DNA from: Glycomyces artemisiae
Lineage (GTDB): Bacteria; Actinomycetota; Actinomycetes; Mycobacteriales; Micromonosporaceae
Assembly: GCF_003002955.1 (NCBI RefSeq)
Contig: NZ_PVTJ01000003.1
Span: 372,001 to 436,000 of the forward strand
Reading direction: 5' to 3'
Length of the DNA: 64,000 bases
Made by a program: the position numbers and the translations under genes. Below are positions 1-64,000 of the stretch, piece by piece. The notes under the pieces were generated by a model. It saw nothing but the letters and a program-made list of their open reading frames with translations. It was not told the DNA's origin and did not search any database. The first letter of the stretch is position 1. Every line of letters begins with the position of its first letter.

Positions 1-1
1 C

Positions 2-553
2 GGGAGTTCCACCGACGTCGGGAATCCCGAGAACGCGGTCACGGCCATGATGATCCGGTCCGAGGCCGCGGCCCGCGAGTCGGGGCTTCAATGGACCGCG
101 TTGCGGCCCAGCGGGTTCATGTCGAACACGCTGCGCTGGCTGCCGCAGCTCCGCGAAGGGGACGTGGTCCGCGCGCCGTGGGGCGACGTCCCCGTCGCCT
201 GCATCGACCCGGCCGACATCGCCGCTGTCGCGGTCGCCGCGCTCACCGACGACGCGCACGACGGGCGGGTCTACCGGCTCTCCGGTCCCACGGCGATGGT
301 GCCGGCCGAGCAGATCGCGGTCCTCGGCGAGGTGCTCGGCCGGCCGCTCCGCTTCGAGGGCCTCACGCTGGAGGAGACCCGGGCGGAGCTGGAGGCGACC
401 ATGCCCGACAAGTACGTGCGGGCGTTCTGGGAGTTCTACGTGGACGGCACGCTCGACGAGTCCGGGGTGTTCCCCGACGTCGAGCGAGTGACCGGCCGCC
501 CACCTCGAACGTTCGAGGAGTGGGCGCAGGGCCACTCGGGTGATTTCACGTGA
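2..553 (+). CDS. NAD(P)-binding NmrA/SDR-like protein (5' end outside window)
   Basis: The reading frame is open from base 2, so the gene begins before the window and only the C-terminal ~183 residues are present. Visible are the LRPSGFMSN segment, typical of atypical SDR/NmrA (NAD(P)H azoreductase-like) proteins, a substrate-side loop with VACIDPADIAAVAVAAL, and a C-terminal helical part (EEWAQ). The N-terminal GxxGxxG cofactor loop must lie upstream. The stop overlaps the GTG start of the CobW gene by 4 bp, so the two are probably co-translated. Family-level call only; the substrate is unknown. Confidence 0.75.
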   Translation, partial: GSSTDVGNPENAVTAMMIRSEAAARESGLQWTALRPSGFMSNTLRWLPQLREGDVVRAPWGDVPVACIDPADIAAVAVAALTDDAHDGRVYRLSGPTAMVPAEQIAVLGEVLGRPLRFEGLTLEETRAELEATMPDKYVRAFWEFYVDGTLDESGVFPDVERVTGRPPRTFEEWAQGHSGDFT

Positions 554-1593
554 TCGGCGGGCCCGTGGCCGAGCGGACCGCGGACCGGCGCGTGCCGGTG
601 GTCGTGCTCGCGGGCCATCTCGGCGCGGGCAAGACGACGCTGCTCAACCATCTGCTGTGCCGCCCGGGTGCCCGGGTCGGCGTGGTGGTCAACGACTTCG
701 GCGAGGTGAACGTGGACGCCGGGCTGGTGACCGGGCAGGTCGACGAGCCGGTCTCGATCGCCGGGGGCTGCCTGTGCTGCATCGAGGACCTGGGCGCGCT
801 CGACGCGGCGCTGGAGCGGCTGACGCATCCCCGGTTCGGGCTGGACGTCGTGATCGTGGAGGCGAGCGGGATCGCCGAGCCCGGGGCGCTGGCGAAGATG
901 GTCTACTTCAGCGGCGTCAAGCGGGTGCGGCCCGGCGGGGTGGTGGACGTGGTCGACGCCGTCGAGTACTTCAACACGGTGGACCGCAACACGAACCCGC
1001 CGTCCCGGTTCGCCGCCGCGACGCTCGCGGTGGTCAACAAGTGCGACCGGCTGCCGGAGGGCGAGGCCGAGGGCGCGCTGAGCGCGATCGAGGCGCGCAT
1101 CCGCACCGTCAACCCCGACATCCACATCGTGCGGACCTCAAGGGGCCGTGTCGATCCCGAGCTGGTGTACGACACGGCCTCGGCGGTCGACCCCGAGGAC
1201 GAACTCCCCCTTGCCGCTCTGGCGCGCGAGGCGCACGGCCACGAGGCGGGGCACTCGCACGCGCGGTCGGTGACCGTGCGGACGGCCGGGCCGGTCGGCC
1301 CGGCCGCGCTCCTGGAGCTGCTGGAGCAGCCGCCGCCGGGCGCCTACCGCATGAAGGGCGTGCTCCCGGTGGCGACGGGGTCGCGGCCGCGCGGCGTCCT
1401 CGTGAACGTCGTGGGCGGTCAGATCGACATCGCCGCGCACCGGGCGGGTCCGGGCGGCGAGCTGGTCGCGATCGGGGCCCATTTGGACGCCGAGGCGGCG
1501 CGGGCCCGGATCGAGGCCGCGCTCGCGCCCGCGGCCGGCGCCGATCCCGAGGGCCTGCGCAGGCTCATGCGGTATCGGCGCGAGGCCGGTTAG
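550..1593 (+). CDS. CobW/COG0523-family G3E GTPase (metal chaperone)
   Basis: A 347-residue protein. The N-terminal G domain has Walker A GHLGAGKTT (~residues 22-30), the family metal-site motif GGCLCC (~73-78), EASG switch and VNKCD base-recognition motif (~158-162). A CobW C-terminal domain follows. A histidine-rich linker (HGHEAGHSHA, ~232-241) separates the two, as in zinc-linked COG0523 members. These proteins use GTP to load metal (often Zn or Co) into target enzymes. The GTG start is chosen because it overlaps the upstream stop (GTGA). The metal is not proven, but the His-rich linker and the azt zinc locus elsewhere in the window make zinc plausible. Confidence 0.85.
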   Translation: MIGGPVAERTADRRVPVVVLAGHLGAGKTTLLNHLLCRPGARVGVVVNDFGEVNVDAGLVTGQVDEPVSIAGGCLCCIEDLGALDAALERLTHPRFGLDVVIVEASGIAEPGALAKMVYFSGVKRVRPGGVVDVVDAVEYFNTVDRNTNPPSRFAAATLAVVNKCDRLPEGEAEGALSAIEARIRTVNPDIHIVRTSRGRVDPELVYDTASAVDPEDELPLAALAREAHGHEAGHSHARSVTVRTAGPVGPAALLELLEQPPPGAYRMKGVLPVATGSRPRGVLVNVVGGQIDIAAHRAGPGGELVAIGAHLDAEAARARIEAALAPAAGADPEGLRRLMRYRREAG

Positions 1594-1602
1594 CCAAGGG
1601 CC

Positions 1603-3321
1603 TCAGTGGGATTCGCGGTGGACTTCGGCGCCGCTGGATCCTTGGAGGAAGTCGAGGTCGGCGCCGGTGTCGGCCTGGGTGACGTGGTCGATGTACAGGC
1701 GCTCCCAGCCGCGCGCGGGCTTCGCGTAGCCGTCGACGGTGGCGGTGTTGGGGACGCGGGCCGCGAGTTCGTCGGCGGGCACGTCGAGGTCGAGGCGCCG
1801 GGCGGCGACGTCGAGGATCACGGTGTCGCCCGTGCGGACCAGCGCGAGGGGCCCTCCGGCGGCGGCCTCGGGGGTGACGTGGAGGACGACGGTGCCGTAG
1901 GCGGTGCCGCTCATGCGCCCGTCGCAGATGCGGACCATGTCCCGGACCCCTTGGGCGAGCAGCTTCTTGGGCAGCGGCAGGTTGGAGACCTCCGGCATAC
2001 CGGGGTAGCCCTTGGGACCGCAGCCGCGCAGGACGAGGACGGTGTCGGCGTCGACGTCCAGGTCGGGGTCGTCGATGCGGTCGCGGAAGTCCTCGATCGA
2101 GTCGAACACGAGGGCCCGGCCGCGGTGCTGGAGCAGGTGCGGGGAGGCCGCGGACGGCTTGACGAGGGCCCCGCCGGGGGCGAGGCTGCCGCGGAGCACG
2201 GCGATCCCGGCGGCCTTCTGGAGCGGTCGCTCACGCGGCGAGATGACGTCCTCGTCCCAGATCCGGGCCTCGTCCAGGTAGGACACGAGCGGTTCGCCGG
2301 TGATGCTGAGCGCCTCGGGGTCGAGCAGGTCGCGGACTTCGCGAAGCACGGCGAGGAAGCCGCCGGCGCGATGGAGGTCGTCCATGAGGTACTTCCCGGC
2401 CGGGCGGAGGTTGACCAGGAGCGGGACGTCGGCGCCGATGCGGTCGAAGTCGTCGACGGTGAGGTCGATGCCGAGGCGCCCGGCGATGGCGAGGAGGTGG
2501 ACGACCGCGTTGGTGGAGCCGCCGATGGCGGCGAGGGCGACGATCGCGTTGTGGAAGTTGGCCTTCGTGAGGAACGTGGAGGGGCGGCGGTCGGCGGCGA
2601 TGAGGTCGACGGCGAGCTTCCCGGCGCCGTGGGCGGCTTCGAGGAGGCGCGCGTCGGGGGCGGGGGTCCCGGCGAGGCCGGGGACGGTCATGCCGAGGGC
2701 CTCGGCGACGAGCGCCATCGTGGAGGCCGTGCCCATGGTGTTGCAGTGGCCCTTGGAGCGGATCGTGGCCGACTCGGACTTGAGGAAGTCGGCCTGGCTG
2801 AGGGTCCCGGCGCGGACTTCCTCGGACAGGCGCCACACGTCGGTGCCGCAGCCGAGGGCCTCGCCCCGGAAGTGCCCGGTGAGCATCGGGCCGCCGGGGA
2901 CGACGACCGCGGGCAGGTCCACTGAGGCGGCGGCCATGAGGAGCGCGGGGATCGTCTTGTCGCAGCCGCCGAGGAGGACGACGCCGTCGACGGGGTTGGC
3001 GCGGAGCATCTCCTCGGCGTTCATCGCGGTCATGTTGCGCCACAGCATGGCCGTGGGCTTGACGAGGGTCTCGCCGGGCGCGGTCACCGGGAGGTTCAGG
3101 GGGATGCCGCCCGCTTCGTAGACGCCGTGCTTGACGGACTGCGCGACCTCGTCGAGGTGGGCGTTGCAGGGCACCAGCTCGGAGGCGGTGTTCGCGATGG
3201 CGATCTGGGGGCGGCCCTGGAACGCGCTGTCGGGCACGCCCCGGCGCATCCATGCCCGGTGGATGTACGCGTTCCGGTCGGTGCCCTCGTACCACTCGGC
3301 GCTCCGAAGTTGCGATTCCAT
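1603..3321 (-). CDS. IlvD/EDD-family sugar-acid dehydratase (L-arabinonate/D-xylonate type)
   Basis: 572 residues. The three Fe-S ligand cysteines of the IlvD/EDD family are in place: PCNAH (Cys52), GGCDK (Cys120) and GHCNTMGT (Cys193). The N-terminus (SAEWYEGTDRNAYIHRAWM, GRPQIAIANTASELVPCNAH) resembles sugar-acid dehydratases more than branched-chain IlvD. The likely reaction is removal of water from an aldonate to a 2-keto-3-deoxy acid. It is convergent with cobW (9-bp gap) and divergent from the ppGpp synthetase. A role in arabinose or xylose oxidation would match the arabinan locus 9 kb away, but that link is inferred. True dihydroxy-acid dehydratase activity is the main alternative. Confidence 0.8.
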   Translation of the reverse strand: MESQLRSAEWYEGTDRNAYIHRAWMRRGVPDSAFQGRPQIAIANTASELVPCNAHLDEVAQSVKHGVYEAGGIPLNLPVTAPGETLVKPTAMLWRNMTAMNAEEMLRANPVDGVVLLGGCDKTIPALLMAAASVDLPAVVVPGGPMLTGHFRGEALGCGTDVWRLSEEVRAGTLSQADFLKSESATIRSKGHCNTMGTASTMALVAEALGMTVPGLAGTPAPDARLLEAAHGAGKLAVDLIAADRRPSTFLTKANFHNAIVALAAIGGSTNAVVHLLAIAGRLGIDLTVDDFDRIGADVPLLVNLRPAGKYLMDDLHRAGGFLAVLREVRDLLDPEALSITGEPLVSYLDEARIWDEDVISPRERPLQKAAGIAVLRGSLAPGGALVKPSAASPHLLQHRGRALVFDSIEDFRDRIDDPDLDVDADTVLVLRGCGPKGYPGMPEVSNLPLPKKLLAQGVRDMVRICDGRMSGTAYGTVVLHVTPEAAAGGPLALVRTGDTVILDVAARRLDLDVPADELAARVPNTATVDGYAKPARGWERLYIDHVTQADTGADLDFLQGSSGAEVHRESH

Positions 3322-3574
3322 GCCGTCGGCCTCCGCGTCGTTGCTCGGTTGAACGGATCACGGCGAGCATACGGTTGCCAAGGCGAAAAAGCGAGCCCTG
3401 ATCGCGTAGGCGTGCGCCTTGTTCCTCCGAGAGCCGAGCGCCCGCCGCTTGAGACGGATGCCACATGTCGTGACCGAGATGACGATGTCGATGCTGTCCG
3501 CGGCCGTGACGGGCGCATACGCTCGAATCGTGGATGCAATCCGAAGCGGGTACGACACCGGCGAACACGAGAGC

Positions 3575-4309
3575 ATGGCGCCCGACGCGCACATGGTCGC
3601 GTACGCCCGCCAGATGCGCGAGGACTTCTCCCGCTTCATGATGGCGTACCAGTTCGGCGTGGAGGAAGTGCTCACCAAGGTGGGCATCCTGCGCAAGGAG
3701 TTCCTCTACCTGCACCGGTACAACCCCATCGAGCACATCACCTCCCGCATCAAGTCCCCCGAGAGCATCCTCGACAAGGTCGCCCGGCGCGGCCTCGCGC
3801 CCTCGCTCGACTCGATCCGCGAGCACATCACCGACATCGCGGGCGTGCGCATCACCTGCAGCTTCATCGCCGACACCTACCGGGTGCTCGACGCGCTCAC
3901 CTCCCAGGACGACGTGCGGGTGCTCACCGTCAAGGACTACATCGCGCAGCCGAAGCCCAACGGGTACAAGAGCCTCCACGCGATCATCGAGATCCCCGTG
4001 TTCCTCTCCACCGGGCCCGTGCCCGTCACCGTCGAGGTCCAGATCCGCACCATCGCGATGGACTTCTGGGCGAGCCTGGAGCACAAGATCTTCTACAAGT
4101 ACGACGGCGACGTGCCCGCGCACCTGGCCGACGAGCTCTCCGAGGCCGCGGCGGCGGCCGAGCACCTCGACCGGCGCATGGAGCAGCTCCACGCCGAGGT
4201 CCACGGCTCCACCGCCGCCATCGCGAACGAGCCCGCCAGCACCGAGCTCGACGAGGCCCTGCTCCAGCGCCTCTGGGAGCTGTCGCAGCGGCACGCCGAG
4301 GCGAACTGA
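3575..4309 (+). CDS. RelA/SpoT-domain GTP pyrophosphokinase (small alarmone synthetase type)
   Basis: Synthetase-only protein of about 244 residues. Seen are RIKSPESILDK, DIAGVRITCSF, KPNGYKSLHAI and VEVQIRTIAMDFWASLEH, which build the (p)ppGpp synthetase active site. There is no HD hydrolase, TGS or ACT domain, so it can make but not degrade alarmone. Close family members begin just before the REDFSRFMM segment, which supports ATG 3575. In-frame ATGs at 3458, 3479, 3485 and 3491 and a TTG at 3419 are alternatives, and none has a clear Shine-Dalgarno. The 253 bp between this start and the divergent dehydratase holds the promoters. The 3' end is 8 bp from a convergent monooxygenase. Confidence 0.87.
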   Translation: MAPDAHMVAYARQMREDFSRFMMAYQFGVEEVLTKVGILRKEFLYLHRYNPIEHITSRIKSPESILDKVARRGLAPSLDSIREHITDIAGVRITCSFIADTYRVLDALTSQDDVRVLTVKDYIAQPKPNGYKSLHAIIEIPVFLSTGPVPVTVEVQIRTIAMDFWASLEHKIFYKYDGDVPAHLADELSEAAAAAEHLDRRMEQLHAEVHGSTAAIANEPASTELDEALLQRLWELSQRHAEAN

Positions 4310-4317
4310 CCCTCCCG

Positions 4318-5490
4318 CTACTTGGCGGTGCGGGCCGCCCGCGCCATGAGCTTGCGGACGGGGGCCAGGCGCATGGCGCGCATCGCCGTCTCGTTCATCC
4401 AGATGTGGCCCTTGGTGGGCGGCGCGAACTGGACCATGCCGCGGCGGGCGAGGGCCTGCCGCCTGCGGACCTCGGGACGCAGGTTCGATTCCCATGAGGA
4501 CAGTGCGGTGGCGATGTCGACTTCCCGTTCGAGGGCGTCGCCGAGGCGGTCGGCGCCGCTCATCGCCAGGGCCGCACCGTATCCGGCGAAGAGGGTGACG
4601 CACCAGGCGGCGTCGCCGAGGAGGACGACGCGGCCGCGGCTCCAGGCGTCCATGCGGATCTGGGACGCGGAGTCGAAGTAGGCGGGGTCCGGATTCTCGC
4701 GCAGGCGCCGCAGGGCGTCGGGGACGCCGCCGCCGAGGTCGCCGAAGGCTTCCGAGAGCGCTTGGGCCGCACCGAGTTCGAGTTGCGCGGCGGTGTCGTC
4801 GGTGCGGTAGGCGAAGAACGCGGAGGACCGGCCGGGGCCGAGGCTGATGAGTGCGGCGGTGCGGCCGACGCCGATGAACGTGGTGCCGGTGCCTTCGTCA
4901 AGGCCGAGCGGGGGCCCGTCGAGCGGGAGGGCGCCGACCATGTGGCCCATGTCGACCAGGTGGTCGGCTTCGGGTCCGAAGACGAGCGCGCGGGTGGCGG
5001 AGTGGAGGCCGTCGGCGCCGACGAGGAGGTCGGCGCGCTCGGTGCGGCCGTCGGAGAGGGCCGCGGTGACGCCGCCTGAGTCCTGGTCGATCTCGGTGAC
5101 GGTGGTGCCGAAGCGGAACTCGGCGGTGTCTCGGACCGCTTGGTACAGCACGGTTTCGAGGTCGCCGCGGAAGACCGTGAGGGCGCGGGGCCCGACCGCG
5201 GCGGCCACGACCTCCTCGGGGACGGCGAACTTCGCGGTGCCGTCGGCGCCGACGATGATCGAGGTGAACAGGCCCAGGTCGCGCTCCTTGAGCGCGGGGA
5301 CGAGGCCGAGGTGCTCGGCGGCGTCGAAGCCGCCGTCGACCAGGTTGATCATGTAGCCGCCGCTGCGGCGCTCGGGGGCGCGCTCGACCACGAGCGTGCG
5401 CCATCCGGCGCGGTGCAGGCGGAGGGCGGCGGCCAGTCCGGCGATGCCCGCGCCGACGATCAGCGCGCGCCGCTGTCCCGGGGTTCCCAT
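4318..5490 (-). CDS. FAD-dependent monooxygenase (PHBH/TetX-like)
   Basis: 390 residues with an N-terminal FAD dinucleotide fold (VGAGIAGLAAALRLHRAG, ~residues 12-29, then VVER), the mid-protein DLLVGADGLHSATR segment binding FAD/NADPH, and the second FAD motif GRVVLLGDAAWC (~residues 288-299). This is the group A aromatic hydroxylase architecture (flavin monooxygenase; tetracycline-inactivating enzymes are cousins). It is divergent from a TetR gene, with a long palindrome between them, so it is probably repressed by that TetR and induced by a small aromatic or drug-like ligand. The substrate cannot be read from the sequence. Confidence 0.85.
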   Translation of the reverse strand: MGTPGQRRALIVGAGIAGLAAALRLHRAGWRTLVVERAPERRSGGYMINLVDGGFDAAEHLGLVPALKERDLGLFTSIIVGADGTAKFAVPEEVVAAAVGPRALTVFRGDLETVLYQAVRDTAEFRFGTTVTEIDQDSGGVTAALSDGRTERADLLVGADGLHSATRALVFGPEADHLVDMGHMVGALPLDGPPLGLDEGTGTTFIGVGRTAALISLGPGRSSAFFAYRTDDTAAQLELGAAQALSEAFGDLGGGVPDALRRLRENPDPAYFDSASQIRMDAWSRGRVVLLGDAAWCVTLFAGYGAALAMSGADRLGDALEREVDIATALSSWESNLRPEVRRRQALARRGMVQFAPPTKGHIWMNETAMRAMRLAPVRKLMARAARTAK

Positions 5491-5508
5491 GTGCGTCTCC
5501 TCACGAGT

Positions 5509-5547
5509 ATGAGCATGTGTTCATTCTCAGTATGAACGACTGCTCAT
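5509..5547. promoter_or_regulatory. Palindromic operator between monooxygenase and TetR gene
   Basis: A 39-bp near-symmetric element. The outer arms ATGAGCA (5509-5515) and TGCTCAT (5541-5547) are exact inverted repeats. The inner arms TGTTCAT (5518-5524) and ATGAACG (5532-5538) match at six of seven positions, around a 7-bp centre. It sits between two divergent starts, which is the expected position of the TetR operator. Confidence 0.65.
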
Positions 5548-5592
5548 TCCGGTTGCGCACGGGCCGGGGCTAGCGTCGATACACTGGAGCGC

Positions 5593-6183
5593 GTGCCCCG
5601 AGGAATCGCGATACCCCAGCTCAGGCAGCATCTGTTCGCCGCCGCGGACACCGTGGTGCTGCGCGAGGGCGCGGCGAAGCTCTCCGGGCGGGCCGTGACG
5701 GCGGAGGCCGGGGTCGCCACCGGGCTGATCTACACGCACTTCGCGGACTTCGACGGGTTCCTGGCCGCCTACGCGGTCGACCGGTCCTTCACGATCGCGG
5801 CGGCGCCCGCGTTCCATGAGCGCGTCGGCACCGGCGAGGTCGGAACGAACCTCGCCGACGGGCTCGCCGCGATGCCGCGGCCGGGGCTCACGGCCCTGGC
5901 GCGGCTGCTGGCGATGCGGCCCGATTTGACGGCACGGGTCGAGGACGTCTTGGGCGCGGGCGGCTCGGGCTTCGACGCGGTCGAGCGCGCCGCCGCCGAA
6001 TACCTCGCGGCGGAACAAGGTCTGGGCCGCTTGTCGGAGGCGGCCGATCCGGCGGCGCTGGCGCTGGCCGCGGTGAGCGTGCTCCACCGGCTCGTCCTCG
6101 CCGGGTCGGTGGACGCCGAACGGCTGCGGAGCGCGGTCACGGCGCTGGTCGCGGGCACCGCGGGGGCGCACGGCGCCCCTTGA
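5593..6183 (+). CDS. TetR/AcrR-family regulator
   Basis: 196 residues from a GTG start with GGAG at 5585-5588. The N-terminal helix-turn-helix is AVTAEAGVATGLIYTHFADFD (~residues 35-55), followed by an all-helical ligand domain. It is divergent from the flavin monooxygenase, and the palindrome at 5509-5547 is its likely operator. It probably represses the monooxygenase and itself until an effector binds. Convergent with the RibD-C reductase (4-bp gap). Confidence 0.85.
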   Translation: MPRGIAIPQLRQHLFAAADTVVLREGAAKLSGRAVTAEAGVATGLIYTHFADFDGFLAAYAVDRSFTIAAAPAFHERVGTGEVGTNLADGLAAMPRPGLTALARLLAMRPDLTARVEDVLGAGGSGFDAVERAAAEYLAAEQGLGRLSEAADPAALALAAVSVLHRLVLAGSVDAERLRSAVTALVAGTAGAHGAP

Positions 6184-6187
6184 CCCG

Positions 6188-6745
6188 CTAGCGCTTCGGC
6201 TCGAACCGCAGCGCGGTCGCGCCCGAGGCGAACTCCCGGCGGCCCACCAGGGCCAGGTCGACGTAGGCGGCGAGGCCCTTGAACGGCGTGGGCCCGTGGC
6301 CCGCGATGCGCGGGTGGACGATGAACTCGTACTCGTCGATGAGCCCGGCGTCGGCCAGCGCGAGCGGCAGGGTCACGCCGCCGACGTAGAGGCCGTTCAC
6401 GTACTCGTCCTTGAGGCGCCGCACGGATTCGACGAGATCGCCTTCCACGAGCTGCGCGTTCCAGTCGGGGTTGTCGAGGGTGCTGGAGACGACGTGCTTG
6501 GGCTTGGCGTCGATGGTCCGCGCGAACTCCGCCAGCGACGGGGTCATCCAGTCGGGCAGGTCGCCGGATTCCGGCAGCCGCCACGCCTCCTCCATCATCT
6601 GGTAGACGACGCGGCCGAAGAGGAGGGCGTCGGCGCGGTCGATGATCTCGGCCGAGTATTGGTGCAGCTCGTCGTCGGCGAGGCCGGCGCGGTGGTCGCA
6701 GCAGCCGTCCACAGTGACGTTGATCGAGTATCTGAGTGCTCCCAT
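6188..6745 (-). CDS. Dihydrofolate reductase-family protein (RibD C-terminal domain)
   Basis: 185 residues counted from ATG 6745 (MGALRYSINVTVDG), where the RibD-C/DHFR-like fold starts. The longer open frame upstream is proline/arginine-rich noise. Typical features are LLFGRVVYQMM (~residues 41-51), KPKHVVSSTL, and GLYVGGVTLPLALADAGLIDEY, which form the NADPH-binding half. Such stand-alone proteins are common in actinomycetes and their substrates are mostly unknown. It is not expected to be the housekeeping DHFR or riboflavin enzyme. Confidence 0.82.
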   Translation of the reverse strand: MGALRYSINVTVDGCCDHRAGLADDELHQYSAEIIDRADALLFGRVVYQMMEEAWRLPESGDLPDWMTPSLAEFARTIDAKPKHVVSSTLDNPDWNAQLVEGDLVESVRRLKDEYVNGLYVGGVTLPLALADAGLIDEYEFIVHPRIAGHGPTPFKGLAAYVDLALVGRREFASGATALRFEPKR

Positions 6746-6945
6746 GGCGGGAGCGTAGCAACGGGGGCCGACACGGGCCGGGTCTTCGCGGTGGCGCGGC
6801 GGGGGACGTTCGGGTGGTCGGATTGTCCAGTCGGTTCGCGGTTTCGCTGGCATGAAGTGCACGGATCTACCAGTCGGAGGCGGCACTCTTGCCAATGTCC
6901 GGCGGATGCGGTGTCCTTAGCGCGGCATCGGATGGAGGAGGCGAC

Positions 6946-8139
6946 TTGGCGTACTACCGCAGCATCGGCAGCGTGCCGCCGAAGCGGCACACCCAGCACC
7001 GCACGCCCGACGGCGGCCTGTACCGCGAGGAGCTCATGGGCGAGGAGGGGTTCTCCTCGGACTCCTCGCTGCTCTACCACTCCGGGATCCCCTCGGCGAT
7101 CGTGGACGCGTCCCCGTGGGACGTCCCCGGGCAGGCCACCGAGGAGCACCGGCCCCTCAAGCCGCGGCATTTCAAGCTGCACGACCTGACGGACCCGGAC
7201 TGGAAGGCCGTCGACGCGGTCACCGGTCGCCGGCTCGTGCTCGGCAACGCGGACGTGCGGATCTCCTATGTGGTCGCCGGTGAGGCGTCGCCCTTGTACC
7301 GCAATGCGGTCGGGGACGAGTGCGTGTACGTCGAGTCGGGGGCTGCGGCCGTGGAGACGGTGTTCGGGGTGCTGAGCGCGCGCCGGGGCGATTACGTCGT
7401 CATCCCCCGCGCGACGACCCACCGGTGGGTCCCGGCCGGGCCGGAGCCGCTGCGGCTGTACGCGATCGAGGCGAACTCGCACATCACGCCCGCGAAGCGG
7501 TACCTGTCGCGGTACGGGCAGCTGCTGGAGCACGCCCCGTTCTGCGAGCGCGACCTCCACGGACCGGACGAGCCGTTCACCGTCGCGGGCGAGGACGTCG
7601 AGGTGCTCGTCAAGCACCGCGGGTCGCGCGGCATCACCGGGACCAGGTACGTGTACGCGACCCACCCGTTCGACGCGGTCGGCTGGGACGGGTGCCTGTA
7701 CCCGTACACGTTCAACATCGGGGACTTCGAGCCGATCACCGGCCGCGTGCACCAGCCGCCGCCCGCGCACCAGGTGTTCGAGGGGCAGAACTTCGTGATC
7801 TGCAACTTCGTGCCGCGCAAGGTGGACTACCACCCGCTGGCCGTCCCCGTCCCGTACTACCACTCCAACGTGGACTCCGACGAGGTGATGTTCTACTGCG
7901 GCGGGGACTACGAGGCGCGCAAGGGCTCGGGGATCGGGCAGGGCTCGGTCAGCCTGCACCCGGGCGGGCACAGCCACGGCCCGCAGCCGGGGGCGATGGA
8001 GCGGTCGCTCGGCGCGGAGTTCTTCGACGAGCTGGCGGTCATGGTCGACACGTTCCGGCCCCTCGAACTCGGCGAGGGCGCCGCGGCCAGCGAGGACCCG
8101 GGGTACGCGTGGACGTGGGCGGGCCGGGGGCCGCGTTGA
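6946..8139 (+). CDS. hmgA: Homogentisate 1,2-dioxygenase
   Basis: 397-residue cupin dioxygenase that opens the ring of homogentisate with O2 and Fe(II) to maleylacetoacetate in tyrosine/phenylalanine breakdown. It has the family N-terminus AYYRSIGSVPPKRHTQHR, the cupin metal region, and the C-terminal FYCGGDYEARKGSG with GSVSLHPGGHSHGPQPGA, which carries the Fe-ligand histidines. Start: TTG at 6946, because it follows GGAGGAG (6934-6940) at good spacing and matches the family N-terminus. ATG 6889/6895 would add unsupported residues. The stop overlaps the next gene. First gene of the hmgA-unknown-fahA operon. Confidence 0.9.
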   Translation: MAYYRSIGSVPPKRHTQHRTPDGGLYREELMGEEGFSSDSSLLYHSGIPSAIVDASPWDVPGQATEEHRPLKPRHFKLHDLTDPDWKAVDAVTGRRLVLGNADVRISYVVAGEASPLYRNAVGDECVYVESGAAAVETVFGVLSARRGDYVVIPRATTHRWVPAGPEPLRLYAIEANSHITPAKRYLSRYGQLLEHAPFCERDLHGPDEPFTVAGEDVEVLVKHRGSRGITGTRYVYATHPFDAVGWDGCLYPYTFNIGDFEPITGRVHQPPPAHQVFEGQNFVICNFVPRKVDYHPLAVPVPYYHSNVDSDEVMFYCGGDYEARKGSGIGQGSVSLHPGGHSHGPQPGAMERSLGAEFFDELAVMVDTFRPLELGEGAAASEDPGYAWTWAGRGPR

Positions 8140-8996
8140 TCCCCGCGTTCACGGTCGGCCTCTTCGACGACGCCGCGGTCTTCCCGCCGGGGAACGCGCC
8201 GCTGGCGCTCGCGGTCCGCGCGTACGGCGCGCGGCGGCGCGTCTGGTACGCCGGTCTCGTCGGGCCCCTGGTGCTCCCGGCGGCGGCGCTCCCCCGGCTC
8301 GCGCCGCTGCTGCCGGCGGGGGACCCGGTCCTGCCGCTCGCGGTGACGTTCCCGGACGGCCCCGCGGGCATCCCCGCGGCCCTGGGGAACGCGGCGCTGC
8401 TGCCGGCCGAGGTCCGGTCGGTGGAGGTCGCCGTGCCCGAGGGCGCGGCTCCGGAGGCGTTCCTGGCGGACCTCGACGCGGCACTGGAGGACGCCCCCGA
8501 CCTGGAGGTGTGCGTGGAGGTGCCGCGCGACGGGCGGCGACTGCCGCTCATCGCGGCGATCCCCAAGGGGTACAAGGCGAAGTTCCGCACCGGCGGCGTC
8601 CGCGCCGAGCTGTACCCCGGCGAGGCCGAACTCGCCGAGGGCATCGCGGCGGCGGTCGCGGCCGGGCTGCCGTTCAAGGCCACCGCGGGACTCCACCACG
8701 CGGTGCGCAACACCGACGCCGCCCACGGTTTCGAGCAGCACGGCTTCCTCAATCTGCTCCTCGCCGCCGACGCGCTCCTGCACGGCGGCACGGAGACCGA
8801 AGCTCGTGCGCTGCTCGCCGAACGCGACGACGACGCCGTCGCGGACCACGTGGCCGACCTGACCGAGGCGCGGGTGCGGGAGGCGCGGGCGGCGTTCACG
8901 TCGTTCGGCACGTGCAGCATCACCGAACCGCTCGACGAGCTGATCGGACTCGGCCTGGTCGGCGTCCCCGACCACCACCATGAGGGAATTGCATGA
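8136..8996 (+). CDS. Conserved protein of unknown function inside the homogentisate operon
   Basis: About 286 residues. The body starts LIPAFTVGLFDDAAVFPPGNAPL; later segments include AAIPKGYKAKFRTGGV, LPFKATAGLHHAVRN and FEQHGFLNLLLAADALL. The invariant-looking KFRTGG and KATAGLHHAVR blocks, with paired Lys/Arg and His-His, look like an enzyme active site with an alternating beta/alpha pattern, but I cannot assign a reaction. It overlaps hmgA by 4 bp (TTGA) and fahA by 4 bp (ATGA), so translation is coupled to both. GTG at 8109 or 8115 is an alternative start. Operon position suggests a job in homogentisate catabolism, for example at the maleylacetoacetate step, for which no other isomerase gene is visible. 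That is inference. Confidence 0.8.
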   Translation: MIPAFTVGLFDDAAVFPPGNAPLALAVRAYGARRRVWYAGLVGPLVLPAAALPRLAPLLPAGDPVLPLAVTFPDGPAGIPAALGNAALLPAEVRSVEVAVPEGAAPEAFLADLDAALEDAPDLEVCVEVPRDGRRLPLIAAIPKGYKAKFRTGGVRAELYPGEAELAEGIAAAVAAGLPFKATAGLHHAVRNTDAAHGFEQHGFLNLLLAADALLHGGTETEARALLAERDDDAVADHVADLTEARVREARAAFTSFGTCSITEPLDELIGLGLVGVPDHHHEGIA

Positions 8997-10177
8997 GCCG
9001 CATCGCGATCCCGGACGGCTCGCCGTTCGGGCCCGACAACCTGCCCTACGGCGTGTTCTCCACAAAGGAGGGGACGCGGCGGGTCGGGGTGCGCGTCGGC
9101 GACACCGTCGCCGACCTGTCGCTCCTGCTGGACGACCCGGTGTTCGCGGCCCCCACGCTGAACCCGTTCATGGCGCAGGGGCCCCGGCGCTGGGCCGAGG
9201 CGCGCGTGCGCCTCCGCGCCGCCGTCGAGGGCCAGGTGCCGAAGCAGGCGCTGCACCCGCTGCGCGAGGTCCGGATGCACCTGCCGTTCGAGGTCGGCGA
9301 CTACGTGGACTTCTACGCCTCCGAGCACCACGCCGCGAACCTCGGCCGCCTGTTCCGGCCCGGCCAGGAGCCCTTGATGCCCAACTGGAGGCACCTCCCG
9401 GTCGGGTACCACGGGCGCGCGGGCACGGTGGTCGTCTCCGGCACCGGCGTCGTGCGCCCCTGCGGGCAGCGCAAAGCCCCTGACGAGGCAGTGCCGACGT
9501 TCGGGCCGAGCCGCAGGCTCGACATCGAGGCCGAACTCGGGTTCGTGGTCGGCACCGGATCGGCGCTGGGGCGGCGGATCGACGTCGACGACTTCGCCGA
9601 GCACGTCTTCGGCGCGGTCCTGGTCAACGACTGGTCCGCCCGCGATCTGCAAGCCTGGGAGTACGTGCCGCTGGGCCCGTTCCTCGGCAAGAGCTTCGCG
9701 ACCTCGGTGTCCCCGTGGGTCGTTCCCCTTGCGGCCCTGGAGCACGCCCGCGTGCCGCTCCCCGGCCAGATCCCCGCCCCGCTGCCGTACCTGCGCGGCG
9801 GCGAGGACTGGGGCCTCGACGTCGACTTCGACGTCGAATGGAACGGCGAGCGCGTCTCGCGCCCGCCCTACCGCGAGATGTACTGGTCCCCCGCCCAGAT
9901 GCTCGCCCACCTGACCGTCAACGGGGCCTCTACCCGCACCGGCGACCTCTTCGCCTCCGGCACCATTTCAGGCCCCGCGAAGCACCAGCGGGGCGCGTTC
10001 ATCGAACTCACCTGGGGCGGCGCGGAACCGGTGACCGTGAAGGGCGAGGAGCGCACGTTCCTCCTCGACGGCGACGAGGTCGTCATCAGCGCGACCGCCC
10101 CCGGCCCGGACGGCGCCCGGATCGGCTTCGGAGCGGTCGCCGGAACGATCCTGCCCGCGGTCTCGGACGGGACCTAG
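8993..10177 (+). CDS. fahA: Fumarylacetoacetase
   Basis: 394 residues. Hydrolyses fumarylacetoacetate to fumarate and acetoacetate, the last step of tyrosine degradation. The N-terminal FAA domain (FGPDNLPYGVFST) is followed by the catalytic domain with DYVDFYASEHHAANLGRLFRP (Asp/His site, ~residues 103-123), LPVGYHGRAGTVVVSG, IEAELGFVVG (metal-binding Glu) and LVNDWSARDLQAWEY (metal Asp). The ATG overlaps the upstream stop by 4 bp. The stop codon lies in a CTAG palindrome that is also the stop of a small minus-strand ORF. Completes the hmgA-unknown-fahA catabolic operon. Confidence 0.92.
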   Translation: MSRIAIPDGSPFGPDNLPYGVFSTKEGTRRVGVRVGDTVADLSLLLDDPVFAAPTLNPFMAQGPRRWAEARVRLRAAVEGQVPKQALHPLREVRMHLPFEVGDYVDFYASEHHAANLGRLFRPGQEPLMPNWRHLPVGYHGRAGTVVVSGTGVVRPCGQRKAPDEAVPTFGPSRRLDIEAELGFVVGTGSALGRRIDVDDFAEHVFGAVLVNDWSARDLQAWEYVPLGPFLGKSFATSVSPWVVPLAALEHARVPLPGQIPAPLPYLRGGEDWGLDVDFDVEWNGERVSRPPYREMYWSPAQMLAHLTVNGASTRTGDLFASGTISGPAKHQRGAFIELTWGGAEPVTVKGEERTFLLDGDEVVISATAPGPDGARIGFGAVAGTILPAVSDGT

Positions 10178-10323
10178 ACCGGTTCGGCCGCCTCGCGGCG
10201 GCCTTCCTCGCGGGCCTCTTCGAGGAGGTGTTCGAGGCGGGCCTTGGAGCGGCGGCGGCCCCACAGGCTCGACCCGATCAGCAGGCCGATGCCCGCCAGC
10301 GCGATGAGCTGGGGCCACGGCAC
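10174..10323 (-). CDS. Possible small single-pass membrane protein
   Basis: A 49-codon frame from GTG 10323. It has one hydrophobic segment (LIALAGIGLLIGSSLW, ~residues 6-21), then a basic stop-transfer GRRRSK, then a charged helix rich in Glu, Arg and Ala ending EAAEPV. This positive-inside layout is typical of a real membrane microprotein and unlikely as a shadow of fahA, which it overlaps by only 4 bp. No convincing ribosome-binding site precedes the GTG, and the upstream side is only ~100 bp from the TnpB element, so the 5' part may have been altered by the insertion. Function unknown. Confidence 0.4.
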   Translation of the reverse strand: MPWPQLIALAGIGLLIGSSLWGRRRSKARLEHLLEEAREEGRREAAEPV

Positions 10324-10449
10324 GGCACGGCCCAGAATCCGGCTCGGAGGGGCCGGGGAACGCGGTCTCCTGACCGGCGGCCCTCGGCGCCGGTCACCAG
10401 GTGGCGGGCGCTGACGACGAGCTCTTCATTCGGTTTTCCCGGAGGAGGT

Positions 10450-10516
10450 CCCGGTGTTTACGCCGGGGAGGAATCTAGGGCGATTGCTCGCCCGCAGTCC
10501 CGCTGTGCGGGACTGC
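10450..10516 (+). repeat. Left-end hairpins of the TnpB element
   Basis: Three stem-loops in tandem: CCCGG/CCGGG (10450-10454 with 10463-10467), GGGCGA/TCGCCC (10478-10483 with 10488-10493, 4-nt loop) and a perfect 9-bp stem GCAGTCCCG/CGGGACTGC (10494-10502 with 10508-10516, 5-nt loop). Subterminal imperfect hairpins are what TnpA of the IS200/IS605 group recognises on single-stranded DNA. Confidence 0.6.
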
Positions 10517-10557
10517 GCGCTGGGGGGATGGATGTCGTACCCGGTCGATACGCTTTC

Positions 10558-11841
10558 GTGGTGCATCTTCGCTATACCTACCGGGTCTACCCGACCGCGC
10601 CGCAGCGCTCCGCGCTCACGCGGACGTTCGGGTGTGTACGGACGGTGTTCAATGACGCGGTCGCGGCCCGAAGGAAGGCGCATTCCCAAGGCCTGCCGTA
10701 CCCGTCGACCGCGGTACTCGACAAGCGACTGATCACCGAGGCGAAGCGTACCCCGGAGCGAGCCTGGCTGGCCGAAGTGTCGACGGTGCCGTTGCAGCAG
10801 GCGCTGCGGGACTGCCATGCCGCCTACCGGAACTTCTTCGACTCGGTCAAAGGGAAGCGTGCCAGGGCCGGGGTCGGTCCGCCCCGGTTCAAGCGCCGCT
10901 CGCAGCGGCAAGCAGCCCGGTATACCCGCAACGGGTTCGCACTGCGGGCGAACGGGCGCTTGTATGTGGCGAAGATCGGGGACCTCAAAGTCGCCTGGTC
11001 CAGAGACCTGCCGTCCGAACCGAGTTCGGTGACGATCGTCAAGACGGCGACGGGGAAGTATTTCGCGTCGTTCGTCGTCGCGGTCAACGACGATGCCGAA
11101 CGCCTGGAGCCGATCGCGGACCCGGAGGCGGAGTGCGGGATCGACCTGGGTTTGAAGGACTTCGCGGTCCTGTCCAGCGGCCGCGTGATCGAGAACCCGA
11201 AGTTTTTCCGCAGGATGGAAAGGAAGCTGAAGAAGGCGCAGCGGGCCCTGTCGCGCAAGGAGCGGGGCTCGGCGAACCGGGCCCAAGCCCGCGTCAAGGT
11301 CGCCAAGGTACATGAGCAGGTCCGCAATCGCAGGGACGACTGGCTGCACAAGCAGGTCAAGACACTCGTGGGCGAGAGCCAAGCCCTCTACGTCGAAGAC
11401 TTGAACGTGCGGGGCCTGTCCCGGGGTCGGGGCGCGAAGTCGGTCCAGGATGCCGCGCTGGGCCGGTTCCTGGTCCTGCTTGAAGCGCAAGCGGCCCGGA
11501 CCGGCCGCACCTTCGTGAAGGTCGACCGGTGGTTCCCTTCGACGCGGTTGTGCTCGGCGTGCGGGTCCTTGACCGGACCGCAGGGTCTTGCAGACCTGGG
11601 AATACGGGAATGGGCGTGCGGGTGCGGCGCTTTCCACGTCCGGGACCGCAACGCCGCGATCAATATCAAACGCGAGGGCCAGCGCCTCGCACGAGCACAC
11701 CAGGTCGCCGCCGGGCAGGCGGAGACGGTAAACGCCTGTGGACAGGACATAAGACCGGACTCGTCCGGCAGACCTGGCAATCCCCGCAAGAAACAGAAGC
11801 AGGAACCCACCCGTACCCGACTCGCACCCGCGAGCCGCTAG
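10558..11841 (+). CDS. tnpB: RNA-guided endonuclease TnpB
   Basis: About 427 residues. The N-terminal HTH/wedge region begins HLRYTYRVYPTAPQ. The split RuvC nuclease is complete: Asp196 in CGIDLGLKD, Glu280 in YVEDLNV and Asp363 in HVRDRNAAINI. The zinc ribbon has Cys332, Cys335, Cys354 and Cys356 (CSAC, CGC). No catalytic residue is missing, so it is probably active. TnpB cuts DNA next to a TAM, guided by an omega-RNA made from its own 3' end, and helps the element persist. The start could be GTG 10558, GTG 10561 or ATG 10528 (which has no room for a ribosome site). No partner TnpA is in the window. Confidence 0.88.
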   Translation: MVHLRYTYRVYPTAPQRSALTRTFGCVRTVFNDAVAARRKAHSQGLPYPSTAVLDKRLITEAKRTPERAWLAEVSTVPLQQALRDCHAAYRNFFDSVKGKRARAGVGPPRFKRRSQRQAARYTRNGFALRANGRLYVAKIGDLKVAWSRDLPSEPSSVTIVKTATGKYFASFVVAVNDDAERLEPIADPEAECGIDLGLKDFAVLSSGRVIENPKFFRRMERKLKKAQRALSRKERGSANRAQARVKVAKVHEQVRNRRDDWLHKQVKTLVGESQALYVEDLNVRGLSRGRGAKSVQDAALGRFLVLLEAQAARTGRTFVKVDRWFPSTRLCSACGSLTGPQGLADLGIREWACGCGAFHVRDRNAAINIKREGQRLARAHQVAAGQAETVNACGQDIRPDSSGRPGNPRKKQKQEPTRTRLAPASR

Positions 11842-11897
11842 CCGGGAATCTCCGTTCCTTCAAGGCGGAGAGGATGTCAACATTCCACGATTCATCA
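11720..11897 (+). ncRNA. Candidate omega-RNA (reRNA) with guide
   Basis: By analogy with characterised TnpB systems, the 3' part of tnpB and the right end form the guide RNA scaffold. The terminal stem CTCCG/CGGAG (11850-11854 with 11866-11870) is followed by AGGATGTCAA, and the guide would start at 11881 (CATTCCACGATTC...), which is flanking host DNA. The 5' limit is a guess from the usual length of such RNAs. The structure is seen; the function is inferred. Confidence 0.4.
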
Positions 11898-11918
11898 GGG
11901 GTCCTTTCAAGGATCGGA

Positions 11919-11943
11919 CCGGGGGGCGCGGTTCGCCCCCCGG
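11919..11943. terminator. Stem-loop terminator after the larger GH43 gene
   Basis: Perfect 10-bp stem CCGGGGGGCG/CGCCCCCCGG (11919-11928 with 11934-11943) with a 5-nt loop, directly after the minus-strand stop at 11946. It may also stop read-through from tnpB. No U-tract, as usual in this GC-rich sequence. Confidence 0.7.
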
Positions 11944-11945
11944 AT

Positions 11946-14900
11946 TCAGCCGCATGACGCGGCGGCGTACGCGGTCGTCCGCGTGAAGGCGGTGCCGTTT
12001 GTGTCGGTGGCGGTCACGGTCACCGTGCCAGCGGCGACCGCTGCCGCGCGGGTCGTGAACGCGCTCGACAGGACGCCGCCGGAGCCGAGGGCCCGGAACG
12101 TCTTGTCGCCGTAGGAGGTCGAGACGCGGAGGCCCACGGTGCGGTCACTGTCGTTGCTCACTTGCACGGTCAGCACGACTTTGCCCGCGACGCAGCGCGA
12201 TCCGAGGACGACCGAGATCTCGGGGCCGACGGGTTGCGGCGCGACGCTGGTGAGCGTCGGCTCGACGGTCTGGAACAGGCCGTCCTCGCCGATGTCGAGC
12301 GCGTCGATCGTGGTCTCGCGGTGGGTGCCGTCGCCGCCGGAGAGCGCGAACCGGTGGTAGGCGATGTACCAGTCGTCCGTGCCGGGCACGCTGATGATCG
12401 AGCTGTGGCCGGTGGCGCGGATGCCGAGCGAGGGGTCCTTCTGGAGGATCACGCCGCGGTAGGTCCAGGGCCCGTCGAGGCTCGTCGCCGTCGCGTAGCC
12501 GACGCGGTAGTTCTCCGAGCCGGTGTCGTCGATGGAGTACGTGAGGTGGTACAGGCCCTCGCGGTAGTTGAGGAAGATGCCCTCGCGGAAGTCGGTCAGG
12601 CCCGAGATCCGCTTGTAGGAGCCGGGTCTGATCGACGTCATGTCGTCGTTCAGCTCGGCGATGACCGGGCCGTTCGTCGGGCCGCCGTTGCCCCACGCGA
12701 GGTAGTACTTCCCGGTGACGGGGTCGTGGAACGCCGCGGGGTCGATGGCCTGGCCGGAGGTGACGGCCTCGTTGTTGAGGATCATCGCGTTCGGCTGGGC
12801 GGTGAACGGGCCCTCGGGGCTGTCGGCGACCGCGACGCCGATGGTCTTGCGGTTCAAGGCGGTGTTGTGGCCGCTGAAGTAGAAGTAGTACTTCCCGCCG
12901 CGCTCGATGATCGTCGGCGCCCACGCGTTGCCGCTGGCCCAGGGGACGTCGCCGTTCGCGCCGTCGAGGGTGAGGATCGGCTCCTCGGAGCGGGTCCAGT
13001 CGACGAGGTCCTTCGAGGACCACACGTAGAAGTCCTTGCCGCCCCAGCCGGAGTAGCCGTCGGTGGTCGCGTAGAGGTAGTAGGTGTCGCCGAAGACGGC
13101 GATGTTCGGGTCCGCGTAGAGGCCGGGCAGAACCGGGCTGTTCACGATCTGGGCGGAGAAGGTCCACACCGTGGATTCGCCGCCCGACGTGACCGTGTAC
13201 TGCACGGGCTCGGTGAGGTCCACGACGGTGCCGGAGGCGGGCGATGCCGTTGCGCCCGTGGCGGTCGTGAAGGTCGGCGCGAGGGAGGCGACGTCGGTGC
13301 CCGGGACGACCGGGAGGACGACGGTGTGCGCGTCCATGTCGATGAGCGGGGTCGTCGCGAGCGCGGCGGGGTCGGTGAGGGACACGTCGGTGACGGCGCC
13401 CGTGGCGCCCGCCCGGTCGAGGACCTCGCCCGGGCTCAGGGCGCGGTCGTAGATCGCGAAGGACCGGAACCTGCCCTTGAAGCGGCCGTCCTGCTCGTAG
13501 AGCGAGCGGCCGAGGTAGTTGGCCCAGGTCTCGCCGCCGGAGATGTCGCCGGGGTCGACGGTGACGTCGATCTTGGTGGAGACGAGGACGCCGTCGAGGT
13601 AGAGGCGGGCCGTGTCGCCTTCGAGCGTGTAGGTGAGGTGGGCCCAGCGGCCGCGCGGCAGGGCCGAGCCGGAGCTGGCGGTCTGCTCGTTCGTGTACGT
13701 GCTGGTGGTGATGCTGGTGCGGTACGAGCCGTTGCCGGTGGTGAAGAGGTAGCCGCGCCCGCTGCCCGCCGCGTCGGTGTTGCCGAGGCCCCAGATGAAG
13801 TAGTTGCCGGACTGGGCGGTGTCGACCCACACGTCGGCATCGACGGAGATGTCGGTGAGCCCGGCCATGAGGTCGTCGGGCAGGTCCACGTAGTCGTCGG
13901 TGCCGTCGAAGGACAGCGCGCCGTCGTTCCAGGTGGCGCCGTTGATCGTCGCGTCGCGGCCGTTGCCGGAGGCGTCGGTGAGGGTCGTGCCCGAGCCGCC
14001 CGTGAAGTCGTAGTCCACGACCTGGCCGTCCTCGTTGGAGGAGATCGGGGCGCGGCCCTCGTAGAGGCCCGCGAGTTCGTCGGCGGTCACGGGGATGACG
14101 GTGCCGTGGCGCGGGCTGGCGGGGAGGTCGTAGTCCTCCGCGACGGTCCAGCCGCCGGTGGCGATGTCGTCGGTGGTCAGCGGGATGTAGCCGCGGCCGC
14201 CGTACTCGTCGACGAAGAGGTAGTGCTTGCCGCCGCCGTTGACGTCGCCCGGGTTGGCCTGGAAGATCGAGGGCCCTTCGACCGCGCTCGTCCCGGCGTC
14301 GCGGCCGATGCACGAGTCGATCATCGTCCACTCGTCGAGCGGGGCGCGCAGCGAGGTCGAGGACTCCTGGATGATGTCGGAGCAGCCGGTGGTCCCGGCG
14401 CCCTCGTCCTTGGTGAAGCGGTAGTAGACGCCGTCGTCGAGGGTGACGGTGGAGTCGATGCGGGACATGCCGTCCTGCCAGATCCGCGGCTCGCTGAACG
14501 TGGTGAAGTCGCGGGTCGTCGCGTACATCATGCGGTTGTAGGTGTTCCCGGTGTGGGCCGGGTCGTCCTCTTCGTACAGTTTCGAGGCCCAGAACACCAC
14601 GTACGCGCCGAGGCCCGAGTCGTAGTAGGCCTCGGGGGCCCAGGTGTTGCCCGCGGTCTCGGGCGAGACGAGGACGTGGCGCTGCGCCGACCAGTTCACG
14701 AGGTCGTGCGACTCCCACACTTCGAGGTACCGGCTGCCCTGGCGCTGAGAGGTGTCCCAGGAGGTGCCGGAGCCGATGGAGAGGTCGGTGGCGATGAGGT
14801 AGAACGTGTCGCCCTCGGGCGAGCGGATGATGAACGGGTCGCGCAGGCCCTGCTCGCCGTACTGCGAGGACAGGACGGGGAGGCCGCCGTTCAGCTCGTT

Positions 14901-16280
14901 CCAGGCGAGGGCGTTGTTGCCGTCGCTCGCGGCGAAGTGGATGTTCTCGCCCGCGACGGTGTTGCCGGTGAAGTACGCGAAGGCGTAGCCCTCGTACTCG
15001 GACTGCTCGTGCGCGGCGCGCACGGTGAGGGGGAACTCGCGGGTCAGGCCGCCGGCGCTCGCGGTGAGGACCACGTCCTGGTCGGCGGCGCCGCGGGTGA
15101 CGACGCCGGGCGCGATGTCGCCGTCGGCGACGGTGGAGACGACGCCTTCGGGGGACGCGGTCCAGGCGATGGTGCCGCCGGTGACGGCGCCGGTCTGCGG
15201 GAGGTCGATGTTGCCGCGGATGTCGTCCCCGTTGGGGATGGTGATCGCGTCGAGGTCGGCCTGGTAGTCGGCCTCGCCGGTGGCGGGGACGGTGGCGGTG
15301 AACTCGCGGGTCGCGGTGGCCGAGCCCTTGACGGCGGTGGCGGTGAGCGTCACTTCGGCTGCGCCGCTTGCGGGTCGCGCCACTCGGCCGGTATTGGAGA
15401 TGACGGCCTCGTCGCTGGAGGCCCAGGTGATCGCGGAGCCGTTGGGGGCCGCGGTCGGGAGGGCCAGGTCGGCGGTGACGTTCGCGAGGTCGCCGAGGTC
15501 GAGCGCGGCGAGGTCGCGCTGCGTGCGGGTCTCGTCGGAGGGCTGGAGCGCCGCGACCTCGGCGGCGGTGAGCGCCGTGTCGTAGATGCGGAAGTCGCGC
15601 ACGCTGCCCGCGAGGTACTTGTCGGCCGAGTAGTTCGAGCGTCCGATGTAGTTCGCGGTGGTGGTGCCGCCGCCGATCTGCGCGGGCGTGATCGTCACGG
15701 CGGTGTTCCGGGCGGCCTGGACGCCGTCGAGGTAGACCGTGGCGGTGTCGGTGGCGTCGTCGAGGGTGTAGGTGATCGTCTTCCACACGCCGCGTGCGAG
15801 GTTCGCGCCGCTCGTGGTGTTCTGCTCCCCCGACCAGTTGCCGGTCGTGATGGCGGTGCGGTAGGCGTTGCCGGTGGAGAACAGGTAGCCGGTGCCGGAG
15901 CTGGAGGACGCGGGGTTGCCGAGGCCGTAGATGAAGTACGGCGTGCCCTGCTCGGCCCGGACGAGGACCTCGGTGCTCACGGTGATGGAGGTGAGCCCGG
16001 CGAGGAGGTCGTTCGGGAGCTTGACGTGGTCGTCGGCGCCGTCGAGGCGGAAGCCTTCGCCGCCGGTGAGGGTCGCGCCGCCCGCGATGACGGCGTCGTG
16101 GCCGTTCCCGGAGCTGTCGGCGGCGACCGTGCCGCTGGTCTCGTCGAGCGCGTAGTGGGCGACGAGGTGGTCGTCCGGCGCGGCTTGGGCCGCGGTGGCC
16201 CCTGAGACGGCTATGCCGAGTGCCGTTGCGGCGGCGAGGGAGCGGAGCGTGAACCGGCTCGCGCGGGTTGAGGCGACCAT
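11946..16280 (-). CDS. Secreted two-catalytic-domain GH43 arabinanase/arabinofuranosidase with LamG modules
   Basis: 1444 residues from ATG 16280, preceded by GGAG; the frame upstream of it is promoter DNA. Signal peptide ~1-33 ending AAQA. LamG-type lectin domain (~35-245). Two atrophied Ig-like domains (~255-420). First GH43 propeller (~427-740) with LRDPFII (base Asp ~481) and VEGPSIF (acid Glu ~668). Second LamG (~748-960). Beta-sandwich linker (~960-1045). Second GH43 (~1047-1350) with LYADPNIAV (Asp ~1056), IDPAAF and FREGIFLNYR (acid Glu). C-terminal beta domain closed by Cys near the end. GH43 enzymes release L-arabinose or xylose from arabinan or arabinoxylan outside the cell. It lies last in the importer/GH43 gene string and has its own operator at 16313-16326. 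Confidence 0.88.
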   Translation of the reverse strand: MVASTRASRFTLRSLAAATALGIAVSGATAAQAAPDDHLVAHYALDETSGTVAADSSGNGHDAVIAGGATLTGGEGFRLDGADDHVKLPNDLLAGLTSITVSTEVLVRAEQGTPYFIYGLGNPASSSSGTGYLFSTGNAYRTAITTGNWSGEQNTTSGANLARGVWKTITYTLDDATDTATVYLDGVQAARNTAVTITPAQIGGGTTTANYIGRSNYSADKYLAGSVRDFRIYDTALTAAEVAALQPSDETRTQRDLAALDLGDLANVTADLALPTAAPNGSAITWASSDEAVISNTGRVARPASGAAEVTLTATAVKGSATATREFTATVPATGEADYQADLDAITIPNGDDIRGNIDLPQTGAVTGGTIAWTASPEGVVSTVADGDIAPGVVTRGAADQDVVLTASAGGLTREFPLTVRAAHEQSEYEGYAFAYFTGNTVAGENIHFAASDGNNALAWNELNGGLPVLSSQYGEQGLRDPFIIRSPEGDTFYLIATDLSIGSGTSWDTSQRQGSRYLEVWESHDLVNWSAQRHVLVSPETAGNTWAPEAYYDSGLGAYVVFWASKLYEEDDPAHTGNTYNRMMYATTRDFTTFSEPRIWQDGMSRIDSTVTLDDGVYYRFTKDEGAGTTGCSDIIQESSTSLRAPLDEWTMIDSCIGRDAGTSAVEGPSIFQANPGDVNGGGKHYLFVDEYGGRGYIPLTTDDIATGGWTVAEDYDLPASPRHGTVIPVTADELAGLYEGRAPISSNEDGQVVDYDFTGGSGTTLTDASGNGRDATINGATWNDGALSFDGTDDYVDLPDDLMAGLTDISVDADVWVDTAQSGNYFIWGLGNTDAAGSGRGYLFTTGNGSYRTSITTSTYTNEQTASSGSALPRGRWAHLTYTLEGDTARLYLDGVLVSTKIDVTVDPGDISGGETWANYLGRSLYEQDGRFKGRFRSFAIYDRALSPGEVLDRAGATGAVTDVSLTDPAALATTPLIDMDAHTVVLPVVPGTDVASLAPTFTTATGATASPASGTVVDLTEPVQYTVTSGGESTVWTFSAQIVNSPVLPGLYADPNIAVFGDTYYLYATTDGYSGWGGKDFYVWSSKDLVDWTRSEEPILTLDGANGDVPWASGNAWAPTIIERGGKYYFYFSGHNTALNRKTIGVAVADSPEGPFTAQPNAMILNNEAVTSGQAIDPAAFHDPVTGKYYLAWGNGGPTNGPVIAELNDDMTSIRPGSYKRISGLTDFREGIFLNYREGLYHLTYSIDDTGSENYRVGYATATSLDGPWTYRGVILQKDPSLGIRATGHSSIISVPGTDDWYIAYHRFALSGGDGTHRETTIDALDIGEDGLFQTVEPTLTSVAPQPVGPEISVVLGSRCVAGKVVLTVQVSNDSDRTVGLRVSTSYGDKTFRALGSGGVLSSAFTTRAAAVAAGTVTVTATDTNGTAFTRTTAYAAASCG

Positions 16281-16312
16281 GCGCTCTCCTTCGAGGGAAG
16301 CGGCAACATCAT

Positions 16313-16343
16313 TGTTACCGGTATCAGATACTAACGGTGTCAA
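16313..16343 (-). promoter_or_regulatory. LacI-type operator and -35 upstream of the larger GH43 gene
   Basis: TGTTACCGGTATCA at 16313-16326 matches 12 of 14 bases of the operator found twice near the lacI/ytfQ genes. On the minus strand a consensus -35 TTGACA lies at 16343-16338. The -10 is less clear (GGTAAC or TAACAA inside the operator). This gives the gene a separate regulated promoter 40-60 bp before its start. Confidence 0.6.
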
Positions 16344-16392
16344 AGGGACCGGGCGAGCGTGCGCGACCCGGCCGGGGGCCGGGCCGCGGGGC

Positions 16393-19278
16393 TCAGCCGC
16401 AGGTCGTTGCGGGATAAGCGGTTTCGATGGCGGCGCCGCCCGCGGTCGCGGTGACGGCTCCGGCGGTGACGGCGGCCTGCCGCGTGGTGAACGCGGCCGA
16501 CGCGGCGGTTCCGGGGGCCAGACCGGTCAGGGTCTTGGCGCCGAAGCCGGAGGAGAGCACCACGTCCACAGTGGTGTCTCCGGTGTTCGTGGCGGTGACG
16601 ACCACGACGGCCTTGCCTCCGGCGCACCGCACGGAGGCGGCGAGCGTGAGCGGCGCGGTCACGGTGACCTGGGCCGTGACGGGCGCGCGCGAGCCGTCCT
16701 GCGCCGTACCGGCCACGGTGAACGTGCCGGGCTGCGCGTACTGGGCGGGGTCGATCGCGTCCCAGTCGACCGCCACGTCCTGCACGGACCCGTCGGCCTT
16801 GGTGAGGTGCGCGCCGGGCAGGACCGGGGCCGTGCCCGCGGTCGTGGTCACGTTGATCGGCGCGGCCCCGGTGACGGCGAGACCGGGCGCGAAGGCCGCG
16901 AGCACCGCTTCATATTCGGCGCGGGTCACCGGGATGACCGTGCCGTGGCGGGGCTTGCCGCCGTCGGCGTTCTCCGGCAGCCGGTCGCGCAGGGTCGAGC
17001 CCACGGGCTCCCACGCGTCGCCGTCGGCGATGTCGTCGGTGGCGAACGGGATGTAGTAGTTCGGTCCGGCGTGGTACGAGGGCTGGTCGATGAAGAGGTA
17101 CCAGTCGTATCCGTTGACGTCGCCTTCGTTGGCGGGGAAGACGCTCGGGCCCTCGCCCTGCGTGAACGTGCCGCCCGGCTCGCCGTTGGGCAGGCCGGCG
17201 GCGACCTGGTCCTTCACGAGCGTCCACTCGTCGGCGGCGCCCGTCGTGCCCGGCAGCGAACCGGTCACGGTGTCGAGCAGGTCGTCCGAGCGCTCCTGGC
17301 GGATGGTCATCGAGGCCTCGTCCTTGATGAACCGGTAGTACGTGTCGTCCACCTGCGCGATCGTGGCGTCGATGGTGCCGCGGCCGGTGCCGCGCTTGAC
17401 GTCGACCCACGGCTGCGGCTCGGAGAAGGTGGTGAAGTCGTCGGTCGTCGCGTACATCATGCGGTTGTAGGTGACGGCCGTGCGGTCCGCGGGGTCGGTG
17501 GTGTCGTAGAGGTTCGAGGCCCAGTAGACGACGTACGTGTCGAGCTCCTCGTCCCAGTACGCCTCGGGCGCCCAGGTGTTGCCCGCGTAGTCGCTGGAGA
17601 CCTTGACGTGGCGCTGCTCGGACCAGTTGACAAGGTCGTTCGACTCCCACACCTCGATGTACAGCGACCCGCTGCGCTGCGCGGTGTCGAAGCCGCCCGC
17701 GAGGCCGTCCACTTTGAGGTCGGTGGCGAGCATGTAGAACCGGTCGCCTTCCGCGGAGCGGATGATGAACGGGTCGCGCAGGCCCTGCGTCCCCTGGGTC
17801 GAGGTGAACAGCGGTTCGCCGTCGTTGAGGGTGTTCCAGCTCAGGGCGTCGTTGCCGCGCGAGGCCGCGAGGCTGACGCGTTCGGCGCCGGCGCCTTCAC
17901 CGGTGAAGAACGCCCAGACGTACGCCTCCTCCTCGGCTCCCGCGGCGGGCAGCGGCTGGAGGGTGAGCGTGAAGTCGCGGGTGCGGACGGCGTCGCCGAT
18001 GCGGGCGGTCGCGGTGACCGCCACCGGCACCGGGTCCTCTCCCGCGGCGGGGCGGTCGACCACGAGGGTCCGCGTGCCGTCGGCCGCGCCGTCGCGGAGC
18101 GCCACGGGCGCACCGGAAGGGACGGTCCACTCGATCACCGCGCCGTTGGCGCCCGCGGTCGGCACGGACACGTTGGTGCGCACGTCGTCGGCGGACGGGA
18201 TCGCGATGGCCGCCAGGTCGGCGTCGGCCTTCTCGGTGTCGGTCAGGTCCTCGGGGACGCTCACGGTGTACGTGCGGGTGCGGGTCTGGCCTGCGGCGGT
18301 GAAGGTCGCCGTCAGGGTCACCGTCGCGTCGCCGGAACCGGGAGCGGGCCGCGTCACGACCGCCGTGCCGCCGTCGACCGCGATCGCGTCGCCGTCGGAG
18401 GCCCAATCGATCGTCGCACCGTAAGAAGAAGTGGGCAGCGCGAAATCCTCGGTGGCGCTGGCCTGCAACGAGACCGAGGCGACGGCGCGGTCGAGGGCGC
18501 CTTCGCTGTAGAGCGCCTGCGCCGCGTCGGCGTCGAGGGCCGAGCCGTAGACGGCGAGGTCGTCGAAGTCGCCCGCGAAGTACGCGTCGCGGTAGGTGGA
18601 CCGGCCGAGGTAGGCGACGAGGTTCGCGCCGAAGTCGGCGACGTCGCGGGCGATCGCGTGCTCGGCGGTCTTCACGCCGTTGACGTACAGCGTGAGCGTG
18701 CCGTCCGTGCCGTCGATGACGGTGGTGTACAGCGCGGCCCCGGCCGGGGTCCGCACGCCCGCGGTCGGCGTTCCCGTTGCGCCGGCGCCGATCTCGGTGC
18801 TCCACGGCGCGGAGGCGTTCACGCTGTTCGTGACGACGGACTTGACGTAGCCGCTCGGGTTGGCGGGGTTGAGGAGCCAGTAGCCGTCCGAGAAGGACGC
18901 GCCCGACGCGACGGGGGCGCCGATGAAGGCGGCCGCGACATTGGCGGCGCCGGAGCGGTCGGCGACCCACGCGGAGATCGTGAGGTCCTGGCGGCCGACG
19001 AGGTCGGCGGTCGGGATCTCCACGTACGCGGCGGAACTGGAGGCCGAGCCGCCGGGGAGCGAGAGGACGCCGCCGGTGAAGACCGCGCCGGTCCCGCGGA
19101 CCAGGCCGTCGTTGCCGTTGCCCGACTCGTCGGCGACGGTGACGCCGTCGGCGGGCGCGGCGTCGAAGGAGTAGTGGAGCAGGAGCGCCTCGTCGGCGGC
19201 GCTGGCCGGGGCGGCCGTGACGGCCAGGCCCAGGGCCAGCGCGGCGGTGGCGCAGGCGGAAGCGAATCGCGGGTGCAA
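16393..19278 (-). CDS. Secreted GH43-family glycosidase with LamG and Ig-like modules
   Basis: 961 residues from a TTG start (19278) preceded by GAGAGG. Signal peptide ~1-28 (ALGLAVTAAPASA). LamG domain (~30-250), two atrophied Ig-like domains (~270-430), GH43 catalytic propeller (~449-800) with LRDPFII (base Asp ~502), NTWAPEAYWD and GEGPSVF (acid Glu ~711), a Big_4-type Ig domain (~803-872) and a C-terminal beta domain with Cys near both ends. The catalytic domain and the C-terminal domain are clearly related to those of the larger GH43 protein, so the two genes probably share ancestry. It is the first GH43 gene after the importer genes, separated from yjfF by a strong stem-loop. Confidence 0.87.
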   Translation of the reverse strand: MHPRFASACATAALALGLAVTAAPASAADEALLLHYSFDAAPADGVTVADESGNGNDGLVRGTGAVFTGGVLSLPGGSASSSAAYVEIPTADLVGRQDLTISAWVADRSGAANVAAAFIGAPVASGASFSDGYWLLNPANPSGYVKSVVTNSVNASAPWSTEIGAGATGTPTAGVRTPAGAALYTTVIDGTDGTLTLYVNGVKTAEHAIARDVADFGANLVAYLGRSTYRDAYFAGDFDDLAVYGSALDADAAQALYSEGALDRAVASVSLQASATEDFALPTSSYGATIDWASDGDAIAVDGGTAVVTRPAPGSGDATVTLTATFTAAGQTRTRTYTVSVPEDLTDTEKADADLAAIAIPSADDVRTNVSVPTAGANGAVIEWTVPSGAPVALRDGAADGTRTLVVDRPAAGEDPVPVAVTATARIGDAVRTRDFTLTLQPLPAAGAEEEAYVWAFFTGEGAGAERVSLAASRGNDALSWNTLNDGEPLFTSTQGTQGLRDPFIIRSAEGDRFYMLATDLKVDGLAGGFDTAQRSGSLYIEVWESNDLVNWSEQRHVKVSSDYAGNTWAPEAYWDEELDTYVVYWASNLYDTTDPADRTAVTYNRMMYATTDDFTTFSEPQPWVDVKRGTGRGTIDATIAQVDDTYYRFIKDEASMTIRQERSDDLLDTVTGSLPGTTGAADEWTLVKDQVAAGLPNGEPGGTFTQGEGPSVFPANEGDVNGYDWYLFIDQPSYHAGPNYYIPFATDDIADGDAWEPVGSTLRDRLPENADGGKPRHGTVIPVTRAEYEAVLAAFAPGLAVTGAAPINVTTTAGTAPVLPGAHLTKADGSVQDVAVDWDAIDPAQYAQPGTFTVAGTAQDGSRAPVTAQVTVTAPLTLAASVRCAGGKAVVVVTATNTGDTTVDVVLSSGFGAKTLTGLAPGTAASAAFTTRQAAVTAGAVTATAGGAAIETAYPATTCG

Positions 19279-19336
19279 GGGGCTGCCTCTCGTCGTTGAG
19301 ATGGGCGGTGCGATGGGAAGGAGAGGAGGGGTGGTC

Positions 19337-19379
19337 GCCGCAGGCGCCTCGCGAATCCGGTGCGCGGGGCGCCTGCGGC
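19337..19379. terminator. Strong stem-loop between yjfF and the GH43 genes
   Basis: A 12-bp perfect inverted repeat GCCGCAGGCGCC/GGCGCCTGCGGC (19337-19348 with 19368-19379), extendable by one C-G pair, loop 19 nt. It lies just after the yjfF stop on the minus strand. It may terminate, attenuate or stabilise the upstream importer mRNA, so that GH43 levels differ from importer levels. Confidence 0.65.
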
Positions 19380-19381
19380 GC

Positions 19382-20413
19382 CTATTCGCGTCGTCTGGCG
19401 AGGACGGCGCGCTGGAGGAGGACGAAGACGAGGAGGATGCCCCCCGTGATGATGGTGGTCGCTTCGGGCGGGATGCTGCCGTCGCGGGTGATGAGGACGT
19501 TCATGAGGCCGAGGACGAGCGCGCCGACGACCGAGCCGAGGACGAACCCGGCGCCGCCGGTGAGCAGGGTGCCGCCGATGACGGCCGCGGCGATGGCGTC
19601 GAGCTCCCAGCCGATGCCGGTGATGTTCTGGGCGCTGCCGAGTCGGGCGGTGTAGACGACGGCGGCGAGCCCGGCGAGGGTGCCGCTGATGATGTAGACC
19701 CACATCTTGGTGGCGGCCACGGGGAGGCCCATGAGCTGCGCGGACTGCTCGGAGCCGCCGATGGCGTAGACGGTCCGGCCGGTGCGGGTGCGGTGGAGGA
19801 CGAAGAACGCGGCGAGGACGACGACGGCGGCGATGATGACGCCGGGGGTGATGGCGATGTCGTTGACCTTGGGGCCGTCGTAGACCTTGATCTGGGTGCC
19901 GAGTTCGCGCACGGGCGAGTCGTCGGCGAGGCGTTCGGGGACGGTGCTGAGGATCGAGGCGAGGCCGCGGCCCAGGAACATCATCGCGAGGGTGGCGATG
20001 AACGGCTGGACGTGGAAGTACTGGATGAGGATGCCGGAGGCCGCGCCGAAGGCGGTGCCGATGAGGACCATGACGAGCATGGCGATCCAGGGGTTCCAGC
20101 CCGCGTTCATGAGCATGACGCCCGCGACGCTGCTGAAGGCGATGACCGCGCCGACGGAGAGGTCGATGCCGCCGGTGAGGATCACGAAGGTGAGCCCGAC
20201 GGTGAGGATGATGAGGTGGGCGTTGTTGATGAGCAGGTTCGACAGGGTGTTGAACTGGACGATCCGCCCGTACGCGGCCTCGCCGTAGACGATCATGCCG
20301 ATGAAGATGACGACGGCGGCCGCGGTGGGCAGCGTGTCGAGGTGCAGGGACAGGCGCTTGGCGAGCGCGCGGACGCCGGTGGGCTCCGCGGGGGCCTGGG
20401 TCAGGGTGCTCAT
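19382..20413 (-). CDS. yjfF: Sugar ABC transporter permease, YjfF-like
   Basis: 343 residues with 8-10 hydrophobic segments and the BPD_transp_2 (RbsC-type) signatures LTGGIDLSVGAVIAFSS (~residues 77-93), VQPFIATLAMMFLGRGLA and AAVIGGTLLTGGAG. Second permease of a YtfQRT-YjfF/AraUVWZ-type furanose importer in the cytoplasmic membrane. ATG 20413 overlaps the ytfT stop by 4 bp. Being beside GH43 arabinanases, the likely substrate is arabinofuranose or an arabino-oligosaccharide rather than galactofuranose, but that is inferred. Confidence 0.86.
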   Translation of the reverse strand: MSTLTQAPAEPTGVRALAKRLSLHLDTLPTAAAVVIFIGMIVYGEAAYGRIVQFNTLSNLLINNAHLIILTVGLTFVILTGGIDLSVGAVIAFSSVAGVMLMNAGWNPWIAMLVMVLIGTAFGAASGILIQYFHVQPFIATLAMMFLGRGLASILSTVPERLADDSPVRELGTQIKVYDGPKVNDIAITPGVIIAAVVVLAAFFVLHRTRTGRTVYAIGGSEQSAQLMGLPVAATKMWVYIISGTLAGLAAVVYTARLGSAQNITGIGWELDAIAAAVIGGTLLTGGAGFVLGSVVGALVLGLMNVLITRDGSIPPEATTIITGGILLVFVLLQRAVLARRRE

Positions 20414-21474
20414 GCGGCGAGGGCCTCTCGCTCGGGCGTGCGGGCGGCGGCCGCGCGGCGCTGGCGGAACGCGCGCCGCACCCGCTCCGACTGGAGGAGG
20501 CAGAGCACGACGATGACGACGGCTTTGAAGGCGGGCGTGGCGGACGAGGAGACGCCGAGGAAGACGACGGTCTTGTCGAGGGTGGCGATGAGGATCGCGC
20601 CGACGACGGCCCCGGTGATGTTGAACTTGCCGCCCGCGAGGGAGGTGCCGCCGATGACGACGGCGAGGATCGCGTCGAGTTCGAGCTGGTAGCCGGTGCG
20701 GGAGACGTCGACGGTCATGACGCTGGCCGTGGCGAACACGCCCGCGAAGCCGGCGAGGACGCCGCCGAGGATGTAGACGGTGAACAGGAGCGCGCGGCGG
20801 TTGACGCCCGCGAGGCGGGCGGCCTTGGGGTCCATGCCGATCGCTTCGAGCATGAGGCCGAGGGCGCTGCGGCGCACCAGGAGTCCCATGGCGACGGCGA
20901 GGAGCAGGGCGAGGAGGAACACGACGGGCAGGCCGAGGACGTAGCCGTTGGCGATCCACCGGAACGTCTCGTTGGTGGCGGCGGTGTTCTGGCCGCCGGT
21001 GATGACCTTGGCGAGGCCGCGTCCGGCGAGCATGATGACGAGCGTCGAGATGAACGGCTGGAGGCCGACGACGGAGACGAGGACGCCGTTGACGGCGCCG
21101 AGGGCGGCGCTCACGACGACGACGAGGCCGAGGGCGGCGAGGCCGGAGCCGGGCGTGTCGGGCGCGCCGGAGAGGAACTCCATGGAGACGGCGCCGGCGA
21201 CGACCATGACCGAGCCGACGGAGAGGTCGATGCCGCCGGTGGCGACGACGAGGCACATGCCGACGGCGATGAGGATGACGGGCGCGGCGGCGCGGAGGAT
21301 GTCGATGACGTTGCCGACGAGGTTGCCCGAGGAGCCGATGGACACGGCGAGGTAGCCGGGGTCCTTGACGAGGTTGACGAGGAGCAGCAGCGCGATGGCC
21401 ACGATGCCCCAGAAGTACTGGCGCCGGACGAGGGCCTTGAGTGCCTCGGCCGGGCCGTGCGCGTGCGCGCTCAT
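20410..21474 (-). CDS. ytfT: Sugar ABC transporter permease, YtfT-like
   Basis: 354 residues, RbsC-type permease with VATGGIDLSVGSVMVVAG (~residues 77-94), LQPFISTLVIMLAGRGLAKV and VVIGGTSLAGGKFN. Starts at ATG 21474, overlapping the ytfR stop by 4 bp, and overlaps yjfF at its own end, so the three membrane-complex subunits are translationally coupled. Pairs with YjfF to form the transmembrane channel. Confidence 0.87.
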   Translation of the reverse strand: MSAHAHGPAEALKALVRRQYFWGIVAIALLLLVNLVKDPGYLAVSIGSSGNLVGNVIDILRAAAPVILIAVGMCLVVATGGIDLSVGSVMVVAGAVSMEFLSGAPDTPGSGLAALGLVVVVSAALGAVNGVLVSVVGLQPFISTLVIMLAGRGLAKVITGGQNTAATNETFRWIANGYVLGLPVVFLLALLLAVAMGLLVRRSALGLMLEAIGMDPKAARLAGVNRRALLFTVYILGGVLAGFAGVFATASVMTVDVSRTGYQLELDAILAVVIGGTSLAGGKFNITGAVVGAILIATLDKTVVFLGVSSSATPAFKAVVIVVLCLLQSERVRRAFRQRRAAAARTPEREALAA

Positions 21475-23036
21475 GTGGTGGCCTCCTCGCGGACGGCGGC
21501 GTCCGCATTCGGGTCGCCGAGGCCGTCCTCGGCGATGACGGTGACGATGGAATCGGCGGACACGCCGGGTCCGCCTTCGAGTTCGGCGATCTTGCGGTGG
21601 TCCTTGAGGACGATGATGCGGTCGCTCTGCCTGACGACCTCCTCGATCTCGGAGGAGATGAACAGGACGGCGAGGCCCTCGTCGGCGAGGTCGGCGACGT
21701 ACTCCTGGATCTCGGCCTTCGCGCCGACGTCGATGCCGCGCGTGGGCTCGTCGAGGATGAGGAGGTCGGGTTCCGTGGCGAGCCAGCGGCCGAGGAGGAC
21801 CTTCTGCTGGTTGCCGCCGGAGAGCAGGCGCACGGGCCGCTCGGGGTCGGCGGGGCGGACGCCGAGGGCGTCCATGTACTTGGCGACGACGGCGTCCTGC
21901 TCGCGGCGGGTGAGCGGGCGGGCCCAGCCGCGGCGGGCCTGGACGGCGAGGACGAGGTTCTCGCGCACGGAGAGGTCGCGCACGATGCCCTCGTCGCGGC
22001 GGTTCTCGCTGGAGAACGCGATGTGCTTCGCGAGCGCCTTCGCGGGCGTGGTGATCTCGGCCTTCTCGCCGTCGACGGCGACGTCGCCGGTGTCGGGCCT
22101 GTCGGCGCCGTAGATGAGGCGGGCGAGCTCGGTGCGCCCGGAGCCGAGGAGGCCCGCGAGGCCGACGACCTCGCCGCGGTGGAGCTCGACGTCGACCGGG
22201 TCGATGGCGCCCTTGCGGCCGATGCCCTTGGCGGCGTAGAGCGGGGCCTCGTCGCCGCGGACGCGGCGGGACTCCTTCGCGTCGAGGGACTTGAGCGTCG
22301 CGAGGTCGCGGCCGATCATCTTCGCGATGAGCTGCGCCCGGTCGAGTTCCTCCGTGCGGTACTCGCCTTCGAAGCGGCCGTTGCGCAGGACCGTGAGGCG
22401 GTCCGAGATCGCGTAGACCTGGTCGAGGAAGTGCGACACGAAGAGGATGGCGACGCCCTGGTCGCGGAGGTTGCGCACGACGGCGAACAGCTGCTCGACC
22501 TCGTTGGCGTCGAGGCTGGAGGTCGGCTCGTCGAGGATGAGGACCTTGCACTGCAGCACCATCGAGCGGCTGATCGCGACGAGCTGCTGGAGCGCGAGCG
22601 GCAGCGCGGCGAGCGACTGCTTGGGGTTGAGGTGGCCGAGCCCGAGCTTCGCGAGGGTCTTCGCGGCGGCCTTGTTGGTGGCCCGCCAGTTGATCCCCGC
22701 GGGGCCGCGCACCTCGTGGCCGAGCATGACGTTCTCGCCGATGGTGAGGTTCGCGCAGAGGTTGACCTCCTGGTAGACCGTGGAGATGCCCGCGCTCTGC
22801 GCGTCGGCGGTGCCGCCGAGGCGCCGCGGCTCGCCCGCGATGCGGATCTCGCCCTCGTCGATCTTGTAGACGCCGGTGAGCGCCTTGATGAGCGTCGACT
22901 TCCCGGCCCCGTTCTCGCCCATGAGCGCGTGGACCTCGCCGGGGTAGAGCCGCAGCCCGACCTCGTCGAGCGCCTTCACGCCCGGGAACGCGATCGAGAT
23001 GCCGACCATCTCGACGATCGGAAGCGATTCTGGCAT
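21471..23036 (-). CDS. ytfR: Sugar ABC transporter ATPase with two nucleotide-binding domains, YtfR-like
   Basis: 521 residues from ATG 23036. The first domain has GENGAGKST (Walker A), the family-typical degenerate signature LALQQLVAISRS and ILDEPTSSLDANE (Walker B). The second domain has the relaxed loop LLGSGRTELAR instead of a full Walker A, signature LSGGNQQKVLLGRWL and LILDEPTRGIDVG. This fused tandem-ATPase layout is normal for ribose/galactofuranose-type importers. It follows ytfQ with a hairpin-bearing 99-bp spacer and overlaps ytfT by 4 bp. Upstream in-frame codons are excluded because they lie in the hairpin spacer. Confidence 0.88.
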   Translation of the reverse strand: MPESLPIVEMVGISIAFPGVKALDEVGLRLYPGEVHALMGENGAGKSTLIKALTGVYKIDEGEIRIAGEPRRLGGTADAQSAGISTVYQEVNLCANLTIGENVMLGHEVRGPAGINWRATNKAAAKTLAKLGLGHLNPKQSLAALPLALQQLVAISRSMVLQCKVLILDEPTSSLDANEVEQLFAVVRNLRDQGVAILFVSHFLDQVYAISDRLTVLRNGRFEGEYRTEELDRAQLIAKMIGRDLATLKSLDAKESRRVRGDEAPLYAAKGIGRKGAIDPVDVELHRGEVVGLAGLLGSGRTELARLIYGADRPDTGDVAVDGEKAEITTPAKALAKHIAFSSENRRDEGIVRDLSVRENLVLAVQARRGWARPLTRREQDAVVAKYMDALGVRPADPERPVRLLSGGNQQKVLLGRWLATEPDLLILDEPTRGIDVGAKAEIQEYVADLADEGLAVLFISSEIEEVVRQSDRIIVLKDHRKIAELEGGPGVSADSIVTVIAEDGLGDPNADAAVREEATT

Positions 23037-23084
23037 CGCCTGCTCCACATCCTGTCGCCGCGGCGGCGCCGCGGGGTGGCCTGG

Positions 23085-23112
23085 GGTGCGGGGCCCCGGA
23101 GGGCCCCGCACC
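23085..23112. promoter_or_regulatory. Intercistronic hairpin between ytfQ and ytfR
   Basis: Perfect 12-bp stem GGTGCGGGGCCC/GGGCCCCGCACC (23085-23096 with 23101-23112) with a 4-nt loop CGGA. Such hairpins after solute-binding-protein genes often keep the binding protein more abundant than the membrane subunits by partial termination or mRNA protection. Confidence 0.6.
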
Positions 23113-23135
23113 GATCTTGACTGCTGCTCCTGGGA

Positions 23136-24122
23136 CTAGAACTTGCGGTCGGGGAGCGCGGCCTCGGCCGCCTCGGGCGAGTCGAAGGTCGCGCTGGGCA
23201 CGACGATGCTCGACTCGACGTCGTCGCCGTTCAGGACCTGCTCGACCACTTCGAGGGCGGTCTCGCCGAACAGCGGGTTGTACTCGGCGACGAAGCTCAG
23301 TTCGCCGGCCGCGAGGGATTCGAGGGCGTTCTTGGTGCCGTCGATCGTGGCGATCTTGACGTCGGTGCCGGGGGTGAGGCCCGCCTCCTGGACGGCCTGC
23401 ACGGCGCCGAGGCCCATCTCGTCGTTCTGCGCGAAGATGAACTGCACGTCGTTGTCGTTGGACTTCAGGACGGTCTCGACGACGCTCTTGGCCTCTTCAG
23501 TGGACCAGTTCGCGGTCTGCGCGCCGACCTTGACGAGGTTCGCCTGGCCGCCCGCGACGGCGTCGAAGCCCTCGTTGCGCTCGTTCACGACCGAGACGCC
23601 CGCGGGGCCTTCGAGCACGAAGTAGTTGGCGCCGTCGGGGAACGCGGAGACGGCCCAGTCGGCGACGGCCGTGGAGACCGCGATGTTGTCGGGGGCGATG
23701 CGGGTGACGTAGAGGTCGGTGTCGTCGGGCTCGATGCCGCGGTCGAGGAGGATCACCGGGATCTCCGCCTCCTGCGCGCGCTTGAGCGAGTCCTCCCAGC
23801 CGGTGGCCTCGGTGGCCGACAGCAGGATGACGTCCACGCCTTCGTCGACGAACGACGTGAACGCGTCGATCTGCGACTTCTGGTCCAGGTTGGTGGCCGG
23901 GGCGTACTTGAGCTCGTAGCCCGCGTCCTCGGTGAACGTCTCCTGGATGTTGGTCTCGTTGGCCTCGCGCCAGGCGCCTTCCGGGCCGACCGCGACGAAG
24001 CCCACGGTGGTCAGGCCGTCGTCGTCGCCCCCGTCCCCGCCGCCGCAGGCGGTGAGGCCGAGCGCGAGGGCGCCGGCGGTCGCCGCTCCGAGCACCTGGA
24101 CGATGCGCTGCTTTGCAGACAT
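23136..24122 (-). CDS. ytfQ: Sugar-binding lipoprotein of the YtfQ type
   Basis: 328 residues. Lipoprotein signal with lipobox LTAC (Cys26) followed by a Gly/Asp-rich linker, then a periplasmic-binding-protein type 1 fold: VGFVAVGPEGAWREANE near the start as in YtfQ, VDVILLSATEATGW, PVILLDRGI, and FAQNDEMGLGAVQAVQEAG. It captures a furanose sugar outside the membrane and delivers it to YtfT/YjfF. First gene of the importer string. Its promoter carries the TGTTACCGGGAACA operator (24222-24235). Confidence 0.88.
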   Translation of the reverse strand: MSAKQRIVQVLGAATAGALALGLTACGGGDGGDDDGLTTVGFVAVGPEGAWREANETNIQETFTEDAGYELKYAPATNLDQKSQIDAFTSFVDEGVDVILLSATEATGWEDSLKRAQEAEIPVILLDRGIEPDDTDLYVTRIAPDNIAVSTAVADWAVSAFPDGANYFVLEGPAGVSVVNERNEGFDAVAGGQANLVKVGAQTANWSTEEAKSVVETVLKSNDNDVQFIFAQNDEMGLGAVQAVQEAGLTPGTDVKIATIDGTKNALESLAAGELSFVAEYNPLFGETALEVVEQVLNGDDVESSIVVPSATFDSPEAAEAALPDRKF

Positions 24123-24221
24123 GTTCTCCTCCTTGAGATGCCGGACGCTGAGGGGTCCGGCGGACCGGATCCGGGGATCCGCTGCCGTTGCAGTGACGCA
24201 GGGGTTGCGCCGCGCGATTTA

Positions 24222-24271
24222 TGTTACCGGGAACAAAATCGGGAGCACAAGAGTCGTGTCACAATCGTGAC
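24222..24271 (-). promoter_or_regulatory. ytfQ promoter with LacI operator
   Basis: Operator TGTTACCGGGAACA at 24222-24235. On the minus strand it overlaps a -10 TAACAT, 18 bp from a -35 TTGTGC, the same geometry as at the lacI gene. A separate small inverted repeat GTCAC/GTGAC (24258-24262 with 24267-24271) lies upstream. Repressor binding here would block RNA polymerase. The 161-bp gap holds no gene. Confidence 0.7.
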
Positions 24272-24283
24272 CCATCGATTCCT

Positions 24284-25834
24284 CTATTCCTCCGGCTCGC
24301 CGTCCAGATCGCCGTCGAGGTCCGCCGCGATCATCTCCACGATCGTGTCGACGGTGACGCCGGGGCCGTTGCTCAGCTCCCCGATCTTCTCGCGGTCCTT
24401 GAGGACCACGATCCGGTCGCTCAGGCGCACCACCTCTTCGAGCTGCGAGGAGATGAAGACGACGGCCACGCCCTCGCCCGCGAGCTGGGCCACGCGCCGC
24501 TGGATGTCGAGCTTCGCGCCGATGTCGACGCCGCGCGTGGGCTCGTCGAGAATGAGCACGTGCGGTCGGGTGGCGAGGAGGCGCGCGAGCAGGATCTTCT
24601 GCTGCGTGCCGCCCGACAGCTCTTCGACGGGCCGGTCGATGTCGCTCGGGGACAGGTGCAGCGCTTCGAGGTACGTCTCGATGAGCGCGCCCTGCTCGCC
24701 CCGCGACAGGGGCCGCGACCAGCCGCGCATCGCCTGGAGGGCGAGCACGATGTTCTCGCGGGCCGTGAGCCCGGCGATGATGCCCTCGCCTCTGAGGTCT
24801 TCAGTGGACAGGGCGATGCGCTGGTGCAGGGCCGCGCCGGGGCTGCGGAGCTGCACGCGGACGCCGTCGACCCAGATCTCCCCGGAGTCGGCGCGCTCCG
24901 CGCCGCCCATGAGGCGCGCGAGCTCGGTCCGGCCCGAGCCGTGCAGCCCCGCGAAGCCGACGACCTCGCCGCGCGACAGCTCGATGTCCGTCGGATCGAG
25001 GGTGCCGCGCCTGCCCAGCGCCGAGGCGCGCAGCGTCGGCTTGCCCGAGGCGGAGTAGTGGTGCGCCAGGCGTTCCGAGCGCAGCGCCTTGAGCGCCTCG
25101 ATGTCCTCGCCGAGCATCTTCGAGATGAGGTCGGAGCGGTCGAGTTCGGCGGCCAGGTACTCCCCCACCAGGCGCCCTTCCCGCAGCACGGTCATCCGGT
25201 CGGCGACCTCGAAGACCTGCTCGATGAAGTGCGAGACGAACAGGATCGCCACGCCGCGGTCGCGCAGGCCGCGCACGACGCGCAGCAGCGTGCGCACCTC
25301 GGACGCGTCGAGGCTCGACGTCGGCTCGTCCAGGACGAGCACGCGCGGCTCCACCACGAGGGCCCGCGCCACGGCCACGAGCTGCTTCACCGCAGGCGTC
25401 AACGCGGACAAGGGCATGCGCGGGTCGAGGTCGTTCAGGCCCAGCAGCGCGAGCACCTCGGCCGCGCGGGCGCGGTTGGCCTTCCAGTCGATGCCGAACG
25501 CGCCGCGCACCTCGTTGCCGATCATGACGTTCTCGGCCACCGTCAGGTGCGGGCTCAGGTGCGTCTCCTGGAACACCGTCGCGATGCCCTCGGCGCGGCT
25601 GCGGGCGACGCCGATCGGCATCCGCTCCTCGCCCTCGATGCGCACCTCGCCCTCCAGGATCGGGAGCGTCCCGGTGAGCGCGCCGATGAGCGTCGACTTC
25701 CCGGCGCCGTTCTCCCCCATGAGCGCGTGGACTTCCCCGGGATACAGCGCCAGGTCGACGTCGTCGAGCACGCGCACCCCGGAGAACTCGACGGTGATGC
25801 CCGTCATCTCCACCACCGGCTGGATGTCGTTCAT
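24284..25834 (-). CDS. Second sugar ABC transporter ATPase (YtfR paralogue) co-encoded with LacI
   Basis: 516 residues with two nucleotide-binding domains: GENGAGKST, VKQLVAVARALVV and VLDEPTSSLDASE in the first; LHGSGRTELARLM, LSGGTQQKILLARLL and LILDEPTRGVDIG in the second. It is clearly homologous to the 521-residue YtfR 1.2 kb away and carries the same relaxed second Walker A. It overlaps lacI by 4 bp (ATGA) and has no permease or binding protein of its own next to it. It may replace YtfR with the same permeases, serve a distant permease, or report transport state to the repressor. Function as a transporter ATPase is secure; the partner is not. Confidence 0.85.
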   Translation of the reverse strand: MNDIQPVVEMTGITVEFSGVRVLDDVDLALYPGEVHALMGENGAGKSTLIGALTGTLPILEGEVRIEGEERMPIGVARSRAEGIATVFQETHLSPHLTVAENVMIGNEVRGAFGIDWKANRARAAEVLALLGLNDLDPRMPLSALTPAVKQLVAVARALVVEPRVLVLDEPTSSLDASEVRTLLRVVRGLRDRGVAILFVSHFIEQVFEVADRMTVLREGRLVGEYLAAELDRSDLISKMLGEDIEALKALRSERLAHHYSASGKPTLRASALGRRGTLDPTDIELSRGEVVGFAGLHGSGRTELARLMGGAERADSGEIWVDGVRVQLRSPGAALHQRIALSTEDLRGEGIIAGLTARENIVLALQAMRGWSRPLSRGEQGALIETYLEALHLSPSDIDRPVEELSGGTQQKILLARLLATRPHVLILDEPTRGVDIGAKLDIQRRVAQLAGEGVAVVFISSQLEEVVRLSDRIVVLKDREKIGELSNGPGVTVDTIVEMIAADLDGDLDGEPEE

Positions 25835-26853
25835 CGCTCGGCCCCCCGGGGCGCGGCGGTCGAGGACCGCACCAGCAGTTCCGCGGGAATCCGTGTCACG
25901 CGCGGGATCTCGCGCTCCTCGACGGCGGCGCGCAGCAGGTCCACGATCGCGGTGCCGAGCGCGCGGAAGTTCTGCCGCACCGTGGTCAGCGGCGGCAGCA
26001 CGTGCGCGGCCAGCGGCACGTCGTCGAAGCCGACGACGCTCAGCTCCCCCGGCACGGAGATGCCGCGCTCGGACAGGCCGTGGACGAGGCCCACCGCCAT
26101 GTCGTCGTTCGCCACGAACACGGCCGTGTAGTCCGGCACTTCCCGTATGCCCCTGGCGAAGTCGTACGCGAAGTCGGCGCTCCAGTCGCCGACCACGATC
26201 GGGCGCTCGCGCACGCCCCAGGCCTTGGCCCGGGCGTGGAACGCGCGCTCGCGGGCCCGCGCGTCGAGCCAGTCGAGGGGCCCGGCGAGGTGCAGGATGT
26301 CGCGGTGCCCGAGGGAGACGAGGTGGTCGACGGCGAGCGTGGTCCCCTCCTGCTGGTCGAGCGAGACGGTGAGGAAGGTCGGGTCGCGGTCGGGCTTGAC
26401 GACGAGGACGGGGACGCCGATGGAGATCTTGCGCAGGGCCGCGATCGAGGACGAGCGGGGCGCGATGACGCAGAGCGCGTCGACACCCTGGGTGGTGAGG
26501 TTGTCGACGGCCTCCTGCGGGGAGATGCCGTCGCCGTCGCCGAGGGAGATCGAGCTGACCGCGTACCCGGCGGCGCGGGCCGTGGACTCCAGGGCGCGGA
26601 GCGTGCTCGTCGGGCCGTACTCGACGGCGCTCTCCACGATGACGCCGATCCGCTGGCTCTTCTGGGTCGCGAGTGCGCGCGCGGCCATGTTGGGCCGGTA
26701 GTCGAGCTCCTCGATGACCTCCAGGACGCGGCGCCTGGTCGCGTCCTTGATGTGCGGGTAGTTGTTGAGGACCCGCGACACGGTCATGTGGGAGACCCCG
26801 GCGAGGCGCGCGACCTGCCGGATGTTCGGCTTGTCAGCACTCGTGTTCGCCAC
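25831..26853 (-). CDS. LacI-family repressor of the arabinan/furanose locus
   Basis: 340 residues. N-terminal HTH plus hinge helix: NIRQVARLAGVSHMTVSRVL (~10-29) and YRPNMAARAL (~52-61), then a type 1 periplasmic-binding-like effector domain (VDHLVSLGHRDILHLAG, AVFVANDDMAVGLVHGL, ELSVVGFDDVPLAAHVLPPLTTV). Translationally coupled to the second ATPase. An operator at 27015-27028 overlaps its own -10, and the same sequence recurs before ytfQ and, with two changes, before the larger GH43 gene, so it is the probable local and autogenous repressor, relieved by an arabinose-derived ligand. Confidence 0.88.
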   Translation of the reverse strand: MANTSADKPNIRQVARLAGVSHMTVSRVLNNYPHIKDATRRRVLEVIEELDYRPNMAARALATQKSQRIGVIVESAVEYGPTSTLRALESTARAAGYAVSSISLGDGDGISPQEAVDNLTTQGVDALCVIAPRSSSIAALRKISIGVPVLVVKPDRDPTFLTVSLDQQEGTTLAVDHLVSLGHRDILHLAGPLDWLDARARERAFHARAKAWGVRERPIVVGDWSADFAYDFARGIREVPDYTAVFVANDDMAVGLVHGLSERGISVPGELSVVGFDDVPLAAHVLPPLTTVRQNFRALGTAIVDLLRAAVEEREIPRVTRIPAELLVRSSTAAPRGAER

Positions 26854-26904
26854 GCGCGCCCTCCAAGGGGATGGTCTCCATCGGGTCCGTCCTTCGCACC
26901 AGCC

Positions 26905-26936
26905 GGGGTATCGCGCCGAGTACGGCGCGATACCCC
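26905..26936. repeat. Leader stem-loop 1 upstream of lacI
   Basis: Perfect 13-bp inverted repeat GGGGTATCGCGCC/GGCGCGATACCCC (26905-26917 with 26924-26936), 6-nt loop. It lies in the presumed lacI 5' leader, 52 bp before the ATG. Could be an attenuator or a large operator. Confidence 0.65.
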
Positions 26937-26959
26937 CAGCCTATCGATTCGGCGCAGGA

Positions 26960-26995
26960 GCGGATGTCGTCGGAGCCGGGTATGACGACATCCGC
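26960..26995. repeat. Leader stem-loop 2 upstream of lacI
   Basis: Perfect 12-bp inverted repeat GCGGATGTCGTC/GACGACATCCGC (26960-26971 with 26984-26995), 12-nt loop, enclosed by an outer exact pair CTATCGA/TCGATAG (26941-26947 with 27001-27007). Together with stem-loop 1 it fills most of the 239-bp lacI/kinase intergenic region. Confidence 0.65.
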
Positions 26996-27013
26996 GGACG
27001 TCGATAGCACCGA

Positions 27014-27043
27014 ATGTTACCGGGAACAATTCATTTGGGTCAA
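27014..27043 (-). promoter_or_regulatory. lacI promoter with LacI operator
   Basis: Minus strand -35 TTGACC (27043-27038), 18-bp spacer, -10 TAACAT (27019-27014). Operator TGTTACCGGGAACA (27015-27028) covers the -10 and part of the spacer and is identical to the ytfQ operator, implying autoregulation. Confidence 0.7.
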
Positions 27044-27092
27044 TACCTGGCTCTTTGATAGGCTCCCGACTCGCTGCGAGAGAGGGGCGCGG

Positions 27093-27914
27093 ATGACGGA
27101 ATCGCGGGCGGCAAGGGCAATTGCGGCGGCTCAGGCGGTGGCCGTGTCAGTCGGACTCGACGCCGCGGAAGCGGTCGTGCTCCATGAGTCGAACAAGTAC
27201 GCGGTGCGGCTGCGGCCCTGCGACGCGCTCGCGCGAGTCGCGCCGGTGGACGAGCAGGTCGCGCAGTTCGAACTGGATGTGGCCGGGAAGCTCGCCGCTG
27301 CGGGCGCGCCCGTCGCGGTCCCCGACCCGCGAGTTCCGGCGCGCGTTGTCGAGCGCGACGGCTTCACGGTCGCGTTCTGGACCTACTACGAGCCCGCGGC
27401 CCCGGAGGTCCCTCCGGCCGAGTACGCCGCCGCGCTCGGACGGCTCCACGCCGGGATGCGCGGCCTCGACGTCCCGGCCCCGCATTTCACCGACCGGGTG
27501 GCCGAAGCGCTCACGATCGTGGCGGACCGCGACGTCAGTCCCGGACTCCCGGAGAAAGACCGGGCAGTGCTCGTCGAGGCGCTGGACCTGGGCCGCCACA
27601 TTGCAGCGCGCGGGAACGAGCAGCACCTGCACGGCGAGCCGCACCCGGGCAACCTGCTCGCCACCCGTCTGGGTCCGCGGTTCATCGACTTCGAGACGTG
27701 CTGCCGCGGCCCCGTCGAGTTCGACCTGGCCCACGCGCCCGACGCGGTCGCCGAGCACTACCGGGGCGCCGACCGCGACCTGCTGCGCGAGTGCCGCATC
27801 CTCATGCTCGCCATGATCACCGCGTGGCGCTGGGACCCGGCCGACCGGTTCCCCGACGGGATGCGGTTCGCAGCGGAGAAGCTCGCGGAACTGCGGGCCG
27901 AGTTCAGGCGCTGA
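27093..27914 (+). CDS. Phosphotransferase/APH-family kinase-like protein
   Basis: 273 residues from ATG 27093, preceded by GAGAGGGG; the upstream frame crosses the lacI promoter and is not coding. Protein-kinase-like fold of the aminoglycoside phosphotransferase superfamily: ATP-side KYAVRLRP, catalytic loop HLHGEPHPGNLL (~residues 182-193) and metal-binding IDFETC. The catalytic aspartate of the usual HGD motif is glutamate here, so activity may be altered, although HGE occurs in some actinobacterial relatives. Divergent from lacI, convergent with yesL (11-bp overlap). Substrate unknown; a sugar or small molecule is possible. Confidence 0.78.
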   Translation: MTESRAARAIAAAQAVAVSVGLDAAEAVVLHESNKYAVRLRPCDALARVAPVDEQVAQFELDVAGKLAAAGAPVAVPDPRVPARVVERDGFTVAFWTYYEPAAPEVPPAEYAAALGRLHAGMRGLDVPAPHFTDRVAEALTIVADRDVSPGLPEKDRAVLVEALDLGRHIAARGNEQHLHGEPHPGNLLATRLGPRFIDFETCCRGPVEFDLAHAPDAVAEHYRGADRDLLRECRILMLAMITAWRWDPADRFPDGMRFAAEKLAELRAEFRR

Positions 27915-28554
27915 CGAGCGCGCGGGGCGCGAGCACCCCCGACCGCCACAGCACCGCGGTCGCCAGCGCCGCGGGCGCGGCGAGGCCGAACACCGGGATC
28001 AGGCCGGGCACCAGGTAGTAGGCGCAGAGCAGGACGCCGACGCCCGCGCCCGCGAGGGCCGCGGTGGCCGGTCGCCCCGCCGTGAGCACCAGGGCCCGGC
28101 GCAGCAGCGCCCCGGCCCCCTCCTCGAAGTGGGACTGCAAGGGCCACACCAGGACCGTGACGACGCCGAGGACGACCCCGGCGACGGTGAGCCCGCCCGC
28201 GAGGAGCGGCCCGGCCGCGCCGAGGTCGAGGTGTTCGACCACGCGCCGGTCCACGAGGAGGAACGCCCAGCACAGGGCCAGGACCGCGCCGAGCCGGTTG
28301 GCGGCGGCGAACTCGCGCTTCCACAGCTCGCCGAACCGGGCCCGCAGCCCGGCGAGGGCCGGTGGCTCCTCGGGGTGGGCGATGGCGGTGCGGGCGTCGT
28401 CGCGGAGCACGCCGTGGAGGGCGGCCGTGGCGGGGAAGACGCCGAGGACGACGCCGCCGCGGAGCGTCCAGGCGAGCCACAGCAGGTGCAGGCACAGCAG
28501 CCGCAGGCCGAGCCGGCCGAGGCGCTGGTACCAGTCGAGGAACGCGGGCCTCAT
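27904..28554 (-). CDS. YesL-like DUF624 membrane protein
   Basis: 216 residues with about five hydrophobic helices (LRLLCLHLLWLAWTL, LGAVLALCWAFLLV, LAGGLTVAGVVLGVVTVLV, ALAGAGVGVLLCAYYLV). DUF624/YesL genes regularly close operons of Lpl/YtcP-type oligosaccharide ABC importers, as here. ATG 28554 overlaps the stop of the permease gene by 4 bp. The biochemical role is unknown; it is presumed to assist the importer in the membrane. The 3' end overlaps the convergent kinase gene by 11 bp. Confidence 0.78.
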   Translation of the reverse strand: MRPAFLDWYQRLGRLGLRLLCLHLLWLAWTLRGGVVLGVFPATAALHGVLRDDARTAIAHPEEPPALAGLRARFGELWKREFAAANRLGAVLALCWAFLLVDRRVVEHLDLGAAGPLLAGGLTVAGVVLGVVTVLVWPLQSHFEEGAGALLRRALVLTAGRPATAALAGAGVGVLLCAYYLVPGLIPVFGLAAPAALATAVLWRSGVLAPRALVSA

Positions 28555-29492
28555 CCCTTCACCGCCCCGATCATGACGCCCTTCTCGAAGTAGCGCTGGA
28601 GGAACGGGTACAGCACGATCACCGGCAGGGTGGAGACGACGATGACGCCGTACTTGATCTGGTCGGCGTACTGCTGCGCGTAGGACCCGGCCCCGGCGCC
28701 GCCCGCTCCGCCCGCGCCTCCGGAGAAGGCCTGGTTGGAGATGAGGATGTCGCGCAGGACGATCTGGAGCGGCTGGAGGCTGTAGTCGCGTACGAACACC
28801 AGGCCCGTGAAGAAGTCGTTCCAGTGCTGCACCAGGTAGTACAGGCCGATCACCGAGAGGATCGGCATCGACAGCGGGAGGGCGATCTTCAGGAAGAACT
28901 GGAAGTAGTTCGCGCCGTCGATGGAGGCGGCCTCGTGCAGCTCCTCGGGCAGCGAGTGCTCGAAGAACGAGCGGGCGATGATGAGGTTGAAGACGTTCAC
29001 CGCCGACGGCAGGATGAACACCAGCCAGTTGTCCAGCAGGTTCAGGTCGCGCAGCAGCAGGTACATCGGGATGAGCCCGCCGCTGAAGAACATCGTGAAC
29101 GCGAAGAAGAACATGAGCACGCGCCGGGGCCGGAACTCGCGGCGCGAGAGCGTGAACGCCGCGGGCATGGTCACCAGCAGGTTGAGGGCGGTCCCGGCGA
29201 CGGCGTAGAGCAGCGTGTTGCGGTAGCCGTTCCAGATGCGGTCGTCGGCGAGGATCTGCTCGTACCCGAACCAGGAGAGGTCGCGCGGGAAGAGCCAGAC
29301 CTGCCCGGTCGAGACCAGGTCCGGGCTGCTGACGGAGGCGATGACCACGAAGTAGATCGGGTACAGGGTCAGGAGCAGCACCAGGACGCAGCACAGGGCC
29401 AGGAGGGCCTTGAAGACGAGGTCGCCGGGCGTGTCGCGGCGGAGGCTCGCGAATGGACTCTGCTTGTCGGGAAGACGCTGCATCGGGCTCAC
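28551..29492 (-). CDS. Carbohydrate ABC transporter permease (YtcP/LplC type)
   Basis: 313 residues from GTG 29492, which overlaps the upstream stop (GTGA), the coupling pattern used throughout this operon; ATG 29483 is the alternative. Six membrane spans and the permease EAA loop ELHEAASIDGANYFQFFLKIALPLS (~residues 188-212) are visible, then YFEKGVMIGAVKG at the C-terminus, a hallmark of this subfamily. It contains an unusual Gly/Ala-rich loop (GGAGGAGGAGAG, ~residues 261-272). Partner of the permease encoded directly upstream. Substrate probably a plant-derived oligosaccharide. Confidence 0.87.
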   Translation of the reverse strand: MSPMQRLPDKQSPFASLRRDTPGDLVFKALLALCCVLVLLLTLYPIYFVVIASVSSPDLVSTGQVWLFPRDLSWFGYEQILADDRIWNGYRNTLLYAVAGTALNLLVTMPAAFTLSRREFRPRRVLMFFFAFTMFFSGGLIPMYLLLRDLNLLDNWLVFILPSAVNVFNLIIARSFFEHSLPEELHEAASIDGANYFQFFLKIALPLSMPILSVIGLYYLVQHWNDFFTGLVFVRDYSLQPLQIVLRDILISNQAFSGGAGGAGGAGAGSYAQQYADQIKYGVIVVSTLPVIVLYPFLQRYFEKGVMIGAVKG

Positions 29493-30457
29493 CACAGGCT
29501 CGTGTTGGAGACGCGTTTGGCGATCTGGTTGGCCACCACAAGGAACGCGAAGTTGATGAGGGTGTTGAACAGGCCGATCGCGGTCGCGTAGCTGAACTGG
29601 TTCGAGAGGATGCCGATCTTGTAGACGTAGGTCGCGATCACCTCGGAGACGCCGAGGTTGAGCGGGTTCTGCATCAGGAAGATCTTCTCGAAGCCCGTGT
29701 TCAGCACGTTCCCCATGTTGAGGATGAGCAGCACGATCATCGTGGGCACCAGCGCGGGCACGTCGACGTGCCGGATGATGCTGAACCGGCCGGCCCCGTC
29801 GATCTTCGCGGCCTCGTACAGCTGCGGGTCGACGCTGGAGAGCGCGGCGAGGTAGATGATGCTGTTCCACCCGGCGTGCTGCCACACCTCGGAGAGCACG
29901 TAGACCGGCACGAACGCGCTGGCGCTGCCGAGGAAGTTCGCGTCGTCCACGCCGAACAGGCCCGCCACGCGGGTGATGAGGCCCGAGGTCGGCGACAGGA
30001 ACACCTGGAGCATGCCGACGATGACCACGATCGAGATGAAGTGCGGCAGGTAGGTCGCGGTCTGGAGGAACTTCTTGCGGCGCCGCCCGAGCACCTGGTT
30101 CACCATGAGCGCCAGCGCGATCGGGGCGATGAAGCCCGCCGCGAGGGTGCTGACGCTGATGACCACGGTGTTGCGCAGCAGGGTCCAGAACTGGGGGCTG
30201 TCGAAGAACTGCTGGAAGTACTTGAGGCCCACCCAGTCGCCGCCGGTGATCCCCGCGGCGAAGTCGAACTCGCGGAACGCGAGCTGGAGCCCGTACATCG
30301 GCACGTACGCGAAGACCGCGACGAAGGCGACGGCCGGGGCGACCATGACCCACAGCTGCCAGTACCTGCGGAAGTGCCGCTTCAGGCGGTGGACCGGGCC
30401 CGGGGCCCGCCGGGGGGCGAGGCCCCCGGCGGTCCGGGCGGTGGCCGCGGAGGTCAT
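29489..30457 (-). CDS. Carbohydrate ABC transporter permease (LplB type)
   Basis: 322 residues from ATG 30457, overlapping the binding-protein stop by 4 bp. Six membrane spans; the cytoplasmic EAA loop reads LYEAAKIDGAGRFSIIRHVDVP (~residues 213-234). The C-terminus NQIAKRVSNTSLW is typical of LplB-like permeases. No ATPase is encoded in this operon, so a shared MsmK/MsiK-like ATPase elsewhere in the genome is expected, as usual for this class. Confidence 0.88.
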   Translation of the reverse strand: MTSAATARTAGGLAPRRAPGPVHRLKRHFRRYWQLWVMVAPAVAFVAVFAYVPMYGLQLAFREFDFAAGITGGDWVGLKYFQQFFDSPQFWTLLRNTVVISVSTLAAGFIAPIALALMVNQVLGRRRKKFLQTATYLPHFISIVVIVGMLQVFLSPTSGLITRVAGLFGVDDANFLGSASAFVPVYVLSEVWQHAGWNSIIYLAALSSVDPQLYEAAKIDGAGRFSIIRHVDVPALVPTMIVLLILNMGNVLNTGFEKIFLMQNPLNLGVSEVIATYVYKIGILSNQFSYATAIGLFNTLINFAFLVVANQIAKRVSNTSLW

Positions 30458-32055
30458 CCCTGCGCCGCCAGGTACTCGTCGTAGTAGCGCTGGTGGATCT
30501 CGACGGCCTCGGTCAGGCCGAGCCCTTCGAGTTCGGCGACGTAGTCGTCCCATTCGGCGTCGACGCCGCCTTCGGTGATCCAGGTGGCCCACCGCTGCAT
30601 GGCCGGTCCGAGGATGTCGGTGTGCAGCAGGGAGAGGCGGCTGGAGTCCTCGGCGTTCATCTTGATGAGCTCGCCGGGCCAGATGTCGGTGGCCGGGTCG
30701 ATGGCGGCGAGGGCGTCGGCGAACGGCGCCTCGTCCTCGACGGCCTCCTGGATGTCGGTCGGGAGGGTGACCTCGATGTCGTCGCGGATCCAGCCGGGGC
30801 TGTTGTCGGCGAGGGTGGTCGTCCACTTCCAGGAGGAGGGGTCGAGGGTCTCGTCGGCGGGCGGCAGCACGGTGTAGACGCCGTTGCCGCCGTCCTCGAT
30901 GTTCTGCCCGAACTCGCCCCAGAGGGCCTGGAGGGAGAGGTCCTGGCCGTAGAAGGCGTCGATCACCTTGAGCGCGGCGTCCTTCTTGGTGCTCTGCGCG
31001 GACATGGTGATGGTGTTGAGGCCGTAGTTGAGGGAGTAGGAGTCGTAGGTCCACGCGACGTCGGTGGTCGAGGCGTCGGCCGCGAGCGGGGCGATCGGCG
31101 CGTACTGGTCGGCGATCTGCGGGCCGAAGCGGTCGGAGGCGGTCCAGCCCCACGAGAAGCCGACCTTCGCGGTGTCGCCGTCGCCGCGGCCCACGGACTG
31201 GTACGCGGAGTAGTCCTGGGTCATGACGTCGGCGCTGACGAGGCCGTCGGCGTAGAGGTCGTGCAGGAAGGAGACGACCTCCTTGTAGCGGGGGTCGGTG
31301 AGGAAGTTGCCGACGGTGCCGTCCTCGACGAAGTAGCCGGAGCCGCCGCCGTTGGTGATGGGCAGGCCGAGGCTGCCGAGGAACACGGAGGGCTGGAAGT
31401 AGCCGAAGCCGCTCTCGCCCGCCGGGGACCAGTCGATCGGGATCTCGTCGTCGGGGTCGCCGTTGCCGTTGGCGTCCTCGGTCTTGAAGGCGAGGAGCAC
31501 TTCGTGGAGCTCGTCCCAGGTGGTCGGCTGCTCCAGGCCGAGGTTGTCGAGCCACTGCTGGTTGATGTACTGCCGGGTGGAGGTCTGGGGCCAGAAGCGG
31601 CGGTAGGACGGGATGGAGAAGACCTCGCCGTCGGGGCGGGTCGCCATGAGCTCGGTCTCGGGGCGGGCGTCGAACATGGCCTGCACGTTGGGAAGCGCGT
31701 CCATGTCGTCGCTGAGGTCCTCGAAGAGGCCGGTGAAGGTGACCATGTCGGCGTCGGTGACGGCGTTGGCGCCGATGACGAGGTCCGGGATGTCGCCCGC
31801 GGCGAGCATCGTGGACTTCTTCTGGTCCCAGTCGGCCGAGACCTCCTCCCACTCCACGGGGATGCCCGCGGCCTCCTCGATGTCGGCGACCCAGCCCATG
31901 TCGGCCATGGGCCCGGTGAGGGCGTGCTTGACGACGAGGATGTGGAGCGCGTTGTCGTCCTCGCCTCCGCCGCCGCAGGCGCTCAGCAGCAGGGCCGCTG
32001 CGGCGAGGGAGGCGACGGCGGCGGGACCGCCGCGGCGGTGGGGTTTCGGGAGCAA
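30454..32055 (-). CDS. Extracellular sugar-binding lipoprotein (LplA-like)
   Basis: 533 residues from TTG 32055 with a strong AAGGAGGAG just upstream. Lipobox LLSAC (Cys26), then GGGG linker. Cluster B binding protein with IPVEWEEVSADWDQKKSTMLAAGDIPDLVIG near the N-terminus and the acidic DANGNGDPDDEIPI loop (~residues 199-212), which looks like the Ca-binding loop of LplA/YtcQ proteins. Delivers an oligosaccharide to the two downstream permeases. First gene of the SBP-permease-permease-YesL operon, with a consensus promoter and operator at 32169-32209. Confidence 0.88.
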   Translation of the reverse strand: MLPKPHRRGGPAAVASLAAAALLLSACGGGGEDDNALHILVVKHALTGPMADMGWVADIEEAAGIPVEWEEVSADWDQKKSTMLAAGDIPDLVIGANAVTDADMVTFTGLFEDLSDDMDALPNVQAMFDARPETELMATRPDGEVFSIPSYRRFWPQTSTRQYINQQWLDNLGLEQPTTWDELHEVLLAFKTEDANGNGDPDDEIPIDWSPAGESGFGYFQPSVFLGSLGLPITNGGGSGYFVEDGTVGNFLTDPRYKEVVSFLHDLYADGLVSADVMTQDYSAYQSVGRGDGDTAKVGFSWGWTASDRFGPQIADQYAPIAPLAADASTTDVAWTYDSYSLNYGLNTITMSAQSTKKDAALKVIDAFYGQDLSLQALWGEFGQNIEDGGNGVYTVLPPADETLDPSSWKWTTTLADNSPGWIRDDIEVTLPTDIQEAVEDEAPFADALAAIDPATDIWPGELIKMNAEDSSRLSLLHTDILGPAMQRWATWITEGGVDAEWDDYVAELEGLGLTEAVEIHQRYYDEYLAAQG

Positions 32056-32168
32056 GACTCCTCCTTGAGTCGGGGCGGCCCCCGCAGGCGGCGTTCGGGA
32101 TCGCAGGGGCGGCCGCTGCCTGGGGGTTCGTGCGGATCGCCGCGGTCGCGGCGACCAAGATCCACATG

Positions 32169-32209
32169 AATATATGCATCTGGTTCAGCGTTGTCAATGA
32201 CGAGACAAC
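32169..32209 (-). promoter_or_regulatory. Promoter and operator of the LplA-like importer operon
   Basis: On the minus strand, -35 TTGACA (32197-32192), exactly 17 bp, -10 TATATT (32174-32169): near-consensus sigma-70. An inverted repeat GTTGTC/GACAAC (32190-32195 with 32204-32209, 8-bp centre) overlaps the -35, a natural repressor site for one of the two LacI proteins encoded upstream. The 213-bp gap contains no gene. Confidence 0.72.
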
Positions 32210-32268
32210 AACAAATGTGAACGTGAACCATCTCGATTCGGACTCGTTGGCGGCGCCTCGGCCGCGGG

Positions 32269-33273
32269 TCAGCGCGGGACGCCGGAGGAGGCGCGCGGGA
32301 CCAGGTGCGCGCCGGTGCGGCGGATGCGCGGCGGCCCGGACTCGCCGCCGAGGCGCTCGACCAGCATCGCCACGGCCGCGTCGACCATGGCCTGGTGCTC
32401 GGGGCTCACCGTCGTGAGCGGAGGGACGGTGAACTCGGCCTCGTCGGTGTCGTCGAAGCCGGTGAGCGCCACGTCGTCGGGCACCCGCACGCCGCGGATG
32501 CGCAGCGCCCGCAGCGCGCCGACGGCCACGGCGTCGTTGATGCAGACCACCGCGTCGAACTCCGCGCCGGAGGCGAGCAGGCCTGACATGGCCTCGAAGC
32601 CGGGCGCGCGGCGGTCCCAGTCCGAGCCTGCGGCCATGAGCGCCGGGTCCGCTTCGATGCCGTACTCGCGCAGGCCCGCGAGGAACCCCTCGTAGCGGTC
32701 GCCGTCCGGCAGGCCGCTCTCGGTCGCGTTCCACACCAAAGCGAGTCGGCGCCGCCCGGTGTCGAGGAGGTGGCGGGTGACGGCCTCGAAGCCCTCGTGC
32801 TGGCCCATGACGACGGTGTCGAGGAGCCCCGAGGGGTTGCCGCCGAACTGGATGACCGGGCGCTCGGGCGCCCGGTCCCCCAGCTGGTGCGGGTGGAAGT
32901 TCGGGAAAACGATCACGCCGTCCGCGTCGGCGGTCGTCTCGCCTTGCACCGCACGCAGTCCCGACTTGCCGTCGGGGGCGATGCGCAAGGTCGTGGTAAG
33001 CCCTTCGGCTTCGAGGGCGAGGATCAGCCGCTCGGCGTTCTCGGCGTAGTAGGGCTGGTGGAGGTTCGGGACGACGATCGCGATCCGGCCGCTGCCGCCG
33101 CCCGCGAGGGCCCGGCCCGCGCGGTTGACGCGGTAGCCGACGGCCTCGACGGCCTGCCACACGCGCTGGCGGGTGGCCTCGGCGGCGTAGGGGCGGCCGA
33201 GGAGCACGTTCGAGACGGTCTTCGGGGAGACGCGCGCGACGGCCGCGACGTCGGCGAGGGTCGGGCGCTTCAT
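32269..33273 (-). CDS. LacI-family regulator (adjacent to LplA-like importer)
   Basis: 334 residues. HTH TLADVAAVARVSPKTVSNVL (~5-24), hinge YRVNRAGRALAGG, then an effector domain with DTGRRRLALVWNATESG, VVCINDAVAVGALRAL and DVALTGFDDTDEAEFTVPPLTTV. It ends 213 bp before the importer operon in the same direction and probably controls it through GTTGTC/GACAAC. ATG overlaps the stop of the next LacI gene by 4 bp. Confidence 0.87.
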   Translation of the reverse strand: MKRPTLADVAAVARVSPKTVSNVLLGRPYAAEATRQRVWQAVEAVGYRVNRAGRALAGGGSGRIAIVVPNLHQPYYAENAERLILALEAEGLTTTLRIAPDGKSGLRAVQGETTADADGVIVFPNFHPHQLGDRAPERPVIQFGGNPSGLLDTVVMGQHEGFEAVTRHLLDTGRRRLALVWNATESGLPDGDRYEGFLAGLREYGIEADPALMAAGSDWDRRAPGFEAMSGLLASGAEFDAVVCINDAVAVGALRALRIRGVRVPDDVALTGFDDTDEAEFTVPPLTTVSPEHQAMVDAAVAMLVERLGGESGPPRIRRTGAHLVPRASSGVPR

Positions 33274-34232
33274 CGGGCGCCCTGGGACGTCGACTCGCGC
33301 TGCACGAGCGTGACGGGGACGCTGACCGACTCCGGAGCCCGGCCGGGCTGGGAGAAGCGGGCGGTGAGCAGGTCGATGGCGTTGTGCGCGAGGGAGATCG
33401 GGTCGGGGTCGATGGTGGTGAGCGACGGCGTGCTGAACCGGGCGTCGTCGAGGTTGCCGTAGCCGATGACCGCGACGCGGCCGGGGACGTCCACTCCGGC
33501 GGCGTGGAGCCCGGCGAGCGCTCCCAAGGCGATCTCGTCGGTGCCGCAGATGAGCGCGTCGACGCCCGGCTGCTCGGTGAGCGCGCGCTGCGCGGCCCGG
33601 AAACCCGCGGCGCGGCCGATGTCGCCGGGCCCGGGATCGATGCGCGCGAGGGCCTGGCCGGGCTCGGCGAGCGGGCCGGGGCCGAGGAGCACCGGGCGGT
33701 GGTGGCCCATGACGCGCAGGTGCCGCAGCGCGGTGTTCACGGCCTGGTCGAGGTCGGCGCGCACCACGTCGACGGCGGGCTCGGTCGCGGGCCGCCGGGT
33801 GATGTCGACGCGCACGACCGGCCCGTCCTCGGCGGCCACGGCCTCGGCGGGGAGGTCGGGCGCGTCGACCGCGAGCAGCGCGTCGAAGGTGTGGCCGCGC
33901 AGTCCGAGCGCGGCGGCGAGGCGCGCGGGGTCGTCGTGGGTGGGTTCGACGGCGGCGTGGAGGCCGTGCCGGTCGAGCTCCATGACGAGGCGCTCCACGA
34001 GCGCGGCGAGGAGGGGGCGGCGCAGCCCGGCGACGGCGATGCCGACCACGCCGGTCCGTCCGGTGCGGAGGGTCCGGGCCGAGGCGTTCGGGGTCCAGCC
34101 GAGCTCGGCGATGGCCGCCCGCACCTGGTCGCGGGTCTCGGGGCGGATGTGGGGCTCCTCGTTGACCACGCGGGACACCGTCTTCACCGAGACGCCGGCT
34201 CGCACCGCGACCTCGCGCATCGTCACACGCAT
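33270..34232 (-). CDS. LacI-family regulator (tandem partner)
   Basis: 320 residues from ATG 34232; a GTG nine bases upstream is possible. HTH TMREVAVRAGVSVKTVSRVV (~4-23), hinge WTPNASARTLRTGRTG, effector domain with VDALICGTDEIALGALAGLHAAG and RVAVIGYGNLDDARFSTPSLTTIDPDP. The VIGYGNLDD block replaces the commoner VGFDD. Co-transcribed with the downstream LacI by a 4-bp overlap. Two different LacI proteins in one operon before one importer suggests two ligands or an autoregulatory pair. Confidence 0.86.
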   Translation of the reverse strand: MRVTMREVAVRAGVSVKTVSRVVNEEPHIRPETRDQVRAAIAELGWTPNASARTLRTGRTGVVGIAVAGLRRPLLAALVERLVMELDRHGLHAAVEPTHDDPARLAAALGLRGHTFDALLAVDAPDLPAEAVAAEDGPVVRVDITRRPATEPAVDVVRADLDQAVNTALRHLRVMGHHRPVLLGPGPLAEPGQALARIDPGPGDIGRAAGFRAAQRALTEQPGVDALICGTDEIALGALAGLHAAGVDVPGRVAVIGYGNLDDARFSTPSLTTIDPDPISLAHNAIDLLTARFSQPGRAPESVSVPVTLVQRESTSQGAR

Positions 34233-34282
34233 GCGCACCACATTAGCCCGAACCGCAAGCTCGCTCCGCCCTCCGACCGGCC

Positions 34283-34314
34283 GCCGCCCGGCGCCTCGTG
34301 CGGCGCCGGGCGGC
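34283..34314. terminator. Stem-loop between serine hydrolase and lacI pair
   Basis: Perfect 13-bp stem GCCGCCCGGCGCC/GGCGCCGGGCGGC (34283-34295 with 34302-34314), 6-nt loop, immediately after the minus-strand stop of the serine hydrolase (34321). Confidence 0.7.
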
Positions 34315-34320
34315 GCCGGT

Positions 34321-35505
34321 TCACTCGGACGCGGGGCAGAGCCCGGCGGCGAGGAGCGCGAAGACCGCCCCGTCGAACCGGCCGGGGTCGTGGTAGCCGT
34401 GCTTGTCGTCGGTGCTCCACGAGACGGTGACCTGCCGGTCGCCGTCGAAGGAGTGGAACGTGCGGGTCAGGTGGCCCATGCCGTCCCCGGCGTGGCCGAG
34501 GAAGCGTTCTTCCCCGCCGGGGCAGTCGAGCGCGATGGCGCCGAGGCCGAGCCCGTACTGGAAGCCGGTGCCGGTGTCGGCGAACGCGGTCGCCTCGGCG
34601 AGCTGGTCAGCCGTCAGCAGGGTCCCGTCGGTGAGCGCGTCGTAGAAGTCGTTGACGTCGTGCACGGTGGACACCACCCCGCCGGAGGCCCACAGCTGCG
34701 AGTACGAGGCGGCCGTGGCGTCGAAGTACGGCTCGTCGGGGTCGCCGGTGCTGATGTACGGGACCGAGTGCGGGCCGCGGATGCCGGACGTGTCCGGGCG
34801 CGGGAGGTCGGTGCGGTCCAGTCCGGCGGGCGTGAAGATCCGCTCGTGCAGCTCGTGGCGCAGGGTCTCCCCGGTGCGCTCCTCGATGAGCAGGCCCAGC
34901 AGCGTGTACCCGGTGTTGGAGTAGGCCCAGCCGTCGCCGGGCGGGAACGACGGGTCCTCGGCGGCGGCGATGGCGACGAGTTCCTCAGGCTCGTAATAGG
35001 TCTCGTAGCCTTCGCGGACCTCGGCCAGGTCGCCGTCCTCCATGCCGGGGTAGACGACGGCGACCCAGTCGGGGACGCCGCCGGTGTGGCCGAGGAGCTG
35101 GCGGACCGTGGGCTGCTCCTCGTAGGGCAGGAGCCCGGGGAGGTACCGGTCGATCGGGTCGTCGAGGTCGAGTTCGCCCTCGCCGTCGAGCTGGAGGACG
35201 ACGGCCGCGACCATCGACTTGGTGACGCTGCCGACGCGCACGCGGTCTCCCGCCCGCGCGTCGGGGGCGTCCTCCTCCAGGCTCCGCGGCCCGGCCGCGC
35301 CCTTCCAGGTCTGGCGCCCTTCGCGGACCTCGACCACGACCGACCCGTCGGTCAGCGCGGCGACCTCGGCGAGGCGCTCCTCCAGCAGCCCGGTGTCGAG
35401 GGCCCGGCCCGGCCGATCGGCGTCGGCGTTGGCGACCTGCACGGCCGCCAACCCGGCGACGAGCCCCACGGCGGTCGCCGCGGCGGTGATGATGCGTCTT
35501 CTCAT
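34321..35505 (-). CDS. Secreted serine hydrolase (beta-lactamase/DD-peptidase fold)
   Basis: 394 residues from ATG 35505. Signal sequence MRRRIITAAATAVGLVAGLAA with cleavage near AAVQVANA. Active-site motifs of the class C beta-lactamase/DD-carboxypeptidase family: SVTK (Ser-x-x-Lys, ~residues 93-96), YSN (~residues 196-198) and HAG (~residues 340-342). The family includes R61-type D-Ala-D-Ala carboxypeptidases, esterases and beta-lactamase-like proteins; the exact reaction cannot be told. Acts outside the membrane. Stands as its own unit, bounded by the stem-loop at 34283-34314. Confidence 0.85.
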   Translation of the reverse strand: MRRRIITAAATAVGLVAGLAAVQVANADADRPGRALDTGLLEERLAEVAALTDGSVVVEVREGRQTWKGAAGPRSLEEDAPDARAGDRVRVGSVTKSMVAAVVLQLDGEGELDLDDPIDRYLPGLLPYEEQPTVRQLLGHTGGVPDWVAVVYPGMEDGDLAEVREGYETYYEPEELVAIAAAEDPSFPPGDGWAYSNTGYTLLGLLIEERTGETLRHELHERIFTPAGLDRTDLPRPDTSGIRGPHSVPYISTGDPDEPYFDATAASYSQLWASGGVVSTVHDVNDFYDALTDGTLLTADQLAEATAFADTGTGFQYGLGLGAIALDCPGGEERFLGHAGDGMGHLTRTFHSFDGDRQVTVSWSTDDKHGYHDPGRFDGAVFALLAAGLCPASE

Positions 35506-35576
35506 GTATCGGACCCTATGGGCCGCAACGACTCCGGTCGACCTCGCAAACCCCCCGACCGGAGGTACGGACCGCC

Positions 35577-36581
35577 CTACCCCACGGCGTGCGCCGGGTG
35601 CTCGCGCCGCATGGGCACCGGCTTCAGTTCGGTGGCGCAGCGCCAGGTCCATTCGACCGGGCCGTAGCGGAAGCGGCGCAGCCACAGGGTGCACGCGAGG
35701 GATTGGGCCGTGATGAGGATTGCGGTGCCGCCGAAGGTCAGGGCGGCGTAGTTCCAGTCCTGCACGTCGGCGAGGGCGGCGAAGGCGACTGCGGCGGCGG
35801 CCTGGGTGAGGAAGCAGGTCAGGGCCATCCGGCCGATCGGTGCCAGGAACGCGGTCAGGGCCGCTGCGGCGCGGGTGCGGAGGAGGAGCAGTGCGCCGAG
35901 GACGTAGGCGGCGGAGGTCGCGAGCAGGCCCGCTTCGGCGAGCACCGCGCCCGGGATCGTCCCGGTGTCCGGTTGCACCACTATGGATATGGCGGCGAGT
36001 GCGGTTGCGGCCGTGAGGCATACGAGGAGGCGGCGGCCGTGCCGCGCCAGGCCGGTGTGGAGGCCGTAGCGCACCGACGAGTATCCGAGGGCGAGCAGCC
36101 CGCTCCATTCGAACAGGACCTTCACCGGGCTGCCGTGGCTCTGCGGGTCGAGTTCGGTGATCGGCATCGAGGCGGCCACGAGCGCCAGGCCCGCGAGGAG
36201 CACGTAGCGTCGCGGCAGGTAGGAGAGCGGCAGGAGCGCCGCCAGGCCGAGGACGGCGTAGACGGCGAGCTGGAGGTTGCCGTCGAGGGCGAGCGCCTGG
36301 AAGACGCCGATCGCGAACAGCGCCGCCAGTCTTCGCACGAGCAGGAGGCGAGGCCGGGGCGCGCGCCGGGAGGCCGATTCCAGGATCAGCGCGAAGCTGA
36401 CGCCGAAGAGGAAGCAGAAGATCGTGAGGAACCGCTGGTAGACGAGGTTGTCGTAGATGAAGGAGGAGACGGGATCGGGCGCGGGGAAGCCGTCGCCGAA
36501 GGTCAGCGCCAGGTTCACGAGCGGCAGCCCGGCCAGGGCGAGGCCGCGGACGACGTCGATGTCGGGGATGCGTCGGGTCAT
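35577..36581 (-). CDS. DUF418-family multi-pass membrane protein
   Basis: 334 residues from ATG 36581 (MTRRIPDIDVVRGLALAGL). Around ten hydrophobic segments, with the DUF418 C-terminal block FLAPIGRMALTCFLTQAAA and GPVEWTWRC close to the end. Members are related to acyltransferase-like integral membrane proteins; the function is not established. It precedes the serine hydrolase in the same direction with a 71-bp gap, so they may be co-transcribed. Confidence 0.8.
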   Translation of the reverse strand: MTRRIPDIDVVRGLALAGLPLVNLALTFGDGFPAPDPVSSFIYDNLVYQRFLTIFCFLFGVSFALILESASRRAPRPRLLLVRRLAALFAIGVFQALALDGNLQLAVYAVLGLAALLPLSYLPRRYVLLAGLALVAASMPITELDPQSHGSPVKVLFEWSGLLALGYSSVRYGLHTGLARHGRRLLVCLTAATALAAISIVVQPDTGTIPGAVLAEAGLLATSAAYVLGALLLLRTRAAAALTAFLAPIGRMALTCFLTQAAAAVAFAALADVQDWNYAALTFGGTAILITAQSLACTLWLRRFRYGPVEWTWRCATELKPVPMRREHPAHAVG

Positions 36582-36606
36582 CCCCGCATGACACCACCCC
36601 GCTCCC

Positions 36607-36660
36607 CCGCGGGTCCTCAACCCGCGGAGCGATATCCGGCCTCACCCCAGGGAGTGAGGC
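36607..36660. terminator. Two small stem-loops after the Sap/SfLAP gene
   Basis: CCGCGGGT/ACCCGCGG (36607-36614 with 36620-36627, 5-nt loop) and GCCTCAC/GTGAGGC (36639-36645 with 36654-36660). They lie in the 119-bp gap after the minus-strand stop at 36701 and before the DUF418 start, where a terminator and a new promoter are expected. Confidence 0.5.
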
Positions 36661-36700
36661 GGCGCCCGGTTCCACCGCGTTTCAAGCGGAGCGGACGGGA

Positions 36701-37366
36701 TCAGCCGACCCACAGGAGCAGCACGGCGAGGCTCGCGGCGGCGCCCGCGAAGCAGGCCGCGGCCGTCTTCGGGCTCGGCGGGGCGGTGCCGGTGGTGTGG
36801 CCGCTCAGCATCGACTGGAGCTGCTCGCGCAGCTCCTCGTTGAACGCGAGCCCGGCCGCGAGGATCAGCGCCGAAGGCAGCGCGTAGACGAGCGTGTAGC
36901 CGACGAGGACGATCACTGCGATCGGCGCAGCGACGCCGGCGTCGATGAGGCGTTCGACGGCCAGGACCATCGGGAACGCGTTGGGGAGGTCGCCCGCGGT
37001 GGCGAGCACCCCGAACGGCAGTGCGCTCCAGGCGTTCACCCACGGCGGCAGCGTGAAGCCCTTCCGCTCCCGCGGCCTGAGCCTGCGCGCGCCCATGACC
37101 GCCAGCGCCACCGCCAGACCGGCGAACAGCAGGCGGCGCAGCCACAGCGAGACGCCGTCGAACACCGAGTCCGCGAACGACAGTCCGAAATAGAACAACA
37201 GCGTGAAGGCCAGGAACGACGCGGCCGCCCCGAGCATGAACGCCCACCCGGTCGGCGCGGGACGCCTCGCCCCCAGCAGGATCACGATGACGATCCAGAT
37301 AGTGGCGGCGTTGATCGAGTCGAGCAGCGCCAGCCCCGTCAAGCCCCACAGCAGCCCGCCCGTCAA
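36701..37366 (-). CDS. Sap/SfLAP (GAP)-family six-helix membrane protein
   Basis: 221 residues, TTG start at 37366, with no earlier in-frame start. Six membrane helices and the family features LLDSINAATIW near the N-terminus, VMGARRLRPRERKGFTLPPWV in the cytoplasmic loop and GDLPNAFPMVLAVERL. The family (sulfolipid-1-addressing protein, Sap) is linked to glycolipid export in mycobacteria. Its role here is unknown. The start codon has only a weak ribosome site, so the N-terminus is less certain. Confidence 0.75.
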   Translation of the reverse strand: MTGGLLWGLTGLALLDSINAATIWIVIVILLGARRPAPTGWAFMLGAAASFLAFTLLFYFGLSFADSVFDGVSLWLRRLLFAGLAVALAVMGARRLRPRERKGFTLPPWVNAWSALPFGVLATAGDLPNAFPMVLAVERLIDAGVAAPIAVIVLVGYTLVYALPSALILAAGLAFNEELREQLQSMLSGHTTGTAPPSPKTAAACFAGAAASLAVLLLWVG

Positions 37367-37459
37367 CAGGCACCGCCCCGGTCGCGTCCCATCCGCACTC
37401 CCCCAGTCGGCGGCACGGCGCCGCCCGACCGCACAGTAGCCGACCCGCTCGGGCCCCGG

Positions 37460-38350
37460 TCAGTCCGCCAGCGCGGCCGCCGCCGCGATGAAGTCGGCGA
37501 GCGGGCCGGAGGCGCCGGCGCCCTTGGGCCACACCAGGGCGACCTCGCTGGGCGCGACGCCGGAGATGTCGCGGTAGGCGATGTCGGGTCGGGCGTAGTA
37601 GCGGGCGGCGCTCGCGGGGGCGAGGGCGATGCCGTCGCCGTTGGCGATGGCGGTGAGCCAGTCGTCGGGGTGCTCGGTCACGGCGCCGATGCGCACGGGC
37701 CGTCCGCCGCGGGCGTCGGCGGCGATCCAGTGGTCGCGGAAGGCGCCGGTCGCGGCGGGGGCGGCGATGAAGGGCTCGTCGAGGAGGTCGGCCATGGTGA
37801 GCGATTCGCGTTGCGCGAGTGGGTGGTTCGCGGCCATGGCGATGCAGCGGGGCTCGGTGAGGAGCGGGAGCACCTCGTACTCGTCCTGGCGGGGGAACGG
37901 CAGGCGCATGAAGCCCGCGTCGACGTCGCCGGAGACGAGTCCGGCGACGGGGTCGCCCCAGCCGGCCTGGCGGAGTTCGACGCGCCAGTCGGGGCGGCGT
38001 TCGCGGAAGGCGGCGATGATGGGCTGGGTCTTCTCGTTGGCGGCGCTGGCGAGGAAGCTGACGCGGAGCACGCGGGAGGCTTCGGCGTCGGCGGCGCGCA
38101 CGGCGCGGCGGGCGGTGTCCCAGGAGGCGAGGACGGCCGGTGCGGCGGCGGCGAGGGCTTCGCCGGGGCCGGTCAGGGCCATGCCGTGCTTGGAGCGTTC
38201 GAAGAGGACGGCGCCGAGCTGGGATTCGAGCTGGCGGATCTGCTTGGTGAGCGCGGGCTGGGAGAGGTAGAGCCGTTCGGCGGCGCGGGTGAGGTTCCCT
38301 TCCTCGGCGACGGTGGCGAAGGAGCGCAGCAGCCGCGTGTCGACATCCAT
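37460..38350 (-). CDS. LysR-family transcriptional regulator
   Basis: 296 residues from ATG 38350. N-terminal winged HTH LLRSFATVAEEGNLTRAAERLYLSQPALTKQIRQLE (~residues 7-42), hinge helix, then a LysR effector domain (VLRVSFLASAANEKTQPIIAAFR ... GDVDAGFMRLPFPRQDEYEVLPLL). Divergent from the DoxX-like membrane gene, with two LysR-type palindromes in the 102-bp gap. Likely regulates that gene and itself. Confidence 0.87.
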   Translation of the reverse strand: MDVDTRLLRSFATVAEEGNLTRAAERLYLSQPALTKQIRQLESQLGAVLFERSKHGMALTGPGEALAAAAPAVLASWDTARRAVRAADAEASRVLRVSFLASAANEKTQPIIAAFRERRPDWRVELRQAGWGDPVAGLVSGDVDAGFMRLPFPRQDEYEVLPLLTEPRCIAMAANHPLAQRESLTMADLLDEPFIAAPAATGAFRDHWIAADARGGRPVRIGAVTEHPDDWLTAIANGDGIALAPASAARYYARPDIAYRDISGVAPSEVALVWPKGAGASGPLADFIAAAAALAD

Positions 38351-38375
38351 AACCACAGGTTATCGATACTGGTAT
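38349..38375. promoter_or_regulatory. LysR binding sites in the lysR/doxX intergenic region
   Basis: ATAACC-ACA-GGTTAT (38349-38363, perfect inverted repeat with LysR-type T-N11-A spacing inside) next to ATAC-TG-GTAT (38366-38375). The first overlaps the lysR start codon, consistent with autorepression. Confidence 0.6.
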
Positions 38376-38452
38376 TGGACGTGCGGCGGGATCGGTCCGA
38401 GACTTGGAGCGTCCGGCGGAGGTGCCGCCGGAGCAGACCGGAGGACCGCCCG

Positions 38453-38800
38453 ATGCTCGTCGCCCTTGTCGTCGTCACCGTGATCGCCATCGCCGCCAAC
38501 GCGGTGGAGTCCGTTGCGAACTTCATGGGCGCGGCGTGGGTGAAGCGGAACTCGCGGGCGGTGGGGGTGCCGGACTCGTGGCTGCCGTTCCTGGGGGTCG
38601 TGAAGGGCGCGGCGGCGCTGGGGCTGGCGGCCGGGTTCGTGTGGCGGCCGCTGGGGGTCGCGGCCGCGGTCGGGCTGGTGGTGTTCTTCGTGCTGGCGAC
38701 GGCGCTGCACGTGAAGGAGCGGGTGTTCCACAACTTCTCCGGGCCCTTGGGGTTCCTGGCGCTGAGCGTCGCGGTCCTGTGGCTCATGATCGCGGCGTAG
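38453..38800 (+). CDS. DoxX-like small membrane protein
   Basis: 115 residues from ATG 38453 with GGAGGACC upstream. Four hydrophobic segments (LVALVVVTVIAIAANAV, WLPFLGVVKGAAALGLAAG, LGVAAAVGLVVFFVLATAL, GFLALSVAVLWLMIAA) in the DoxX-like pattern. Divergent from lysR and presumably its target. DoxX-like proteins are often found with redox or quinone enzymes; no reaction is known for this one. Confidence 0.78.
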   Translation: MLVALVVVTVIAIAANAVESVANFMGAAWVKRNSRAVGVPDSWLPFLGVVKGAAALGLAAGFVWRPLGVAAAVGLVVFFVLATALHVKERVFHNFSGPLGFLALSVAVLWLMIAA

Positions 38801-38814
38801 CGCGGGTCGCGGGG

Positions 38815-39396
38815 TCAGCGCGCGGCGGGGAAGAGCCTGCCGACGGCGGTGACGACGGCGGCGCGGCGGTCGCGGAGGTACTGCTCGCGCTCGGCCGGGT
38901 CGGCGGGGAGGAAGTCGATCGTTCCGGCCCATGAGGCGGCGATCTGGTTGAGCAGCACCACGATGTCGATGGGGTCCCAGGACGGGTCGAGCAGGCCGTC
39001 CACCTGCGCCTTGGCGACGCGTTCGAGCTTGCCGGCCATGGTCGCGCGGATCGGGTCCTCGGTGTCGCCGGGGTCGAGTTCGAGGCGGCCCCACTGCATG
39101 AGCCGGTACCGCTCGGGGTGGGCGGCGTAGTAGTCGTGGAGGCGGCCCGCGTAGCCGGGCAGGTCGGCGGGGTCCATGCGCGTGGCCTCGACGATGGCGC
39201 TCAGCTCCGCGGCCGAGACGTGCCGGTAGAGGGCCTCCTTGCTCTTGAAGTAGGCGTAGACGCGCTCCTTGCTGGTCTTCGCCGCTTTCGCGATTCGGTC
39301 GATGCGGGCGCCCGCGATTCCGTAGCGTGCGAACTCGGTGCGCGCGGCCGCGAGGATGCGGTCGCGCGTGGCTTCGGGGCTGGTCGTGGGCGGCAT
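38815..39396 (-). CDS. TetR-family regulator (controls aldo/keto reductase)
   Basis: 193 residues. HTH IDRIAKAAKTSKERVYAYFKSKEALYRH (~residues 32-59) and a C-terminal TetR_C-like helical domain (QYLRDRRAAVVTAV). Divergent from the aldo/keto reductase, with a duplicated 18-bp operator between them, so it probably represses both. Ligand unknown; aldehydes or quinones would suit the target. Confidence 0.86.
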   Translation of the reverse strand: MPPTTSPEATRDRILAAARTEFARYGIAGARIDRIAKAAKTSKERVYAYFKSKEALYRHVSAAELSAIVEATRMDPADLPGYAGRLHDYYAAHPERYRLMQWGRLELDPGDTEDPIRATMAGKLERVAKAQVDGLLDPSWDPIDIVVLLNQIAASWAGTIDFLPADPAEREQYLRDRRAAVVTAVGRLFPAAR

Positions 39397-39413
39397 ATGC
39401 CCAGCATACCTGC

Positions 39414-40472
<1,059 letters not shown>

Positions 40473-40487
40473 GCCGCAAGGCGATCG

Positions 40488-40520
40488 CCCTGACGGGGGG
40501 CCGGAGGCCGCCCGTCAGGG
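40488..40520. terminator. Bidirectional terminator between aldo/keto reductase and marR
   Basis: 10-bp stem CCCTGACGGG/CCCGTCAGGG (40488-40497 with 40511-40520) with a 13-nt loop. The right arm includes the marR stop codon, so it serves both convergent genes. Confidence 0.72.
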
Positions 40521-40994
40521 CCGGGTGCGCTCGATCTGGTCGGTGACCTTCGCGGAGAGGCGTCCGAGTTCGGCGAACTCCTCCGGGGTGAGGGCGTCGA
40601 GGACGAGGCGGCGCACGGTGGCGACGTGCTTGGGGGCGGCGGCTTCGATGACGGCGCGGCCGTGCGCGCTGATGGCGACGTAGGCGCCGCGGCCGTCCTC
40701 CTCGCACTCCTCGCGGGCGACGAGGTCGCGCTTGGCCATGCGGCGGATCTGGTGGGAGAGGCGGCTCTGCTCCCAGTCGATCCCCTTGGCGAGGTCCTGG
40801 AAGCGGACGCGGCCCTCGGGCACGTCGGTGAGCGCCACGAGCACCTCGAAGTCGGAGGACGACAGCCCCGAGTGCGCCTGGAGGTCGGCGGCCATGCGCG
40901 CGGTGAGCTTCATGTGCAGGCGCACGAAGGCGCGCCACGAGCGCTGCTCGTCGGCGCTCAGCCAGGGGACCGCGCCCGGGTCGGTGTCGTTCAC
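40515..40994 (-). CDS. MarR-family regulator of the pirin/NmrA cluster
   Basis: 159 residues. Winged helix SSSDFEVLVALTDVPEGRVRFQDLAKGIDWEQSRLSHQIRRMAKRDLVAREE (~residues 46-97) between dimerisation helices. No obvious single redox cysteine pair: the only Cys is in REECEED (~residue 98), in the wing, which could be a redox sensor. Divergent from the NmrA-like gene with TGAYRYRTCA-type sites between. The same site occurs before the pirin-GNAT and TPR genes, so it likely controls the whole 41-45 kb cluster. Confidence 0.87.
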   Translation of the reverse strand: MNDTDPGAVPWLSADEQRSWRAFVRLHMKLTARMAADLQAHSGLSSSDFEVLVALTDVPEGRVRFQDLAKGIDWEQSRLSHQIRRMAKRDLVAREECEEDGRGAYVAISAHGRAVIEAAAPKHVATVRRLVLDALTPEEFAELGRLSAKVTDQIERTRP

Positions 40995-41011
40995 GCCACC
41001 ATTCTACCTTC

Positions 41012-41058
41012 TAGTTGACGCGTCATCTAACTAGCGCTACGGTAATTGATACGTCATG
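41012..41058. promoter_or_regulatory. MarR operators between marR and the NmrA-like gene
   Basis: TAGTTGACGCGTCATCTA (41012-41029, containing the perfect palindrome TGACGCGTCA) and a second copy of the core, TGATACGTCA (41047-41056). Related 18-mers stand at 43467 and 44987. Consensus core TGAYRYRTCA. Confidence 0.7.
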
Positions 41059-41109
41059 TATTTCCGGAATCCGAGACATGGCGACCCGAGTACGTGGAAG
41101 GTGAAGACC

Positions 41110-42057
41110 ATGGCAGACAAGCAGATCATCGCGGTCGTCGGCGCCACCGGGCAGCAGGGCGGGGGCCTCGCGCACGCGATCCTCGCCGATCCGGGCTCCG
41201 CGTTCGCGGTCCGGGCGATCACCCGCAACCCGGACTCCGAGAAGGCGAAGGAACTGGCCGCGCTCGGCGCCGAGGTCGTGCACGCCGACCTGGACGACGA
41301 GGCGAGCCTCGCGAAGGCGTTCGAGGGCGCGTACGGAGCGTTCCTGGTCACCAACTTCTGGGAGCACATGTCGCCCCAGCGCGAGTACGACCAGGCGCGG
41401 AACCTCGCGCAGGCGGCCGAGACCGCGGGCGTGCAGCACGCGATCTGGTCCACACTGGAGGACACGCGCAAGTCCGTGCCCCTGGACGACGACCGGATGC
41501 CGACCCTCCTCGGCGAGTACAAGGTCCCGCACTTCGACGTCAAGGGCGACGCGAACGCCCTGTTCACTCAAGCCGGGGTGCCGACGACGTTCCTCCAGAC
41601 CACGTTCTACTGGGACGGCTTCCTCACCGGCTTCGGCCCCCAGCGCCAGGAGGACGGGAGCCTCGTCCTCGCGATGGCCATGGGCGAGAGCAGGCTCGCC
41701 GGGATCGCCTCCGAGGACATCGGACGCACCGCCTACGGGATCTTCAAGCGCGGCACGGAACTCGCGGGCGAGACCGTGTCCATCGCGGGCGAGCACCTCA
41801 CCGGCGCCGAGCTCGCCGCGGCCTTCACCGAGGCGGTCGGCGAGCCCGTCCACTACTACGCCGTCCCGTTCGACGACCTGCGCGCCGCCGGGTTCCCGGC
41901 CGCCGAGGAGATCGGCAACATGTTCCAGTACTACGCCGAGTTCGACGCGGAGTTCACCGGCCGCCGCGACCTCGCGAAGGTCCGCGAGCTCAACCCGCAG
42001 CTCAAGACCTTCCGCGAATGGCTTGCGGCCCACAAGGACGCGTTCGCGTCCCTCTAG
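41110..42057 (+). CDS. NmrA/HSCARG-like NAD(P)-binding redox-sensor protein
   Basis: 315 residues from ATG 41110 with GGAAGGTGAAG upstream. N-terminal dinucleotide loop VVGATGQQGGGLAHAIL (~residues 9-25), TRNPDSEKAKEL binding the phosphate side, FLVTNFWEHMSPQREYDQARNLAQAAETAG, and the AIWSTLED segment in place of an SDR Tyr-x-x-x-Lys. This composition matches NmrA-like proteins that sense the NADP(H) state, and quinone-reductase-like proteins of the same fold. Divergent from marR with two operators between, so part of its regulon. Followed by an 18-bp-stem terminator. Confidence 0.85.
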   Translation: MADKQIIAVVGATGQQGGGLAHAILADPGSAFAVRAITRNPDSEKAKELAALGAEVVHADLDDEASLAKAFEGAYGAFLVTNFWEHMSPQREYDQARNLAQAAETAGVQHAIWSTLEDTRKSVPLDDDRMPTLLGEYKVPHFDVKGDANALFTQAGVPTTFLQTTFYWDGFLTGFGPQRQEDGSLVLAMAMGESRLAGIASEDIGRTAYGIFKRGTELAGETVSIAGEHLTGAELAAAFTEAVGEPVHYYAVPFDDLRAAGFPAAEEIGNMFQYYAEFDAEFTGRRDLAKVRELNPQLKTFREWLAAHKDAFASL

Positions 42058-42064
42058 AACGGAC

Positions 42065-42105
42065 CGGCCGCCCGCCGGGCTCTGCGCGAGCCCGGCGGGC
42101 GGCCG
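42065..42105. terminator. Bidirectional terminator between NmrA-like and pirin-GNAT genes
   Basis: An exceptionally long perfect stem: 18 bp, 42065-42082 with 42088-42105, 5-nt loop TGCGC, filling the whole gap between the two convergent stop codons. Confidence 0.85.
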
Positions 42106-42106
42106 T

Positions 42107-43453
42107 TCACTGCTGCGGGCCGAGTTCGGCCTCCAGCCAGTGGAGGACCTGCGGCGAGGGCCGGTCGACGGCCTCGGCGAACTCGGGGTGCCTCTTGACG
42201 AAGCGGGCGACGTACGGGCAGACGGGGACGATGCGCATCCCGGCTTCGCGCGCGTCGAGGAGCGCCTGCTCGACCAGTGTGGACGCCAGGCCCTTCCGGG
42301 CGAAGGATTTGTCCACTTCGGTGTGGTAGAAGATCCGCTGGCCGCCGCGGTCGCGGTAGGCGGTCAGGCCCGCGCGGGCGCCGTCGACCGCGATCTCGTA
42401 GCGCCGCTCAGCGTCGACGCGGCGCACGACCGGCTCGGCCGTGGTCTCTTCCGAGTACTCATCGGTCCGCTCGGGCGGCGGCGGGTTGCGCCGGGGCATG
42501 ATGACGGCGTTCGGCAGCGGTGGCGCGGGGAGGCGGCTGCCGGGGTAGCCCTCGACGGCGCCGAAGCGGTCGGTGGCGGCCTCCCACTCGTCGCGGGCCT
42601 CCACGATCTCGTCGTGGGTGCGGGCGATGAAGTTCCACCACATGACGATCTCCTCCTCGAACGGCGGGCCGCCGAGCAGGATCAGCCGCGCCGGGGCGTC
42701 GGCGTCGTTCGCCAGGGTCAGGGTCGCGGCCCCGGGCGCGGCGTAGCCGAGTTCGGCGTGGCGGAGCAGGGTGCCGTCGAGGCGGACCTCCCCCGCGTCG
42801 ACGAGCACGCCGTGTTCGAAGGAGCGGTCGACGTCGAGCACCGCAGTGGAGCGCGGCGCGAGGTCGATCTGGGCGCCCAGCAGCGGCGTGAACGTGCGGA
42901 CCGGCGAGGCGGACCCGGCCAGCGCGCCGAGGAAGACCCGGATCTCCGCGCCCTCGACGTGCACCGGTTCGGGCACGTAGTGCTGGAAGTCGCGGCCCGC
43001 GTGCCGGTCGGCCTCGGGGAGCGCGACCCACAGCTGGACGCCGTGGACGACGGTGGTGGCGGGGGTGGAGACCTCGGAGTGGGCGATGCCGCGGCCGCCG
43101 GTCATGAGGTTCATCTCGCCGGGGCGGATGAGCGCGTGGGTGCCGAGGCTGTCGCGGTGCTCGATCTCGCCGCTGAAGAGCCAGCTGACGGTCTGGAGGC
43201 CGGTGTGCGGGTGCGGCGCCACGTCCATGCCGCCGGTCTCCGGGACCGCGACCGGGCCGTAGTGGTCGGCGAAGCACCAGGCGCCGATGAGGGTGCGGGC
43301 CCGCTGCGGGAGGGTGCGCCGGACCAGCAGCGCCCGGGGGCCGCCGAGGGGGACTTCGCGGGCTTCGAGGACTTCGACACCGCCCGCGGCGCCGACGGGC
43401 GGCACGCACCGCACCGCCTCCGGGGCCGTCTCCGTGTTGCTCACCTGGACCAC
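42107..43453 (-). CDS. Pirin fused to a GNAT-like acetyltransferase domain
   Basis: 448 residues, GTG start at 43453 (GTG 43444 also possible). Residues ~20-320 are a pirin bicupin: FADHYGP, metal motif APHPHTGLQTVSWLFSGEIEHRDS, GGRGIAHSE and the C-terminal GGPPFEEEIVMWWNFIARTHDEI. A proline-rich linker (NPPPPERTDEYSEE, ~residues 332-345) leads to a small GNAT-like domain (~355-448) of the YjdJ/CG type (AGLTAYRDRGGQRIFYHTEVDKSFARKGLASTLVEQAL, VPVCPYVARFVKRHPEF). Pirins bind Fe and act as redox-responsive cofactors or quercetin dioxygenases; CG-type GNATs are small acyl-CoA transferases. The fusion is unusual. A MarR-type site lies just upstream (43467-43484). Confidence 0.85.
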   Translation of the reverse strand: MVQVSNTETAPEAVRCVPPVGAAGGVEVLEAREVPLGGPRALLVRRTLPQRARTLIGAWCFADHYGPVAVPETGGMDVAPHPHTGLQTVSWLFSGEIEHRDSLGTHALIRPGEMNLMTGGRGIAHSEVSTPATTVVHGVQLWVALPEADRHAGRDFQHYVPEPVHVEGAEIRVFLGALAGSASPVRTFTPLLGAQIDLAPRSTAVLDVDRSFEHGVLVDAGEVRLDGTLLRHAELGYAAPGAATLTLANDADAPARLILLGGPPFEEEIVMWWNFIARTHDEIVEARDEWEAATDRFGAVEGYPGSRLPAPPLPNAVIMPRRNPPPPERTDEYSEETTAEPVVRRVDAERRYEIAVDGARAGLTAYRDRGGQRIFYHTEVDKSFARKGLASTLVEQALLDAREAGMRIVPVCPYVARFVKRHPEFAEAVDRPSPQVLHWLEAELGPQQ

Positions 43454-43466
43454 CTGCCGTTCGAAC

Positions 43467-43484
43467 TGGTTGTCACATCATCTA
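43467..43484. promoter_or_regulatory. MarR-type operator before the pirin-GNAT gene
   Basis: TGGTTGTCACATCATCTA, matching TAGTTGACGCGTCATCTA (41012) at 14 of 18 positions and TAGTTGACATATCATCTG (44987) at 14 of 18. It lies 14 bp upstream of the GTG start, a position suited to repression. Confidence 0.6.
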
Positions 43485-43576
43485 TATGTCGACGAGCTTA
43501 GTCCTACGATCATGGACGCCGGCCGCATCCGCGGTCGGTTCTCGAAAGAGGCGCAGCGCGAGCAGGTGCCGCGGCG

Positions 43577-44455
43577 TCAGCGGTCGTAGGCGAGGCGGGC
43601 GGTGCGCGGGACCGGGCCGAAGGCGCCGGACTGGAAGTCCTGGAACGCCTGGGCGATCTCGGTGCGGCTGTTCATGACGAACGGGCCGCCGAACGCGACG
43701 GGCTCGCGCAGCGGCGTGCCGCTGTAGACCATGATGCGCGCCGGGGCGTCGCCGTCGGGGACGGCCAGGTGCAGCACCGTCTCGTCAACGCCCGCAACGG
43801 GATCGGACCAGCCGGTCTGCCCGGCGGCGACCTCGCGTCCGCCGACGAGCGCGCGGCCCGCGACCACGTGCGCGAACAGCCGGTGCTCCCCTGGGACGGC
43901 GAGGTCGAAGGACGACTGCGGGTCGATCGCGGCGAGCAGGCCCTGCACCGGCTGGTGGGTCTGCGCCGTCCCGGTCACGCCCGCGACGGTGCCCGCGTGG
44001 ACGTCGATCGAGACGCCCGGCGCCTCGAAGCGCCGCATCTTGGCGAGCGTGAGGTCCTGGTAGCGGGAGTCGGTGAGCTTCTTGGCCTTGGGCAGGTTGA
44101 GCCAGAGCTGGAGGGTGTGCGCGTGCTCGTTGCGGTAGGCGAGCTCGCGGTGGACGATGCCCTTCCCGGCGGTCATCCACTGCACCTCCCCCGGTTCGAG
44201 GGCGCCCGCGTGCCCGAGGTTGTCGCCGTGTTCGAGCACGCCGTCGATGACGAGCGTGACGGTTTCGAGCCCGCGGTGCGGGTGCCATTCGAAGCCGGGC
44301 TCGGAGAACCAGTCCTCGGCCATGATGAGGAACGGGTCGGTGAGCGCGGGGTCGTTGGGCGCGAAGGCCAGCGCCTTGTCGTCGACCTGGGAGTCGGGCC
44401 CCAGGCGGCGGGCGTCCTCGATCCGGTCGAGGGTGCGGGCGGTCGTTGCGGTCAT
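43577..44455 (-). CDS. Pirin family protein
   Basis: 292 residues from ATG 44455 (GGAGA about 9 nt upstream; ATG 44464 would leave no spacing). Bicupin with FLIMAEDWFSEPGFEWHPHRGLETVTLVIDG (metal His pair and Glu, ~residues 39-69), GEVQWMTAGKGIVHRELA, and the C-terminal GTPLREPVAFGGPFVMNSRTEIAQAFQDFQSG. Pirins are non-haem iron proteins. It follows the TPR gene in the same direction across a stem-loop (44483-44508), so the two probably share a MarR-controlled promoter. Confidence 0.88.
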   Translation of the reverse strand: MTATTARTLDRIEDARRLGPDSQVDDKALAFAPNDPALTDPFLIMAEDWFSEPGFEWHPHRGLETVTLVIDGVLEHGDNLGHAGALEPGEVQWMTAGKGIVHRELAYRNEHAHTLQLWLNLPKAKKLTDSRYQDLTLAKMRRFEAPGVSIDVHAGTVAGVTGTAQTHQPVQGLLAAIDPQSSFDLAVPGEHRLFAHVVAGRALVGGREVAAGQTGWSDPVAGVDETVLHLAVPDGDAPARIMVYSGTPLREPVAFGGPFVMNSRTEIAQAFQDFQSGAFGPVPRTARLAYDR

Positions 44456-44482
44456 GTGGTTCATTCTCCGCTCGTTCGGTGG

Positions 44483-44508
44483 GGCCGGGCGCCGTTCGGC
44501 GCCCGGCC
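44483..44508. terminator. Stem-loop between TPR and pirin genes
   Basis: Perfect 11-bp stem GGCCGGGCGCC/GGCGCCCGGCC (44483-44493 with 44498-44508), 4-nt loop GTTC. Placed between two co-directional genes, so it may attenuate rather than fully terminate. Confidence 0.6.
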
Positions 44509-44519
44509 GGTGGCTCGGG

Positions 44520-44966
44520 CTACTCGGCGGCCGCGACGCCGAAGGCGGCGGCCATGCGCTTCCAGGACGCGGCCTCGTCGTGGCGGCCCTGGCGTTCGAG
44601 GGTGCGGGCGAGCAGCAGGTGGGCGTAGTGCTCGACCGGGTCGCGGTCGATGAGCTCGCGGAGCTGCTCCTCGGCCCGGCGCAGCTGCGCGGAGTGGTAG
44701 TAGGCGCGGGCGAGCAGGAGGCGGGGCCCGGTCGGGCCGGGGGCCTCCTCGACGAGCGCGGCGAGGAGCTTCGCGGCCCCGATGTAGTCGCGGGCCTCGA
44801 AACGGGCGTTCGCCCGCTCCCAGCGCTCGAACGGCCCCTCCTCGCGGGGCGCCGGCACGCCGCCGGGGGCGACACCGTCCGCGACGCCGTCGAACAGGTG
44901 CGTCGCGGCTACGAAGCGGTCGGGGGCGGCCTCGCCGCTGGGCAGGAAGTCGTTGAAGTCGTTCAC
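44520..44966 (-). CDS. Tetratricopeptide-repeat protein
   Basis: 148 residues, GTG start at 44966 with GGAGG upstream. Starts MNDFNDFLPS. The centre holds about three TPR-like helical pairs: WERANARFEARDYIGAAKLLAALVEEAPG, PRLLLARAYYHSAQLRRAEEQLRELIDRDP and YAHLLLARTLERQGRHDEAASWKRMAAAFG. No signal peptide, so cytoplasmic. Small TPR proteins of this form often accompany pirin genes in actinomycetes, but their partner is not known. Headed by a MarR-type operator at 44987-45004. Confidence 0.8.
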   Translation of the reverse strand: MNDFNDFLPSGEAAPDRFVAATHLFDGVADGVAPGGVPAPREEGPFERWERANARFEARDYIGAAKLLAALVEEAPGPTGPRLLLARAYYHSAQLRRAEEQLRELIDRDPVEHYAHLLLARTLERQGRHDEAASWKRMAAAFGVAAAE

Positions 44967-44986
44967 GGCCCTCCGTCACCTCCAAC

Positions 44987-45004
44987 TAGTTGACATATCA
45001 TCTG
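44987..45004. promoter_or_regulatory. MarR-type operator before the TPR-pirin unit
   Basis: TAGTTGACATATCATCTG, identical to the 41012 site at 15 of 18 positions, 20 bp upstream of the TPR start. The 82-bp gap to aztA contains nothing else recognisable. Confidence 0.65.
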
Positions 45005-45050
45005 TACCCGCCGGAACGCCTCCGCGTCCACCCCTATTCCCTCCGACGCC

Positions 45051-45707
45051 TCAGCGGCTTCCGCCGGGGACCGGCGCGGGGGCGATTCGGCCGTGGGCGA
45101 GGGCGAGGTGGTGGTCGGCTTCGGCGGCGTCGGCGGGGTCGTGAGTGGCGTGGACGATCGTGGTGCCGCGGGCGCGCTCCTCGGCGAGGACCGCGGTGAT
45201 GGCGTCCTTGGCGGCGGCGTCGAGGCCGGTGGACGGTTCATCGAGGATGAGCAGGTCGGACTGCTGGGCGAGGCCCTGGGCGAGGAGGACGCGCTGGCGC
45301 TGGCCGCCGGAGAGGGTGCCGAGGCGGCGGGCGGCGAGGTCGGCGACGCCGAGGCGGTCCATGCAGCGGTCCACGATGGACCGGTCGTCGCGGGTGAGGG
45401 GGCGCCACGGGCCGCGGTGGGCCCAGCGACCCATCGCGACGGTCTGGCGGACGGTGATCGGGAGGGCGTCGGCGGCGTCGCTGCGCTGGACCACGAATGC
45501 CGCGCGGCCCGAGTGCGAGCGCCGCAGCGATCCGGAGGCGGGCGGGTGGACCCCGGCGAGGACGCCGAGGAGGGTCGACTTCCCCGATCCGTTGTGCCCG
45601 GTGACCGCCGTGATGCGGTGCAGCGGAACCGCAATGGTGACGTCGTGGAGCACGGTCGCGGCGCCGTAGCGGGCGCTCACCCCGTCCAGCTCGATCGCAG
45701 CGGACAT
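45051..45707 (-). CDS. aztA: Zinc ABC transporter ATPase AztA
   Basis: 218 residues from ATG 45707; GTG 45719 is a longer alternative. Single nucleotide-binding domain: Walker A GHNGSGKST (~residues 37-45), Q-loop VVQRSD, signature TLSGGQRQRVLLAQGLA, Walker B DLLILDEPSTGLD and switch HATHD. It is encoded on the opposite strand from aztB and shares a regulatory region with it that contains a Zur-like box, so both halves of the importer respond to zinc together. Confidence 0.85.
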   Translation of the reverse strand: MSAAIELDGVSARYGAATVLHDVTIAVPLHRITAVTGHNGSGKSTLLGVLAGVHPPASGSLRRSHSGRAAFVVQRSDAADALPITVRQTVAMGRWAHRGPWRPLTRDDRSIVDRCMDRLGVADLAARRLGTLSGGQRQRVLLAQGLAQQSDLLILDEPSTGLDAAAKDAITAVLAEERARGTTIVHATHDPADAAEADHHLALAHGRIAPAPVPGGSR

Positions 45708-45730
45708 GCTGTGGATCACTCCCCCTCGGT

Positions 45731-45769
45731 TTGAATTCGAAAACGATTTTCATTATAGTTCTGGCCGTG
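45731..45769. promoter_or_regulatory. Divergent aztA/aztB promoter with Zur-like box; leaderless aztB start
   Basis: Plus strand: -35 TTGAAT (45731-45736), 17 bp, -10 TATAGT (45754-45759), with GTG 45767 seven bases after the -10, so the aztB mRNA should start at or next to its start codon. Minus strand: -10 TATAAT (45757-45752) for aztA. The dyad GAAAA-CGA-TTTTC (45739-45751) between the plus-strand -35 and -10 resembles a Zur/Fur box and would block both promoters when zinc is ample. Confidence 0.7.
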
Positions 45770-46618
45770 GAATGGTTGACCAGCCCCTTCGAAGTCGGAT
45801 TCGTGGCGCGCGCCCTGTGGGGCGGCCTGCTCGTCTCGGCGATCTGCGGGCTCGCGGGCACATGGGTCGTGCTGCGCGGCATGGCGTTCATGAGCGACGC
45901 CATGTCGCACGGGATGCTCCCGGGCGTCGCCGTCGCCGCGCTCCTCGGCGGGAACCTCCTGCTCGGCGCCGCGCTCAGCGCGCTCGCGATGGCCTTCGGC
46001 ATCACCGCGCTCTCCCGTTCCAAGCGGCTCTCCCAGGACACCGGCATCGGGCTGCTGTTCGTCGGGATGCTCGCGGCGGGCGTCATCATCGTGTCCCGCT
46101 CGCAGTCGTTCGCCGTGGACCTCACCGGGTTCCTGTTCGGCGACGTGCTGTCGGTGCAGCACGCCGACCTCGTCGTCCTCGGCTGCGCCCTCGCCGCGGC
46201 CGTCCTCATCGCCGCCGCCTGCCACCGGTCCTTCGTCGCGCTCGCCTTCGACCGCCGCAAGGCCGCCACCCTCGGCCTGCGCCCGGGCCTGGCCCAGGGC
46301 CTCATGGTCGGGCTCCTGACGCTCGCCATCGCCGCGTCGTTCCACGTCGTCGGCACATTGCTCGTCTTCGGCCTGCTCATCGCGCCGCCCGCGGCGATGG
46401 CTCTGTGGGCCGACCGCATCCCGGTCATCATGGCGGGCGCCGCCCTGCTCGGCGGCGCCGCCACCGCGGGCGGCCTCCTCGCCTCCTGGCACCTCGGGAC
46501 GGCCGCGGGCGCCACCATCGCCGCGCTCGCCGTCGCCTCCTTCTTCGCCTCCGCCCTGGCCGCGCTCGTGCGCGACCGGCTCCCCTTGCGCCCCACCGTA
46601 GAACCGAAAGGACCCTGA
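45767..46618 (+). CDS. aztB: Zinc ABC transporter permease AztB
   Basis: 283 residues from GTG 45767. The longer frame from 45731 would translate the -35, Zur-like box and -10, so it is rejected. ABC-3 type permease with eight or so hydrophobic segments and the family blocks GTWVVLRGMAFMSDAMSHGMLPGVAVA (~residues 29-55), ALAFDRRKAATLGL (coupling helix) and VVGTLLVFGLLIAPPAAM. Moves Zn2+ (or Mn2+) into the cell with AztA and AztC. Stop TGA is immediately followed by the ATG of the next gene. Confidence 0.86.
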   Translation: MEWLTSPFEVGFVARALWGGLLVSAICGLAGTWVVLRGMAFMSDAMSHGMLPGVAVAALLGGNLLLGAALSALAMAFGITALSRSKRLSQDTGIGLLFVGMLAAGVIIVSRSQSFAVDLTGFLFGDVLSVQHADLVVLGCALAAAVLIAAACHRSFVALAFDRRKAATLGLRPGLAQGLMVGLLTLAIAASFHVVGTLLVFGLLIAPPAAMALWADRIPVIMAGAALLGGAATAGGLLASWHLGTAAGATIAALAVASFFASALAALVRDRLPLRPTVEPKGP

Positions 46619-47794
46619 ATGCCGCCGCCCACGAGAGCACCGGCCGCCGCCCTCGCCTGTACAGTCCTCGCCGTCGCAGTCCTCGCGGGCTGCTCCAGCG
46701 GCCCCGGCGACACCGCCGAGGACCCCTCCCCCACGGCGCACGGCTACGTCGAGGGCGCCGAGGAGACCGCCGAGGCGCAGTGGCGGCTCGTCATCGCCGA
46801 CGCCGCCACGGGCGAGGTGTTCCTCCTCGACCCGGTGACGGAGGAGCCGGTCGCCGTCGCCGACGTCGACGGGGCGCGGCAGGCCGCCACCGACGGCCGC
46901 TTCGCGTACGTCTCCGACGGCACGACCACCCACGTGATCGACAGCGGCGCATGGACGGTCGACCACGGCGACCACGTGCACTACTACAAGACCGAGCCGC
47001 GCGCCGTCGGCGACCTCGACACTGACGTGTCCGCTTCGGTCGGCGACCCGGCCGTCACCGTGGTCAACGGCGCGGACGGCCCGGTGGCGCTCGACCGCGA
47101 ATCCCTCGATGCGGGCGAGATCGCGGCGACCGCGACGGTCGAGGCGCAGGCCGCGCTCCCCTACGACCAGCGCCTCCTGGCGATCGACGACGGCACGGTG
47201 ACCGTGCTGGAGCGCGACGGCGGCGGCGGGCGAGCACTCGCCGAGGACTGCCCGGACCCGCAGTCCCCCACCGTCACCCGCCGCGGCGCCGTGTTCGCGT
47301 GCGCCGACGGGGCGCTGCTGGTCTCCGGCGAAGGCGACCTGACCGCGGAGAAGATTCCCTATCCCGCAGGAGCGAGCGTCGACGGCGGCCTCCACCACCG
47401 CCCCGGCACCCCGATGCTCGCCGCCCGCACCGGGGACGGCGGCGTCCTCGTGCTCGACCTCAAGGCGCGCGAGTGGACCGCCCTCGACCGGACCGCACAC
47501 GACCTGGCCGACGCGGTCGCGGTGAGCGCGACCGGCGAAGACTCGCCCGTCCTCGTCCTCACGGAGGACGGCGTGCTCCGCTCCTTCGACCCCGCCACCG
47601 GCGCCGCGCTCGCGCAGACCGAGCTGATGGCCGTCACCGACGGCGCCGCGATCCAGGTCGACACCGCCCGCGCGTACGTCAGCGACCCCGAGGGCGCCGC
47701 GGTCCACGAGATCGACTACCGGGACGAACTGCGCCTGGCCCGCACCTTCGACCTGGACTTCCGGCCCGACCTCATGGTGGAGACGGGATGGTAG
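46619..47794 (+). CDS. AztD-like beta-propeller lipoprotein
   Basis: 391 residues. Lipobox LAGC (Cys25) and a Ser/Gly/Glu linker, then repeated blade motifs such as GEVFLLDPVTEEPVAVADVDG, GRFAYVSDGTTTHVID and ARAYVSDPEGAAVHEIDY. A His cluster VDHGDHVHYYKTEP (~residues 115-128) could bind zinc. It starts directly after the aztB stop and overlaps aztC by 7 bp, so it is an integral part of the zinc operon. It resembles the downstream AztD in layout and is probably a second periplasmic-side zinc chaperone or a regulator of AztC loading. Assignment as AztD-like is from context and fold. Confidence 0.75.
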   Translation: MPPPTRAPAAALACTVLAVAVLAGCSSGPGDTAEDPSPTAHGYVEGAEETAEAQWRLVIADAATGEVFLLDPVTEEPVAVADVDGARQAATDGRFAYVSDGTTTHVIDSGAWTVDHGDHVHYYKTEPRAVGDLDTDVSASVGDPAVTVVNGADGPVALDRESLDAGEIAATATVEAQAALPYDQRLLAIDDGTVTVLERDGGGGRALAEDCPDPQSPTVTRRGAVFACADGALLVSGEGDLTAEKIPYPAGASVDGGLHHRPGTPMLAARTGDGGVLVLDLKAREWTALDRTAHDLADAVAVSATGEDSPVLVLTEDGVLRSFDPATGAALAQTELMAVTDGAAIQVDTARAYVSDPEGAAVHEIDYRDELRLARTFDLDFRPDLMVETGW

Positions 47795-48708
47795 CCGCGC
47801 TCTCACGACGCGCACTCGTGTCGCTCCCCGCCCTCGCCGCCCTGTCGGCTTGCACCGCAACGGGATCGGACCGCTCCGGCATCGTCGTCACCACGAACAT
47901 CCTCGGCGACCTCGTGCGCAACGTCGTCGGGGGGCGGACCGAGGTCACGGTCCTCATGGCCGCGGGCGCCGACCCGCACTCGTTCGGCGTCTCCGCACAG
48001 CAGGCCGCATCGCTGGAACGCGCGGAGCTGCTGGTGCACAACGGCCTCGGCCTCGAAGAGGGCGTCCTCAGCCACATCGAGGCGGCCGTCGCGACGGGCG
48101 TGCCCGACCTCGCGGTCGGCGAGCGCGTCGACCCGATCGACTACACCGCCGACGAGACCGCGGGGCAGCCCGACCCGCACTTCTGGACCGACCCGGTGCG
48201 CGTGAGCGAGGCCGTGGACCTCATCGCCGACAAGGTGATCGAGCACGTCGCGGGCGTCGACGCCGACGAGGTCCGCGCCAGCGCGGACGCGTACCGCTCG
48301 CAAGTGGACGAACTCCACGCGGACGCCGTCGCGGCGTTCGAGCAGATCCCTCCAGAGCATCGCAAGCTCGTCACCAACCACCACGTCTTCGGGTACCTGG
48401 CGCAGCGGTACGGCTTCGAGGTGATCGGCGCGGTCATCCCCAGCGGCACCACCCTCGCCTCTCCCAGCGGTTCCGACTTGAAGGACCTCGCCGACGCCGT
48501 CGCCGCCTCCGGCGTCCCCGTCGTGTTCGCGGACTCCTCGCAGCCCGAGCGGCTCATCGAGGCCATGGCCGAGGAGACCGGGCTCGACATCGCGATCGTC
48601 CCGCTGTTCACCGAGTCCCTCACCGAACCCGGCGGGGGCGCCGGGACCTACCTCGAAATGGCGGCCGCCAACACCGCGGCCATCGCCGAGCACCTCGCCC
48701 CGCAATGA
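47788..48708 (+). CDS. aztC: Zinc-binding lipoprotein AztC
   Basis: 306 residues from ATG 47788, overlapping the previous gene by 7 bp. Lipobox LSAC (Cys22). Cluster A-I metal-binding protein: metal ligand histidines in AGADPHSFGV (~residue 63), DPHFWTD (~residue 131) and LVTNHHVFGYLAQ (~residue 198), and an Asp in FADSSQPERLIEAM. The long His-rich loop of ZnuA is absent, as in AztC, which instead receives zinc from AztD. Feeds AztB. Overlaps the 48705 region by 4 bp. Confidence 0.86.
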   Translation: MVAALSRRALVSLPALAALSACTATGSDRSGIVVTTNILGDLVRNVVGGRTEVTVLMAAGADPHSFGVSAQQAASLERAELLVHNGLGLEEGVLSHIEAAVATGVPDLAVGERVDPIDYTADETAGQPDPHFWTDPVRVSEAVDLIADKVIEHVAGVDADEVRASADAYRSQVDELHADAVAAFEQIPPEHRKLVTNHHVFGYLAQRYGFEVIGAVIPSGTTLASPSGSDLKDLADAVAASGVPVVFADSSQPERLIEAMAEETGLDIAIVPLFTESLTEPGGGAGTYLEMAAANTAAIAEHLAPQ

Positions 48709-48767
48709 CGGACACCCCGCCCATCAGCGGGCCCGCCCCGGGCCCCGACACCCAGAAAAGGATCCAC

Positions 48768-49913
48768 ATGAGAACCCGCACCCTATGGACGCCCGCGCTC
48801 CTCAGCGCCGGGCTCGTGCTCGCCGCCTGCGGCGGCCCCGCCGAGGAGGCCGCCGAGACCGATCCCGTCGAGGTCAACGACGCGCTCGTCGCCACCTACG
48901 ACGGCGGCATCTACGTCCTCGACGGCGAGACGCTCGAAGTCGTGGAGGACCTCCCGCTCGAAGGCTTCAACCGGCTCAACCCCGCCGGGGACGGGCAGCA
49001 CGTGCTCGTGACCACCCCGACCGGGTTCCGCGTCCTCGACGCGACCGGCGCCGCGCTCTCCGACGACGAGTTCCCGGCCGCCGAGGCCGGACACGTGGTC
49101 AACCACGCGGGCGTCACGGTGCTCTTCGCCGACGGCTCCGGCGAGGTCACGATCTTCGACCCGCAGGACCTCGGCGACGGCCTCCCCGAGACCGAGACGT
49201 TCACGACCGAGCACCCGCATCACGGTGTGGCCGTTGAGCTGGCGAACGGCGAGCTGCTCGTGACCCTCGGAGACGAGGAGTTCCGGCCCGGCGTCCAGGT
49301 CCTCGACGCCGAGCGCAACGAGATCGCGCGCAGCGAGGAATGCCCCGGCGTGCACGGGGAGTCGGCCGCCGCCGACGAGACGATCGTCGTCGGCTGCGAG
49401 AACGGCGTGCTCGTCTACCGCGACGGCGCCCTCACCAAGATCGACAGCCCCGACGAGTACGGCCGCATCGGCAACTCCCGCGGCCACGAGGACTCCAGGT
49501 TCGTGCTCGGCGACTACAAGGTCGACCCGGAGGCCGAGCTGGAGCGCCCCGAGCGCGTCTCGGTCATCGACACGGTGACCGGCGAGCTGACGCTCGTCGA
49601 CGTCGGCACCAGCTACAGCTTCCGCTCCCTGGCCCGCGGCCCCGAGGGCGAGGGGCTGCTGCTCGGCACCGACGGCGCGCTCCACGTCATCGACATGGAG
49701 CAGGCGGCCGTCACCGCCTCGTACCCGGTCGTCGACGCCTGGGAGGAGCCCCTCGAATGGCAGGAGGCCCGCCCCGCGGTGTTCGTCCGCGGCGACACGG
49801 CCTACGTGAGCGACCCGGCCGCGCTAAAGATCTACGCCGTGGACGTCGCGACCGGTGAGATCACCGCCGAGACGGAGCTCGCGGGCGCGCCCAACGAGAT
49901 GACGGGCGTCTAG
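48768..49913 (+). CDS. aztD: Zinc metallochaperone AztD
   Basis: 381 residues from ATG 48768 with AAAAGG upstream and a proper lipoprotein signal (LVLAAC, Cys20). An ATG at 48705 overlaps the aztC stop, but would bury the signal behind 21 polar residues. Seven-bladed propeller-type repeats (DGGIYVLDGETLEVV, SGEVTIFDPQDLG, NGELLVTLGDEEF, GALHVIDMEQAAV) with His residues at TEHPHHGVAVE and GVHGESAAAD that match a zinc site. In characterised systems AztD passes zinc directly to AztC. Last gene of the operon; a 14-bp-stem terminator follows. Confidence 0.85.
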   Translation: MRTRTLWTPALLSAGLVLAACGGPAEEAAETDPVEVNDALVATYDGGIYVLDGETLEVVEDLPLEGFNRLNPAGDGQHVLVTTPTGFRVLDATGAALSDDEFPAAEAGHVVNHAGVTVLFADGSGEVTIFDPQDLGDGLPETETFTTEHPHHGVAVELANGELLVTLGDEEFRPGVQVLDAERNEIARSEECPGVHGESAAADETIVVGCENGVLVYRDGALTKIDSPDEYGRIGNSRGHEDSRFVLGDYKVDPEAELERPERVSVIDTVTGELTLVDVGTSYSFRSLARGPEGEGLLLGTDGALHVIDMEQAAVTASYPVVDAWEEPLEWQEARPAVFVRGDTAYVSDPAALKIYAVDVATGEITAETELAGAPNEMTGV

Positions 49914-49923
49914 ACCTTCCCCC

Positions 49924-49960
49924 GGCCCGCCGCGCGCAAGCACAGGGCGCGCGGCGGGCC
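49924..49960. terminator. Terminator after aztD
   Basis: Perfect 14-bp stem GGCCCGCCGCGCGC/GCGCGCGGCGGGCC (49924-49937 with 49947-49960), 9-nt loop, 10 bp after the aztD stop. Confidence 0.82.
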
Positions 49961-50012
49961 CTCTGCGGAATTCGGTTGCGCCCCTGCGGCGCGGCTGCGA
50001 GACTTCCCGGTC

Positions 50013-50546
50013 ATGGACTCCCGATCACCCGAGCTGCGCAGCGAGCGGCTCGTCCTCGACCGGTACGTTCCCTCCGACGAGGAGGACTTCGTCGCCCTGT
50101 TCATGGACGAGCGCGTCTCGCGGTTCATGGGCGACGGGCCCGAGCCCGAGGAGAGCGTGCGGGCGCTGTTCCGGCGGGTCTTCTCGAAGGTCTACGACAC
50201 CGGCGCGTTCGACGTGTGGGCCGTCCGCGAGAACGGGTTCCTCGTCGGGCACGCCGAGATCAAGCCGACCGAGGTCTCCGGCGGCCACGAGCTCATCTAC
50301 GCCCTCGCCCACCGCGCCTGGGGCCGCGGCCTCGGCACCGAACTCGCGAAGACGATCACCGCCTACGGCTTCGACGCGCTCGGCCTCGACGCCGTCCACG
50401 CCACCGTCGCCGCCGAGAACACCGCCTCCCTCGCCGTCATGGCGAAGATCGGGTTCAAGCACATGCGCGACAAGGACAACGACGACGGCACCGTCACCCG
50501 CGTCCTCACCCTCGCCAGAGCCGACGCCCACTGGCACCGGCCCTAG
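50013..50546 (+). CDS. GNAT acetyltransferase (RimJ/RimL type)
   Basis: 177 residues. Acetyl-CoA site HRAWGRGLGTELAKTITAYGFDALGLDAVHATVAAENTASLAVMAKIGF (~residues 106-153) with the R/Q-x-x-G-x-G/A loop and the asparagine-containing VAAENTAS, typical of ribosomal-protein-alanine-acetyltransferase relatives. Substrate could be a protein N-terminus or a small molecule. Single-gene unit between the aztD terminator and a convergent ArsR gene (3-bp gap). Confidence 0.85.
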   Translation: MDSRSPELRSERLVLDRYVPSDEEDFVALFMDERVSRFMGDGPEPEESVRALFRRVFSKVYDTGAFDVWAVRENGFLVGHAEIKPTEVSGGHELIYALAHRAWGRGLGTELAKTITAYGFDALGLDAVHATVAAENTASLAVMAKIGFKHMRDKDNDDGTVTRVLTLARADAHWHRP

Positions 50547-50549
50547 GGC

Positions 50550-51635
50550 TCAGCGCAGCACGGCCGCCAGCAGGTCGGAGCCGAGCGCGGTCAGGTCGGA
50601 CAGGCTGAGGGTGTAGCGGACGTAGCGGCCGTGGCGCTGGGAGGTGAGGAGGCCCGCGCGGCGCAGGACCGCGAGGTGGCGGGAGACCTCCGGGGGCGAC
50701 AGCTCCCAAGCGTGGGCGAGTTCGCCGGTGGTGTGCGCCCCGCGGGCCAGGGTGCGCAGCAGGCGCAGGCGCACGGGATGCGCGAGGGCCTCCAGCCGCA
50801 GCGTGACCGTCTCCAGCGAGACCGGCGCGGGCGCGTCCGGTTCGGCGACCGGGTACTGGACGACCGGCCGCCACCCGGCGGCGTAGACCGCGACCAGATG
50901 CGGGCGGCCGAAGACGCTGGGCAGAAAGGTGACTCCGGCCCCGTCGGCGGCGGTCGCGGAGTCCTGCAGCTTGTCCACGACGATGACGCCGCCGTCCGGC
51001 GCCAGCGCGACGGCGCTGGAGACCGACGTGAGCGCCGCACCGAGGCCCCGGCGCGCCAGCAGATCGCTCTTCAGGCGCCGGTCGTCGGCGAGCTGCACGG
51101 CGACCCCGGCCCAGGCGGCGTCGAAGAACGCCTCGGCGCACTCCTCAAGGGTGCTGCGCACGCGCGCCCGCACGGCCGCGGGGTCCGCGAGCAGCCGCTC
51201 CGCGAACGCCTCCTGGACCGCGCCGCGGGCCTGGGCGAGGCCCAGCGCCCGGTCGCGCGCGGCCGCGTCGGCGAGCGGCGACGGGGCGGCGAAGCGGACC
51301 CGGTTGCTGCCGCAGGTGGTGACGAGCGCGGCGGTCACGTACGCCTCGTCGTCGATCCGGTCCACGTCGTCGAGCTCCTCGGCGAGCGTCGGCCGCGGAC
51401 GCGCGGGCACGAGGAAGTCCGCTCGCGAAGAGCGCCAGAGGAACTCCGCCTCCTTGAGCCGCTCGGCCAGCTCCGGCCGCAGCCCGGCCCAGACGCTCCC
51501 GGCCCACCCGACGTGCTGCGGGTGGTGCGCGGGCTCGGCCAGCACGTGCAGCATCGCGGTCAGCTCCGCCAGCGGGGACACCGAGAACCGCACCCGCCCG
51601 GGCGGCAGTCCGCCGATATCGATCCGCAACACCAT
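50550..51635 (-). CDS. ArsR-type HTH regulator with DUF5937-like N-terminal domain
   Basis: 361 residues. The first ~260 residues form the DUF5937-type domain seen before ArsR HTHs in actinomycetes (FSVSPLAELTAMLHVLAEPAHHPQHVGW). The C-terminal winged helix is LRLEALAHPVRLRLLRTLARGAHTTGELAHAWELSPPEVSRHLAVLRRAGLLTSQRHGRYVRY (~residues 282-344). No conserved metal-binding CxC motif in the HTH. Divergent from an MFS transporter, with TTGACG/CGTCAA between the starts, so it likely represses that exporter. Confidence 0.84.
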   Translation of the reverse strand: MVLRIDIGGLPPGRVRFSVSPLAELTAMLHVLAEPAHHPQHVGWAGSVWAGLRPELAERLKEAEFLWRSSRADFLVPARPRPTLAEELDDVDRIDDEAYVTAALVTTCGSNRVRFAAPSPLADAAARDRALGLAQARGAVQEAFAERLLADPAAVRARVRSTLEECAEAFFDAAWAGVAVQLADDRRLKSDLLARRGLGAALTSVSSAVALAPDGGVIVVDKLQDSATAADGAGVTFLPSVFGRPHLVAVYAAGWRPVVQYPVAEPDAPAPVSLETVTLRLEALAHPVRLRLLRTLARGAHTTGELAHAWELSPPEVSRHLAVLRRAGLLTSQRHGRYVRYTLSLSDLTALGSDLLAAVLR

Positions 51636-51676
51636 GCCCCCATTGTCGGCGGTCGCCGGACCGGTGGCCGCGTCGG

Positions 51677-51732
51677 TTGACGAACACCGTCAATCGATGC
51701 GGCCCCGCAGGCGGCCGACCACATCGTTGACG
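51677..51732. promoter_or_regulatory. ArsR operator between regulator and MFS gene
   Basis: TTGACG-AACAC-CGTCAA (51677-51693, perfect) plus an extra half site TTGACG (51727-51732) that ends 2 bp before the MFS ATG. Cooperative binding over both would cover the 99-bp divergent region. Confidence 0.62.
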
Positions 51733-51734
51733 CC

Positions 51735-52940
51735 ATGCCGACCACCCTGAAGACCCGGCCGCGCGACCTCGTCCGCGCCTCCGGAGGCCCCCGCTACGCC
51801 GTCGCCCTGTCGATCGACGCGATCGGCACCGGGCTGCTCCGGCCGTTCCTGCTGCTCTACGGCGTGACCGTGCTGGAGCTGTCCGCGCCCGCCACCGGCG
51901 TCGCCATGACCGCCGGGATCGTCGCGGCCCTCGCGTGCACGCCGTTCGCGGGGCAGTGGCTGGACCGGGGCGCGCGCAGCACCGTCGTGGCGGCCTCCAT
52001 GCTGGTGCGGGTGCTGGGCGTGGCGCTGCTGCTCGCCTCGCCCGCCGGGAACGTGTGGACGTTCGCCGCGGCGGCCCTGCTCCTCGGCGTCGGCAACCAG
52101 GCGTGGCCCACTGCCCACTCGGCCCTGGTCGCGACGGTCTCCCAAGGGCGCGAACGCGACGCGGCCCTCGCGGCCGGGCGGGCCCTGCGCAACGCGGGCA
52201 TGGGCGCGGGCGCGCTCCTCGCCATCGCGTTCCTCACCGGCGGCGCCGCCGCCTTGCAGGCGCTCGCGGCCGTCACCGGGCTCGCCTACCTCGCGGCGGC
52301 GGCCCTGACCTGGTCGGTGCGCCTGCGCGCGGACCCGGCGGACGCCGAGGGCGGGGAGGAGCCCGCAGGGCCGCTGCCTCGGATGCGGACCCTGCTGGCC
52401 GCCAACGTCGTCTACACGTTCTGCCTCAACGTCCCCGAGATCGCGCTCCCCCTGGTCCTGGTGACCCAGCTCGACGCCTCCCCGGCCTGGTCGGCGGTCA
52501 TCTTCGTCGCGAACACGGTCATGGTGGTCACGTTGCAGGTGCCGGTCACGGTCCTGCTGTCGCGCTACCCGCGGCGGGCCGTGCTCGCGGCCGGCGGCGC
52601 GGTCCTCAGCGTCTCCTACCTCGGCTTCCTCGCCGCGACCCTGCTCGGCCACGGCTGGGCGGCACCGGCGATCGCGGCGGTGTCCCTGGTCTGCACCTTC
52701 GGCGAGATCCTCTACGCGGGCACCGCGACCGCCCTCGTCACCGCCGTCGCCCCGGCCCGCGCGATCGGCCGCGCCCTCGCCCGCTTCCAGCTCTCCACCG
52801 GCTTCGGCCTCGCCGTCTCCCCCGCGGCGATCACCGCCCTCGCCGCCCTCGGCCCGACCGCGCTCTGGGGCGCCCTCACCGCCGCGACCCTCGCCTCGGC
52901 CGCCGCCGTCGCCGCCGAGAAGGACCTCGGCCCGCAGTGA
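51735..52940 (+). CDS. MFS transporter
   Basis: 401 residues, twelve membrane segments in two halves. Typical features are the loop after TM2 (AGQWLDRGARSTVVAASMLVRVLG, ~residues 73-96), the central charged loop (RADPADAEGGEEPAGPLPRMR, ~residues 198-218) and a second-half copy SRYPRRAVLAAGGAVL. Probably exports a drug or metabolite, under the divergent ArsR-type regulator. The frame stays open after its stop into a regulator-like remnant. Confidence 0.85.
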   Translation: MPTTLKTRPRDLVRASGGPRYAVALSIDAIGTGLLRPFLLLYGVTVLELSAPATGVAMTAGIVAALACTPFAGQWLDRGARSTVVAASMLVRVLGVALLLASPAGNVWTFAAAALLLGVGNQAWPTAHSALVATVSQGRERDAALAAGRALRNAGMGAGALLAIAFLTGGAAALQALAAVTGLAYLAAAALTWSVRLRADPADAEGGEEPAGPLPRMRTLLAANVVYTFCLNVPEIALPLVLVTQLDASPAWSAVIFVANTVMVVTLQVPVTVLLSRYPRRAVLAAGGAVLSVSYLGFLAATLLGHGWAAPAIAAVSLVCTFGEILYAGTATALVTAVAPARAIGRALARFQLSTGFGLAVSPAAITALAALGPTALWGALTAATLASAAAVAAEKDLGPQ

Positions 52941-53153
52941 TCCGATGACGGTCAGGTCCGCGCCGTCCTCTGGGGCGCGGGCCAGGGCCCGGAGCTCTCC
53001 GCGGCGTTCGGCGCGGCGGTCGCGGCGCTCGTGGAGGAGTACAGCGGCGAGGAGCTCGCGTTCCTGTACCGGCACCAGCGCGCCGTGAGCGGGATCTACC
53101 TCGCGCAGCTCGAAGCGCTGCGGAAGCGGCCGGGCGGCGCCGGCCGCGAGTGA
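52941..53153 (+). pseudogene. Remnant resembling the C-terminal part of a MarR-like regulator
   Basis: Directly after the MFS stop and in the same frame, 70 codons without a start read like the end of a regulator: GQVRAVLWGAGQGPELSAAF, then a helix with VEEYSGEELAFLYRHQRAVSGIYLAQLEALRKR. The pattern (wing strand, then long amphipathic helix) suits MarR C-termini. There is no usable start codon except GTG 53031, deep inside. A deletion that removed the N-terminal half is the simplest explanation. Confidence 0.45.
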
Positions 53154-53180
53154 GGGCCGCCCGGCATCGCCGGGCGGCCC
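53154..53180. terminator. Bidirectional terminator before DUF7144 gene
   Basis: Perfect 12-bp stem GGGCCGCCCGGC/GCCGGGCGGCCC (53154-53165 with 53169-53180), 3-nt loop ATC, between the remnant's stop and the convergent DUF7144 stop at 53195. Confidence 0.8.
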
Positions 53181-53194
53181 TGTATCGGCGGGTA

Positions 53195-53767
53195 TTACTC
53201 GGGGTCCATGGGCCGCTGGGCGGGGCGGGTCATCGACTCGGCCTGCGCGGTCGGCGCGTCCTCGGTCTGGCGGTCGTACATGGTGCGGCTCGGGTTCGCG
53301 AAGGGCTCGCCCGGCTGGGTGTCCTTGGTGCTCCAGTCGGACGCCTCGCCGGCCCGGTAGCCGTCGTACTCGGCCTCGGCGGCGGTGCTGGTCGCCGCGA
53401 GGGACCAGATCACGAACACGTCGACCGCGATCACGGTGATCGCCCACAGCGGCTGGTACGGCATCCAGAAGAACTGCGCGGTCGCCGAGAGCACCGCGAG
53501 CACGATGCCGATCCAGCGGGCCCACGCGCGGCCCGAGAAGATGAACATACCGGTCACGGCCGCGAGCGCACCGATGATGAGGTGCGTCCAGCCCCAGCCG
53601 GTGAGGTCGAGCTGGAGCATGTAGTTCGGCGTGGTCACGAAGATCTCGTCCTCGGCGATCGCGGCGAGGCCCATGAGGACCTGCCAGACGCCGACCATGA
53701 TCATCAGGCACGCGGCAAGCGTTGTCCCTCCTGCCGCCCATGCCGCTCGGCTGTTGTTCTGCGCCAT
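53195..53767 (-). CDS. DUF7144-family membrane protein
   Basis: 190 residues. Four membrane helices: LAACLMIMVGVWQVLMGLAAI, WGWTHLIIGALAAVTGMFIF, WIGIVLAVLSATAQFFWM and LWAITVIAVDVFVIWSLA. The motif LDLTGWGWTHLIIG (~residues 53-66) and PYQPLWAITVIAVDVFVIW are typical of this actinobacterial family. A polar, disordered C-terminal tail (~145-190) is rich in acidic residues, Pro and Thr. Function unknown. Monocistronic. Confidence 0.8.
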   Translation of the reverse strand: MAQNNSRAAWAAGGTTLAACLMIMVGVWQVLMGLAAIAEDEIFVTTPNYMLQLDLTGWGWTHLIIGALAAVTGMFIFSGRAWARWIGIVLAVLSATAQFFWMPYQPLWAITVIAVDVFVIWSLAATSTAAEAEYDGYRAGEASDWSTKDTQPGEPFANPSRTMYDRQTEDAPTAQAESMTRPAQRPMDPE

Positions 53768-53897
53768 AGTGATGCCTCCGTTCGACCTGGAGACGGCCGC
53801 GGAACCCGGCGGTGCCCTCAGGCCCGCAGGCCGCCAATCAGCCTGATCGTAACGCCGGAAACCATCAGAAATTGGTTATTGTTCACATTCGGTCCCG

Positions 53898-54773
53898 CTA
53901 CCGGACCAGGAGGCCCCGCACGAACGCGGCGATGCGGGCCGGGTCCTCCTCGGCCATGAAGTGGCCCAGGTCGACCGGCTCGTACGCGAAGTCGGGCGCC
54001 CAGGCGGCCCAGATCTTCTCGGGGTCGAAGCCGAGCCTGCTCCCCCAGTCCTGGGAGATCGCGGCGACGGGCATGGCGAGGGTGCGGCCCTCGGCGCGGT
54101 CGGCGCGGTCCATGTCGAGGTCGATTCCGGCGGTGGCGCGGTAGTCGGCGACGATCGACGGCACCGCGTCCACGGAGGCGCGGAGGTAGTGCTCGCGCAG
54201 CTCGGGAGCGAACGTGGTCCCGGCGGGGTCCCACGCGTCGAGGAACGACGCGAAGAAGTCCTCGGCCACGGCGGCGATCATCCGCTCGGGCAGGCCCTTC
54301 GGCTGCGCCATGAGGTAGAGGTGCCAGGCGACCTTCGCGTCGGCGCCGTGCAGGACGTCCCAGGAGTCCAGGGTCGGGAGCACGTCGAGGATGCCGAGGT
54401 GCGAGACGGCCTCCGGGTGGTCGAGGCCGGCGCGGACGCCGACGAGCGCGCCGCGGTCGTGGCCGATCAGGGCGAAGCGCTCGTGGCCCAACTGGGCGGC
54501 GACGGCGAGGACGTCGTTCGCCATGGTGCGCTTCGAGTACGTGTCCGGGGCGGTCTCCTCGGGCTTGCCGCTGTCGCCGTAGCCGCGGAGGTCCGGGGCG
54601 ATGACGGTGTGGTCGCGGACGAGGTCCTGCGCGACGGCGCTCCACATCACGTGGGTCTGCGGGAAGCCGTGCAGGAGGACCACGGGCGGGCCCTCGCCCG
54701 CGTGGGCGACGTTGAGGTCGACGCCGTCGGCGCCGGGGATGCGGTCGTAGGCGAAGCCGGGGATCGCGGTCAT
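53898..54773 (-). CDS. Alpha/beta hydrolase, haloacetate-dehalogenase-like
   Basis: 291 residues. Oxyanion-hole motif LLHGFPQTHVMW (~residues 33-44), DLRGYGDSGKP, nucleophile elbow GHDRGALVGVRAGLDHP (Asp nucleophile, ~residue 105) and C-terminal His in LGHFMAEEDP (~residue 271). The Asp instead of Ser and the HGFPQT/DHPE pattern match fluoroacetate/haloacetate dehalogenase and epoxide-hydrolase-like enzymes. Coupled to a TetR gene by a 4-bp overlap, so it is probably induced by its substrate. Confidence 0.83.
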   Translation of the reverse strand: MTAIPGFAYDRIPGADGVDLNVAHAGEGPPVVLLHGFPQTHVMWSAVAQDLVRDHTVIAPDLRGYGDSGKPEETAPDTYSKRTMANDVLAVAAQLGHERFALIGHDRGALVGVRAGLDHPEAVSHLGILDVLPTLDSWDVLHGADAKVAWHLYLMAQPKGLPERMIAAVAEDFFASFLDAWDPAGTTFAPELREHYLRASVDAVPSIVADYRATAGIDLDMDRADRAEGRTLAMPVAAISQDWGSRLGFDPEKIWAAWAPDFAYEPVDLGHFMAEEDPARIAAFVRGLLVR

Positions 54774-55450
54774 GACTGGTCCTTTCGGTCGGTGGTCTGG
54801 ATATCGGCGGCCGGGATGGAGGCGGGAGTGGGGCGGCCCGAGAAGATGCCGTGCTGTCCGGCGGCGACGCCGCTGCGCAGGGCGGGGATGAGGACGGCGT
54901 CGGTGAGCGCCTCGCGGTAGGCCGCGTCGGTGGTGAGGCCGTTGAGCTTGCGGAGGACGAGTACCGCGGCGCCGACCTCCTCGTAGGCGAACGGGTCGGC
55001 GGCGGCGGGGAGTTCGCCGCGTTCGATCGCGGCGCGGAGCACGGCGTCGGTGAGGCGGGCGCCGGTCGGGCCCGCGGAGTCCTCGATGTACTGGCAGAGT
55101 TCCGGATCGCGAAGGCCCGCTTGGAGGATGGTGAGGCTGACGGAGGAGCCCGCCTCCATGGTCGCCTCCAGGCGTTCGAGCAGGGCGAGCAGGTCGCCGC
55201 GGAGCGAGCCGGTGTCGATCGGGTCCGGCTTGTTGCCCGCGGCGGGCCCGGCCTTGATGGCGGCGACGACCATCTCCTGCCTGGTGGCCCAGCGGCGGTA
55301 GAGGGTCTTCTTCGATGCCTGGGCGCGGCGGGCGACCTCCTCGAAGGTCACGCCGTCGATGCCCGCTTCCCCGAGCAGGGCGAGCACGATCCGCAGGATC
55401 TCCGCCTCGCGGGCGTCGTCGCGCGGGCGGCCCGGGGGCCGCGGTTGCAC
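54770..55450 (-). CDS. TetR-family regulator coupled to the hydrolase
   Basis: 226 residues from GTG 55450 (MQPRPPGRPRDD). GTG 55465 lies inside the operator palindrome, which argues against it. HTH VTFEEVARRAQASKKTLYRRWATRQEMV (~residues 33-60) and a C-terminal TetR_C domain ending in a long Pro/Ala tail. Upstream of the hydrolase in one operon (ATGA overlap). The operator at 55452-55479 suggests autoregulation of both. Confidence 0.82.
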   Translation of the reverse strand: MQPRPPGRPRDDAREAEILRIVLALLGEAGIDGVTFEEVARRAQASKKTLYRRWATRQEMVVAAIKAGPAAGNKPDPIDTGSLRGDLLALLERLEATMEAGSSVSLTILQAGLRDPELCQYIEDSAGPTGARLTDAVLRAAIERGELPAAADPFAYEEVGAAVLVLRKLNGLTTDAAYREALTDAVLIPALRSGVAAGQHGIFSGRPTPASIPAADIQTTDRKDQS

Positions 55451-55451
55451 A

Positions 55452-55479
55452 TTAGGATACGTCACGGGTCGTATCCTAA
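55452..55479. promoter_or_regulatory. TetR operator, perfect 10-bp inverted repeat
   Basis: TTAGGATACG (55452-55461), 8-bp centre, CGTATCCTAA (55470-55479). It sits immediately upstream of the preferred TetR start codon. Confidence 0.72.
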
Positions 55480-55517
55480 CACGGTCCCGGAGCGCTCCGG
55501 CCCACCCGGGAGCCGGG

Positions 55518-56486
55518 TCAGGCGGCGGCGTACATCCGGGCGACCTCCGCGGCGGTGCTCGCGAGGTCCTCGCGCAGCTCGGGCGGGGAGAGGACCTGCA
55601 CGTCGGTGCCGAAGTCGAGCAGGCGGCGGGCCACGGCCACGGACCGGAAGCGGAGCCTGACGCGGACCCAGTCGGGGTCGTCGTCGTTCGCGGGGAAGCC
55701 GCCCTCGGGCGGCGGCGCGGCGAGGTCGGCGAGGTGGCGGTGGACGAAGCGGCCCAACGCATCCCGGCGGATCCGGACCTCGGCGGCGACCTCGTCGATC
55801 CGGTCGCGCAGCTCGCGCCACAGCGCGTCGAGCTCGACGCCCGCGCGGCGGCGGGCGGGCTCGTCGAGGACCCGCGCGCCGACGATCCGGTCGGCCGCGA
55901 ACAGCCGCGGCCCGCCTTCGGCGTCGGCCACGAGGTACCAGACGCCCGCCTTGTCGACCAGGCCGTACGGGTCGATCACGTCGGCGTGCAGGCCGCCTTC
56001 GCCGCGCCAGTAGTGCAGTTGCAGGCGCCGGTCGGTGAAGACCGCCTCCTTGAGCGCGTCGAGCCCGCCCGCGGGCTCGTCCTCGCGCCGCCAGCGCACC
56101 GGGTCGATGATGATGCGCCGGTCGATGAGCTCCATGGCGTCGCGGTGCGGCGCGGGCAGCGCGGCCATGGCCTTGCGGACCGCGGACCCGAGCACGTCGC
56201 CGATCCCGTCCCCGGCCCGCTCCCCCGTGGCGAGCGCGAGGAGCGCGCCCGTCTCGTCGTCGGCCATCCCGGCGACGCTCGTGCGGTACTCGGGCGCGAG
56301 CGTGATCCCGCCGTACCGGCCCCGCTCGGTGGCGAGCGGGACGCCGGACCGGACGAGGAACCGCACGTCGCGCAGCACCGTGTTGGTGGTGACTCCGAGC
56401 CGCGCGGCGAGGTCGGGCGACGACAGCCGCCCGTGCTCGCGCAGCAGGAGCAGCATCTCCAGGAGTCGTTGCGTCCGCAGGCTCAT
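55518..56486 (-). CDS. WYL-domain (YafY-type) transcriptional regulator
   Basis: 322 residues. N-terminal HTH_11 winged helix LLEMLLLLREHGRLSSPDLAARLGVTTNTVLRDVRFLVRSGVPL (~residues 8-51), then a WYL domain (LQLHYWRGEGGLHADVIDPYGLVDKAGVWYLVADAEG, ~residues 155-191) and the C-terminal WCX extension. WYL domains sense nucleic acids or other ligands. Target unknown; it stands alone upstream of the TetR-hydrolase unit. Confidence 0.86.
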   Translation of the reverse strand: MSLRTQRLLEMLLLLREHGRLSSPDLAARLGVTTNTVLRDVRFLVRSGVPLATERGRYGGITLAPEYRTSVAGMADDETGALLALATGERAGDGIGDVLGSAVRKAMAALPAPHRDAMELIDRRIIIDPVRWRREDEPAGGLDALKEAVFTDRRLQLHYWRGEGGLHADVIDPYGLVDKAGVWYLVADAEGGPRLFAADRIVGARVLDEPARRRAGVELDALWRELRDRIDEVAAEVRIRRDALGRFVHRHLADLAAPPPEGGFPANDDDPDWVRVRLRFRSVAVARRLLDFGTDVQVLSPPELREDLASTAAEVARMYAAA

Positions 56487-56529
56487 AGCGCGCCAGCCTA
56501 TCCCGGGCGGACGCTGGGCGGCACCTGGA

Positions 56530-57504
56530 TCAGCGCGACGCCGTCGCCTCCCGGGAGCGGGCGTCGAGGGCGGCGGTCTCGGCGTCGGTGAGGCGCAGTT
56601 CGGCGGCCGCGGCGAGTTCGGCGGCCTGCTCGGGGCGGGAGGCGCCCGGGATGGCGACGACCGTGTCGCCGTAGTAGGCGAGCAGCCAGGCGAGCGCGAT
56701 CTGGCTCGGGGAGGCGCCGTGGGCCCTGCCGATCGCTGTGAGTTCGTCGATGAGCGGGCGGGTGCGTTCGACGGCGCGGGGGCCGAAGCCGCCGATCCAG
56801 CGGCGGATCGGCAGGACCTGCTTCAGGCGCTCGGGGTCGTCGTGGAACTTGCCGGTGAGGAGGCCCGAGCGCAGCGGTGAGAACGCGATGAGCGTGACGC
56901 CGAGGTCGCGGGCGGCGGCCAGGACGCCGTCGGTCTCGGCGTTGCGGTGCAGGAGGTTCAGTTGGATCTGGTTGGAGGCCAGCGCGAGTCCTTCGGCGTC
57001 GAGGACCGCGGCGGCGCGGCGCATCTGGGCGGCGCTGAAGTTCGAGACCCCGACCGCGCCCACTTTGCCGTCGGTTTGCAGCCGGGCCATGGCTTTGACC
57101 TGGGCGGGGATGGAGGAGAGGCTGCCGTGGGGCATGTGGATCTGGTGGAGGTCGATCGGGAAGTCCTGGAGTGCGGCGAGGCGGTCGCCGATGGTGGCGG
57201 GGATGCTGCGGGCGGTGCGTCCGACGGGCTGCCATTTGGTGGCGATCGCGACCTCGCCGGGTTTGACGCCGTGCTCGCGCAGGGCCGTGGTCAGGGCCCG
57301 CTCGGAGTGGCCGCCGCCGTACATCTCGGCGGTGTCGAACCAGGTGACGCCGCCGTCGAGGGCGGCGCGGACGATCGCGGTGGCGGTGTCCTGCGCAGTG
57401 GCGCGGTAGAACCGCCCGGCCGCGCCGGTGTTGCTGAACTGCATGCAGCCCAGGCCGATCGGGCTGAGTTCGCGGCCGGTGCGGCCGAGTCTGCGGAGTT
57501 GCAT
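56530..57504 (-). CDS. Aldo/keto reductase
   Basis: 324 residues. NADPH-dependent (beta/alpha)8 reductase: WFDTAEMYGGG (Asp/Tyr, ~residues 55-65), IATKWQPVG (Lys), QIHMPHG (His), GAVGVSNFSAAQM and the C-terminal cofactor site VVAIPGASRPEQAAELAAAA. Divergent from a TetR gene with GAGACA/TGTCTC sites, so likely induced by a carbonyl compound. Different clade from the other aldo/keto reductase in this window. Confidence 0.87.
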   Translation of the reverse strand: MQLRRLGRTGRELSPIGLGCMQFSNTGAAGRFYRATAQDTATAIVRAALDGGVTWFDTAEMYGGGHSERALTTALREHGVKPGEVAIATKWQPVGRTARSIPATIGDRLAALQDFPIDLHQIHMPHGSLSSIPAQVKAMARLQTDGKVGAVGVSNFSAAQMRRAAAVLDAEGLALASNQIQLNLLHRNAETDGVLAAARDLGVTLIAFSPLRSGLLTGKFHDDPERLKQVLPIRRWIGGFGPRAVERTRPLIDELTAIGRAHGASPSQIALAWLLAYYGDTVVAIPGASRPEQAAELAAAAELRLTDAETAALDARSREATASR

Positions 57505-57529
57505 GGCGCCTCCCGTCGAGGGAATTCGT

Positions 57530-57566
57530 GAGACAATTATGTCTCATCATGATACACATTTGTCTC
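57530..57566. promoter_or_regulatory. TetR operators between aldo/keto reductase and tetR
   Basis: GAGACA-ATTA-TGTCTC (57530-57545, perfect) and a degenerate second copy GATACA...TGTCTC (57551-57566). They occupy the centre of the 79-bp divergent region, which is unusually AT-rich for this DNA and holds both promoters. Confidence 0.68.
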
Positions 57567-57583
57567 TCGATTAGGCTCCCGCC

Positions 57584-58147
57584 ATGATCCGACGCCGCGA
57601 CCCCGCCGCCGAACGCCTCCTCGACGCCGCCGCCCGCGTCTTCACCGAACGCGGCCCCGGTGCGGGCATGGCCGAGGTCGCCGCCGCCGCGGGGGTCGGG
57701 CGCGCGACTCTGTACCGCTACTTCCCGAGCAGAGACGCGCTGCTGCGCGGCCTCGTGGAGGCCGCCGCCGCGGAGGTGGAGCAGCGGATCGCCGACGCCG
57801 ATGTGGACGCCGTCGACGCCCGCGAGGGCGTCGCGCGCCTCTGCCGCGGATTCATGACCGCCGGGGCCCGGTACGCGTTCCTCGCGAACCTCGGCGACGA
57901 GCCGCAGAAGGACCCCGAGATGGCCCGGCGCCTGAACGAACCCGTCCGCCGGCTCCTCGAACGCGGCGTGGCCGAGGGCCGCATCAGATCGGACCTGCCG
58001 ATCGAGGTGCTGTTCGCGCTGTTCACCGGCCTGGTCACCCAGGCCCTGCGGCTCCTGGCCGACGGCGCGGCCGGTCCCGAGCAGGCGTGCGCGGCGGTCG
58101 TGTCGGTGTTCTTCGACGGCGTCGAGCCGCGCGACACCCCGAAGTAG
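57584..58147 (+). CDS. TetR-family regulator
   Basis: 187 residues. HTH MAEVAAAAGVGRATLYRYFPSRDALLRGL (~residues 29-57), followed by a short helical ligand domain with VLFALFTGLVTQALRLLADG. Divergent from the aldo/keto reductase; the GAGACA/TGTCTC palindromes between them are the probable operators. Confidence 0.85.
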   Translation: MIRRRDPAAERLLDAAARVFTERGPGAGMAEVAAAAGVGRATLYRYFPSRDALLRGLVEAAAAEVEQRIADADVDAVDAREGVARLCRGFMTAGARYAFLANLGDEPQKDPEMARRLNEPVRRLLERGVAEGRIRSDLPIEVLFALFTGLVTQALRLLADGAAGPEQACAAVVSVFFDGVEPRDTPK

Positions 58148-58344
58148 CCCGCGTGCGCAAACGCGCCGAGCGCTGCTGAGGAGAGGTTCCGGCCGCGGCG
58201 GAAGTGAGGGCAGGGCACGCCGAACCTGTTGCGGCCGCGGGCCTCCTCGAACTTGTCTTCCAGTGCCCCAATGGGTTTCAATGGTTCCGGACACGATCCG
58301 CCCCACCCCGCCGGGCACTCCCCGGAGCACTGACAGGCAGTCAC
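58148..58344. other. Intergenic region without a recognised gene
   Basis: 197 bp between tetR and the MFS gene. It contains GC-rich partial inverted repeats around CCGCGG and GCGGCCGC (58190-58245) and probably the MFS promoter, but no convincing ORF, RNA gene or terminator. Confidence 0.5.
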
Positions 58345-59589
58345 ATGACCGAACCCGCCGCGCGATTCCGCGACGTCCTCGCCGTCCGCGAGTTCCGATT
58401 CCTCTGGCTCGCCCAGGCCCAGTCGCGCGTCGGCGACCAGATCGCGCGGGTCGCCGTCGCGCTGCTGGTGTTCGAGCGGACCGACTCGGCGGCGCTCACC
58501 GCGCTGACCTACGCGCTCACGTACCTGCCGCCGCTCATCACGGCCCCGCTCCTGGCCGGGCTGGCCGACCGGTACTCGCGGCGGGCCGTCATGGTCGCCG
58601 TCGACCTCCTCCGCGCCGTCCTCATCGGCGCCATGGCCATCCCGGGGCTGCCGCTGCCGATCGTCGCGGTCCTGCTGGTGGCCGTCACCTGCCCCGAACC
58701 GCTGTTCTCGGCCGCCCGCATCGCCACCGTCCCCAAAGCGCTGCCGGGGAACCTGTTCCCGGTCGGCATGAGCATCGCGACCTCCACCGACCAGATCGCG
58801 CAGATCGCCGGGTTCGCCCTCGGCGGTGTCATCGTGAACGCCTACGGCCCCCACGCCGCGCTCGCGGTCAACGCCGCCACGTTCCTGGTCTCGGCGGCGC
58901 TCCTCCAGTTCGGCATCGGGCCGCACGTCCCCGAGCACGACGACCCGAGCTCCCGTCGCGGCAGCGGGTTCGCCCTCGCCGGGATCCGACTCGTCGTCGG
59001 CGACAAGCGACTCCTCGCCATCGCGGGCCTGGTGTGGCTGGTCGGCCTCTACGTGGTCGCCGAGGCGCTCGCAGCCCCCTACGCCGCCGAGATCGGCGCG
59101 GGCCGGGAGTCGGTCGGGCTCCTCATGTCCTCCATCGTGATCGGCACCGCCGTCGGCGCGCTCCTGGTGGCGCGCCTGGGAACCGAGTGGCGACGGCGGC
59201 TGACCGTCCCGCTCGCGGTCGCCGCGGGCCTGGCGCTCGCCGCGACGGCGGCCGCGCCGCCCCTGTGGGCGACCTTCGCACTGTGGACGCTCGCCGGAGT
59301 CTGCCACGCCTACATCGTGCTCGCCCAAGTCCGCTTCACCATGTTCATCCCCGACGGCATGCGCTCACGCGCCATCGGCTTCGCCGCCGCGGGACTCCAG
59401 ACCGCGCAGGGCCTCGGCATCGCCCTCGGCGGCCTGCTCGCCCAGGCGCTCTCCCCGTCGCTCGCGATCGGCATCTGCGCCGCCACCGGGGCCCTGACCG
59501 CCCTGGTCATCGGCGTCGCATCACGGGAGGCCGTCGACCTGTTCGGCGGGGCGGCCCGCCGCTCCGCCGAGCGGGTTCAGAGGGTGTAA
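58345..59589 (+). CDS. MFS transporter (EntS-like exporter type)
   Basis: 414 residues from ATG 58345; the upstream open frame is not family sequence. Twelve membrane helices. The N-terminus VREFRFLWLAQAQSRVGDQIARVAVALLVF and loop ADRYSRRAVMVAVDLLRAVLIG (~residues 75-96) match the MFS_3/EntS group that exports siderophores, macrolides or other hydrophobic compounds. No adjacent siderophore gene is visible here, although the efe iron genes lie 0.8 kb downstream. The ribosome site is weak. The 3' end overlaps a convergent gene by 13 bp. Confidence 0.84.
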   Translation: MTEPAARFRDVLAVREFRFLWLAQAQSRVGDQIARVAVALLVFERTDSAALTALTYALTYLPPLITAPLLAGLADRYSRRAVMVAVDLLRAVLIGAMAIPGLPLPIVAVLLVAVTCPEPLFSAARIATVPKALPGNLFPVGMSIATSTDQIAQIAGFALGGVIVNAYGPHAALAVNAATFLVSAALLQFGIGPHVPEHDDPSSRRGSGFALAGIRLVVGDKRLLAIAGLVWLVGLYVVAEALAAPYAAEIGAGRESVGLLMSSIVIGTAVGALLVARLGTEWRRRLTVPLAVAAGLALAATAAAPPLWATFALWTLAGVCHAYIVLAQVRFTMFIPDGMRSRAIGFAAAGLQTAQGLGIALGGLLAQALSPSLAIGICAATGALTALVIGVASREAVDLFGGAARRSAERVQRV

Positions 59590-60149
59590 CCGAAGTTCCT
59601 GCATGCCTGCTGTATCTCGTAGAGAATCGATTCAGTGTCCTCCTCGTCAGGACTGATTCCCTTGTCCTCGAACTCGATGCAGGCCGGTTCCCAGTATCGG
59701 TAGAGCGCCACCATGTCGCTGATTTCGTATATGCCGTCGACGTTCTCGAAGTCTTGAATGTATTCCTCAGACCGATCGCTGTCGGTCAGTTTGACGTGGA
59801 AGGAGGACGGCAGCGTATCGGCCTCTGCGCCGTCCAGGATTTCAGGCTGGTCTGCGAAGGTGTCCTGGAAGTGTTCGAAGGCTTCCGCCTGGGACTCGAA
59901 CTCGACCTCCTCGGTGAGCGGATGCTGCTGGAGCGCAGTCTCAATCTGCTCCAGGACGTCGTCCTCGATGTCGCGTTCAAGGTAGATGATCACATCCACG
60001 TCGCCGGGAAACTCATGGGCCGCCACCTCTTCTTCCTCGCGGAGGAGGAAGTACGCGAGCGTCCCGGCGACCGCGACTCCCACGCACAGGGCCGCAATCG
60101 CGAGTGTTCGGCCGAGGGGCATCTTGGCAGGACCGGTGATCGTGGACAT
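59577..60149 (-). CDS. Single-pass membrane protein with FtsX-like extracellular domain
   Basis: 190 residues from ATG 60149; ATG 60122 is an alternative. One membrane helix (LAIAALCVGVAVAGTLAYFLL, ~residues 15-35), then an outside domain resembling the FtsX ectodomain: VDVIIYLERDIEDDVLEQIETAL, VEFESQAEAFEHFQDTF and DTLPSSFHVKLTDSDRSEEY. The four-helix permease part of FtsX and an FtsE partner are absent. The C-terminal ~55 residues are specific and include two Cys. The DNA is visibly less GC-rich than its neighbours. FtsX ectodomains activate cell-wall hydrolases, so a regulator of a hydrolase or a decoy is possible. Function unknown. Confidence 0.7.
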   Translation of the reverse strand: MSTITGPAKMPLGRTLAIAALCVGVAVAGTLAYFLLREEEEVAAHEFPGDVDVIIYLERDIEDDVLEQIETALQQHPLTEEVEFESQAEAFEHFQDTFADQPEILDGAEADTLPSSFHVKLTDSDRSEEYIQDFENVDGIYEISDMVALYRYWEPACIEFEDKGISPDEEDTESILYEIQQACRNFGYTL

Positions 60150-60282
60150 GACTCCAGGGTACTGAAAAAGCAGAAACCGGTGGGGCGAGCGAAGGTCGTT
60201 CGCATCGGTCACCCACTGACCCGCCGCGCCGCAGTCGCCGGCGGCGGTGTCGGAGTTGGAGCCGTGTTGTGACCGTCGCGGG

Positions 60283-60314
60283 TTGACCCGGGGTCGGAGG
60301 CTTGCCTAACCTAA
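60283..60314 (+). promoter_or_regulatory. efeUOB promoter with IdeR/DtxR-like box
   Basis: GGAGGCTTGCCTAACCTAA (60296-60314) matches the DtxR/IdeR consensus TTAGGTTAGCCTAACCTAA at 15 of 19 positions, with the right half essentially perfect. It overlaps the -10 (TAACCT, 60307-60312) that lies 18 bp after a -35 TTGACC (60283-60288). Fe(II)-bound repressor would shut off iron uptake. Confidence 0.75.
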
Positions 60315-60355
60315 GTTACTGTCGGTCGGCCGCCCACCACGCTAGGAGCACCCCC

Positions 60356-61195
60356 TTGTTCGCGACCTTTCTCGTCGGTCTGCGCGAAGGACTGGAAGCG
60401 ACGCTCATCGTCAGCATCCTCGTCGCCTGCCTCGTCAAGACCGACCAGCGCCGGTACCTGCCGCACGTGTGGGGCGGCGTCGCCGTCGCCGTGCTGCTGT
60501 CGATCGGGGCGGGGGCGGCGCTCCAGTACGGGAGCACGCGGCTCAGCTTCACCGGGCAGGAGCGCTTCGAGGCGATCACCTCGGTGCTCGCGGTCGCGTT
60601 CGTGACCTGGATGATCTTCTGGATGCGGGGCGCGGCCAAGCACATCGCGGGGGACCTGCGCGACAAGCTGGGCGAAGCGATCGGCATGGGGCCCTTCGCG
60701 GTCGTACTCATCGCGTTCCTCGCCGTGATCCGCGAGGGCCTGGAGACCGCGCTCATCCTGTACTCGATGGTCGACTACGCCGACGACCCGGCCGCCTCGC
60801 TCGGGGCCGCGGGCGGCGGCATCGCCGTCGCGGTCGCCATCGGGTTCGGCCTGTACCAGGGCGCCATCCGCGTCAACCTCTCCAAGTTCTTCACCTGGAC
60901 CGGCGCGCTGCTGGTCCTGGTGGCCGCCGGGCTCCTCAAGTACGGCGTCCACGACTTCCAGGAGGCCGGCGACCTGCCCGGCCTGAACGACCTCGCGTTC
61001 GACCTCAGCCCCGTCCTCGCCCCCGGCACCTGGTACGCCGAGATCCTCTCCGGGATGTTCAACCTGACCCCGGCCCCCACCGTGATCGAGACGATCGCCT
61101 GGGCCGCGTACCTCGTGCCGGTCCTCGTCCTGTTCCTCATGCCCCGCAAGCAACCCGCTCCCGTGCCCGCCGCGGCGACCGAGACAACCGATTAG
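60356..61195 (+). CDS. efeU: Iron permease EfeU (FTR1 family)
   Basis: 279 residues from TTG 60356 with AGGAG upstream; translation from 60302 would read through the IdeR-like box. Seven-helix FTR1/EfeU permease with two iron-binding REGLE motifs: GLREGLEATLIV (~residue 9) and VIREGLETALIL (~residue 124). Imports ferric iron across the membrane with EfeO and EfeB. First gene of efeUOB; 7 bp from efeO. Confidence 0.9.
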   Translation: MFATFLVGLREGLEATLIVSILVACLVKTDQRRYLPHVWGGVAVAVLLSIGAGAALQYGSTRLSFTGQERFEAITSVLAVAFVTWMIFWMRGAAKHIAGDLRDKLGEAIGMGPFAVVLIAFLAVIREGLETALILYSMVDYADDPAASLGAAGGGIAVAVAIGFGLYQGAIRVNLSKFFTWTGALLVLVAAGLLKYGVHDFQEAGDLPGLNDLAFDLSPVLAPGTWYAEILSGMFNLTPAPTVIETIAWAAYLVPVLVLFLMPRKQPAPVPAAATETTD

Positions 61196-61202
61196 GAGAA
61201 CC

Positions 61203-62336
61203 ATGCGCCACCACCGCATCGCCGCCGCCGTCGCGGCGGCCCTCGCCGCCGCGGGCCTGGCCGCCTGCACCGAGAAGCCCGAGGAGGGCGCCGACGGCGG
61301 GCCCATCGCGGTGACCGCCACCGACGACTCCTGCGAGGTCGCCGCCACCGAGGCCGAAGCCGGGACGGTCACGTTCGCGGTCAGCAACGACGGCACCAAG
61401 GTCACCGAGTTCTACGTCTACGCCGAAGGCAACCGGGTCATGGGCGAGGTCGAGAACATCACGCCCGGCCTCACCCGCGAGCTCATCGTCGAGCTGCCCG
61501 CCGACGAGTACGAGACCGCCTGCAAGCCCGGCATGACCGGCGAGGGCATCCGCGGCGCCTTCACCGTCACCGGCGAGGCGGCCGACCTCAGCGACGACGA
61601 GGCGATCCAGGCCGCGGTCGACTCCTACAAGACGTACATCGCGAGCCAGTCCGAAGCGCTCCTCGACAAGACCGGCGAGTTCACCGAGGCAGTGAAGGCC
61701 GGCGACGTCGAAGGCGCGAAGGCCCTCTACCCGGTCGCCCGCACCTACTGGGAGCGCATCGAGCCGGTCGCCGAGATCTTCGGCGACCTCGACCCGAAGG
61801 TCGACGCCCGCGAGGACGACTTCCCCGCCGGCCCGACCGACCCCGCGTTCACCGGCTTCCACCGGCTCGAATACGACCTGTGGATCACCGGCGACGTCTC
61901 GGCCTCCGCACCCGTCGCCGACCAGCTCATGACCGACGTCCAGGAGGTCGTCGAGCGCGCCGCCTCCGAGGAGCTGTCCCCGCTCCAGCTCGCCAACGGC
62001 GCCAAGGAACTCCTCGACGAGATCGCCACCGGCAAGATCACCGGCGAGGAGGACCGCTACTCGCACACCGACCTGTGGGACTTCGCGGCCAACCTCGAAG
62101 GCTCCGAGGCCGCCGTCGCCTCCATGCGGCCCGTCCTCGAAGCACGCGACCCCGACCTGGTCGCCGAACTCGACGAGCAGTTCGCCGCCGCGCACGCCGC
62201 GCTCGAAGCCCACCGCGACGGCGACGGCTGGCGGCTCCACAATGAACTGACCGAGGCCGAGCTCCAGGCGCTGTCCGACGCGATCAACGCGCTCGCCGAA
62301 CCCGTCAGCCGGGTCGCCGGCGTCATCGCCGGGTAG
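61203..62336 (+). CDS. efeO: Iron-uptake lipoprotein EfeO (cupredoxin plus M75 domain)
   Basis: 377 residues. Lipobox LAAC (Cys22). N-terminal cupredoxin-like domain (~35-125) with CEV, FYVYAEGNRVMGEVENITPGL and ETACKPGM. C-terminal imelysin/M75 helical domain (~135-377) with the HxxE iron motif in GFHRLEYDLW (~residue 220) and YSHTDLWDFAANLEGSEAA. EfeO binds ferrous/ferric iron outside the membrane and passes it to EfeU. 12 bp to efeB. Confidence 0.9.
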   Translation: MRHHRIAAAVAAALAAAGLAACTEKPEEGADGGPIAVTATDDSCEVAATEAEAGTVTFAVSNDGTKVTEFYVYAEGNRVMGEVENITPGLTRELIVELPADEYETACKPGMTGEGIRGAFTVTGEAADLSDDEAIQAAVDSYKTYIASQSEALLDKTGEFTEAVKAGDVEGAKALYPVARTYWERIEPVAEIFGDLDPKVDAREDDFPAGPTDPAFTGFHRLEYDLWITGDVSASAPVADQLMTDVQEVVERAASEELSPLQLANGAKELLDEIATGKITGEEDRYSHTDLWDFAANLEGSEAAVASMRPVLEARDPDLVAELDEQFAAAHAALEAHRDGDGWRLHNELTEAELQALSDAINALAEPVSRVAGVIAG

Positions 62337-62348
62337 CGGGGGGCGACC

Positions 62349-63602
62349 ATGAAGCGACGCACCGCGATCGGACTCGGCGCCGGCGGCGTCCTCGCCGCCG
62401 GGGCCGGGTTCGCCGCTGGGCGGCTCCTCCCCGAGGCCACCGCCGCGCAGGCGGACGGCGGCGCCGACGAGGCCATCGACTTCTTCGGCGCCAACCAGGC
62501 CGGGATCGTCACGCCCGCGCAGGACCGCCTCCACTTCGCCGCGTTCGACGTCCTCACCGAGGACCGCGACGACCTCGTCGACCTGCTCAAGGCCTGGACG
62601 GCCGCCGCCGCGCGGATGTGCGGCGGCGACTACGCCGGGCCCGGCGGGGCCGTCGGCGGCGACTACTACGGGCCGCCCGAGGACACCGGCGAGGCCCAGG
62701 GCCTCCCGGCCTCCGGGCTGACGCTCACGATCGGGTTCGGGCCGTCGCTGTTCACCACCGCGGACGGCGCGGGCCGGTTCGGGATCGCCGACCGCAGACC
62801 CGAAGCGCTGCAACCGCTGCCGGGCTTCCCGCTGGACGACCTCGACCCGGCGATCTCCGGCGGCGACCTGTGCGTCCAGGCCTGCGCGAACGACCCGCAG
62901 GTGGCCGTCCACGCCATCCGCAACCTCTCGCGCATCGGCTTCGGCACGGTCGGCGTCCGCTGGTCGCAGCTCGGCTTCGGCCGCACCTCCTCGACCTCGC
63001 GGACGCAGGCCACGCCCCGGAACCTCATGGGGTTCAAGGACGGCACCGCGAACCTCAAAGCAGAGGAGACCGAGGCCCTCGACGAGCACCTGTGGGTCGC
63101 CGCCGACGACGGCCCCGCGTGGCTGGCCGGCGGGTCGTACATGGTGACCCGCCGGATCAGGATGATGGTCGAGACCTGGGACCGCACCTCGCTCGCCGAG
63201 CAGGAGGCGATCTTCGGCCGCGACAAGTCCGAGGGCGCGCCGCTGGGCTCGGCCGCCGAGTTCGACGAGCCCGACTTCGACGCGACCGAGGGCGGCCAGC
63301 CGGTCATCCCCGAGCTCGCGCACGTGCGTCTGGCGCATCCGTCGAACCACGACGGCGCCCGGATGCTGCGGCGCGGCTACTCCTTCGTCGACGGCACCGA
63401 CGACCTCGGCCGACTCGACGCGGGACTGTTCTTCATCGCCTACCAGCGCGACCCGCGCCGCGCGTTCATCCCGGTCCAGGAGTCCTTGGCGGCCAACGAC
63501 GTCCTCAACGAGTACATCAAGCACGTCTCCTCGGGCCTCTTCGCCTGCCCGCCGGGCGTGGCCGACGCCGACGACTGGTGGGGCCGGACGCTGTTCGCCT
63601 AG
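62349..63602 (+). CDS. efeB: Deferrochelatase/DyP-type haem peroxidase EfeB
   Basis: 417 residues. Signal sequence MKRRTAIGLGAGGVLAAGAGFAAG with a twin arginine, so probably Tat-exported. DyP-type peroxidase: distal GFKDGTAN (catalytic Asp, ~residue 228) and proximal His region HVRLAHPSNHDGARMLRRGYSF (~residues 325-346), with FFIAYQRDPRRAFIPVQ near the end. EfeB oxidises ferrous iron for EfeU or releases iron from haem. Last gene of the operon; a stem-loop follows. Confidence 0.9.
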   Translation: MKRRTAIGLGAGGVLAAGAGFAAGRLLPEATAAQADGGADEAIDFFGANQAGIVTPAQDRLHFAAFDVLTEDRDDLVDLLKAWTAAAARMCGGDYAGPGGAVGGDYYGPPEDTGEAQGLPASGLTLTIGFGPSLFTTADGAGRFGIADRRPEALQPLPGFPLDDLDPAISGGDLCVQACANDPQVAVHAIRNLSRIGFGTVGVRWSQLGFGRTSSTSRTQATPRNLMGFKDGTANLKAEETEALDEHLWVAADDGPAWLAGGSYMVTRRIRMMVETWDRTSLAEQEAIFGRDKSEGAPLGSAAEFDEPDFDATEGGQPVIPELAHVRLAHPSNHDGARMLRRGYSFVDGTDDLGRLDAGLFFIAYQRDPRRAFIPVQESLAANDVLNEYIKHVSSGLFACPPGVADADDWWGRTLFA

Positions 63603-63612
63603 CGTCGGGGCG

Positions 63613-63635
63613 CGGGAGTGGCGATGGCACTCCCG
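63613..63635. terminator. Terminator after efeB
   Basis: 8-bp perfect stem CGGGAGTG/CACTCCCG (63613-63620 with 63628-63635), 7-nt loop, 10 bp after the efeB stop. The rest of the gap to 63728 shows no gene. Confidence 0.6.
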
Positions 63636-63728
63636 GCCTCGCCGAGTCCGAGGGCGGCGATGCGGAGGGTCACGCGGGCCCTCGTCAGGTATGGGGGTGC
63701 CGCAGGCGTCGCGGCCCTGGCCCGCCGA

Positions 63729-64000
63729 TCAGGACCGCGGGGGAATTTCGCCGCTGCCTCTGACGATGAGGGTGGTGCCGACGACGACGCGGTGGGCCGG
63801 GGAGGCGTCGCCGTCGAGGCGGGCGAAGACGCGTTCGGCGGCGATGCGGCCGAGGTCCTCGGGGTGCTGGGCGATGACAGTGACGCCGGGTTCGAGGAGG
63901 TCGGCGAGCTCGATGTCGTCGAAGCCGACGAGGGCGGTGTCGCGGTGGCGGCCGCGGTCGCGCAGCGCGTGGAGCGCGCCGATCGTGATGAGGTTCTGGG
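63729..64000 (-). CDS. LacI-family regulator, C-terminal part (N-terminus outside window)
   Basis: A frame open from the window end to a TGA at 63729 encodes about 90 residues of a LacI/PurR-type effector domain: NLITIGALHALRDRG, the family hallmark TALVGFDDIELADLLEPGVTV, then RIAAERVFARLDGD and VVVGTTLIVRGS ahead of the C-terminus. The DNA-binding domain lies beyond base 64000. Convergent with efeB, so it controls genes outside the window. Confidence 0.78.
   Translation of the reverse strand, partial: QNLITIGALHALRDRGRHRDTALVGFDDIELADLLEPGVTVIAQHPEDLGRIAAERVFARLDGDASPAHRVVVGTTLIVRGSGEIPPRS

Follow-up and report, generated by a model that had tools for sequence, protein, structure and literature searches.

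The 64-kb stretch of DNA analyzed here, referred to as the window, comes from a bacterium of high GC content that is probably an actinomycete, and contains a locus that probably (roughly three chances in four, judging from sequence) belongs to an autoregulated regulon of a MarR repressor of the AbsC/SCO3205 type, in which a ligand would relieve repression of genes for the detoxification of quinones or aromatic electrophiles. We infer binding and repression from the operator sites themselves and from their conservation upstream of orthologous genes. A MarR dimer would bind TAG(T/A)TGAYRYRTCA(T/A)CTA through a recognition helix like that of SCO3205, with the same TTGA-N4-TCA(A/T) core spacing. 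Positioned on the -35 and/or -10 region, the dimer would keep RNA polymerase from the marR promoter and, in the same manner, from the promoters of the NmrA, pirin-GNAT, and TPR-pirin units. The predicted inducer is a small aromatic acid, a quinone, or a comparable electrophile; by entering the conserved Trp20/His123 pocket, it would release MarR from DNA and thereby induce enzymes that handle such compounds.

Genes and operator sites of the window locus

The marR gene (40515–40994, minus strand; Pfam MarR_2, 6e-11) encodes a 159-amino acid repressor of the AbsC/SCO3205 subfamily from a GTG start. It is divergent to a gene for an NmrA-like NAD(P)-binding protein of 315 amino acids (41110–42057, plus strand; Pfam NmrA, 3.4e-52). 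Three more genes lie on the minus strand: a 448-amino acid fusion of a pirin and a small GNAT acetyltransferase (42107–43453; Pfam Pirin, Pirin_C, and Acetyltransf_CG), a second pirin (43577–44455, with a start at 44455 or 44464; Pfam Pirin and Pirin_C), and a 148-amino acid TPR-repeat protein (44520–44966; Pfam TPR_19, 4e-11). The latter two form a unit with the TPR gene first and the second pirin gene behind. These Pfam matches bear out the identities that an earlier note had assigned to all five genes. Pirin-GNAT contains the motifs HPH and GIAHSE and the second pirin HPH and GIVHRE, which we take to be metal-binding.

The 18-mers that the note had placed at 41012, 43467, and 44987 were found there. 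Operator 1 (TAGTTGACGCGTCATCTA, 41012–41029) is common to the divergent marR and NmrA genes, as is operator 2 (TAATTGATACGTCATGTA, 41043–41060), a fourth and weaker 18-mer 31 bp past operator 1 to which the previously noted TGATACGTCA core at 41047 belongs. The pirin-GNAT operator (TGGTTGTCACATCATCTA, 43467–43484) is a TGTC variant that is retained in relatives, and the operator of the TPR-pirin unit (TAGTTGACATATCATCTG, 44987–45004) emerged from both the window scan and the genome core scan. No strand is assigned to any of the four. The sites precede the start codons of marR, pirin-GNAT, and TPR by 17, 13, and 20 nt, respectively.

With up to two mismatches, the 18-mer pattern matched the window four times, namely at three sites without mismatch and at the opposite strand of the first; dinucleotide shuffles of the window gave a mean of 0.63 matches and a maximum of 3, and 0 of 100 reached 4. 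The pattern was derived from the sites themselves, so its spread over genomes is the stronger test. Across the whole genome, the loose 18-mer with two mismatches showed no enrichment (19 and 14 matches versus 115 and 113 for the control); it is informative only in its best matches, and stricter patterns were therefore used. A neighboring TetR/aldo-keto reductase pair was considered as a member and rejected, as it has a different inverted repeat by eye and no 18-mer match.

A regular-expression reading identified a possible NmrA promoter on the plus strand (41015–41043; TTGACG, 17 nt, TACGGT) with its -35 element within operator 1 and its -10 element, a poor one, touching operator 2. A stricter consensus scan of the region returned no sigma-70 promoter. 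The expression TTGAYN-N17-TANNNT overlaps operators at eight of nine monooxygenase promoters as well as at the NmrA promoter.

The operator across the genome and the genus

The 12-base core WTGAYRYRTCAW occurs at eight places in the 5.79-Mb genome, compared with none for the control, and hence extends beyond the 4 kb of the window locus. Two of these places lie before marR/NmrA, one before TPR, two before a paralogous MarR gene, and two before a monooxygenase gene; the eighth separates a LigB-like gene from a further MarR gene of the subfamily. All eight precede either a MarR gene of the AbsC/SCO3205 type or a redox gene linked to one. The strict 18-mer (at most one mismatch) yielded 31 sites in 14 of 22 genomes of the genus, while the control yielded none in any of the 22. 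By homolog placement, 29 of the 31 adjoin genes for MarR, its paralog, monooxygenase, AhpD-like proteins, pirin or pirin-GNAT, TPR, or DoxX/NmrA; the remaining two fall between an isochorismatase gene and a RibD_C gene.

The counts that follow are not independent: the species are related, sites of this kind served to build the score, and the motif was used to fetch some of the loci. The operator was found upstream of 15/15 MarR orthologs, 8/8 paralog MarRs, 10/10 monooxygenases, 6/6 AhpD-like genes, 13/14 pirin-GNAT genes (the lone miss, L100, is a relative from another genus), and 4/5 second pirins (the miss is the window gene, second in its unit), each at p ≤ 0.02. It precedes two of three TPR genes (an unlinked copy in genome G117 has a poor match only; score 14, p = 0.13) and lies within 200 nt upstream of three of seven NmrA genes. 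Two of the other four NmrA genes stand behind a pirin gene and one behind a DoxX-like gene, all of which have operators, and one is without any. Orthologs therefore mostly retain the site whatever their location, and this tendency is weaker for TPR and NmrA. Matches starting past query residue 12, upstream regions shorter than 120 nt, identities below cutoffs set at 60 to 75%, and repeats identical over the last 100 nt were left out. Genes counted for MarR, the paralog, monooxygenase, and the second pirin came from protein searches; the motif itself retrieved most AhpD-like loci and two NmrA loci. Of the 14 pirin-GNAT genes, 2 came from other genera of the family, as did 1 of the 10 monooxygenase genes. 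In most AhpD-like loci, one divergent site is common to the AhpD-like and pirin-GNAT genes.

The 18-mers include hexamers of the form TTGACR, similar to -35 elements, which would allow them to be chance or promoter-element likenesses with no regulator behind them. We consider this highly improbable: both palindrome halves are conserved, control matches number zero in 22 genomes, and relatives retain the pirin-GNAT operator even in its TGTC variant form. Chance repetition was likewise rejected in view of the window shuffles, the 22-genome scan, and the eight-place core scan (control 0).

The genes marked by the operator (monooxygenase, AhpD-like, pirin, NmrA, DoxX-like, reductase) suggest a common theme. 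Their make-up varies. A protein search found the TPR gene in 3 of 22 genus genomes, a second-pirin ortholog (identity at least 79%) is present in 5 of 22, and among the 22 the two genes adjoin solely in the window's own genome. The neighborhood check thus yielded no fixed co-occurrence of the five families. Of the regulon proposed earlier, what stands is an operator that marks redox-type genes and is kept across species; its compactness around one repressor does not. Joint action of the proteins, NAD(P) sensing by the NmrA-like protein, and an adaptor role for TPR, also part of that proposal, are speculative.

The MarR repressor, its paralog, and candidate inducers

In a phmmer search, the closest solved structures to the window MarR were 3zmd (6e-30, residues 8–154) and 3zpl (4e-24, residues 10–152). 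The former is AbsC of Streptomyces coelicolor; the latter we take to be SCO3205, which fits by sequence. SCO7727 is a further S. coelicolor MarR regulator of this group. The alignments span nearly all of the window MarR and place it in this subfamily. Orthology to AbsC or SCO3205 was rejected, since the window MarR clade of the tree (support 0.999) includes neither protein. The subfamily is common in the window's family: 50 of 61 sampled genomes have a match to this MarR with an E-value of 1e-25 or better.

The recognition helix, SRLSH, is identical in the window MarR, its paralog, AbsC, and SCO3205. Within it, Ser77 and His81 are equivalent to the base-contacting Ser73 and His77, and the histidine is retained in 15/15 MarR and 8/8 paralog orthologs; base-contacting Arg72 is replaced by Gln in the window MarR and is Arg in the paralog. 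The operators TTGACGCGTCAT, TTGATACGTCAT, and TTGACATATCAT share the TTGA-N4-TCAA core of the SCO3205 operator O3204, TTGAACTCTCAA, the deviations being TCAT in place of TCAA in one half and, at 43467, TTGTC; the TAG...CTA flanks distinguish them from the SCO3205 site. In both systems, a pair of operators lies between divergent genes (PMC3737563).

The paralog (C3:341719), one of 11 subfamily matches in this genome at E 0.001 or better (window marR included), lies 70 kb from the window locus and carries the same operator. So do its neighbors, which encode a luciferase-like monooxygenase and an F420/NADP-type reductase, and in some sister species genes of the paralog set lie in one cluster with the genes for pirin-GNAT and the window MarR. 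These findings argue against the compact 4-kb system with a single MarR that had been proposed. The sites read by the paralog probably overlap with those of the window MarR, and because it carries the same operator, no site can be attributed to one particular repressor. With the operator core and the SRLSH helix common to both, the paralog might be the main reader, or both might read indiscriminately, leaving the window MarR chiefly to control its own gene. Genome G125 fits this reading, as none of its three matches is a window-MarR ortholog, yet it has a perfect TAGATGACACGTCAACTA site. Conversely, none of the MarR matches in G049 (five) and G123 (three) is a paralog ortholog, yet TAG-type sites persist in both genomes. 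The second monooxygenase operator has decayed in G049, as if each repressor had a site of its own, whereas in G123 it is intact. On this evidence, we consider it unlikely that the paralog predominates or that both read the sites indiscriminately. With respect to the second monooxygenase operator in particular, G049 speaks for the paralog as its reader and G123 does not.

Release of the window MarR by a ligand is suggested by the salicylate-binding pair of AbsC, Trp18 and His120, which corresponds to Trp20 and His123 and is retained in 15/15 MarR and 8/8 paralog orthologs. These residue counts cover those 15 and 8 sequences; 60 other sequences, some of them second copies of genes cut differently, were left out. 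The pair is the one feature from which we infer the ligand class. RosR (Cg1324) of Corynebacterium glutamicum, which controls monooxygenases and FMN reductases, recognizes the consensus operator TTGTTGAYRYRTCAACWA, and has three redox cysteines, offers a different precedent: it, too, is an autoregulated MarR regulator divergent to its neighbor. A RosR-like thiol switch, in which peroxide or hypochlorite oxidizes Cys97 in the wing region and releases the repressor, is possible, if doubtful. Cys97 is retained in all 15 window-MarR orthologs, AbsC, and SCO3205, and one RosR site, TAGGTGATATGACAACAC (PMC7764795), compared by eye, resembles the window operators in shape. RosR responds to H2O2 (PMC5401885). 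However, Cys97 is the sole cysteine of the window MarR, and the 15 orthologs have one cysteine each compared with three in RosR. It is alanine in 8/8 paralogs, while the Trp/His pair is retained in both proteins.

A broader and still more tentative reading, which we think improbable, joins the two repressors. Sharing an operator core, they would divide one detoxification regulon between them according to the flanks of tandem sites and integrate two chemical signals at the same promoters, one through wing cysteine and pocket, the other through the pocket alone; pirin-GNAT would combine an oxygenase and an acyltransferase on one substrate path. The tandem sites are 28–32 bp apart, with flanks of TAG...CTA versus TGAT...ATCA.

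Relation to known regulons

The MhqR/YodB quinone regulons of Bacillus include DoxX-like, FMN reductase, and dioxygenase target genes, and it is by kind of target that they resemble the ligand-released regulon favored here; Bacillus belongs to another phylum and uses other operators. A scan of genome contigs for the exact RosR site returned only two unrelated records, one archaeal and one rhizobial. Among titles and abstracts found for MarR together with pirins, NmrA, quinones, or DoxX, none described this regulon, and a search on RosR, monooxygenase, and FMN reductase yielded no description of it. The earlier suggestion of an undescribed system survives in part. The regulator falls in the AbsC/SCO3205 subfamily, whose way of recognizing DNA is known, so that systems of this kind are already described and represent an ordinary bacterial stress switch; the gene set and the two-repressor layout were not found in the literature searched.

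The predicted targets here are pirins, NmrA, TPR, and monooxygenase, whereas the candidate regulon of SCO3205 lacks a clear physiological theme according to its authors (PMC3737563). The theme predicts a class of inducer and provides ready test genes. Pirins are known to modulate AcdB in Streptomyces and, in Serratia, pyruvate dehydrogenase (PMC13118837); the operators would place pirins, and a pirin-acetyltransferase fusion, in a further regulatory setting.

A separate LigB-like/MarR pair in this genome resembles sco3204/sco3205. SCO3205 binds in vitro before the gene for a polyisoprenoid-binding protein (PMC3737563), and cg1322, the neighbor of RosR, has been proposed to bind polyisoprenoid (PMC5401885). 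A YceI gene, taken as a member of the polyisoprenoid-binding family, adjoins a family relative of the window MarR (locus L074). Not all genes beside such relatives fit the redox theme. A plasmid search returned 94 records, 47 of which are from Streptomyces.

Operators in the window and elsewhere in the genome

The earlier note proposed that one repeated operator defines a compact redox regulon of about 4 kb with one MarR gene. The 18-mers at 41012, 43467 and 44987 are all present where they had been placed; the distances from these sites to the start codons that follow are 17 nt for marR (40515..40994, minus strand), 13 nt for the pirin-GNAT gene (42107..43453, minus strand) and 20 nt for the TPR gene (44520..44966, minus strand). 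The further core reported at 41047 does exist, as part of a weaker 18-mer copy that starts at 41043, 31 bp from operator 41012 and 49 nt before the start of the divergent NmrA gene (41110..42057, plus strand). These operators are inverted repeats. A pattern built from the 18-mers gave four matches at ≤2 mismatches in the window, one of which is the other strand of 41012; in shuffles, the mean was 0.63 and the maximum 3, and four matches were reached in 0 of 100. The gene identities (MarR, NmrA-like, pirin with a small GNAT domain, TPR and second pirin) were all borne out.

The 12-base core WTGAYRYRTCAW occurs at eight places in the 5.79 Mb genome containing the window, and the reversed core pattern used as control at none. 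Three of these places are in the window. Four fall at C3:341593-342240, two before a paralog MarR that is 39% identical to the window MarR and two before a luciferase-like monooxygenase gene, which is followed by an F420/NADP-type reductase gene. The remaining core (C2:759889) lies between another MarR gene of the subfamily and a LigB-like gene, named for its resemblance to the L090 protein, which was tested against Pfam; this arrangement is that described for sco3204/sco3205 of Streptomyces coelicolor (PMC3737563). The same core thus marks two further MarR genes and the monooxygenase, and the proposed one-MarR set of 4 kb does not hold. Two sites are missed by the core. One is operator 43467, which contains TTGTC; the other, TAGTTGACTGTTCAACTA, precedes a DoxX gene on C5. 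The sco3204/sco3205-like pair (L217 1466-1513) carries TTGA-N4-TCAA sites, with a flavodoxin/WrbA-like gene downstream by eye.

Conservation within and beyond the genus

A strict search with TAGWTGAYRYRTCAWCTA (≤1 mismatch) found 31 sites in 14 of 22 genus genomes; control matches were 0 in every genome. As placed against homologs, 29 sites adjoin MarR, paralog, monooxygenase, AhpD-like, pirin or pirin-GNAT, TPR or DoxX/NmrA genes. The other two lie between isochorismatase-family and RibD_C genes of G124, which are possible further members of the regulon; three operators are seen between these genes (L213 2057-2147). The window MarR, paralog, monooxygenase, AhpD-like and pirin-GNAT genes form a single cluster in G099 and G117, a set divided between two loci in the window's genome, and G049 has a cluster of this type without the paralog. 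MarR, TPR and pirin genes are consecutive in G121, with a site before each. Three tandem operators spaced 31-32 bp apart precede a DoxX-like gene in L211 (2965-3045) and L209 (4748-4828), followed by NmrA in the former and the paralog MarR in the latter.

For each gene, the best 18-mer in the upstream 200 nt was tested against 200 shuffled versions of that segment (smallest possible p, 0.005). Values of p ≤0.02 were obtained for MarR (15/15), paralog (8/8), monooxygenase (10/10), AhpD-like (6/6), pirin-GNAT (13/14), second pirin (4/5) and NmrA (3/7) genes. These counts are descriptive, because sites of this kind were used to build the score, the genomes come from related species, and the motif itself served to fetch some of the loci. 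The sole second-pirin miss is the window's own gene (43577..44455, minus strand), located behind TPR. Among the four NmrA misses, L143 and L145 follow an operator-bearing pirin gene, L211 follows the operator-bearing DoxX-like gene, and L125 has no operator. Conservation of the TGTC variant before pirin-GNAT in relatives argues for a functional site. Co-occurrence of the five families was not sustained: the TPR gene is found in 3 of the 22 genomes and adjoins the second pirin only in the window's genome. An operator precedes the window and G121 copies of TPR; the unlinked G117 copy has no good upstream site, only a poor match (p 0.13).

A single-frame match across both pirin-GNAT domains was found in five of eight genus genomes drawn (G000, G049, G099, G108 and G117), and in G126 and G131 a single tblastn segment covers the fusion. 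No two-domain match was listed among 113 other genomes, a search that could overlook fusions with a distantly related GNAT; pirin and GNAT frames are adjacent in some of them.

The best MarR matches in other genera of the family supplied 15 regions; a site of score ≥17 lies close to the MarR gene in 11 and in none of the other four (L075, L078, L079 and L086). Their neighbors differ, including NmrA (L080; by eye L081), pirin (L076) and YceI (L074; by eye L075), and other regions, such as L079, L082 and L085, contain genes with no plain link to the redox theme. Within the genus, FMN reductase and LigB genes stand beside further MarR genes (L088 and L090).

The regulator and its relatives

The closest solved relatives of the window MarR are AbsC and SCO3205. 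As described in PMC3737563, Arg72, Ser73 and His77 contact bases in the SCO3205-DNA structure, the SCO3205 consensus is TTnAAnnnTCAA, its in-vitro sites precede dioxygenase-like, polyisoprenoid-binding-like and reductase-like genes, and AbsC holds salicylate by a Trp/His pair. The corresponding helix of the window MarR reads QSRLSH, with Gln in place of Arg72, and the wing Arg is retained. All 15 window-MarR orthologs and all eight paralogs have Trp20 and His123; Cys97 is kept in the same 15 orthologs and is Ala in all eight paralogs. The window MarR is, as judged from its sequence, a relative of the AbsC/SCO3205 regulators that probably works like them. Orthology to either was rejected, as both fall outside its clade (support 0.999), which includes re-cut copies of the same genes. 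RosR of C. glutamicum has three cysteines and controls monooxygenase and FMN reductase genes. By eye, the window operators resemble in shape one RosR site quoted in PMC7764795. A regulon with the present gene set was not found in the open-licence literature searched, where absence is weak evidence.

Promoters, proposed mechanism and neighboring genes

TTGAYN-N17-TANNNT is readable in eight of nine monooxygenase promoters, the first hexamer lying within an operator and the second bordering on the operator that follows. The NmrA promoter (TTGACG-N17-TACGGT) has the same layout. The operators may overlap the promoter hexamers of both genes, a tentative reading because no promoter was called between 40400 and 45200 when a stricter consensus was used. 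The repressor would cover promoter elements, and an aromatic acid, quinone or similar compound would release it. Both pirins, in which metal-ligand motifs are present, presumably bind metal, and the NmrA-like protein presumably binds NAD(P). The second monooxygenase operator is decayed in G049 (L193), a genome whose five MarR matches do not include the paralog; G123, whose three matches also lack it, has an intact copy of this operator.

A divergent TetR regulator and aldo-keto reductase at 38815-40472, with their own inverted repeat between them (CCGAACCGTTCGG type, by eye), are a switch separate from the MarR operator. Zinc-type ABC transporter genes occupy 45051-46618, where the ATPase scores above the NCBIfam cut-off for AztA and a Zur-like box, GAAAACGATTTTCATT (by eye), lies between its gene and a divergent permease-like gene.
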